Assembly (NCBI GenBank): GCA_021157415.1
Contig: JAGGWN010000034.1
Coordinates: 1-32,097 of the forward strand
From: Bacteroidales bacterium
GTDB taxonomy: Bacteria; Bacteroidota; Bacteroidia; Bacteroidales; VadinHA17
Reading direction: 5' to 3'
DNA: 32,097 bases
The notes under the pieces were generated by a model that made no database searches, was not told the DNA's origin, and worked only from the letters and a program-made list of their open reading frames with translations. Of this stretch, positions 1 through 32,097 are shown one piece after another. Position 1 is the stretch's first letter; each line of letters starts with the position of its first letter. The position numbers and the translations under genes are program-made.

Positions 1-566
1 AGGATTTTTTTCCAATCGCGCCCAATGTAATCAAATGCATACTTACACTCTATTTTTTTAAAAATAAACCGGGCATAGAAAGGAGCTTTGTGAAGATCAA
101 ATTCTCCGTAATCCAGGATATGAAACGATCCGTCTTCTTTCAAATGATTGAAAGCATTCCGGATAACCACCTCCCTGACCTCCTGGGGAAAACCATGCAA
201 CACAAAACTGATGAATACCTTGTCAAACTTCTTTCCGAGATTGAACGGAATATCTATCCTCTGTCTGACAAAAACAGCTCCGGGTTTGTCTTCACATTTT
301 TTTCTGAATTTTCTTTCCATCTCCTCTGAAATATCCAAGCCGGTCACATGTCCTCTGTCCAGATATTGATACATCAGGCAGGCATTTCTTCCGGTGCCGC
401 ACCCAAGGTCCAGTATCACGTCTTTTTTATCGATTTTCATAAAAGCCACAGCTCTCCGGATAAATCCCCGGTAAAATCCCAAAGTGACCATATTCAACAG
501 AACATCATAATGTTTCGCAACAAACGGGGTAAGTTCAACTTCGGAATCCGGATATAATTTTACCAT
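1..566 (-). CDS. Class I SAM-dependent methyltransferase (3' end outside window)
   Basis: The reverse strand is open from an ATG at 566 to the window edge, giving 188 codons of an incomplete protein. Around residues 50-60 it reads VILDLGCGTGRN, the glycine-rich SAM-binding motif I of Rossmann-fold methyltransferases. An acidic residue ending strand 2 (TGLDIS) and a motif IV-like stretch (FDKVFISFVLHGF) follow in the usual order. The substrate cannot be told. It lies 43 bp after the ThrRS-editing-domain gene on the same strand, so it is probably the last visible gene of the leftward iron-sulfur operon. The motif makes the class secure; small molecule, quinone-type or protein substrates all remain possible. 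Confidence 0.8.
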   Translation of the reverse strand, partial: MVKLYPDSEVELTPFVAKHYDVLLNMVTLGFYRGFIRRAVAFMKIDKKDVILDLGCGTGRNACLMYQYLDRGHVTGLDISEEMERKFRKKCEDKPGAVFVRQRIDIPFNLGKKFDKVFISFVLHGFPQEVREVVIRNAFNHLKEDGSFHILDYGEFDLHKAPFYARFIFKKIECKYAFDYIGRDWKKI

Positions 567-609
567 ATTTTTTAATTTTTCTAAATGTCAATCTCCAAAT
601 CACAAAACC

Positions 610-1020
610 TTAAAGATCTTTAAACACCCTGGCCAGGGAATATCCGGGAGCTTTCAAATCAAGATCGAGAAAATAACCGAAAGGCGTCTGAAACACCTCG
701 TATCCAGAATTTTTCAGTCGTTCTTCCACCCGGTTAAAAAGGTCTTTTGTAAAATGCGGGTCTCCCTTGCTATCAGACAAATGGGCAAATGAGTGCAATG
801 CCACCCGCCGGGTATTGTTTTTTCCTGCCGCCCATTTGATATTTTTCAACAGTTTTTTTTCAACCGCCGTTGTGTTTTCCATATCTTCTGCCTCAACATG
901 GATAAAGGCTGTCTGCACATCCTTCAACACCAGCGACTCCTCCGCATCCGGAAAATCTTCCAGGGTTTTGTTCCTGGGGGTCCATCCAAACTCTGTCGTG
1001 TAAATAAGCAATAATTTCAT
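610..1020 (-). CDS. Free-standing archaeal-type threonyl-tRNA synthetase editing domain protein
   Basis: This 136-residue protein matches, over its full length, the N-terminal editing domain of archaeal ThrRS (tRNA-Thr_ED, a D-aminoacyl-tRNA-deacylase-like fold). It starts MKLLLIYTTEFGW, has a central SFAHLSD that corresponds to archaeal PFAHLS, and ends with FNRVEERL...TPFGYFLDLDL and SLARVF, matching the archaeal end ILNRV...APFGYYKAF...LAELS. No synthetase catalytic domain is attached. In archaea the domain hydrolyses Ser-tRNA(Thr). The ATG at 1020 was chosen because homology begins there; an in-frame ATG at 1080 adds 20 unrelated residues. The active-site His of FAHLS is kept, but the Lys after GYY is Leu here, so activity is doubtful. 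It sits inside the ATPase/ferredoxin/NifX operon. Confidence 0.75.
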   Translation of the reverse strand: MKLLLIYTTEFGWTPRNKTLEDFPDAEESLVLKDVQTAFIHVEAEDMENTTAVEKKLLKNIKWAAGKNNTRRVALHSFAHLSDSKGDPHFTKDLFNRVEERLKNSGYEVFQTPFGYFLDLDLKAPGYSLARVFKDL

Positions 1021-1093
1021 GTGATCATATGTATTAAGACAAGGTAAAAGTAATACTTTATCCCCATCTTTTATATACAAATTATATACAAAA

Positions 1094-1423
1094 CTATTCC
1101 TGATTTCCCTCGAGAAAGATTCTGATCGCTTCTTTTATACTAACCGGCTTAAGGTCTTGGGGTAATGTAAATATCTCTATTCCTGTTCTTTCCAACGTCT
1201 CTTTCGCCTTGGGACCTACCTGGTAAGTAATCACTCTATGAATTCCTGCTCTTGACAACAAAGCCACCGATTGAATACCTACGCCATGCGCAGCATCAAA
1301 GTGCTCTTCATTGGAAAGTAAAGTGGTTATTTTTTCAACGGTATCATAAATTGCAAAAAAACGGGCTCTGCCGAAGTTTTCCCCGACATGCTCTTTGTCC
1401 ATAGTCTGAATAGCAATTTTCAT
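1094..1423 (-). CDS. NifX/NifB-fold (dinitrogenase iron-molybdenum cofactor family) protein
   Basis: The 109-residue product has the features of the Nitro_FeMo-Co family (NifX, NafY, NifB C-terminal domain, orange protein ORP). It opens with MKIAIQTMDK, follows with a loop ENFGRARFFAIYD, has a mid-protein AAHGVGIQSVALLSRAGIHRVIT, and ends in a GIEIF strand. Members bind metal-sulfur cofactors or precursors; no nitrogenase genes are in the window, so a nitrogen-fixation role is not implied. It follows the ferredoxin and two ferredoxin-domain ATPases, the same company ORP keeps in Desulfovibrio. It is likely cytoplasmic. A role as carrier or scaffold of a metal cluster handled by the ATPases is inference. 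Confidence 0.85.
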   Translation of the reverse strand: MKIAIQTMDKEHVGENFGRARFFAIYDTVEKITTLLSNEEHFDAAHGVGIQSVALLSRAGIHRVITYQVGPKAKETLERTGIEIFTLPQDLKPVSIKEAIRIFLEGNQE

Positions 1424-1476
1424 TTGTCAAATATTTTATTTACTTATCTCTTAACTTATATCTTTAATTTATCTTT

Positions 1477-1695
1477 TTACATAATCGCTCCTTCGGGGCA
1501 CACACTTACACATATCTTACAATTACTGCATTCATCCCGTATTACCACAGCGATCTCATTTTCCAGCTTTATGGCATGCATCGGACACACCTCCGCACAC
1601 GCCCCGCAACCTGTGCATATATCAGGCTGTATATAAGTAAAAGGAGTCTTTGCGACGGTGCTCCTGCTGAAATTATTTTCATTTTCCTGTCTCAT
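1477..1695 (-). CDS. Small 2x[4Fe-4S] ferredoxin
   Basis: This 72-residue protein has two complete CxxCxxCxxxCP motifs: C27, C30, C33, C37 (CTGCGACAEVCP) and C56, C59, C62, C66 (CSNCKICVSVCP). That is the classic bacterial ferredoxin arrangement with two low-potential [4Fe-4S] clusters. The start ATG at 1695 lies inside the end of the upstream ATPase gene, overlapping it by 17 bp, and no other ATG precedes the first motif. The overlap argues for translational coupling and joint function. It probably carries electrons to or from the ferredoxin domains of the two neighbouring ATPases or the NifX-fold protein. Confidence 0.93.
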   Translation of the reverse strand: MRQENENNFSRSTVAKTPFTYIQPDICTGCGACAEVCPMHAIKLENEIAVVIRDECSNCKICVSVCPEGAIM

Positions 1696-2584
1696 TTTTC
1701 AACTGTTCAGGTTCGACATTTCTTTGTATGATTTCCCAGGCTTCTTTTATCCTGCCGGCTACCTTGCTATCTTTCATTTCTACTACACTTTTCCCGGCAT
1801 TAATCGCCTCAGAAAAATCAGAATCATAGGGAATTTCCGATAATAATTCAATGCTCTGCTCTTTGAGAAATGTCTTTAGCCGGCCGGCCATTTCCGTATG
1901 AATATCTGCCTTATTGATAACACATCCTGCAGGGATCTTAAAATTTTGCACTACCTCCAGCACCCGTTCCAAATCATGCATCCCTGACAGAGTTGGTTCG
2001 GTCACCAACACTACATAATCGGTACCGGTAATCGAGGCAGTCACCGGACAGCCTATTCCGGGGGATCCGTCAATAAGAATATATTCCACATTTGTTTTCT
2101 CCGCTTGTTTCCGGGCTTCCTTCCTCACTTCGGTCACCAGTTTTCCCGACATATCCGAACCGATACCCAGGCGTGCATGAACCAACAGATTGTCCATGCG
2201 TGTCCTGGCGACAAATATACCTCCTGCTTTCAGCAGCTTCATCTCGATGGCTTCTACCGGACAGATCCGGGCACAATACCCGCAACCCTCACATTCTATG
2301 GGAAGAACTTTATAAACCACACCCTCCGGTTCAATCGCATCAAAATGACACACTTCCACACAATCCCCGCATCCAATACATGTTTCCGGATTGATCACGG
2401 CTTCATACCCACTGAAAAAATCTCTTGTTTTCAGGGTTTCAGGCGCAGTCACCAGATGCATATCCGCTGCGTCCACATCACAGTCGGCCACTACCGCATT
2501 TTTCCCTGCCAACCAGGCAAAAGAAGCAGTCAGAGATGTTTTCCCCGTACCCCCCTTTCCCGATATGATCACAATTTGTTTCAT
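1679..2584 (-). CDS. MinD/Mrp-family P-loop ATPase with inserted ferredoxin domain (downstream copy)
   Basis: The protein has 301 residues. A deviant Walker A motif SGKGGTGKTS sits at residues 8-17, with the signature lysine K10 of the ParA/MinD/NifH class. An inserted ferredoxin domain carries two full motifs: C69, C72, C75, C79 and C98, C101, C104, C108. A DGSPGIGCP stretch follows near residue 175 (Walker B/switch II region), and the C-terminal half is a normal MinD-like core. It belongs to the group annotated as MinD superfamily ATPases containing an inserted ferredoxin domain. The start ATG overlaps the stop of the paralogue upstream by 4 bp. Related pairs in Desulfovibrio (DVU2103/DVU2104) are part of the ORP complex. 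Confidence 0.92.
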   Translation of the reverse strand: MKQIVIISGKGGTGKTSLTASFAWLAGKNAVVADCDVDAADMHLVTAPETLKTRDFFSGYEAVINPETCIGCGDCVEVCHFDAIEPEGVVYKVLPIECEGCGYCARICPVEAIEMKLLKAGGIFVARTRMDNLLVHARLGIGSDMSGKLVTEVRKEARKQAEKTNVEYILIDGSPGIGCPVTASITGTDYVVLVTEPTLSGMHDLERVLEVVQNFKIPAGCVINKADIHTEMAGRLKTFLKEQSIELLSEIPYDSDFSEAINAGKSVVEMKDSKVAGRIKEAWEIIQRNVEPEQLKNETGK

Positions 2585-3474
2585 TCGGTTTTCATCTCTT
2601 CAGAAATTTCAAGAATATGCCGGTACACTTTCTCCATCTCCCGTCGTACCTCAGGTATTTTTCCGTACATCAAACCTCCTCCGGCATATATACCGGCAGC
2701 CTCTCTCAAATGAGGAATACGGGCAATGATCCTGATTTTTTCTGTGCCACAAAAATCATCAATCAATGTTATGGCCGGGTCATCTTTATTGATAACCACT
2801 GCAAAAGGTTTCCCCAATTCCTTCAAAGTCTTTACTGCCAGCCCCAGATCATGCAAACCGAAACGGGTAGGCTCGGCCACCAACAAGAGATAATCGGAAC
2901 GTTTGGCAGCTTCCATCATCGGACAGGAAGTCCCCGGAGGTGCATCAAATAAAATAATCTGTGACTTCTCTCCACGATCTTCTGCATAACGAATCGTCTG
3001 CGCAATCAAAGGGGTAGCCATCTCACGGCCTACGTCCAAACGCCCTTCTATCCAGGGAAACACTTTCCGTGATCCCTTAAGTGATGCCTGATAAAGGGTT
3101 ACTTCTCCAATCCTGTCATCCACCATAGGCAATGAGTGGGAAGGACACAAATCGGAGCAGGCATAGCAACCGTGACACAATTCCGGAAAAACCATCACCG
3201 AATTACCCAAAAAAGCAATGGCATTGTACATGCACACCCCGGCACATTCTCCTGATAAAATACAGGTTTCCTGATTCCATCGGGGGATTTTCCGGTATCT
3301 GACAGCACGCTCGATAACTTCTCCCTCTAAAAACAAACCGGTATTGGGTTCTTCCACATCCAGATCAACCAACATCACGGACCTGTCGGCAATGTCTCTG
3401 ATCCATGCAGTCAGATTCACCGACAATGTCGTTTTCCCCGTCCCTCCTTTTCCGCTGGCAATGGCAATTTTCAC
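2581..3474 (-). CDS. MinD/Mrp-family P-loop ATPase with inserted ferredoxin domain (upstream copy, altered cluster ligand)
   Basis: The protein has 297 residues and the same layout as its downstream paralogue. Walker A is SGKGGTGKTT at residues 7-16, and an APPGTSCP motif lies near 170. The inserted ferredoxin domain differs. The second motif is complete (C100, C103, C106, C110), but the first reads CILSGECAGVC, with Ser74 where the second cysteine ligand should be. The codon is TCA, read directly from the DNA. One cluster therefore lacks a thiolate ligand and may be a [3Fe-4S] cluster, a Ser-ligated cluster, or absent. It is the first gene of the leftward operon, preceded by its own -7 box at 3522-3529. 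Both ATPases probably act as a pair. Confidence 0.92.
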   Translation of the reverse strand: MKIAIASGKGGTGKTTLSVNLTAWIRDIADRSVMLVDLDVEEPNTGLFLEGEVIERAVRYRKIPRWNQETCILSGECAGVCMYNAIAFLGNSVMVFPELCHGCYACSDLCPSHSLPMVDDRIGEVTLYQASLKGSRKVFPWIEGRLDVGREMATPLIAQTIRYAEDRGEKSQIILFDAPPGTSCPMMEAAKRSDYLLLVAEPTRFGLHDLGLAVKTLKELGKPFAVVINKDDPAITLIDDFCGTEKIRIIARIPHLREAAGIYAGGGLMYGKIPEVRREMEKVYRHILEISEEMKTE

Positions 3475-3521
3475 TTTTTCCCGGCTTTTTTTATGTGTTA
3501 TCGTTCGGTTAAATAAAAGTG

Positions 3522-3529
3522 CAAAAATA
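3522..3529 (-). promoter_or_regulatory. -7 box for the ATPase/ferredoxin operon
   Basis: On the minus strand this reads TATTTTTG, a full match to the Bacteroidota -7 consensus TAnnTTTG, 47 bp before the ATG at 3474. No clear -33 TTG was found at the usual distance. The box lies in the T-rich tail of the terminator of the preceding gene. Confidence 0.5.
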
Positions 3530-3579
3530 AAAAAGATTTATAAGAAGGGGTTGCATCAGAATTTGATACAACCCCTTCT
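3530..3579 (-). terminator. Rho-independent terminator after the DUF5320 gene
   Basis: Positions 3543-3553 (AGAAGGGGTTG) pair perfectly with 3569-3579 (CAACCCCTTCT), an 11-bp stem, with a further ATCA/TGAT pairing inside the loop. On the minus strand the stem is followed by TATAAATC and a run of T. There is no T run on the plus side, so it ends the leftward DUF5320 transcript and insulates the ATPase operon. Confidence 0.75.
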
Positions 3580-3631
3580 GTCTAACCCTATCATTCTGTA
3601 CCCAATCTAACCACTCAAAATGAAGTTTGAT

Positions 3632-3967
3632 TTAATCTTCTCCCTTTTTGGTAGTCAGATCATTAAGTCTTTTCCGGAGATTTTCCTGTTGTTGTTCCAG
3701 GTATTTTAGTTCATTTTCCAGAAAAGTTTTTTCATCTACAGCAGGCGGAACATCAGCCGGATAATAACCTCTGCCATATCCGGCACCCCAACGGTAACCC
3801 CGGCCATAACCATAGCCCCAGCGAGCACCCCGGCCATAACCGTAACTTCTGCCCCATCCCGGAACATCATTCATGTAACCCGGTACCGAATATCCGGCAC
3901 AATAACCGGCTCTTCTACCTGTCATCGGACCTAATCCGTCAGGTCCAGTTCTATCTCCTCTTGGCAT
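3632..3967 (-). CDS. DUF5320-type Gly/Tyr-rich protein
   Basis: The 111-residue product begins MPRGDRTGPDGLGPMTGRR followed by AGYCAGY, the hallmark N-terminus of DUF5320 proteins. These small proteins are found beside NifX-fold and MinD/Mrp ATPase genes in anaerobes. The middle (about residues 38-70) is low complexity, with four GYGRG-type repeats rich in Gly, Tyr, Arg and Trp. The C-terminus (about 78-105) is a predicted coiled coil (FLENELKYLEQQQENLRKRL). The family has no defined biochemical function. Unusually for this phylum, the gene has a strong Shine-Dalgarno sequence, AAAGGAGG, 9 bases before the ATG. Its promoter carries the palindromic operator at 4018-4031, and a hairpin terminator makes it monocistronic. 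Confidence 0.85.
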   Translation of the reverse strand: MPRGDRTGPDGLGPMTGRRAGYCAGYSVPGYMNDVPGWGRSYGYGRGARWGYGYGRGYRWGAGYGRGYYPADVPPAVDEKTFLENELKYLEQQQENLRKRLNDLTTKKGED

Positions 3968-4008
3968 AATACAACACCTCCTTTATTATTTATTATTATT
4001 TCACCATG

Positions 4009-4040
4009 CAAATTTAATGAACATATGTTCAATATCCAAA
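4009..4040 (-). promoter_or_regulatory. Bacteroidota-type promoter of the DUF5320 gene
   Basis: On the minus strand, TTTG at 4040-4037 (-33) is followed by exactly 20 bp and then TAAATTTG at 4016-4009 (-7), matching the TTTG-N19-21-TAnnTTTG consensus. The palindrome at 4018-4031 fills most of the spacer. The same layout recurs at 7136-7167. Confidence 0.75.
4018..4031. promoter_or_regulatory. Palindromic operator TGAACATATGTTCA
   Basis: This is a perfect 14-bp palindrome between the diverging DUF5320 and DUF59 genes. It lies in the spacer of the leftward promoter and just upstream of the rightward -7 box at 4052-4059, so a bound dimer could affect both. The 12-bp core GAACATATGTTC recurs at 7146-7157 in an equivalent position. 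AT-centred palindromes of this kind are typical of dimeric winged-helix repressors such as ArsR/SmtB, but no such gene is in the window and the regulator is unknown. Confidence 0.7.
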
Positions 4041-4051
4041 AAAAATTTAAC

Positions 4052-4059
4052 TATTTTTG
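4052..4059 (+). promoter_or_regulatory. -7 box for the DUF59 gene
   Basis: TATTTTTG fits TAnnTTTG and lies 32 bp before the ATG at 4092. The operator at 4018-4031 falls where the -33 region would be, leaving no independent TTG. Confidence 0.5.
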
Positions 4060-4091
4060 CAAAAAATTTATTCACCAAATAAAGAAGAACT

Positions 4092-4394
4092 ATGATCACA
4101 AAAGAAGCGGCACTTGAAGCTATTAAAGACGTTATGCATCCGGCCATAAATTTTTCATTGCTGGACCTGGGCATTGTAAAGCATGTATCAACAGATGAAG
4201 ACATTGTTTATGTAACGTTTGCTTTCCCTTTCCCCAACATTCCCATTGCAGATACCCTGATAAAATCCATTTCCGAACCATTGGAGAAAATGGGAGCAGC
4301 AGTCAGAGTGGATATGGTACTGATGACAGAAGCAGAAAAGCAACGTTTTTTGGAAATGGAACATCAGGCGTGGAAAGGAGAGGAGGAAGAGTAA
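4092..4394 (+). CDS. DUF59 / MIP18-family iron-sulfur assembly protein
   Basis: The product has 100 residues. The order of elements (AALEAIKDVMHPAINFSLLDLG near 6-27, IVYVTFAFPFPNIPIADTL near 39-57, then an amphipathic helix and VRVDMVL) matches the FeS_assembly_P/DUF59 domain of SufT, PaaD and eukaryotic MIP18. The typical DP(E/H)...DLG core is present as MHPAINFSLLDLG. Such proteins help deliver or mature iron-sulfur clusters and often partner Mrp/NBP35 ATPases, which fits the two ATPases next door. It is divergent from the DUF5320 gene across a shared control region. It has no cysteines, so it is not itself a cluster carrier. Confidence 0.82.
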   Translation: MITKEAALEAIKDVMHPAINFSLLDLGIVKHVSTDEDIVYVTFAFPFPNIPIADTLIKSISEPLEKMGAAVRVDMVLMTEAEKQRFLEMEHQAWKGEEEE

Positions 4395-4400
4395 AGGTTA

Positions 4401-4448
4401 CCCGCAGTGATCCCTGCGGGGAAGGAGATGGAAGCACCAATAAATTTG
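4401..4448 (+). promoter_or_regulatory. Hairpin and -7 box ahead of gpmA
   Basis: CCCGCAG (4401-4407) and CTGCGGG (4414-4420) form a perfect 7-bp stem with a 6-base loop just after the DUF59 stop. No T run follows, so it is not a standard intrinsic terminator. TAAATTTG at 4441-4448 matches the -7 consensus 25 bp before the gpmA ATG, so gpmA can have its own promoter. No -33 element was recognised. Confidence 0.45.
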
Positions 4449-4473
4449 GAATATTTAACTAAAAAATTACATT

Positions 4474-5154
4474 ATGGCAGATTTGGTATTATTGAGACAT
4501 GGAGAGTCGGCTTGGAACAAGCTGAATGTATTTACGGGTTGGGTGGATGTTCCACTGACTGTAAACGGAATAGAAGAAGCCACACGGGCAGGAAAACAAC
4601 TGGCTGATTTCCGGTTTGATATTATTTTCACTTCCACCCTGGTGAGGGCCATGGAAACAGCAATGATCGCCATGGCATATAATAAGAGTGAGCGTTTGCC
4701 TGTGGTGATCCATGATGAACCGGGGAAAGAAAGCGAATGGTCTAAAATATATGATAAAGAGGTAGAAGCATCTATTATTCCGGTCATTCGTGACTGGCAT
4801 TTGAATGAGCGTTATTACGGTGAACTGCAGGGGAAGAACAAATCCAGAACAGCCGAACAATACGGGGCGGAACAAGTGCACCTGTGGCGACGCAGTTATG
4901 ATGTACCCCCTCCCAACGGAGAATGTCTGAAAGACACGGCTGAAAGGACGATTCCCTTTTTCAGGGAAAATATTATCCCGCGGCTTAAACTAAACCAGAA
5001 TGTATTTATCGCTGCTCACGGGAACAGCTTGCGTTCTATTGTTATGCACCTGGATCATTTGAATGAAGAACAGGTCCTAAACCTTGAGATTCCCACCGGA
5101 ATGCCGATCCTGTATCGTTATAATGGTTTAAATTTCATGAAGCAGAAAATTTAA
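4474..5154 (+). CDS. gpmA: 2,3-bisphosphoglycerate-dependent phosphoglycerate mutase
   Basis: The product has 226 residues, near the usual length for this enzyme. It interconverts 3- and 2-phosphoglycerate in glycolysis through a phosphohistidine. Visible signatures are LVLLRHGESAWN with the RHG motif at residues 8-10 (H9 is the phosphorylated histidine), FTGWVDVPLT, the substrate loop ERYYGELQGKNK, and the second catalytic histidine in IAAHGNSLRS. The insertion typical of cofactor-dependent (GpmA) rather than GpmB-type phosphatases is present. The short reading frame from 4407 was discarded because homology begins at 4474. The membrane exporter gene starts 5 bp after its stop, so the two are probably co-transcribed. 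Confidence 0.95.
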   Translation: MADLVLLRHGESAWNKLNVFTGWVDVPLTVNGIEEATRAGKQLADFRFDIIFTSTLVRAMETAMIAMAYNKSERLPVVIHDEPGKESEWSKIYDKEVEASIIPVIRDWHLNERYYGELQGKNKSRTAEQYGAEQVHLWRRSYDVPPPNGECLKDTAERTIPFFRENIIPRLKLNQNVFIAAHGNSLRSIVMHLDHLNEEQVLNLEIPTGMPILYRYNGLNFMKQKI

Positions 5155-5159
5155 TTCAA

Positions 5160-6212
5160 ATGAAGTCCGACATGAACTTCCCATCTGTTTTCGGGACTTT
5201 TAAGGAAGCATTGGTCATCACTTTCTTTGTGTTGATTATTCTCCTGATCGTGGAATACATCCATGTTCAGACACAGGGTCGCTGGAGCAGATCATTTCAA
5301 AATAAAGGATGGTTTCAAATCATTCTTTCCGGTTTGCTGGGATCAACACCGGGATGTATCGGAGCTTACACGGTGGTTTCCCTATACACCCACGGACTGG
5401 TAAGCTTTGCCGCTCTGGTAACGACCATGATCGCTACATTCGGAGATGAAGCTTTCGTGATCCTCGCCATGATTCCTGGAACAGGTCTGATCCTTATCGG
5501 AGTCACTTTCATGATCGGTATTCTTGTCGGTTTTATCATTTTTCATTTTGAGAAGAAAAGCAAAAAGTTATATTTCCAGGCCCGTGGACACCTGGAACTT
5601 CACAAAGGAGAAGATGTCAAATGCAGATGTCTGCATATACGTACTCTAAAACAGTTTTACTCAAATATATCTTTTGAACGTGCCACATTACTTACCGGCT
5701 TTATTCTCTTTTTGATCTTTATGCTTACCGGAGATATTGGCCCCGAAACATGGAACTGGGTAAAGGTTACCTTTGTTCTACTTCTGGCCATTACGCTTTT
5801 CATTATCGCTACCGTTCCCGAACATTTCATCAGGCAACATCTCTGGAAGCATGTGATCCGAAAACATTTGCTCCGTATTTTTCTATGGACATGGGGTACT
5901 TTTCTTTTTCTTCTGGTTTTGAATCAGTTTCTCGACATAAACCACTGGATATATACCAATCCCGTTTACATGATGGCGCTGGCCATTCTTGTCGGGATCA
6001 TTCCGGAATCGGGACCTCATCTGATATTTATTACCCTCTTTACCCAGGGACAGATCCCTTTCAGTATCCTGATGGCCAATTCAATAGTACAGGATGGTCA
6101 TGGCATGTTGCCTTTATTGGCAGAATCAAGGAAACAGTTTGTCTATGTCAAACTGATCAATATGGCAACAGGGGCAGTATTTGGATATGCAGCGTTGGCC
6201 ATAGGAATGTAG
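5160..6212 (+). CDS. Putative 10-TM heavy-metal exporter (ArsP_2 / putative manganese transporter family)
   Basis: The 350-residue protein is strongly hydrophobic, with about ten membrane segments. It has two related halves around a basic, Cys/His-containing loop near residues 140-170 (KGEDVKCRCLHIR). The motif GLLGSTPGCIGAYTVVSLY near residue 58, the following ATFGDEAFV, and a second-half counterpart GIIPESGPHLIF fit the family annotated as putative 10TM heavy-metal exporter (ArsP_2, formerly DUF2899), sometimes named putative manganese transporter. The transported ion is unproven. It starts 5 bp after gpmA; phosphoglycerate mutases of other types need manganese, but GpmA does not, so the link may be operon convenience only. 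Confidence 0.75.
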   Translation: MKSDMNFPSVFGTFKEALVITFFVLIILLIVEYIHVQTQGRWSRSFQNKGWFQIILSGLLGSTPGCIGAYTVVSLYTHGLVSFAALVTTMIATFGDEAFVILAMIPGTGLILIGVTFMIGILVGFIIFHFEKKSKKLYFQARGHLELHKGEDVKCRCLHIRTLKQFYSNISFERATLLTGFILFLIFMLTGDIGPETWNWVKVTFVLLLAITLFIIATVPEHFIRQHLWKHVIRKHLLRIFLWTWGTFLFLLVLNQFLDINHWIYTNPVYMMALAILVGIIPESGPHLIFITLFTQGQIPFSILMANSIVQDGHGMLPLLAESRKQFVYVKLINMATGAVFGYAALAIGM

Positions 6213-6310
6213 GAATGAGGAGGAATATAAGGATAAATGATAAATTGAAATTACCAGCCTATGGCTGAGAAAATAATGGTCATACAGTGGTAGGGCATAT
6301 ATTGTAGCTA

Positions 6311-6422
6311 TTGTATGACGCGAGCGACAGCGGGCGCATGACCATTGCATTACCATTGCATGACAGCGAACGCAGTGATTGTTTGACCATTGTATGACAT
6401 GAGCAAAGCAAAAGGTTGACCA
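6311..6422. repeat. Three degenerate ~34-bp tandem repeats
   Basis: Units at 6311-6344, 6356-6389 and 6390-6422 each begin TTG(T/C)ATGAC and end (A/T)TGACCA, with a GC-richer, self-complementary-looking middle (for example GCGAGCGACAGCGGGCG in the first). An 11-bp partial unit, TTGCATTACCA, separates the first two. An inverted partial copy (ATGGTCATACAGTGG) lies just upstream near 6276-6290. The surrounding 274-bp stretch (6213-6486) between the exporter and ppnP has no credible gene; apparent reading frames through it are repeat translations. Confidence 0.6.
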
Positions 6423-6486
6423 TGATAACGTCCTGCGCACAGCAAAGGACAAATTACGTGGTAAAAACCCTAGAATTTAACTACAT

Positions 6487-6771
6487 TTATTCCCCATACT
6501 TACAAAAATACGTGCTTATCCCGGTAATTTTCATTTTGAAGTTGTTGTGAGGGGAAACCACAAAAGTCTCACCTGCTTTGTACGTTTTCCATTCGGTTTC
6601 ATTTCCAACTTTTACCGCAATTTCACCGGAGCAAACCGTGGTAGTCTCTTTTTCAACAGCACCAAACTCATACTCACCAGGACTCATAATGCCAACTGAG
6701 GCAGCCTCTCCGTTCTGTTCATAAGTAAGGGACTGCACCCGGTCTCCATGATACTTTCTTAATTTAAACAT
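6487..6771 (-). CDS. ppnP: Pyrimidine/purine nucleoside phosphorylase (PpnP, DUF1255 family)
   Basis: The product has 94 residues, the same length as E. coli PpnP (YaiE), a small cupin that phosphorolyses nucleosides. Matching elements are MFKLRKYHGDRVQSLTY, ASVGIMSPGEYEFGA near residues 27-40, a TTVCSGEIAVKV strand, ETEWKTYKAGETFVVSPHNNF and the terminal STYFCKYGE. The ATG at 6771 was chosen because it aligns with the family start; the longer frame to 6840 lies inside the preceding gene. It overlaps the NifX-fold gene upstream by 8 bp, so translation is likely coupled and both depend on the operator-bearing promoter at 7136-7167. The pairing of a nucleoside phosphorylase with a NifX-fold protein is unusual. 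Confidence 0.88.
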   Translation of the reverse strand: MFKLRKYHGDRVQSLTYEQNGEAASVGIMSPGEYEFGAVEKETTTVCSGEIAVKVGNETEWKTYKAGETFVVSPHNNFKMKITGISTYFCKYGE

Positions 6772-7111
6772 ATTCGTTTGTTTTAGATAATTGAATGATT
6801 TCATAAACGATATCCTCCAATCCGTCACGATTGGTTTCATGAATTCTAATGCCTGTTGATACCAGATATTCTTTTAATCCCGGGTAAACCCCTTTAACTG
6901 CCAACCAGTCACATTCCTTAAAACATTCCGAAAACCGCTTAAAGAAACGGCCTTTTAATCCCTCGTTTTTCAGGATCTTCCAAAACCGGAAATACCTGAA
7001 CAATCTCCCTTTAACCTGCCCGTCCTCTACCAGATACACCATCACCCCTCTTGCCTCTCCAAGGCTTCCTGAAATGGTATGATGATCATTGGTAGGAATG
7101 GCGATCCTCAT
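6764..7111 (-). CDS. Second NifX/NifB-fold protein
   Basis: The product has 115 residues. Its N-terminus, MRIAIPTNDHHTISGSLGEARGVMVYLVEDGQ, is that of the Nitro_FeMo-Co family (compare MKIAI in the paralogue at 1094-1423), and the rest fits the fold: CDWLAVKGVYPGLKEYLVSTGIRIHETN, then a C-terminal helix. A basic insertion around residues 35-58 (RYFRFWKILKNEGLKGRFFKRF) is not seen in the other copy. The stop lies inside ppnP. The promoter carries the same palindrome as the DUF5320 promoter, linking this gene to the iron-sulfur neighbourhood 3 kb away. Its ligand is unknown. Confidence 0.78.
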   Translation of the reverse strand: MRIAIPTNDHHTISGSLGEARGVMVYLVEDGQVKGRLFRYFRFWKILKNEGLKGRFFKRFSECFKECDWLAVKGVYPGLKEYLVSTGIRIHETNRDGLEDIVYEIIQLSKTNEYV

Positions 7112-7135
7112 GATATTTACTTTTTTTAACGGTTT

Positions 7136-7167
7136 TAAATATAGTGAACATATGTTCTTAATCCAAA
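7136..7167 (-). promoter_or_regulatory. Promoter of the nifX-like/ppnP pair
   Basis: On the minus strand, TTTG at 7167-7164 is followed by 20 bp and TATATTTA at 7143-7136 (one mismatch to TAnnTTTG), 24 bp before the ATG at 7111. The 20-bp spacer contains the palindrome GAACATATGTTC in the same register as at 4009-4040; in both promoters TTTG is directly followed by GAT. Confidence 0.7.
7146..7157. promoter_or_regulatory. Second copy of operator GAACATATGTTC
   Basis: This is a perfect 12-bp palindrome identical to the core of 4018-4031. Both copies lie inside the -33/-7 spacer of a leftward promoter, 34 to 51 bp upstream of the start codons. Binding there would be expected to block transcription. 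The factor is not identified. Confidence 0.7.
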
Positions 7168-7200
7168 TTTTCCGGTCTCTTTTTCTGCATCGACATTTTT

Positions 7201-7236
7201 ATTAAAACATATTATTATTAAAACATATTATCTTTG
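7201..7236 (+). promoter_or_regulatory. Tandem 16-bp repeats overlapping the -7 box of the cupin-msrA operon
   Basis: ATTAAAACATATTATT (7201-7216) is followed directly by a copy differing only in the last base (7217-7232). The second copy runs into TATCTTTG (7229-7236), a full TAnnTTTG match 37 bp before the cupin ATG. Two identical half-turn-spaced sites overlapping the promoter suggest a regulator binding in tandem; no -33 TTG is visible. Confidence 0.5.
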
Positions 7237-7273
7237 CATATCTTACAGATTATATAACTTATACACAGAGGAG

Positions 7274-7615
7274 ATGTCACATCAACAAAAAAATGACAAA
7301 GGTGTTGAGGATTCCCGAATATACCGGTTCAGGGAATTCGTGGAATACGCCGATGGCGGAATTGTCAGCAAACAGATCCTTAAAAAGGAAAATGGAAACA
7401 TCACTTTGTTTTCTTTCGATGCCGGGGAGGGCCTGTCGGAACATACCTCCCCTTTTGATGCCCTGATACAGGTAATTGAAGGAGAAGCCCGGGTTACCCT
7501 TGACGGAAAAGACTTTTCTCTTTTAACCGGAAACAGTATCATTATGCCTGCGAATATTCCCCATGCAGTATTTGCGACACAAAAGTTCAAGATGATCCTA
7601 ACAATGATCAAATAA
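7274..7615 (+). CDS. Small single-domain cupin protein
   Basis: The 113-residue product is a one-domain cupin_2 protein. Motif 1 is seen as FDAGEGLSEHTSPFDALIQVIEGEA (about residues 53-77) and motif 2 as LLTGNSIIMPANIPHAVFA (about 86-104). Metal-ligand candidates are the His of SEHTSP and the His of IPHAV; the usual second His of motif 1 is replaced (HTSPFDA), as in many small Bacteroidota cupins. The reaction or ligand is unknown. It is followed by msrA after 20 bp, so the pair is likely an operon with an oxidative-stress flavour. Confidence 0.82.
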   Translation: MSHQQKNDKGVEDSRIYRFREFVEYADGGIVSKQILKKENGNITLFSFDAGEGLSEHTSPFDALIQVIEGEARVTLDGKDFSLLTGNSIIMPANIPHAVFATQKFKMILTMIK

Positions 7616-7635
7616 CTCAAAATATAACAGTTCAA

Positions 7636-8136
7636 TTGAATCATACAAACACGGACACAGCCTGGTTTGCCGGTGGATGTTTCTGGGGTGTCCAGTATTA
7701 TTTCCGGAATGTACCCGGTGTGTTATCCACCCGAGTCGGATATATGGGGGGGAATGTCCCCAACCCAACCTACGAACAGGTGTGTACCGGCACCACCGGT
7801 CATCTCGAAACCCTGGAAGTAGTTTTTGATCCGGGCCGTATCACCTATCATGAACTGACAAAGCTCTTTTTCGAGATCCATGATCCAACACAATCTAACG
7901 GCCAGGGCCCCGATATCGGACGACAATACCATTCCGCCGTCTTTTACAAAGACGAAAAACAAAAGAAAACCACCGAGAAACTGATTGACATACTCCGGAA
8001 ACATGGGCTTGACGTTGTTACAGAAGTCAGGAAAGCCCTCACATTCTGGCCTGCCGAAAATTATCATCAGAATTACTATACGAAAAAAGGAGGAAGTCCT
8101 TACTGCCATTTCAGGGTAAAAAGGGAATGGGAATAA
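7636..8136 (+). CDS. msrA: Peptide-methionine (S)-S-oxide reductase
   Basis: The 166-residue protein reduces methionine-S-sulfoxide in proteins. The catalytic motif GGCFWGVQYYF gives the nucleophile C15. The family signatures RVGYMGG, PTYEQVCTGTTGHLE, FFEIHDPTQSNGQGPDIGRQYHSA and AENYHQNYY are all present. A C-terminal cysteine (SPYCHF) could act as resolving residue. The start is a TTG at 7636: no ATG or GTG lies in frame between the preceding gene's stop and the catalytic motif, and the TTG gives a normal-length N-terminus. It probably shares the promoter of the cupin gene. Confidence 0.95.
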   Translation: MNHTNTDTAWFAGGCFWGVQYYFRNVPGVLSTRVGYMGGNVPNPTYEQVCTGTTGHLETLEVVFDPGRITYHELTKLFFEIHDPTQSNGQGPDIGRQYHSAVFYKDEKQKKTTEKLIDILRKHGLDVVTEVRKALTFWPAENYHQNYYTKKGGSPYCHFRVKREWE

Positions 8137-8305
8137 AGCACGATGAATGACGAAGAATTTCTCTCTGTCCTCAAGACTTGCCAGTAATACAATCGCCATG
8201 TGCCCCCTGCATTCGCAGTCATAAAAGGTCATTTGCCCATTATGCTTGCTGTTATTGCCTAACCTTTTTTTTCTGCATAAAATAAGTTTTTTTTCAAAAT
8301 AATTT

Positions 8306-8313
8306 TACTTTTG
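8306..8313 (+). promoter_or_regulatory. -7 box for galK
   Basis: TACTTTTG fits TAnnTTTG and lies 39 bp before the galK ATG. The 216-bp stretch 8137-8352 otherwise holds no gene; AAAAGGT (8223-8229) and ACCTTTT (8262-8268) could form a weak terminator stem for msrA, with a T run after it. Confidence 0.45.
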
Positions 8314-8352
8314 TCTGTGGAATTTCTTTCAAAATAATTATAATGATTTGAT

Positions 8353-9513
8353 ATGGTTGATATACAGCAACTAAAGGATAAGTTTATTTCTTTGTACGGA
8401 TCAGCCGGTCAACCTGAAGTCTATTTTGCTCCGGGCCGTGTCAACCTGATCGGGGAACACACAGACTATAACGGCGGGTATGTATTCCCATGCGCATTGA
8501 ATTACGGAACCTATTTGGTTGTGCGTTCCAATGCCGGCAATACCATCCGCTTTGCCAGCACCAATTTCGAATTTAAAACAGAAATTCCCCTGGAAAATAT
8601 TTCGGAAAAGGTGGACAACCAATGGGTAAATTATCCGCTGGGCGTTATAAATGAGTTGATAGACCAGGGTATGAATATGGAAGGAATAGATCTTTTATTT
8701 TCCGGAGATATTCCAAATGGTGCCGGCCTTTCTTCCTCGGCATCCATAGAAATGGTAACTGCCTATGCCCTGAACTCTATGTTTGGTGTAAAGCTCACGT
8801 TACTGGACCTGGTAAAAATATCACAACGTGCTGAAAATGAATTCGTCGGAATGAATTGCGGTATTATGGACCAGTTTGCAGTAGGAATGGGAAAGAAAGA
8901 CCATGCGGTATTTCTGAACTGCGATACCCTGGAATATGACCTGGTACCCCTGGTGTTACAGGATTATCGGCTGGTTATTACCAATACCAATAAAAAGCGT
9001 AAACTCACCGACTCGAAGTACAACGAAAGAAGGGCTGAATGCGAAAAAGCCATAGCTTACATCAACCGTAAAAGATCCATTCGCAATCTGGGCGAACTGA
9101 GCCTGGACGAATTTGAACAATTGCAAAATCTGATCCCCGATGAAACCCTCCGTAAGAGAGCATACCATATTGTTTCGGAAGATGCCCGTGTGCTGGAAGC
9201 CGTTCATGCCCTGAAAACAGGCAATCTTGTACATTTTGGCGAACTGATGTACGCATCCCACGATTCACTGCGGGACAACTATGAAGTGACAGGCTTCGAA
9301 CTGGATACATTGGTGGAGGAAGCCCGGAAAATCCCCGGTGTGATCGGTTCAAGAATGACCGGTGCCGGTTTCGGAGGATGCACCGTCAGCCTGGTACAGA
9401 AAGAGATGACCGGACCTTTCATGGAGCAACTGGAAAGAACCTATACCCAGAAAACCGGATTAAAACCGGATTTTTATGTGGCAGTGGTGGGAGACGGTGC
9501 CAAAAAAATATAG
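8353..9513 (+). CDS. galK: Galactokinase
   Basis: The 386-residue GHMP-family kinase phosphorylates galactose to galactose 1-phosphate in the Leloir pathway. All three family motifs are present: the galactokinase signature GRVNLIGEHTDYNGG near residues 28-42, the ATP-binding GAGLSSSASIEM near 122-133, and motif 3 GAGFGGCTVSLV near 337-348. Length equals that of well-studied bacterial GalK. The next gene, a sodium:solute symporter starting 68 bp downstream, probably supplies the sugar; other gal genes (galT, galE, galM) are not in the window. Confidence 0.96.
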   Translation: MVDIQQLKDKFISLYGSAGQPEVYFAPGRVNLIGEHTDYNGGYVFPCALNYGTYLVVRSNAGNTIRFASTNFEFKTEIPLENISEKVDNQWVNYPLGVINELIDQGMNMEGIDLLFSGDIPNGAGLSSSASIEMVTAYALNSMFGVKLTLLDLVKISQRAENEFVGMNCGIMDQFAVGMGKKDHAVFLNCDTLEYDLVPLVLQDYRLVITNTNKKRKLTDSKYNERRAECEKAIAYINRKRSIRNLGELSLDEFEQLQNLIPDETLRKRAYHIVSEDARVLEAVHALKTGNLVHFGELMYASHDSLRDNYEVTGFELDTLVEEARKIPGVIGSRMTGAGFGGCTVSLVQKEMTGPFMEQLERTYTQKTGLKPDFYVAVVGDGAKKI

Positions 9514-9581
9514 TTTTTCTCATGACCCTATGATTATTTTTCCAAATACCTGAATTATCATACACCTAAAATATTTAACTT

Positions 9582-11333
9582 ATGGAACATTCTTTCTCTC
9601 TCGGATGGATTGATTATTCCATCATCGTCATTTATTTTGCTTTTGTTTTAGGTATCGGATGGGCCCTGAAAAAGTTCATGAAGTCCTCCAAAGCTTTTCT
9701 GGAAGCCGGTAGGTCTTTGCCTGCCTGGGTAACAGGACTGGCCTTCATCTCTGCCAACCTGGGGGCACTGGAGGTAATCGGGATGGCAGCCTCAGGTGCC
9801 AAATACGGAGCTACCACAATACATTTTTACTGGCTCGGAGCCATCCCGGCCATGATCTTTCTGGCTATCTTCATGATGCCTTTTTATTACGGATCCAAAG
9901 CCAGATCCGTACCCGAATATCTTAAGCTGCGTTTCGACGAAAAAACACGTGGTTTTAACGCTTTTTCATTTGCGTTAATGACCATTTTTGCGTCGGGTAT
10001 TTCGATGTATGCTCTGGCATTACTGGCTCAAACCATTCTCCCTTTCCAATTTGAAATAAACCTGCTCGGGTGGCACATGACCCCTTTCGATGTGTATCTG
10101 ATTATTTCGGCTTTGATCGTACTCATCTATACTTATCTGGGAGGATTGACCTCAGCTATCTACAATGAAGTGTTACAGTTTTTCCTGATCGTAATAGGCT
10201 TTACGCCCCTTGTCATAATTGCCCTTATCCACATCGGCGGATGGGAAGGTCTTAAAGCACAACTGGATGTGGTAGCTACGTCCAATGGCTTCCAGCCCGG
10301 TGCCTGGACCCATACCTGGAAATTTATGGGGCACGCCAGCACCAATCCCATGGGTGTCGAATGGTTCGGGTTGATCATGGGCCTGGGATTTGTCCTTTCT
10401 TTTGGCTACTGGGGCACCAATTTCCTGGTGGTGCAACGGGCCATGGCGGCCGGCGATATGACTGCCGCACGGAAAACTCCGCTGATCGGAGCCATCCCCA
10501 AAATGTTCCTCCCTTTTCTGGTTATCCTGCCCGGCATGATCGCTATCGCCCTTACCATGGATCCGGAAAGCGGCTTTGCTCTCCCCCTGAAAGGAGATTC
10601 CTATAACTACGATACGGTCATCCCCATGATGCTGAGAACCTACTATCCCGTCGGTGTGCTGGGTCTGGGTATTACTGCCCTGTTTGCCAGTTTTATGTCA
10701 GGTATGGCGGGAAATGTAACCGCCTTCAATACCGTCTGGACCTATGACATCTACCAGAGCTATATTTACCCGAAAGGATCCGATGAACATTATCTCAAAG
10801 TCGGACAATGGACTACGGTGATTGGTGTGTTGCTCAGTATCCTGACGGCTTATGTCGCCCGGGTCTTTAACAATGTAATGGACTTCCTGCAACTGATTTT
10901 TGCCTTTATCAATGCTCCCTTGTTCGCCACATTTCTTTTGGGTATGTTCTGGAAACGTACCACCGGACATGCAGCTTTTTATGGTCTTCTTTCTGGTACG
11001 GCCATTGCAGCCATACACCATGGTCTAACACAGCCGGTCGGCGCCACCTCTCTGGTGAAAGGAGGCTGGCTGGGAACAGTTCTCCATACTTATCCCAGTG
11101 AAATGGCCCAGAATTTCTGGACTGCTATTTTTGCTTTTTCACTGGCACTGGTACTCACCGTCATTATTACCCTGCTCACCAAACAAAAGAAAACGGAACA
11201 GGAACTTAAGGGCCTGGTGTATTCTCTGACGCCAAAGATCATCAACAAAGACATTCCCTTTGTTCGCAGTCCCGAATTTATGGCTATTATTATCGGCGCT
11301 GTGGCTATTATTCTGACCATCATTTTCTGGTAA
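9582..11333 (+). CDS. SSS-family sodium:sugar symporter (SGLT-like, probably galactose/glucose)
   Basis: The 583-residue protein is highly hydrophobic, with about 14 membrane segments, as expected for SSS (LeuT-fold) symporters of the SGLT type. Diagnostic stretches are RSLPAWVTGLAFISANLGALE near residues 44-64, YTYLGGLTSAIYNEVLQF near 186-203, and GLGITALFASFMSGMAGN in the second half. Position directly after galK suggests galactose or a related hexose as substrate, by analogy with similar operons; the sequence itself does not prove it. A 76-residue membrane protein follows after 20 bp and may be an accessory subunit. Confidence 0.9.
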   Translation: MEHSFSLGWIDYSIIVIYFAFVLGIGWALKKFMKSSKAFLEAGRSLPAWVTGLAFISANLGALEVIGMAASGAKYGATTIHFYWLGAIPAMIFLAIFMMPFYYGSKARSVPEYLKLRFDEKTRGFNAFSFALMTIFASGISMYALALLAQTILPFQFEINLLGWHMTPFDVYLIISALIVLIYTYLGGLTSAIYNEVLQFFLIVIGFTPLVIIALIHIGGWEGLKAQLDVVATSNGFQPGAWTHTWKFMGHASTNPMGVEWFGLIMGLGFVLSFGYWGTNFLVVQRAMAAGDMTAARKTPLIGAIPKMFLPFLVILPGMIAIALTMDPESGFALPLKGDSYNYDTVIPMMLRTYYPVGVLGLGITALFASFMSGMAGNVTAFNTVWTYDIYQSYIYPKGSDEHYLKVGQWTTVIGVLLSILTAYVARVFNNVMDFLQLIFAFINAPLFATFLLGMFWKRTTGHAAFYGLLSGTAIAAIHHGLTQPVGATSLVKGGWLGTVLHTYPSEMAQNFWTAIFAFSLALVLTVIITLLTKQKKTEQELKGLVYSLTPKIINKDIPFVRSPEFMAIIIGAVAIILTIIFW

Positions 11334-11353
11334 CCTTTAAAATAAAATATATC

Positions 11354-11584
11354 ATGGGTATAGATATTAAAATTCCGATCGGTTTACTTTTTTCCATCCT
11401 GGGAGGTATGTTGTTCATTTTCGGGCTTACCACAGGATCCGACCCGATGTATCACAAATCACTGGACATAAACATCAATCTTTGGACCGGGGCATTCATG
11501 TTGATTTTCGGTCTTTTCATGCTGATGCTTGCCGCTCTGGGCAAGAAAAAAGACAAAGAAACCCAAAAGACTGCGGAAGGATGA
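11354..11584 (+). CDS. Small two-helix membrane protein after the sugar symporter
   Basis: This 76-residue protein has two hydrophobic stretches, about residues 8-26 (GLLFSILGGMLFIFGL) and 43-64 (LWTGAFMLIFGLFMLMLA), separated by a short loop with DPMYHKSLDINI, and a lysine-rich tail KKKDKETQK. The layout predicts both ends on the cytoplasmic side. Small proteins like this are often encoded after SSS sugar symporters in Bacteroidota. A role in stabilising or modulating the transporter is inference. It is the last gene of the gal operon, which ends at the hairpin at 11627-11672. Confidence 0.75.
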   Translation: MGIDIKIPIGLLFSILGGMLFIFGLTTGSDPMYHKSLDININLWTGAFMLIFGLFMLMLAALGKKKDKETQKTAEG

Positions 11585-11626
11585 TCAATGGATTCTAATC
11601 CCTGCCCATGTTCATTCATTTTACAG

Positions 11627-11680
11627 GTGGGTGAAAAACGGTTATCTCCGGATGACCAGTTTTTTCACCCACTTTTTATT
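11627..11680 (+). terminator. Long hairpin terminator overlapping the end of the M1 peptidase gene
   Basis: GTGGGTGAAAAA (11627-11638) pairs perfectly with TTTTTCACCCAC (11661-11672), and TTTTTATTT follows. It ends the rightward gal operon. The right arm lies inside the leftward peptidase gene and encodes part of its last residues (WVKKL), so the hairpin can serve convergent transcripts from both sides. Confidence 0.75.
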
Positions 11681-13513
11681 TCCGGAAGATATCTTTAAAA
11701 TATACAGTCCGGATGACAGGGCAGAGACATTCAGGCGGTAAGGAGCAGCCGTGAGAGTATAAGTTCTCAATATTTTTCCGTCTATGTTCAGAATCTTTAT
11801 GGTCAGACCGGGAAGGGTAAAAGACAGATAAACCCGGACCATGCCGGATGCCGGATTCGGATAGAGTATCACATCCTTATCTCCCCGGGCAGCAGAAATA
11901 ACATGGGATACCGATGATATCTCCAGCAACAACCACTTATCCGGATCAGGAGTCACTTTCCATACCGTAGCTTTCAGTGGCAAAGCAAAAACCCGGTTGT
12001 TCCGGTCCTGGTATAATCGCACCACCGTATCCCCTTCATCGGACGCTATCAGAAAATCAATGTGCATTTTAAACAGGGGGGTAGAACCGGACGGGGTCTG
12101 AACGCTCCGGATAAATAAACTGTCATGGTTCTGATACCAGGAGAAGGAAAAACGGGGGAACCCCCTACCGTAATACCACTGGTCAAAAAAATCGGAGAAA
12201 TCCATGCCGGATCGCTCTTCAACCACCTTTTCAAAATCCTTGCCTGTGGCCACGCTGTCAGCATACTCCTGCTGGAAAGATTGAAATATATCAAAAAACA
12301 ATGAATCATCATGCAGCTCATAGCGGAGCATGTGCAGAATTGCGGCTCCTTTTTTATAAGACAGGTTATAATCGAAAATACGATATACATCGTTTATTTC
12401 ATCCAGGGGCACATACACGCTACCGTCCGCTTCTTTCATAGCCCTGGCCTGGGCTGCACTCATCCAGCCAGCAGCGTCTTCTTTGCTTTTCAGGTTCTCC
12501 CGCGAAATATACTCCGAGTACGAAGCAAAACCTTCGTTGATCCAAATATCCTGCCAGGAGGCACAGGTAACATGGTCACCAAACCATTGGTGGGCCAGTT
12601 CATGCACCACCATATCAAATCCGAAGTTGTCCAGGGTTGTCATCGTCTGGTGTTCCATGCCCCCTCCCATGGGTGCCAGACAATGACCATATTTCTCATC
12701 AGCAAAAGGATAAAGTCCATACAACTCCGAGTAAAGTTCAAGGGCAGGCACTACCTGGTCGATTTTTTCCTTTTCTGCATCCAGATAACCAGCATCCTGA
12801 TAAACCAGGTTCTTTATCAGGACAGAATCCTGCGTGCTTTTCGGATGAGCATAAAGGTCATAGGTCCGGTATCCGGATACCGCGAGGGAAATCAGGTAAT
12901 AATCTATCGGATGATGATGATGCCAGCGATACCGAAGCAAGCTGCCGTCTTCCAGCGTATCCACGCCTTCCAGCACACCGTTCGATCCCGCAACCAATCC
13001 CCTGGCAACAGTTACCCATACGGCACAGGAGTCGGCTTTGTCTCCCAGGTCCTGTTTACAGGGAAACCATTCTTTTGCCGCAAAAGGCTCCGATAAGGTC
13101 CATGTAACCCGCTGGTGCCAGTCCGCATCTTCTTTGCTGGTCATAGCACTGAAAAAACCTCCGGTAGGGACTTTGCCATGATAATACACTACGGTCTTCA
13201 CGGGCATTCCCCTTGCCGGAGCAGGTGACAGAGGGATAAGCAGAGTATCATCTGCATGTACAAATCCATGTTTCATGTCGTTCACGAAAACGGAATCCAC
13301 CTGCAGCGAGTCGGTAAGCTGCAGAATCATTTCCTGCAGATTATCCGATACTACATGCACCAGAATCTGTGTTCTTCCTTTAATAACAGTATTTGAATCA
13401 TTCACCTGAAGATCCAGAAAATACCATTTCACATCGTACTCCGGTAAATCCGAAGAAAATGCAGGATATACCCGGAAAATAAGCAGGAAAACAATAAACC
13501 AATAATTTTTCAC
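11642..13513 (-). CDS. Secreted M1-family zinc metallopeptidase with T9SS C-terminal sorting domain
   Basis: The 623-residue protein starts with a signal peptide (about residues 1-21) and an aminopeptidase-N-like beta domain. The catalytic domain has GGGMEHQT at 283-290, in the place of the family GAMEN exopeptidase motif, and the zinc site HELAHQWFGDH with H304, H308 and E327 (HExxH-x18-E). The last ~75 residues (from about ILYPNPASG, ending LYILKISSGNKKWVKKLVI) are a type A T9SS sorting domain, so the enzyme is secreted or anchored on the surface. The start is GTG at 13513, 4 bp after the lipoprotein hydrolase gene, with which it forms an operon. It probably cleaves peptides from N-termini. 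Confidence 0.93.
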   Translation of the reverse strand: MKNYWFIVFLLIFRVYPAFSSDLPEYDVKWYFLDLQVNDSNTVIKGRTQILVHVVSDNLQEMILQLTDSLQVDSVFVNDMKHGFVHADDTLLIPLSPAPARGMPVKTVVYYHGKVPTGGFFSAMTSKEDADWHQRVTWTLSEPFAAKEWFPCKQDLGDKADSCAVWVTVARGLVAGSNGVLEGVDTLEDGSLLRYRWHHHHPIDYYLISLAVSGYRTYDLYAHPKSTQDSVLIKNLVYQDAGYLDAEKEKIDQVVPALELYSELYGLYPFADEKYGHCLAPMGGGMEHQTMTTLDNFGFDMVVHELAHQWFGDHVTCASWQDIWINEGFASYSEYISRENLKSKEDAAGWMSAAQARAMKEADGSVYVPLDEINDVYRIFDYNLSYKKGAAILHMLRYELHDDSLFFDIFQSFQQEYADSVATGKDFEKVVEERSGMDFSDFFDQWYYGRGFPRFSFSWYQNHDSLFIRSVQTPSGSTPLFKMHIDFLIASDEGDTVVRLYQDRNNRVFALPLKATVWKVTPDPDKWLLLEISSVSHVISAARGDKDVILYPNPASGMVRVYLSFTLPGLTIKILNIDGKILRTYTLTAAPYRLNVSALSSGLYILKISSGNKKWVKKLVIRR

Positions 13514-13517
13514 CTTG

Positions 13518-14714
13518 TCAGTTGTTCATGATGGCGCGCAGTGAATCAAACCAATGTAATGCTCCGGTAAAAGAAGGCACCACGGAAGAGCCATGATCTC
13601 CTCCCGGGACCGTTATCAATTCAACTTGTGTTGCTCCCTGTTGCCGTAAGTCCTCCAGGGCGTTTACAGCATTCCAATAAGGCACCGTATGGTCCTGATT
13701 CCCATGATACAAATGCACCGGAGCTTTGAGCCCCCATCCCAACAGTGTGTTTGCCTGCAGGGCCTTTAGCAATTCCGGGTCATTGCCGGACAAATAAGAG
13801 TGCAAAAAATCAGCGTTAAGCAATGAATCGATCTCTTTGGGCAATGCTTTATTTATATCCCCGGTACTGTGCAATCCGTCAAACAAATCCGGGATCATAG
13901 ATGCATAAGGCTCCCGGAAGATATCATGCAGCCGGTTCCACCCATATATCTTGTCATAAGCCGTAAGAAAATAGGCAATATACGCCGGTGACTTATAAGT
14001 TCCATAGGACAATATCGTATCGATGGTTGTCTTCAGATCATAAGGCCCCGCCATGGGTGCCGAAGCAGTTACCTGCATCCCTTCCGGGGCAGTCCCCGTT
14101 TCCAGAGCCCGGTGGGTAGCCATGGTCACATACCCCCCCTCCGAATATCCGGCAAGATATAACTGCCCGTTTGCCGTCTGATTATGCATTTCCATATAGC
14201 TTTTCGTTGCCCTGATCATATCAGCTACATTGCCGGCCAGAACACTCCCGATCAGGTAAGGATGCATTTCATTGGAAACCCCTAACCCCAGATAATCCGG
14301 AATACATGTAACATAACCGTCAGCAGCAGCTATCAGCCCTACAACCCCTTCATTCAGTAACGGATTTTCCGAAGACACTTCTGACCTCTTAATGATCGTA
14401 CCATGCTGTATGCTCATCACAGGAAAAGACCCTTCCGAAACCGGGACCAACAGTAACCCCGACACGGTAACCACACTCCCATCAGGATCCGGAGTAAGAT
14501 AAAATATTTTTACGGCCGATACATTGTACTGCAAAGGAATATTTCCGATATCACCAACCGCATGAATGATCTGGCGGATAAAAACAGTATCATAGGTCGT
14601 TATCTCCGCGCTGTTCAGAAGGGTCCCGCTCTGCAACGGCGCTTCCACCTCATGATGACATGAAGCCAGTATAAAAAATAATCCCGTTATTAAAAGTATT
14701 CCTTTTGTTTTCAT
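13518..14714 (-). CDS. Lipoprotein alpha/beta hydrolase (secretory-lipase-like)
   Basis: The 398-residue protein has a lipoprotein signal peptide with lipobox LASC (lipidated C19), so it is membrane-anchored, outside the cytoplasm. The fold is alpha/beta hydrolase. The nucleophile elbow GYSEGGY puts the serine near residue 191, an acid candidate lies in HGNQDHTVP near 343, and the histidine is in PGGDHGSS near 374. IPDYLGLG and SAPMAGPYDL resemble the LIP/secretory lipase group, where substrates are esters or lipids; a peptidase activity is possible, given the M1 peptidase that follows after 4 bp. A -7 box TAATTTTG lies at 14747-14754. Confidence 0.85.
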   Translation of the reverse strand: MKTKGILLITGLFFILASCHHEVEAPLQSGTLLNSAEITTYDTVFIRQIIHAVGDIGNIPLQYNVSAVKIFYLTPDPDGSVVTVSGLLLVPVSEGSFPVMSIQHGTIIKRSEVSSENPLLNEGVVGLIAAADGYVTCIPDYLGLGVSNEMHPYLIGSVLAGNVADMIRATKSYMEMHNQTANGQLYLAGYSEGGYVTMATHRALETGTAPEGMQVTASAPMAGPYDLKTTIDTILSYGTYKSPAYIAYFLTAYDKIYGWNRLHDIFREPYASMIPDLFDGLHSTGDINKALPKEIDSLLNADFLHSYLSGNDPELLKALQANTLLGWGLKAPVHLYHGNQDHTVPYWNAVNALEDLRQQGATQVELITVPGGDHGSSVVPSFTGALHWFDSLRAIMNN

Positions 14715-14746
14715 AATATCCGGTATGTTTTTTCTGCCTTCCTGTA

Positions 14747-14754
14747 CAAAATTA
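14747..14754 (-). promoter_or_regulatory. -7 box for the hydrolase-peptidase operon
   Basis: On the minus strand this reads TAATTTTG, a full match to TAnnTTTG, 33 bp before the ATG at 14714. It overlaps the left arm of the inverted repeat at 14750-14760. Confidence 0.5.
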
Positions 14755-14795
14755 CCAAATTAATACGGGAAAATATGAAAAATTATTTGGTAATT
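14750..14795. repeat. 11-bp perfect inverted repeat between divergent promoters
   Basis: AATTACCAAAT (14750-14760) and ATTTGGTAATT (14785-14795) are exact reverse complements 24 bp apart. The left arm overlaps the leftward -7 box and the right arm contains the rightward -33 TTTG. A factor bound to both arms could coordinate the two promoters. Confidence 0.6.
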
Positions 14796-14817
14796 AAAAA
14801 TAATTATTATTTCTTTG
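14786..14817 (+). promoter_or_regulatory. Promoter of the Fur-family gene with a Fur/PerR-type box in the spacer
   Basis: TTTG (14786-14789), 20 bp, then TTTCTTTG (14810-14817, one mismatch to TAnnTTTG). Within the spacer, 14798-14812 is a perfect 7-1-7 inverted repeat, AAATAAT-T-ATTATTT, the size and style of Fur/PerR boxes. Autoregulation by the gene it precedes is a reasonable inference. Confidence 0.6.
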
Positions 14818-14853
14818 TACTTCTTCTTTACTAAGAATTATTATCATTTATCT

Positions 14854-15276
14854 ATGAAAAAACAAAATATACAGAAACTATTAAAAGATCACGGACTAAA
14901 AATAACGCCGCAAAGAAAGATCATCCTAGGGATACTATTTGCGATGAACAACCATCCGACAGCGGAGATGATCATCCGGGAGGTAACCCTAAAAGAACCT
15001 AACATTTCCCCCGGCACGGTTTATAAGACCCTGGACCTGCTGGTTGAAAAAGGAATTATCCATAAAATCAAAACAGAAAAAGATATTATGCGGTATGATC
15101 CTTTTATCCATCGTCATCATCATTTGTATATCCGTGAAACCGATGAGATCATTGATTACGAGGATGAGGATCTTAATCGTTTACTGGAGTCCTTTTTTAG
15201 CAAAAAAAACATCCCCGGATTCCGGGTTGAAGATTTTCGACTGGAAATTACAGCCAGACAAAATGAACAAAAATGA
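14854..15276 (+). CDS. Fur/PerR-family transcriptional regulator without cysteines
   Basis: The 140-residue protein has the Fur winged helix: LKDHGLKITPQRKIILGIL near the N-terminus, HPTAEMIIREV, and the recognition helix region ISPGTVYKTLDLLVEKGII. A histidine-rich regulatory-metal stretch follows (FIHRHHHLYI near residue 88). The CxxC structural-zinc motif usual after HHHL is absent (IRETDEIIDYED), and the protein has no cysteine at all. Its partner gene downstream (54 bp) is a peroxiredoxin, so a PerR-like peroxide sensor acting by metal-catalysed histidine oxidation is likely. The ATG at 14854 was chosen; the upstream TTG at 14815 lies within the promoter. Confidence 0.85.
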   Translation: MKKQNIQKLLKDHGLKITPQRKIILGILFAMNNHPTAEMIIREVTLKEPNISPGTVYKTLDLLVEKGIIHKIKTEKDIMRYDPFIHRHHHLYIRETDEIIDYEDEDLNRLLESFFSKKNIPGFRVEDFRLEITARQNEQK

Positions 15277-15330
15277 ATTTATCCAATCAATTATTAATAT
15301 TAACAAGTAACAATTAAAAAGGAAGCAATT

Positions 15331-15981
15331 ATGGAACAGACAAATCACACTTTTCCGCTATTAGGGGATGTTTTCCCTGAGATGGAAGTTCAAACTACTC
15401 ACGGAGTAAAAAAACTTCCCGCAGACTACAAAGGCAAATGGCTGGTATTATTCAGTCATCCCGGAGATTTCACACCGGTATGTACTACTGAGTTTGTATC
15501 TTTTGCCCAGCACAATGACCAATTCAAGGAGTTAAACGCAGAGTTGCTCGGACTTTCAGTCGATCAGGTATTCGCACACATCAAATGGCACGAATGGATT
15601 GAAGATAACCTCAAGGTGGATATCCCATTCCCGATCATCGCCGATAATCTTGGCAGCGTCTCTCATAAACTGGGACTATTGCATCCCGGCAAAGGCTCAA
15701 ACACGGTACGTGCAGTTTACATTGTGGATCCCCAGGGCATGATCCGCCTGATCATCTATTATCCGCAGGAAATAGGAAGAAACGTAGATGAAATCGTACG
15801 TGCCTTAAAGGCCTTGCAGGTTTCTGATGAGGAAGGAGTTGCCACACCGGAAAACTGGCCCAACAATTCCTTGCTGGGCAGTCGCGTGATCGTTCCGCCG
15901 GCCACAGACACTGAAATGGCCCAAGAGCGCCTTAAAAACTACGAATGCTACGACTGGTGGTTCTGTCACAAAGAACGGTAG
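15331..15981 (+). CDS. Peroxiredoxin (Prx6-like / archaeal-type AhpC-TSA)
   Basis: The 216-residue thiol peroxidase reduces hydrogen and organic peroxides. The active site is [15 protein letters not shown] with peroxidatic C51. The long C-terminal arm ([11 protein letters not shown] and onward) and two terminal cysteines, C206 and C212 in YECYDWWFC, match archaeal enzymes such as that of Aeropyrum pernix, which form large ring decamers. [23 protein letters not shown] is the usual core. A purine-rich AAAAAGGA lies just before the ATG. It follows the Fur/PerR-like gene and is probably both co-transcribed with and controlled by it. It is cytoplasmic. Confidence 0.94.
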
Positions 15982-16002
15982 TACCCTCTGAAATTTTATG
16001 AG

Positions 16003-16041
16003 AAAGGTAGAGTCAGCCATAGGGCGTCTCTACTTTTTTTT
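16003..16041 (+). terminator. Intrinsic terminator after the peroxiredoxin gene
   Basis: GTAGAG (16007-16012) pairs with CTCTAC (16028-16033); the stem extends by G-T and A-T pairs into the run of T at 16034 onward. It closes the regulator-peroxiredoxin unit 21 bp after the stop. Confidence 0.7.
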
Positions 16042-16073
16042 TACCTTAGCAGGCTGATCAGTAAGTGACGAAC

Positions 16074-16805
16074 ATGTCTTTTTTCAGAAAAATAAGTACG
16101 ATTGTTGTATTTTTCTTCCTGCTTCAGGGTTCTTCCCTGCATGCGCAGCGATTTTATCAGGATCTGCAGGAATATTGTGATCGTCTTTCAAAAGAAATTA
16201 CATCGATTCCGGGGGCAAGAAAAGACTCCTTAAAAATCATCGGAGATTTTATTCTGCAATTACGGCAAAACCATAAGTCTGTTGAAACTCTTTTTGCCGG
16301 CAGCAGTAACGGAACACTTAGTCAGGCCGCTGAAATATGGTTTTATACAGCATTGCATTTCTACAAAGTAAAAAATATTAAACCCTTTTCGGGCGGGATC
16401 CATCCGGGAGCTATCAACTACAGAATCGTCGGGGCATTTAAGAGATGCGGTTTTTTCATTATGCCGGCAGGCGGTTATGCCGATAACCCCGTTTACTTTC
16501 TGAACCTGGGGCGTAATTATCCGGATTATACTTTTTTTGCAAAACCCATTGATTACCATAGCAACCCCCACAGTCATTTTCTTGTCATTCCGGTTTTCCC
16601 GGAGGTGGACACGGTCGATTTTCAACAATATGGTGCAGAAAAAACCATACCCTGCCATTGGAAAAATCCTTCACTCTGGGATGACACATCCATGGAAAAC
16701 ATAAAATACGATGCCTGTATTCATAAAATTGGCCGTGATCTTTTTTATCTGGCCGGATATATACGGGACCGTCTTAAATCCGAAAAAAAGAAAAAAAAGA
16801 AATAA
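16074..16805 (+). CDS. Exported low-molecular-weight phosphatase/arsenate-reductase-like protein lacking the catalytic residues
   Basis: The 243-residue protein begins with a signal peptide (FFRKISTIVVFFFLLQGSSLHAQ). The mature part follows the pattern of Bacteroidota LMW-PTP/ArsC-like proteins: an alpha-helical lead, LFAGSSNGTLSQAAEIWF where the phosphate loop should be, then KPFSGGIHPGAINYRIVGAF, CGFFIMPAGGYADNPVY, GAEKTIPCHW, WDDTS and a final helix. Active relatives read roughly FICTHNSRRS at the loop; here Cys is Gly and the second Arg is Leu, so catalysis by the usual mechanism is excluded. A lysine-rich tail (KKKKKK) ends it. The ATG at 16074 gives the cleanest signal peptide. Function unknown; a binding or sensing role outside the cytoplasm is inference. 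Confidence 0.7.
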   Translation: MSFFRKISTIVVFFFLLQGSSLHAQRFYQDLQEYCDRLSKEITSIPGARKDSLKIIGDFILQLRQNHKSVETLFAGSSNGTLSQAAEIWFYTALHFYKVKNIKPFSGGIHPGAINYRIVGAFKRCGFFIMPAGGYADNPVYFLNLGRNYPDYTFFAKPIDYHSNPHSHFLVIPVFPEVDTVDFQQYGAEKTIPCHWKNPSLWDDTSMENIKYDACIHKIGRDLFYLAGYIRDRLKSEKKKKKK

Positions 16806-16806
16806 T

Positions 16807-17715
16807 CTACACGGGTTTTACCCATCTCATAAAATGCGGTAGCCTGTTCATAATTACCCGGGGATAATTCACTTCTTTCCCTCCAAATCCCTTATAAAAA
16901 CGGGCAAGGTCATGATTATCCGATCCTTCGAAATCCAACCACATTTTTTCACCTGTATGCATTCTGATAAAATGATCGATAATGCCTGCCAGAGCATGGA
17001 TATCCCTTCCTTCCGGCGATTCTGCCGAAAACAAAAAAATATACCTTTCATAAGATCTGGAAAAAACAGCCCCGGATATAAGCCGGTCCCCTTCCCGTAC
17101 CGTACAGACCGTTAACAGGCTTTTTCTTCCAAGCACGGATAACAAACGGCTGAGAATACCATAATGAGCTTTTGCCACACCATATTTTTTTCCCTGCCTC
17201 CCTGCAAATAACCGTATGATGTCCTCAGCAGCCACAGGATCTTCCACAACACCTATTCCGGTTTTCTGAAATTTACGGATGTTACGCCTGGTATTCTCAT
17301 GGTAATATTTTTCCGGAATGTCATGATACAGATTCAGCAGGACATTTCTTCTTGGCACAACCTTGCAAGAGCAGCCGTCCACAGGATTTTTTTCATTCAA
17401 CTGGAGATCCATAAATCTATACCGGGCCGGCAGGGATCCGATATATTCAGCTACCTCTTTCCCATTTGCAACCATATGTGAGAAAAAGCCCAACTGCTGA
17501 ACAAACGGAGGTTGAATCACATAATTTACTCCAAACTTTTTTTTCACAGGTAACGGAAAGATCTTTTCATACTCTCCTTCCACCAGGGCCGCCCATCCCG
17601 GCGAAACAATATCAAGATACCAGGAAAGAGCATAGATCATCCCATTGGATGCATGTTCCACCGTGTTATCCCATTTTCTTTTATCTATCTCATTATGTGA
17701 AAGAAACCGAATCAT
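16807..17715 (-). CDS. FemAB/GNAT-fold acyltransferase-like protein
   Basis: The 302-residue product looks like the GNAT/FemAB-type proteins common in Bacteroidota. Typical elements are YALSWYLDIVSPGWAALV near residues 28-45, VIQPPFVQQLGFFS near 66-79, YHENTRRNIRKFQKTGI near 137-153 and DRLISGAVFSRSYERYIFLFSA near 208-229, followed by a second acetyl-CoA-type fold region with LDFEGSDNHDLARFYKGFGG. No signal peptide is evident, so it is cytoplasmic. The donor and acceptor are unknown; relatives act in cell-envelope or polysaccharide modification. Its ATG overlaps the stop of the deacetylase-like gene (ATGA), which implies coupled translation. Confidence 0.7.
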   Translation of the reverse strand: MIRFLSHNEIDKRKWDNTVEHASNGMIYALSWYLDIVSPGWAALVEGEYEKIFPLPVKKKFGVNYVIQPPFVQQLGFFSHMVANGKEVAEYIGSLPARYRFMDLQLNEKNPVDGCSCKVVPRRNVLLNLYHDIPEKYYHENTRRNIRKFQKTGIGVVEDPVAAEDIIRLFAGRQGKKYGVAKAHYGILSRLLSVLGRKSLLTVCTVREGDRLISGAVFSRSYERYIFLFSAESPEGRDIHALAGIIDHFIRMHTGEKMWLDFEGSDNHDLARFYKGFGGKEVNYPRVIMNRLPHFMRWVKPV

Positions 17716-19013
17716 TTACCGTGTATTGCTTTTTCCAGCCATTCTTCATAGAGATGTTTCCACCCCTGCCAATCGTCCTGGTCGCTCAGCGTATGGTTGT
17801 GCCAAAGCTGAACAAACCATCCGCCCGTATTTTCGATCTTTTGCTGCAGGATACTCAGAGAACGAAGAACTTCTTCGCCCTTGCTGCCGTATTTTTTTTT
17901 CAGTGCTCCGTCCATCACCGCAAAAGGATAAACGGTTAGGCCGGTTGTTTCATTGTGTTGCAGATCAAACCACCGGAAAGGCCGGGATGTACCTGCACGA
18001 AACCCCGGAAGCTCAGGAAAACCCATACTGTAATCCTCACGGATACCAACCTCAAGAAAACGACGGTAGGTTTCCGGTAAACGCAGCCGTATAAAGTGCT
18101 GACGGCTGGCCGTTACGGTGCAGCCAAGTACTTTTTCCAGCCGCTCTTTCTCCCAACGCAACAATTCCGGTTCGTCATGGGAACGGTAAGAAGGGTGCAA
18201 CCCCACCCTCCCCCAGGTATTGCATTCACGAATCACCTGTCTGACGGATTCTTTCTCCGGGGAGATACTCTTATCAAACTTCCCCCATTTTCCGGTATGA
18301 AAGAAAAAAAAAGGCTTTAGTCCCGTGGGCTCATGCAAGCGGCGTATTAAGGCAAACGTATCAAACGGATCTTTCGTCCGGCCCCGCCGGATCTTCCACC
18401 GTGCCGCAAAGTCCCCGGCTTTCAGGCTCCCCCCCAGAAATCGCATCACAGGCTTATCCTGTACAGCAAAAACCTGGTCCACATCAAAAGTGGGCAGGAA
18501 ACGATATTCCTTTTCTCTGAATGAGAGTCCGGGAAAAACAGTGATCAGTTTCTTTTCCAGTATCAGGGCCCAGGAATCCACCACCGGCACTTCAAGAAAA
18601 TCCTTCCTGTGGGCCAGGGATAAAGCAGCAGGGAATCGTCCGTGCTCATCCTGCTCAAAAGGCAGGTATTCTTCATACCGGCTCAGCATATAAAATGCGG
18701 CTGAAAAAATATCAAAGGGAAGATCCCCGTTTTCATGCACAGGGAATAGCACCGGTATATTTTCAAACACAGACACTTCCGGCACAATCTCTTTCACCTC
18801 ATTTTCCAGCACCAACCCTGCGGCAGGGATATATATTTCATTTCCTTTCCTGACCCGGGCCCTTCCGTAACAAATACCCGGAAGAAAGGATTGCAAATAG
18901 TCCTGCTTGTCCGTAACGACCTCATACTTCAGCCCCATACGTTCTTTCAGCAACTCATCCAGGACATACGTAAACCGGGGTGTCGCTTTTTCCGTATATA
19001 TCAGTATCTGCAT
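17712..19013 (-). CDS. Polysaccharide-deacetylase-like protein (DUF7033 plus NodB-like domain)
   Basis: This 433-residue protein opens with MQILIYTEKATPRFTYVLDELL and continues with an N-terminal domain including FDIFSAAFYMLSRYEEYLPF near residues 119-138, characteristic of the DUF7033 region. A NodB-like half follows: the metal Asp pair in PTFDVDQVF near 195, FFFFHTGKWGKFD, and HPSYRSHDEP carrying the metal histidines. No signal peptide is seen. The ATG at 19013 aligns with the family start; the longer frame to 19118 adds unrelated residues. It is coupled to the FemAB-like gene, a pairing that suggests joint modification of an envelope polysaccharide. Substrate unproven. Confidence 0.75.
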   Translation of the reverse strand: MQILIYTEKATPRFTYVLDELLKERMGLKYEVVTDKQDYLQSFLPGICYGRARVRKGNEIYIPAAGLVLENEVKEIVPEVSVFENIPVLFPVHENGDLPFDIFSAAFYMLSRYEEYLPFEQDEHGRFPAALSLAHRKDFLEVPVVDSWALILEKKLITVFPGLSFREKEYRFLPTFDVDQVFAVQDKPVMRFLGGSLKAGDFAARWKIRRGRTKDPFDTFALIRRLHEPTGLKPFFFFHTGKWGKFDKSISPEKESVRQVIRECNTWGRVGLHPSYRSHDEPELLRWEKERLEKVLGCTVTASRQHFIRLRLPETYRRFLEVGIREDYSMGFPELPGFRAGTSRPFRWFDLQHNETTGLTVYPFAVMDGALKKKYGSKGEEVLRSLSILQQKIENTGGWFVQLWHNHTLSDQDDWQGWKHLYEEWLEKAIHGK

Positions 19014-19154
19014 GTCAGTTTTTTGAAATATAAAAGTATGAAATAAAACGGTGTTGAGCGTTAAGGGTTGAGAGTTTGACATTTTAATTCTTCCCGAAGG
19101 GATACCTTTGATCCCCACTTCACATTCTCCCGAAAGGATGCGTTGGCATACATT

Positions 19155-21620
19155 TTACAGGTCCAGTGTCACCAAGGTCACTCCGGTACCTCCCCGCTCC
19201 ACATGTTCATCCTGAAAGTGTGCTACCACGGTCATGGTGTACAGGTATTCATGAATCATCTGCCGTAGAATACCGTTTCCTTTTCCATGGATGATCCGCA
19301 GATTGGGCTCACCCACCATCACTGCTTCGTCTATAAAGTTCATCACCGTTCTCAGGGCCTCTTCCGCTCTCTGTCCCCTGACATCAATCTCCGGCCGGAA
19401 GAACAGTTTTCTTTTCCGCAGATCCTCCTGCCAGTCCGACACGTTTTTTTTCCTGCCGTTCTGTTGCCGGTATTCCTCGTCGCTCACTTTCTTCAGTCGT
19501 GCTCCGCTCACCTGGGTTATCAGGTTCCCGAAAGACACCAGGTATCCTCCCTGACTGATATCCAGCACCTCTCCGGCTATTTCATGACCTTCCATACGCA
19601 CCTTATCACCTACTAATATCTCAGGTTCCTCCGGGATGACCTGATCATTCGCTTGTTTGCCCCCCAGTTTTTTCCGCCGGGACCTCACGGCAGACAGTTG
19701 CTGTCTCATCGGATCCTTTGGCGCCGGTTGCATTGTTTCTACCTTTTTCTTCAGCGCCTCAAGTTCTTTCCGAACCTCTTTGGTCCGCTCCTTCTCTGCC
19801 TGTGTCTCCCGGATCACCCGGATCGTATTTTCAATTTTCCGGTTAACGCCGCTAAGCAAATGTTCCGCTTCCTCTCGGGCCTGCTCCAGGATTTCTTTCC
19901 GTTGCTTCTGCAACACCGCCATGTCTGCCTCGTATTTCTCCAGCAGGCTCTCCAGTTTTTTTTCCGTCTGTCTGATTTTCTTTCTTTTATTTTCCCAATA
20001 ACGTTTATCCCTCAGGATATCCTTCAGATGTTTGTCAAAAAGCACATGCTCTTCCCCCACTTTTTGTGTCGCTTCTTTTAAAAGATCTTCCGGCAGTCCG
20101 ATTTTCCGTGCCATCTCAAAAGCGAACGAGCTGCCCGGTTTGCCGGGCTCGAGGCGATACAATGGCTGCATATTCTGATGGTCAAAGAGCATGGCTCCGT
20201 TGATAATCCCTTTTTCGAAAGCAGCAAGGTGTTTCAGGTTCGCGTAGTGTGTGGTAACCACGCCGAAGGTCCCGGTCTGGTTCAGGCGCTGTAACAACGT
20301 CTCAGCCAGGGCACCCCCCAGCATCGGCTCGGTGCCCGTACCCAACTCATCCATCAGGATCAACGTTCCCTGATTCGCATGCTTTAGGAAATACTTCATA
20401 TTCAGCAATCGGGAACTGTATGTGCTCAGATCGTTTTCAATAGACTGTTCATCGCCGAAATCCAGGAAGACGGCCTGAAATATCCCAAATACAGAACCTG
20501 TTGCCACCGGCACCGGCAAACCACACTGAAACATATACTGCAGCAACCCAACGGTCTGCAGGCAAACCGATTTTCCACCGGCGTTAGGGCCGGAGATCAC
20601 AAGAATCCTCTCTTGTTCGTCCAACTTAATATCCAACGGCACCACTTTGCGGTTTTCCTTTTTCAGCGTTCTGTAGAGGAGAGGATGCACGGCCTGCCTC
20701 CAGTCAATTACCGGGTGCGCTTGCATCTCAGGCACCAGTGCCCCTGTCTCCAGCGAGAAAAGGGCTTTGGCCCGGATAAAGTCAAAAACTCCAAGACGAT
20801 GATACGACCCGATCATTTCCGGGGCATAAGGTCGTAATAAATCTGACAGATGTAGCAGGATCTTTTCTATCTCACGATTCTCGGCAAAACCCAACGTACG
20901 TATTTCGTTGTTCAGTTCGACCACTTCTGCCGGCTCCACAAACACCGTTTTTCCTGTCGCCGACTCATCCAGGATCAATCCCGGAATACGACGTTTGTGC
21001 GTAGCCGGTACCGGGATAACCATGCGACCGTTACGTACGGAAAGGCCTGCATCTTTTTCCACCCAGCCAGCTGCCTGTGCCTTTTTCATAACCCGATGCA
21101 GAAGGCCTGATAACCCTTTTTTCCTGGTTGCCAGGGCTTGTCTGATTTTTTTCAAACCGGGAGAAGCCGTATCCCGGATGGTCCCTTTTGCGGTTAATAC
21201 TTTATCGATATTATCAATGACAAACGGAAACACGGTCATCTCCGCGGCCAGCTTTTTCAGGGCCTGAAACCGGCCTTCTTCCGTCCTTTCAAAAAAACGG
21301 CCGACGGCCCGGATGGTATTCAGAGACTGTCGCAGGTCGAAAAGCTCCTCTATGGTAAAAAAAGTCCCTTCCACCCTGATCTTTTTCAGTACAGGCGTCA
21401 TGTCAATCACATGATCCACCGGAAAAGAAAGATCTTCTTCGAGCAGCGAGATAAATTCGCCGGCCTGCTGCAGTTCTCTTTGTATCTTTTCACCATCGGT
21501 AACAAACCGCATATCTTCCAACCATCGTTCTCCCAAAGGAGACAGGGTCTTCTCCCGGATCAGGTTCCTGATCTGGTGGATACCCAGCTTCTCTTCAATA
21601 TTCTCAGGATAGTTATCCAT
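19155..21620 (-). CDS. mutS2: Endonuclease MutS2 (Smr-domain MutS homologue)
   Basis: The 821-residue protein has the MutS2 order. An N-terminal MutS-core helical region comes first. An ABC-type ATPase follows, with Walker A GPNAGGKSV at 344-352, Walker B LILMDELGTGTEP and the switch histidine in VVTTHYANLKHLA. A long coiled coil (about 520-640) and a basic linker come next. The C-terminal Smr nuclease domain has IDVRGQRAEEAL and RIIHGKGNGILR with HGKG intact. Roles described for the family are suppression of recombination and, in Bacillus, rescue of collided ribosomes. The start ATG at 21620 follows a -7 box by only 7 bases. Confidence 0.96.
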   Translation of the reverse strand: MDNYPENIEEKLGIHQIRNLIREKTLSPLGERWLEDMRFVTDGEKIQRELQQAGEFISLLEEDLSFPVDHVIDMTPVLKKIRVEGTFFTIEELFDLRQSLNTIRAVGRFFERTEEGRFQALKKLAAEMTVFPFVIDNIDKVLTAKGTIRDTASPGLKKIRQALATRKKGLSGLLHRVMKKAQAAGWVEKDAGLSVRNGRMVIPVPATHKRRIPGLILDESATGKTVFVEPAEVVELNNEIRTLGFAENREIEKILLHLSDLLRPYAPEMIGSYHRLGVFDFIRAKALFSLETGALVPEMQAHPVIDWRQAVHPLLYRTLKKENRKVVPLDIKLDEQERILVISGPNAGGKSVCLQTVGLLQYMFQCGLPVPVATGSVFGIFQAVFLDFGDEQSIENDLSTYSSRLLNMKYFLKHANQGTLILMDELGTGTEPMLGGALAETLLQRLNQTGTFGVVTTHYANLKHLAAFEKGIINGAMLFDHQNMQPLYRLEPGKPGSSFAFEMARKIGLPEDLLKEATQKVGEEHVLFDKHLKDILRDKRYWENKRKKIRQTEKKLESLLEKYEADMAVLQKQRKEILEQAREEAEHLLSGVNRKIENTIRVIRETQAEKERTKEVRKELEALKKKVETMQPAPKDPMRQQLSAVRSRRKKLGGKQANDQVIPEEPEILVGDKVRMEGHEIAGEVLDISQGGYLVSFGNLITQVSGARLKKVSDEEYRQQNGRKKNVSDWQEDLRKRKLFFRPEIDVRGQRAEEALRTVMNFIDEAVMVGEPNLRIIHGKGNGILRQMIHEYLYTMTVVAHFQDEHVERGGTGVTLVTLDL

Positions 21621-21627
21621 ATCCTTG

Positions 21628-21635
21628 CAAAGGTA
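21628..21635 (-). promoter_or_regulatory. -7 box immediately before mutS2
   Basis: On the minus strand this reads TACCTTTG, a full TAnnTTTG match, only 7 bases before the mutS2 ATG. If used, the transcript would start at or very near the start codon (leaderless). A -33 element is not clear. Confidence 0.4.
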
Positions 21636-21738
21636 AGATAAAGTTTAAACGTTTCATACCGCAGGATTCCGTCTTATCAATATCTACGTAGGAGAGTCAA
21701 AATTCCCTGTTTATATCCAGCGTCGCGGCCCTTTTTCT

Positions 21739-21771
21739 TTTGCCTTCTGCCTGATTTTTTTACTACATTTG
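21739..21771 (+). promoter_or_regulatory. Bacteroidota promoter of lepB
   Basis: TTTG (21739-21742), 21 bp, then TACATTTG (21764-21771), a complete match to the phylum consensus, 41 bp before the lepB ATG. Confidence 0.75.
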
Positions 21772-21812
21772 CACGTTATAATAAAAAAACCAACGTATAA
21801 GGATAATCTATT

Positions 21813-23216
21813 ATGCAATATTCTTCACTTTCTTCGATTCTGAGAAACAAATATTTCAAATTCGGCACTGTCACTGTCCTGTATATCCTCTGGGTTATCT
21901 GGCTGAATAATTTCTGGTGGCTGTTCGGAGAAGTCGTAATCTTCGACCTGTATATCACCCGCAAGGTTAACTGGACTTTCTGGAAGAAGCGGGAAGGGGA
22001 GAACAGCAAGCTGGTGGAATGGATAGACGCCCTGATCTTTGCGGTCGTTGCCGTAACGTTCATCAACATTTTCTTTTTTCAGAACTTCAAAATCCCCACA
22101 GGCTCGATGGAAAAAACCCTGCTCATCGGGGACCATCTTTTTGTCAGCAAGGTCAGCTACGGTCCGCGTCTTCCGATGACCCCTCTTTCCTTTCCTTTTA
22201 CCCAGCACACCATGCCGGTAGTCGGCGGCAAATCTTACCTGGAATGGATCAGGCGTCCTTACCGTCGTCTGCCCGGCACGGGGCATGTGCAACGCTTCGA
22301 CATCGTCGTCTTCAACTTCCCTGCCGGGGATACGGTGTGTGTGGAAAACCAGGCTCAGAGCTACTACTCCATCGTCCGGTCTTCAGCCATGGAGCTCATC
22401 AACCGGGACAAAATGGAAGGAAAACCGGTCGGGCCTTTTAAAGAGTACTATGCAAAAGCCAGAAGGATTGTCAGAAACCGCTATCACATCGTTTACCGGC
22501 CGGTGGATAAGGAAGACAACTATATCAAAAGGTGTGTGGCCCTGCCCGGCGACAGCTTGCAGATTATCCACGGAGATCTGTATATCAACGGGGAAATGAT
22601 CCCCGAATTCCCAGGACAGCAGTACCGGTACATCATCCAGACCAATGGCTCACGTCTCAACCCCAGAACGCTCGAACGGATGCACATTTATAAATCGGAT
22701 GTCATGCATATGGGCAGTTCAGAATATGTCATACCGCTGACACATGAAAATTACGTAAAGATCAAGAAGTTCTCCATCGTAAAGTCCATCGTCAGGTATG
22801 AAAACCCTGCCGGCAACTATGCTTATTATATTTTCCCCCACAGTCCCGATTATGCCTGGAACGAAGACAACTTCGGACCATTGTGGATTCCCCGCAAAGG
22901 AGCAACCGTCCGGCTTACGATGAAGAACCTCCCCAAGTATAAAAGAATCATCGAAGCGTATGAGCATAACACCCTGCAGGTACAGGACAGTACCATTCTT
23001 ATCAACGGAAAACCGGCAGACAGTTACACGTTTAAATATGATTACTTCTGGATGATGGGCGACAACCGTCACGACTCGGCCGACTCCCGCTTCTGGGGGT
23101 TTGTCCCCGAGACCCACATTGTCGGTAAACCTAAGTACATCTGGCTCTCCCTGGATAAAGAAAAGCACTTCCTCGGGAAAATAAGGGTGAACAGAATGCT
23201 TAAAAAAATACAATAG
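21813..23216 (+). CDS. lepB: Signal peptidase I
   Basis: The 467-residue inner-membrane protease removes signal peptides from exported proteins. Membrane segments lie near residues 16-47 and 70-90. The catalytic serine is S98 in IPTGSMEKTLLIGDHLFVSK and the general-base lysine is K239 in DNYIKRCVALPGD. Box E is GDNRHDSADSRFWGFVP. Large insertions around 110-230 and 260-400 make it longer than E. coli LepB (324 residues), which is normal for Bacteroidota. It is transcribed alone from a well-formed promoter and diverges from mutS2. Confidence 0.96.
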   Translation: MQYSSLSSILRNKYFKFGTVTVLYILWVIWLNNFWWLFGEVVIFDLYITRKVNWTFWKKREGENSKLVEWIDALIFAVVAVTFINIFFFQNFKIPTGSMEKTLLIGDHLFVSKVSYGPRLPMTPLSFPFTQHTMPVVGGKSYLEWIRRPYRRLPGTGHVQRFDIVVFNFPAGDTVCVENQAQSYYSIVRSSAMELINRDKMEGKPVGPFKEYYAKARRIVRNRYHIVYRPVDKEDNYIKRCVALPGDSLQIIHGDLYINGEMIPEFPGQQYRYIIQTNGSRLNPRTLERMHIYKSDVMHMGSSEYVIPLTHENYVKIKKFSIVKSIVRYENPAGNYAYYIFPHSPDYAWNEDNFGPLWIPRKGATVRLTMKNLPKYKRIIEAYEHNTLQVQDSTILINGKPADSYTFKYDYFWMMGDNRHDSADSRFWGFVPETHIVGKPKYIWLSLDKEKHFLGKIRVNRMLKKIQ

Positions 23217-23288
23217 AAAAAAAAGTGACGTTGGGAAATATCGAATATACGAATCCGGGTTGAGATGTTTCTGAAGATTGATTACCGG

Positions 23289-23310
23289 AATTGATCCGCG
23301 ATCAATTAGT
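23289..23310 (+). terminator. Hairpin after lepB
   Basis: AATTGATC (23289-23296) and GATCAATT (23300-23307) form a perfect 8-bp stem with the 3-base loop CGC, followed by AGTTTT. The T run is short, so it is a weak terminator or another structured element in the 184-bp gap before the next gene. A 12-base T tract lies at 23339-23350. Confidence 0.45.
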
Positions 23311-23400
23311 TTTAACACGTAAGTGTGTGGAGTTTTGATTTTTTTTTTTTGAATATTTTTAGTATTTTTATTTGTTTGTTCATAACCTGAAATCAAAATC

Positions 23401-24984
23401 ATGATACACAAAAAATGGCTTGTTTTCGTACTTCTTCCCCTGATGCTTACTGCCTGCAGACAGCCTGTAAACAAAAAAACCGTCAGGCATTTACAACTCC
23501 ACACCTCCTTGTCACAGGAAATGCTGAAAGATAAAATAAAAGGAGGCTGGGCCGGGCAGGTGATCGGCTGCACTTTTGGCGGGCCCACCGAATTCAGGTT
23601 CAAAGGAACACTGATTAACGATTACCAACCCATCCCATGGGACACGAACCGCTGCAAATGGTGGTACGAAAACGCTCCCGGTTTATATGATGATATATAC
23701 ATGGACCTTACTTTCGTGGATGTCATCGAAAAAGAAGGCATCGATGCTCCGGCTTCCGCCCATGCGAATGCTTTTGCCCATGCTAAATACATGTTATGGC
23801 ATGCCAATCAGGCAGCCAGGTATAACATCCTGAACGGGATGCAGCCACCGGCATCCGGTTACTGGGAAAATAATCCTCATTCGGATGATATTGATTTTCA
23901 GATCGAGGCTGACTTTGCCGGGTTAATGTCCCCGGGAATGGTCAATGCGGCAAATACTATAGCCGACAAGGTAGGACACATCATGAACTTTGGAGACGGA
24001 TGGTACGGAGGTGTTTATGTGGCATCCATGTATGCATTGGCTTTTGTATCAGACGATGTTCGCTCTGTGGTTACGGAAGCCCTGAAAGCCATACCTGGGA
24101 ACACTACCTTCCATCAATGTATTGCCGATGTGATACGGTGGCATGACCAATATCCGGACGACTGGAAACAAACCTGGTTTGAAGTGCTGAAAAAATGGTC
24201 GTCTGACATCGGTTGCCCTGACGGGGTATTCACAGATTTCGACATTGATGCAAAACTCAATGCGGCCTATGTGGTAATTGGCTTATTATATGGCAACGGT
24301 GACTATTACAAAACCCTTGAGATCGCTACCCGTTGTGGCGAGGACTCCGACTGCAATCCTGCCACCGCTGGTGGAATACTGGGAACCATACTGGGATACG
24401 AAAATATACCCGAGTACTGGAAAAAACCGCTTTATCCCGTTGAGGACATGGATTTCAAATACACCACATTGTCCTTGAACGATGTCTATGAGATCGGATA
24501 CCGCCATGCACTGAAAATGCTGAAAAGAAACCATGCACGGTTTCACGGCGATACTGTCGATATCCCCTACGAGCAAATAATTCCCGTGAAAGTTGAACAG
24601 GGATTCACAGGACATTTTCCAAAAGAGAGAATCCTTGTCCATAATGATCTTTCGGGAAAAAACCCTGAAATAACACTCTCATTCTCAGGCAAAGGATTCG
24701 TTCTGACAGGTGGTGTTTATAAGCTCAAAGGAGTCACTCAGGAGAAAACCTTTCATCTTCAGTACAAACTTGATGATAACCCCGTTCAAACCATTACCAT
24801 GCCTTCTGCCTTTGCCACCAGGCGAAATGATATTGCCTGGAAATACAACCTGTCGGAAAAAACACATACGATCCATATAAAACTGCTGGATCCTGATGCT
24901 GACTTTGCTATTAACGTTAACGACCTGCTGGTCTATTCGGGCCAAAAAACTGAGAATGCCTGGAAATCCAGCACAAACAGATAA
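23401..24984 (+). CDS. Lipoprotein of the ADP-ribosylglycohydrolase family
   Basis: The 527-residue protein has a lipobox (LTAC, lipidated C19), so it acts in the periplasm or at the outer membrane. The all-helical ADP-ribosylglycohydrolase (DraG) domain spans about residues 40-365. Its first metal-ligand site is YDDIYMD (D97, D98, D102) and its second is GEDSDCNPATAGGILG near 313. IKGGWAGQVIGCTFGG is the usual opening. The C-terminal ~140 residues form a separate, probably beta-sandwich, domain. In polysaccharide loci such proteins are unlikely to act on ADP-ribosylated proteins and may hydrolyse other N- or O-glycosidic bonds. It ends opposite the AraC gene and precedes the aldolase operon. 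Confidence 0.82.
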   Translation: MIHKKWLVFVLLPLMLTACRQPVNKKTVRHLQLHTSLSQEMLKDKIKGGWAGQVIGCTFGGPTEFRFKGTLINDYQPIPWDTNRCKWWYENAPGLYDDIYMDLTFVDVIEKEGIDAPASAHANAFAHAKYMLWHANQAARYNILNGMQPPASGYWENNPHSDDIDFQIEADFAGLMSPGMVNAANTIADKVGHIMNFGDGWYGGVYVASMYALAFVSDDVRSVVTEALKAIPGNTTFHQCIADVIRWHDQYPDDWKQTWFEVLKKWSSDIGCPDGVFTDFDIDAKLNAAYVVIGLLYGNGDYYKTLEIATRCGEDSDCNPATAGGILGTILGYENIPEYWKKPLYPVEDMDFKYTTLSLNDVYEIGYRHALKMLKRNHARFHGDTVDIPYEQIIPVKVEQGFTGHFPKERILVHNDLSGKNPEITLSFSGKGFVLTGGVYKLKGVTQEKTFHLQYKLDDNPVQTITMPSAFATRRNDIAWKYNLSEKTHTIHIKLLDPDADFAINVNDLLVYSGQKTENAWKSSTNR

Positions 24985-25046
24985 GCCTTAGCTCGTCTAT
25001 ACCTGTCACCCTTTCCTTTCCGGCAGGCTTATCCGGCAAAGTTTTC

Positions 25047-25928
25047 TTATCTGAACATTTTCCTGTACTCGGACGGGGTTTTATCCATAATGGTTTTGAA
25101 GTAGTGATTGAAATTGGCCAGGTTGTTGTATCCACTTTCGAAACATATCTGGGATATGGATTTATCCGTCTCAACCAACATTTTAGCAGCCAGCCCGATA
25201 CGTACCTTTTTCACATATTCCATAAATGTCAGGTTGGTTTTTTTCTTGAAATACCTGCAAAATGATCCCGGTGCCATATTCACCAAGCCGGCCGCTTCCT
25301 TCAGCTTGATCCCCTCTCCGATATTCAGAAAAACATATTCATACACTTTATTGATCTGTTCAAGATCCCGGGAAAAATTCCGGGAATAGGCCAGGGTATC
25401 GGAAAGATACTCAACATCCTTTATTTTAAGCAATAGATTAAAAATATTCAACAGTTCGATATAACTCTCCAGGCCTTCCAGATGCAGCAGTTTCCGAAGT
25501 CTTTTTTGAACGTCATGTATCTCTTTACCTTTGAAGAAAATACCCAGGTTAGCCTGCCTAAGCAATGTCTCAATCACTTCAAGCTCGGGAATATTAAAAA
25601 AATCCGACCGGATAATGTTTTCAGTAAAATGGATGGTAATACAGGAAGGAGGCGTATGTTTTTCGCTCTCCAGTATTTCCCAGCAATGCGGCACATCAGG
25701 GCCCAGTAATACCAAGTCGTTGGGCTCAAAACTGGAGATACTGTTCCCTACAATTCTTCTCCCGGCACCGGAAACAATAAAGTTCAATTCGTAATTCAGA
25801 TGGGAATGGATCTTAGGCATACGCTCTGCCAACTGAATCTCCCGGACAATGAAGGAATGTTTACCGGGAACCTCAATCTTTTCGAACACATAATCCATCC
25901 GAGGAATATTAAATATTATTAAATTCAT
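25047..25928 (-). CDS. AraC-family regulator with cupin-like sensor domain
   Basis: The 293-residue protein has an N-terminal cupin sensor (HSHLNYELNFIVSGAGRRIVGN near residues 40-61, then DLVLLGPDVPHCW) and a C-terminal pair of helix-turn-helix motifs. The first is near LKEAAGLVNMAPGSFCRYFKK, the second near ISQICFESGYNNLANFNHYF, with the TPSEYRK ending usual for AraC/XylS. It diverges from the aldolase-symporter-sialidase operon across a 126-bp control region and most likely regulates it in response to a sugar. The ATG at 25928 is used; one at 25898 (MDYVFEKIEV) is equally possible. Confidence 0.9.
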   Translation of the reverse strand: MNLIIFNIPRMDYVFEKIEVPGKHSFIVREIQLAERMPKIHSHLNYELNFIVSGAGRRIVGNSISSFEPNDLVLLGPDVPHCWEILESEKHTPPSCITIHFTENIIRSDFFNIPELEVIETLLRQANLGIFFKGKEIHDVQKRLRKLLHLEGLESYIELLNIFNLLLKIKDVEYLSDTLAYSRNFSRDLEQINKVYEYVFLNIGEGIKLKEAAGLVNMAPGSFCRYFKKKTNLTFMEYVKKVRIGLAAKMLVETDKSISQICFESGYNNLANFNHYFKTIMDKTPSEYRKMFR

Positions 25929-26054
25929 TCAAATATATCAATAAATATTTTAAAATAGGTTAAAAAATAATGTAATTTAAAGAAAATAACCGAAGGACTC
26001 CTTTTGTAGATTTTGTTTCTTTGTTATGTAAGAGAACATTTAACAAACATCACC

Positions 26055-26951
26055 ATGTTACAATTAAAAGGGATTATTCCTCCTATGATCACCCCGCTGA
26101 AGAATTACGACCGACTTGACCTGGAGGGTTTGTCTAATCTGATTGAGCATCTGATCCAGGGGGGCGTTCACGGAATCTTTATCCTGGGTACAAACGGGGA
26201 AGCCCCTTCGTTGAGCAGATCTGTCAAAAAGGAACTGATGCGGATGACGGGTAAACAGATTAAACAACGGGTACCTTTCCTGGTTGGCATCTCCGGCACT
26301 TCCCTGTCAGCGTCACTGGACATGGCCGATTGTGCAAAAGAATACGGAGCAGATGCAGTGGTTGTCTCCCCCCCCTATTATTATCCGCTTGATCAGAATG
26401 AAGTTTACGAATACTATGCCGCACTGGCCTCAAAACTTCCGTTGCCTTTTTTTATCTATAATATACCAAGTCATACCAAGATACAGTTATCCATTGAGAC
26501 GGTCCTGAAAATAAAAGACCTCGGCGCACAGGGTATCAAAGATAGTTCCGGAGATCTTTTTTATTTTTATTCTCTTATGGATGCATTAAGAGACGCACCG
26601 GACTTTTCTTTTATTACGGGAACCGAATTATTTCTGCCGGAGACAGTCCTCAGCGGAGGACACGGAGCAGTAGCCGGAGGGGCCAATGCTTTTCCCCAAC
26701 TCTTTGTCAGTATGTATGAAGCCTCGGTAAAAAAAGATCTCGGTTCCATTTCTATGTTACGGAAACAGGTGATGGAACTTTACAACACACTATACCGGGT
26801 TGGGAAACATCCTTCCAGCATCACGGCAGGCATCAAATGCGCCTTGTCCGTGATGGGTATTTGTAATGACTATATGGCTCCGCCTTTACTAAAGATAACC
26901 GGCGATGAACGGAATCAAATAGAACGGATCATAAAAAAATATCACCCTTAA
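26055..26951 (+). CDS. DapA/NanA-family pyruvate aldolase
   Basis: The 298-residue protein is a class I TIM-barrel aldolase. It has the pyruvate-binding GTNGEAPSLS near residues 45-54, the catalytic tyrosine in IYNIPSHTKIQLS and the Schiff-base lysine in GIKDSSGDL. The Arg that dihydrodipicolinate synthases carry after YN(V/I)PS is His here, so lysine biosynthesis is unlikely. The YNIP motif and a sialidase-like gene three places down suggest N-acetylneuraminate lyase or another 2-keto-3-deoxy sugar acid aldolase. The ATG at 26055 is chosen over an upstream start lying in the promoter region. The next gene starts after 15 bp. Confidence 0.88.
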   Translation: MLQLKGIIPPMITPLKNYDRLDLEGLSNLIEHLIQGGVHGIFILGTNGEAPSLSRSVKKELMRMTGKQIKQRVPFLVGISGTSLSASLDMADCAKEYGADAVVVSPPYYYPLDQNEVYEYYAALASKLPLPFFIYNIPSHTKIQLSIETVLKIKDLGAQGIKDSSGDLFYFYSLMDALRDAPDFSFITGTELFLPETVLSGGHGAVAGGANAFPQLFVSMYEASVKKDLGSISMLRKQVMELYNTLYRVGKHPSSITAGIKCALSVMGICNDYMAPPLLKITGDERNQIERIIKKYHP

Positions 26952-26966
26952 TGCAGATGCCAGATC

Positions 26967-28460
26967 ATGAACTATCAGCTTGACATCATTGACATTCTCG
27001 TACTTCTGCTCTATGCCTTGATTCTGATAGGGATGGGAGCTTTTTTTTTACGGAAAAGCAAGACATCAGAACAGTTTATGATTGCCGGTCGAGGCATTCC
27101 TGCCTGGGCCGCCGGCTTAGCCGTGATGAGTGCCTACACGAGCAGTATCTCTTATATTGCCGTACCGGGTAAGGCTTTTGACACCAACTGGCATCCGATT
27201 ATCTTTGCACTCATGGCCATCCCTGTGGCCTGGTTTATCACTAAATATGTGGTACCCTATTACCGGGAAAAAAATATCATCTCGGTCTATGGCTATCTGG
27301 AAGAAAAGATGGGCGCCTGGGCCCGTATTTATGCTTCTTTATCTTTCCTTCTTTTCATGATCGGCAGAACTGCTGTTATCCTGTACCTCTCCTCTCTGCT
27401 GCTCTCCCAGTTTGTAAACATAGACATTCGTTATCTGATCCTGATCATCGGACTGATCACTGTTCTTTACACGCTTATGGGAGGTATGGAAGCTGTGATC
27501 TGGACGGACGTATTACAGTCAATCATTATGATCGGAGGCATTCTTGTCGCCAGCTATATCCTTACTAAAGACGTTTTTTCCAAACCCGATTACCTGATAC
27601 AAAACGCTCTGAATGCCCATAAGTTCAGTTGGGGCAGTACAGCTTTCTCACTCAATGGAAGAACCATCCTGGTAATGATTATTTACGGCATTACCGAAAA
27701 CCTTCGCAACCTGATGGCCGACCAGAACTACACCCAGAAATACAGTTCGGTACCCACCCTGAAAAAAGCAAGGAAGTCTATCTGGATTGCAGTTTTGATC
27801 TACCTCCCGCTCACGGCTATATTTTTATATATCGGAACCACCCTTTTTGCTTTCTACTCAGGAACAACTCATGTTCTGGGAGACACCATCGTCAAGGGAG
27901 ACCAGGTCTTTCCCTATTTCATCACCCATGAGATTCCGGTAGGCATTAAGGGGCTGATCATAGCAGCTATCCTTGCTGCATCGATGAGCACCATCGACTC
28001 GGCCCTGAATTGTTCAGCCACTGTGCTTTTTGTAGATTATTACAAAAAATATTTCAGGCCCGACAGTTCCGAGAAAACCAATGTGACTTTTTTGCGTCTC
28101 ACCACGATCATATGGGGGTTGCTGGGTATCGTTTTTGCCATCATGATGATCAAGGCCAAGAGTGCCCTGGATATCTGGTGGCAAATCGCCGGAATCTTCG
28201 GCGGCGGCATCCTGGGACTGTTCCTGCTGGCCATTTTTAACGTCAGGATTACACTGAAACAGGGACTTCTTTCCGTGGCTTTCAGCATACTCATCATCGT
28301 ATGGGGTACTTTCTTCCGTAATCTCCCGGTCCGTATGAGCTGGTTGGAATGCAGGATGGATCCGATCATTATAGGTGCTGCCGGTACCACCGGTATGGTG
28401 GTCATGGCTCTTTTGTTCGTTGCCTTTAACAGAAATAAACAAACACTGACTGCCAATTAG
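26967..28460 (+). CDS. SSS-family sodium:solute symporter (sugar-acid type)
   Basis: The 497-residue protein has about 13 membrane segments. Family features are AGRGIPAWAAGLAVMSAYTSSISYIAVPG near residues 40-68, TVLYTLMGGMEAVIWTDVLQ near 164-183 and GLIIAAILAASMSTIDSALN near 328-347, the sodium-site region with paired serines. It is related to sialic-acid and similar SSS transporters, not to the galK-linked symporter at 9582. Its place between the aldolase and the sialidase-like gene suggests it imports the sugar acid that the aldolase cleaves. Spacings of 15 and 30 bp support one operon. Confidence 0.9.
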   Translation: MNYQLDIIDILVLLLYALILIGMGAFFLRKSKTSEQFMIAGRGIPAWAAGLAVMSAYTSSISYIAVPGKAFDTNWHPIIFALMAIPVAWFITKYVVPYYREKNIISVYGYLEEKMGAWARIYASLSFLLFMIGRTAVILYLSSLLLSQFVNIDIRYLILIIGLITVLYTLMGGMEAVIWTDVLQSIIMIGGILVASYILTKDVFSKPDYLIQNALNAHKFSWGSTAFSLNGRTILVMIIYGITENLRNLMADQNYTQKYSSVPTLKKARKSIWIAVLIYLPLTAIFLYIGTTLFAFYSGTTHVLGDTIVKGDQVFPYFITHEIPVGIKGLIIAAILAASMSTIDSALNCSATVLFVDYYKKYFRPDSSEKTNVTFLRLTTIIWGLLGIVFAIMMIKAKSALDIWWQIAGIFGGGILGLFLLAIFNVRITLKQGLLSVAFSILIIVWGTFFRNLPVRMSWLECRMDPIIIGAAGTTGMVVMALLFVAFNRNKQTLTAN

Positions 28461-28490
28461 CTGCTGAAGCTGATTTTAAATGCGTATGAT

Positions 28491-29582
28491 ATGAAATATT
28501 CAATGCTGTTGATCATGGGCCTGATAACATTCCACGGAAATGCACAAAAAGTTTTCACAGGGGCTCAGGCCATCGTGAAAGAAGAATTTATATTCCGCTC
28601 AAGAGATGTACCTTTCCCCAGTTGTCATGCTTCTACCCTCGCAGAAACGAAAAAGGGGCTGATAGCGGCCTGGTTTGGTGGTACACATGAAAAAGCTCCG
28701 GATGTAGGAATATGGGTCAGCCTTTATGCCGGCGGAAAATGGAGTACACCCGGGGAAGTTGCCAACGGGATCAGCAATAAGAAAACACGTTATCCTACCT
28801 GGAATCCGGTGCTTTTCAATACAGGCAAAAAGATTCTCCTTTTTTTTAAAGCAGGACCTTCTCCCCGGCAGTGGTGGGGAGAGGTGATCTCTTCCGCAGA
28901 CCAGGGAGGGCACTGGTCGGAGCCCTTCAGGTTGCCGGAGGGAATTCTCGGCCCCATCAAAGACAAACCGGTTCTGCTCTCCAACGGATGGTTGTTAAGT
29001 CCTTCCAGCACCGAAGATCATGGATGGCAGGTGCATATTGAATTATCGGGCGATATGGGAAAGACATGGACCAAAAGCCCTCCGCTGAATGATCCTGAAA
29101 AGATCAACCTGATCCAGCCCACCCTGCTGGAACATCCCGGCGGAAAAGTACAGATGCTCTGCCGGAGTAAAAACAATACTGTATTCACAGCATGGTCACA
29201 GGATATGGGATTGACATGGGGACCTTTTCTTTCTACCGGACTGCCCAATCCCAATGCAGGTATTGACGCCGTAAAACTGAAAGAAGGCAAATATTTGCTG
29301 GTTTACAATCATATCGCCTGCGTACCCGGTAAACACTGGGGAAACCGGAATATACTGAATGTGGCTGTATCGAATGACGGAGTGCATTGGAAAGCAGCCG
29401 TGTTGCTGGAAAATGATCCCGATAAGAATTCGGAATACTCTTATCCTGCCGTGATTCAGACCTGTAACGGGCTGGTTCATATCACTTACACCTGGAACAG
29501 GAAGCAGATCAAACATGTGGTTATTGATCCTTCAAAAATCATAACCAGGGATTTTGATCATGGTACATGGCCTGTTGATTAA
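28491..29582 (+). CDS. Sialidase-superfamily six-bladed propeller protein (BNR_2 type)
   Basis: The 363-residue protein has a signal peptide (residues 1-19, ending GNAQ) and a single propeller domain. Four Asp boxes (SxDxGxxW) are visible: SSADQGGHW, LSGDMGKTW, WSQDMGLTW and a variant VSNDGVHW. VPFPSCHASTLAETKKGLIAAWFGG and GILGPIKDKPVLLSNGWLL are typical of the BNR_2 group that is commonly labelled exo-alpha-sialidase. The canonical RIP/FRIP motif of GH33 sialidases is absent, so cleavage of sialic acid is not assured; uronic or other sugar-acid linkages are possible. It is periplasmic or secreted, in an operon with aldolase and symporter. Confidence 0.82.
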   Translation: MKYSMLLIMGLITFHGNAQKVFTGAQAIVKEEFIFRSRDVPFPSCHASTLAETKKGLIAAWFGGTHEKAPDVGIWVSLYAGGKWSTPGEVANGISNKKTRYPTWNPVLFNTGKKILLFFKAGPSPRQWWGEVISSADQGGHWSEPFRLPEGILGPIKDKPVLLSNGWLLSPSSTEDHGWQVHIELSGDMGKTWTKSPPLNDPEKINLIQPTLLEHPGGKVQMLCRSKNNTVFTAWSQDMGLTWGPFLSTGLPNPNAGIDAVKLKEGKYLLVYNHIACVPGKHWGNRNILNVAVSNDGVHWKAAVLLENDPDKNSEYSYPAVIQTCNGLVHITYTWNRKQIKHVVIDPSKIITRDFDHGTWPVD

Positions 29583-29594
29583 GAGCTGTTGAAG

Positions 29595-30875
29595 ATGTCA
29601 AAGAAAACAAGCATCCTGTTTATTGCAATCACCCTGGGACTGGCCTGGGCCATGCGTGGTCATTTCGGTCACGAATGGGGCGCTTCGTGGGCCGGTGCCA
29701 TGGGAGTGTTGGCTGTATTGCTGGTAGCAAAAAGAAAAGACTGGGCACAAAATGCACCCGTGTTGACAGCTCTGGGAGCGATCGGTTGGGGCGCCGGCGG
29801 CATGATGAGCTACGGCATCGTGATAGGTTATTGCCGGAGCGTCTCTTTTCCCAATGCACTCTATGGATATGCGATGTTGGCTGTGATCGGCAGTCTGTAC
29901 GGGTTCCTGGGAGGAGGACTGTTCGGTCTGGGACTGGAAAAAGAAGAAAAACATAAACCGGACTGGCCACGGTTAATCGTCGAGATGTTTGCCGGAGGCT
30001 TCCTGGCCTGGGGACTGCTGATCTACCAGATGGAATGGCTGATGACCCCGCCCCGGTCTGAACTATGGGCTGCATGCCTGGGAGCTGCGCTCGCCCTGAC
30101 GTGGTACCTCGCACGCAACCATTTTCACCGTGCGCTGCACGTGGCTGCCTACTCGGCATTGGGTGCCGGTTTTGGGTTTGCTTTTGGTAACTTTATCCAG
30201 ACCCTTGGAAGCACCTCCGGGATTGCCTATAACTGGTGGAACGTGATGGAATTTACACTTGGCTTCTTTGGGGGTATCGGCATGGGCTATGCTGTCCTTA
30301 CCCGTACCTGGCCGGAAACGGCCAAAGCTACCAAAACTGTAAACCGGATAGCCCTGGTCTTCGTTTTCCTGCTTATCCCCTTTACCAACTGGATCAACGC
30401 CATGAGCCTGGAGAAATTTACCAGAACAGCCGAAAGGCTGGACCTGCAAAATCCTCACCTGTTCGCAACAAATCACCTGGTCGCGGCCGGAATCTCCCTG
30501 ATCGTTTTTTTTGTCCTGGCCGTTTGGGTATGGAAAACATGCTCCCCAAACAAAACACTAGAATGCGGCATACCTGCATTGCTCTTCTTAATCACCCTGG
30601 AATATACCCTCTTTGCCTATATCCAACTGGCAACTTTCCGGCATTTTAACCTGAAACATTCTGATACCCTGTATATCTTTATCGTAGCCGGCTTAATGCT
30701 TGTATGGTATTTTTATCTTAATAAAAAAGAAAGTGTCCCCCCGGAAAAAGATATCCCCGAAACCTGGAAAAGATGGAGCATTATCCTGGCATGCCTGATC
30801 CTGGTATTAGTGCTTATCGCATTTATTTCCGCAAACAGTCATGGAGTATTGCCGGGATCACATGAGAGATTTTAA
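29595..30875 (+). CDS. Polytopic membrane protein of unknown function in the sialidase-like operon
   Basis: The 426-residue protein has about 11-12 predicted membrane helices and many Gly/Trp residues within them. A conserved-looking polar N-terminal stretch, MRGHFGHEWGASWAGAMG (about residues 20-37), and internal SYGIVIGYC and NFIQTLGSTSGIAYNWWNVMEF are notable. I do not recognise a named family. It starts 12 bp after the sialidase-like gene, so it belongs to that operon, where it could be a transporter or a membrane enzyme such as an acyltransferase. The ATG at 29595 is preferred to a TTG two codons earlier. Confidence 0.8.
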   Translation: MSKKTSILFIAITLGLAWAMRGHFGHEWGASWAGAMGVLAVLLVAKRKDWAQNAPVLTALGAIGWGAGGMMSYGIVIGYCRSVSFPNALYGYAMLAVIGSLYGFLGGGLFGLGLEKEEKHKPDWPRLIVEMFAGGFLAWGLLIYQMEWLMTPPRSELWAACLGAALALTWYLARNHFHRALHVAAYSALGAGFGFAFGNFIQTLGSTSGIAYNWWNVMEFTLGFFGGIGMGYAVLTRTWPETAKATKTVNRIALVFVFLLIPFTNWINAMSLEKFTRTAERLDLQNPHLFATNHLVAAGISLIVFFVLAVWVWKTCSPNKTLECGIPALLFLITLEYTLFAYIQLATFRHFNLKHSDTLYIFIVAGLMLVWYFYLNKKESVPPEKDIPETWKRWSIILACLILVLVLIAFISANSHGVLPGSHERF

Positions 30876-31048
30876 AATAATAACCGGTACCTTTTTACCC
30901 TCAGATTAGTGGAAGATCAGGGCAAGAGGATGAAAGAAAGATGTTGGAATTATTTAGTCTGGGGATGGAATATTGATCATTGAAAATTATTAGTAATTTG
31001 GGAATTGTTTATTGAGTTGAAAATAAATAAAGAAACAGGGGCCATTCC

Positions 31049-31474
31049 GTGAACAAACAAAAATATTATCGTTCTGTTTTGATTTTACTGGTCGGATTGT
31101 ATGCTATTACGTCCTGTAAAAGGGAAGAGTATCTTACAAAGGATGTAGATGTATTCATTGGCACAGATGGCGAAGGTCACACTTTTCCCGGAGCCACCAT
31201 GCCCTTCGGGATGGTGCAGCTAAGTCCCGACACCCGAATTTCCGGAGGTTCTTCCTGTGGAGGATTTTATTTTTCTGATCTGGTCATCCTGAAGGACTAC
31301 CTGATCCGGGCCGTGCGAATACTCCCTCCCGTTGCGGGTTTTCACAGCATTCAAATCAGATATTTTCAATGTGGCGGGGGTAACTCTTTAAAATTCAGTT
31401 GGCAGGGACCCGGTTTTTCCAAACAAGAAGTAACACCGGAGGCATTGTTTCATCAAAACCACAACAAACCATGA
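31049..31474 (+). pseudogene. GH92 alpha-mannosidase remnant with large internal deletion
   Basis: The frame starts at GTG 31049 with a lipoprotein signal (lipobox ITSC, C23). Residues 30-77 are the classic GH92 N-terminus (VDVFIGTDGEGHTFPGATMP, then FGMVQLSPDTR, CGGFYFSD). Residues 95-136 match the end of a PA14-type domain (AGFHSIQIRYFQCGGG, FSWQGPGFSKQ, EALFH). GH92 enzymes are usually over 700 residues; this product is 141, so the catalytic core and most of the PA14 domain are gone. The two ends are joined in frame near 31280-31330. It cannot be an active mannosidase. Assembly error is possible but the sequence around the join is clean. Confidence 0.7.
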
Positions 31475-31509
31475 AAATCGAGGCGGAGAGAATTTTACAA
31501 ATATAGTTA

Positions 31510-31532
31510 ACGCATTGTTGATGCGTATTTTT
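31510..31532 (+). terminator. Intrinsic terminator after the GH92 remnant
   Basis: ACGCAT (31510-31515), loop TGTTG, ATGCGT (31521-31526), then ATTTTT. A short but clean hairpin with a T run 36 bp after the stop. Confidence 0.65.
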
Positions 31533-31608
31533 AATTTATAACAAAGAGTTTGAAGACAAAGACCTTTTTTTTAGACCGGATTCATAAATTAATTACAAAA
31601 TAAGAATC

Positions 31609-32097
31609 ATGATAAAGCAAAAAATCGTCATTGCGGCTACAGGAATGTTTTTCCTGACCACCATTTTTACCTGGACAGGGTTTGGGGGTTCTACAAAGAT
31701 CATCCAGCCTGTTAATCCTCATCCGGTAAGGGAACTGACCGAATGGATTGTGCACGAAGGTGATTTACCGGTAACAAAAGTATTTGCGCATAATCCCTCT
31801 CTCTGGAAAAAAGAAACCCTTAATCATGAATGGTGGAAAGTAGGCCTGGTTAAGTGGTTCAGGAAGGAGTTTATCGTACCCAAAGAGATGGCAGGCAGGG
31901 ATATTATTTTCACTGTAGCCACTACAGGTATATTGGAAATATATGCCAATGGAAAAAAACTGTATGGAGCGGGGGGTGAAAAAAGTCGCGTGGTCCTCAC
32001 ACGCTTTGCCAAAACAGGACAAAAGTTCTCTTTAGCCATAAAACTCATAAACAACGGGTACAGTTGCCGTTTTTACCAGGCTGACATGACAGGTATG
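31609..32097 (+). CDS. N-terminus of an exported carbohydrate-active protein (cut by window end)
   Basis: The frame opens with ATG 31609 and is open through 163 codons to the window edge. A hydrophobic N-terminus (IVIAATGMFFLTTIFTWTG) suggests export. After about residue 70 comes a galactose-binding/jelly-roll pattern: WWKVGLVKWFRKEFIVPKEMAGRDIIF, then ILEIYANGKKLYG, as found at the N-terminus of GH2-like and some GH38-type glycoside hydrolases. The catalytic part lies outside the window, so the family is not assignable. The neighbouring GH92 remnant makes alpha-mannoside breakdown a reasonable guess, no more. Confidence 0.65.
   Translation, partial: MIKQKIVIAATGMFFLTTIFTWTGFGGSTKIIQPVNPHPVRELTEWIVHEGDLPVTKVFAHNPSLWKKETLNHEWWKVGLVKWFRKEFIVPKEMAGRDIIFTVATTGILEIYANGKKLYGAGGEKSRVVLTRFAKTGQKFSLAIKLINNGYSCRFYQADMTGM

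Follow-up and report, generated by a model that had tools for sequence, protein, structure and literature searches.

The window (the whole 32,097 nucleotide stretch of Bacteroidales DNA analyzed here) carries a gene for a 243 amino acid protein that resembles the ArsC and low molecular weight protein tyrosine phosphatase (LMW-PTP) proteins, is predicted to be exported, and is preceded by genes for a Fur-family regulator and a peroxiredoxin (Table 1). The reading frame is open from either a GTG at 16065 or the in-frame ATG listed in the table to the stop codon at 16803–16805, in keeping with a preliminary description of this DNA that called the frame intact, and it is uninterrupted in each of 8 genomes from two genera. 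We consider the ATG to be the better start, since the TACCTTAG element and the hairpin just upstream would place the start of transcription only a few bases from the GTG, and residues are numbered from this ATG throughout. All of the motifs quoted in that description are present: A75-G-S-S-N-G-T-L-S83, S106-GGIHPGA113, A136-DNPVY141, E189-KTIPCHW196 and W202-DD204.

Table 1. Features of the putative pseudoenzyme gene and the region upstream of it.
Feature	Position	Strand	Basis or remarks
Fur-family (PerR-like) regulator	14815..15276	+	Synteny kept across the genus and in g5
Peroxiredoxin (Prx6-type, without signal peptide)	15331..15981	+	Syntenic in the genus
Terminator-like hairpin and U-run between peroxiredoxin and pseudoenzyme genes	16000..16042	+	Other species have hairpins at this position that differ in sequence
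TACCTTAG, possible Bacteroidota -7 promoter element	16042..16049	+	Recognized by eye
Putative exported ArsC/LMW-PTP-like pseudoenzyme, 243 aa	16074..16805	+	Open reading frame; homologues; profile match to active family
Predicted signal peptide, residues 1–24, cut A24|Q25	16074..16145	+	Hydrophobic core; Q25 in 8/8 members of the inactive clade
Former P-loop, with G76-S-S-N-G-T-L-S83 replacing C-x-x-N-S-R-R-S	16299..16322	+	Alignment to intact relatives
Former general-acid region, H195-W-K-N198, with Asn (Arg in three relatives) where Asp stood	16656..16667	+	Alignment
Lysine-rich C-terminal tail	16776..16802	+	Found on the majority of this GTDB family's exported proteins, inactive and intact

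The search for relatives of the window protein gave matches in each of the 7 genomes of its genus and in further genera of its GTDB family, and then at the levels of order, class and phylum; beyond the genus it covered a sample of about 1,400 genomes, so inactive lineages other than the one described here may exist. No relatives turned up in scans of viral contigs. The proposed relationship to ArsC and LMW-PTP proteins is borne out by a chain of two profile comparisons that makes the homology firm: the profile of the inactive proteins aligns with that of their intact relatives over 214 columns (hhalign Prob 100, E 2.7e-42), with an ungapped loop in which G76 faces the Cys and L82 the Arg of CX5R, and the intact Bacteroidota relatives (loop CTHNSRRS) in turn match Bacillus subtilis ArsC (PDB 1jl3) with E 7.3e-15 over a region that spans the Cys82/Cys89 relay and the Asp-Pro general-acid segment. 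That the protein instead has an unrelated fold with a chance resemblance to ArsC-like motifs is scarcely credible. The window protein alone matched no Pfam or NCBIfam model (including PF01451, LMWPc, at the Pfam gathering cut-off) and no PDB chain significantly, a profile of the inactive proteins only gave non-significant PDB matches, and the structure model predicted from three near-identical sequences (the window protein, L021 and L022) was unusable (pLDDT 36.5, pTM 0.28); against this stand the gapless alignment above, 33–35% full-length identity to intact exported members of its GTDB family, and a match of the mixed profile to ArsC at 1.5e-6. Matches to PF01451 were shown by 6 of the 15 members of set A1, the best with E 7.9e-5.

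The direct, full-length relatives of the window protein are a Bacteroidota family of ArsC-like proteins of 200–250 amino acids (CTHNSRRS loop, CSxADxxCP relay; L016–L018, L034–L044 and L058–L101), several of which are exported proteins or lipoproteins and all of which keep the catalytic loop that is lost only in the clade of the window protein. The thioredoxin-linked ArsC proteins (Staphylococcus aureus pI258 and B. subtilis type; PDB 1jl3 and 1ljl) are homologous in their fold core by profile and share the conserved SGG, G126, N-P and K positions with this Bacteroidota subfamily, but the window protein is longer (243 versus 131–139 amino acids), has an extra N-terminal region, is predicted to be exported, and lacks equivalents of Cys10, Arg16, Cys82, Cys89 and the general-acid Asp. 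The LMW-PTPs (PF01451) belong to the same superfamily and their loop residues N79 and S83 are partly kept in the clade of the window protein, which differs from them in having no CX5R loop, no Asp acid and no Pfam match, and in its predicted export.

The preliminary description had noted the loss of the nucleophilic Cys and the phosphate-binding Arg, and neither is present in any of the 8 inactive proteins, where the loop reads GSSNGTLS in the window protein against CTHNSRRS in the family. The loss goes further than was claimed, since the nucleophile Cys, both loop Arg residues, the loop Ser, the general-acid Asp and both relay Cys residues are all gone. Position 198, the general acid, is Asp in 46/46 intact relatives and Asn or Arg in 8/8 inactive proteins. 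Six of the 26 positions that are nearly invariant among the 46 intact relatives (C76, S80, R81, R82, S156 and D198) are lost in all 8 inactive proteins, the invariance at the loop positions being partly by construction since these relatives were chosen by their loop motif; a looser reading of the remaining relatives found no further inactive loop. The other 20 positions are mostly kept, for example W89, SGG106–108, G126, N138, K157, NP164–165, G187 and D203, so that the losses are concentrated on catalysis and the fold positions stay. The function of Cys82 and Cys89 as a relay in thioredoxin-linked ArsC has been described (PMC9454679). The aligned segment of the window protein, VFPEVDTVDFQQYGAE, contains no Cys, and the exported intact proteins of the sister clade (L009–L013) keep only the first relay Cys.

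Could such extensive loss reflect a decaying pseudogene or an assembly artefact? The total loss of the catalytic residues and the homopolymer A tract at the 3' end of the gene might be read in this way, but the frame has stayed open across both genera at saturated synonymous divergence, neither the signal peptide nor the fold residues have been lost, and dN/dS ranges from 0.10 to 0.20 (window/L003 0.111, L006/L007 0.119, window/L004 0.100). For the first of these genome pairs the neighboring mutS2 gene gave practically the same value, 0.109, and the peroxiredoxin gene 0.046. Decay is rejected on these dN/dS values, and we regard this explanation as very improbable. Sequencing error is likewise not the cause, since six congeneric genomes have the same loop type as the window protein and dN/dS is low. 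The gene, present in 7/7 genomes of the genus, is selectively maintained by purifying selection; a gene under such selection that lacks the catalytic-center positions has the character of a pseudoenzyme, and conservation of the fold rests on homology. No second full-length copy of the family was found in any genome of the inactive clade (one, G010, has a weak 58-position match elsewhere), and the genome of the window has only a standard cytosolic ArsC elsewhere; a role as regulator of an active exported paralogue was rejected for lack of such a copy.

The predicted signal peptide has the layout typical of signal peptidase I substrates, MSFFRKIS / TIVVFFFLLQGSSL / HA|Q, with a Bacteroidota-style cut before Q25, a residue kept in 8/8 inactive proteins, and a hydrophobic core whose 12-residue mean hydropathy is 2.37. 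Export, which the preliminary description had proposed, is likewise predicted here from composition, and the protein would be located in the periplasm. That description also linked the gain of a signal peptide to the loss of catalysis, and this part is not supported. Signal peptides or lipoprotein signals are predicted in the catalytically intact relatives L009–L013 from the same GTDB family, and in intact relatives from many other Bacteroidia families (for example L014, L034, L043, L044, L058, L059, L061, L062, L077, L084, L086, L091, L094, L097 and L100).

In a maximum-likelihood tree of 54 rows the inactive proteins, 8 members drawn from each of the 7 genomes of this genus and from a further genus (g5), are monophyletic with support of 100/100, and the stem branch leading to them is long (0.6 changes per column). 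They are sister to L009–L013 (support 99/94), and the two together sit in a larger group of exported proteins only, which has weaker support (94/84). The nesting of the inactive clade among exported intact relatives indicates that export preceded the loss of catalysis and that this loss happened once. The order of events can be read from cytoplasmic intact proteins, through exported intact proteins and exported proteins without the second relay Cys, to exported inactive ones. The lysine-rich tail is encoded by A-runs and is variable in length; Lys and Arg make up 44–63% of the last 16 residues in the inactive clade versus 0–31% in proteins other than the exported members of this GTDB family. 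Its presence in most exported family members, inactive or intact, means that the tail goes with export and not with inactivity.

The gene order in the genus is Fur-family regulator, peroxiredoxin, pseudoenzyme, and then convergent GNAT-like, VimE-like and mutS2 genes, while in g5 it is Fur-family regulator, Dps, pseudoenzyme. This conserved order raises the possibility that the protein belongs to the response to peroxide stress, being induced together with the adjacent regulator and the peroxiredoxin or Dps and protecting the periplasm. We think it unlikely that any such link would hold, as a hairpin with a T-run, different in sequence from species to species, separates the peroxiredoxin and pseudoenzyme genes in every congeneric genome read; peroxiredoxin, Dps and the regulator have no signal peptide and would act in another compartment; and the intact exported relatives within the family have other neighbors, the sister proteins adjoining genes for the envelope proteins DUF6452, DUF6048, OMP_b-brl and DUF4251. 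The hairpin in the window has a z of -1.3 on its own and is absent from a simple scan, and its positional conservation is the stronger evidence for it. Most congeneric genomes have TAnnTTAGC, read by eye, at the place of the TACCTTAG element. Co-operonic work with the peroxiredoxin was also rejected, given the hairpins between the genes and the different compartments.

Loss of the catalytic residues was accompanied by the appearance of new conserved ones, namely Y91, Y152, H166, W196 and W202 in 8/8 and H162 and H195 in 7/8 of the inactive proteins, and these suggest a new pocket or interface. (P199, T205, E208 and Y212 were also considered specific to the inactive clade, and were rejected as ancestral once all intact relatives, not the sister group alone, were compared.) The same residues could be taken to mean that the protein has kept an enzymatic role by rebuilding its active site (His162/His166/His195, or Asp76 in g5) for a different, possibly metal-dependent reaction. 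This seems improbable: the His residues do not make up any recognized metal motif, L004 has Arg in place of H162 and L008 has Leu in place of H195, and the P-loop replacements differ between the genera. The loop itself may not be a functional site, because its conservation between subclades (GSSNGTLSQ versus GITDGSLTQ) is about equal to that of the rest of the protein and the g5 loop is different (DRNNAKISQ).

We therefore favor a genuine exported pseudoenzyme, probably a periplasmic, non-catalytic binding or scaffold protein whose catalysis was erased after export; the preliminary description's idea of a non-catalytic role is supported. An ArsC/LMW-PTP-type protein with an intact catalytic loop would first have moved to the periplasm in Bacteroidota, and its catalytic center would then have been erased in an ancestor shared by this genus and a sister genus, with the fold and signal peptide kept. 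The present protein most likely binds a ligand or serves as a scaffold in the periplasm; it would do so through a rebuilt active-site face, made up of the glycine-rich loop with Leu82 and the new conserved Tyr91, Tyr152, His166, Trp196 and Trp202, and its lysine-rich tail could perhaps tether it to anionic envelope surfaces. Simple sensing of phosphate or another anion appears less likely than the preliminary description held, because the loop Arg is lost.

Pseudophosphatases are well known in eukaryotes. Our search of the open-access literature found no case of an exported bacterial pseudophosphatase, which is weak evidence of novelty. In PTPRK D2 and PTPRU, for example, an inactive PTP fold is reportedly kept for a binding role (PMC9640194, PMC7320164); these share with the window protein an inactive phosphatase fold and differ in being eukaryotic and of an unrelated PTP class. 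Our findings raise the question of what role an ArsC/LMW-PTP-like protein has outside the Bacteroidota cytoplasm. We propose only tentatively, with the balance tipped somewhat against it, that Bacteroidota have an unrecognized branch of exported periplasmic ArsC/LMW-PTP-like proteins and that one lineage's member could now be a dedicated receptor or scaffold with a rebuilt pocket and a new ligand.

Several other observations were made during this analysis. Lipoprotein-type signals are present on the catalytically intact ArsC-like proteins L034, L043, L044, L077 and L097, and such proteins have apparently been exported more than once. In L067, L073 and also L092, all from one Bacteroidia family (f129), the protein begins with a multi-pass membrane domain joined to a catalytically intact ArsC-like domain and represents a form of the ArsC-like family anchored in the membrane. 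At L052–L056 intact exported relatives lie within a conserved cluster of envelope proteins, made up of a 230 amino acid exported protein, a DUF6452 lipoprotein, DUF6048, OMP_b-brl, a metallo-beta-lactamase-fold protein and DUF4251. In the window itself a VimE-like deacetylase (DUF7033; 17712–19118) lies beside the GNAT-like protein and a T9SS-sorted M1 peptidase is encoded at 11642–13513, which suggests T9SS/A-LPS surface anchoring in this organism. Small proteins like those of the dinitrogenase iron-molybdenum cofactor family and two MinD/Mrp-like ATPase genes were recognized by eye at 1094–3967 and 6764–7111.
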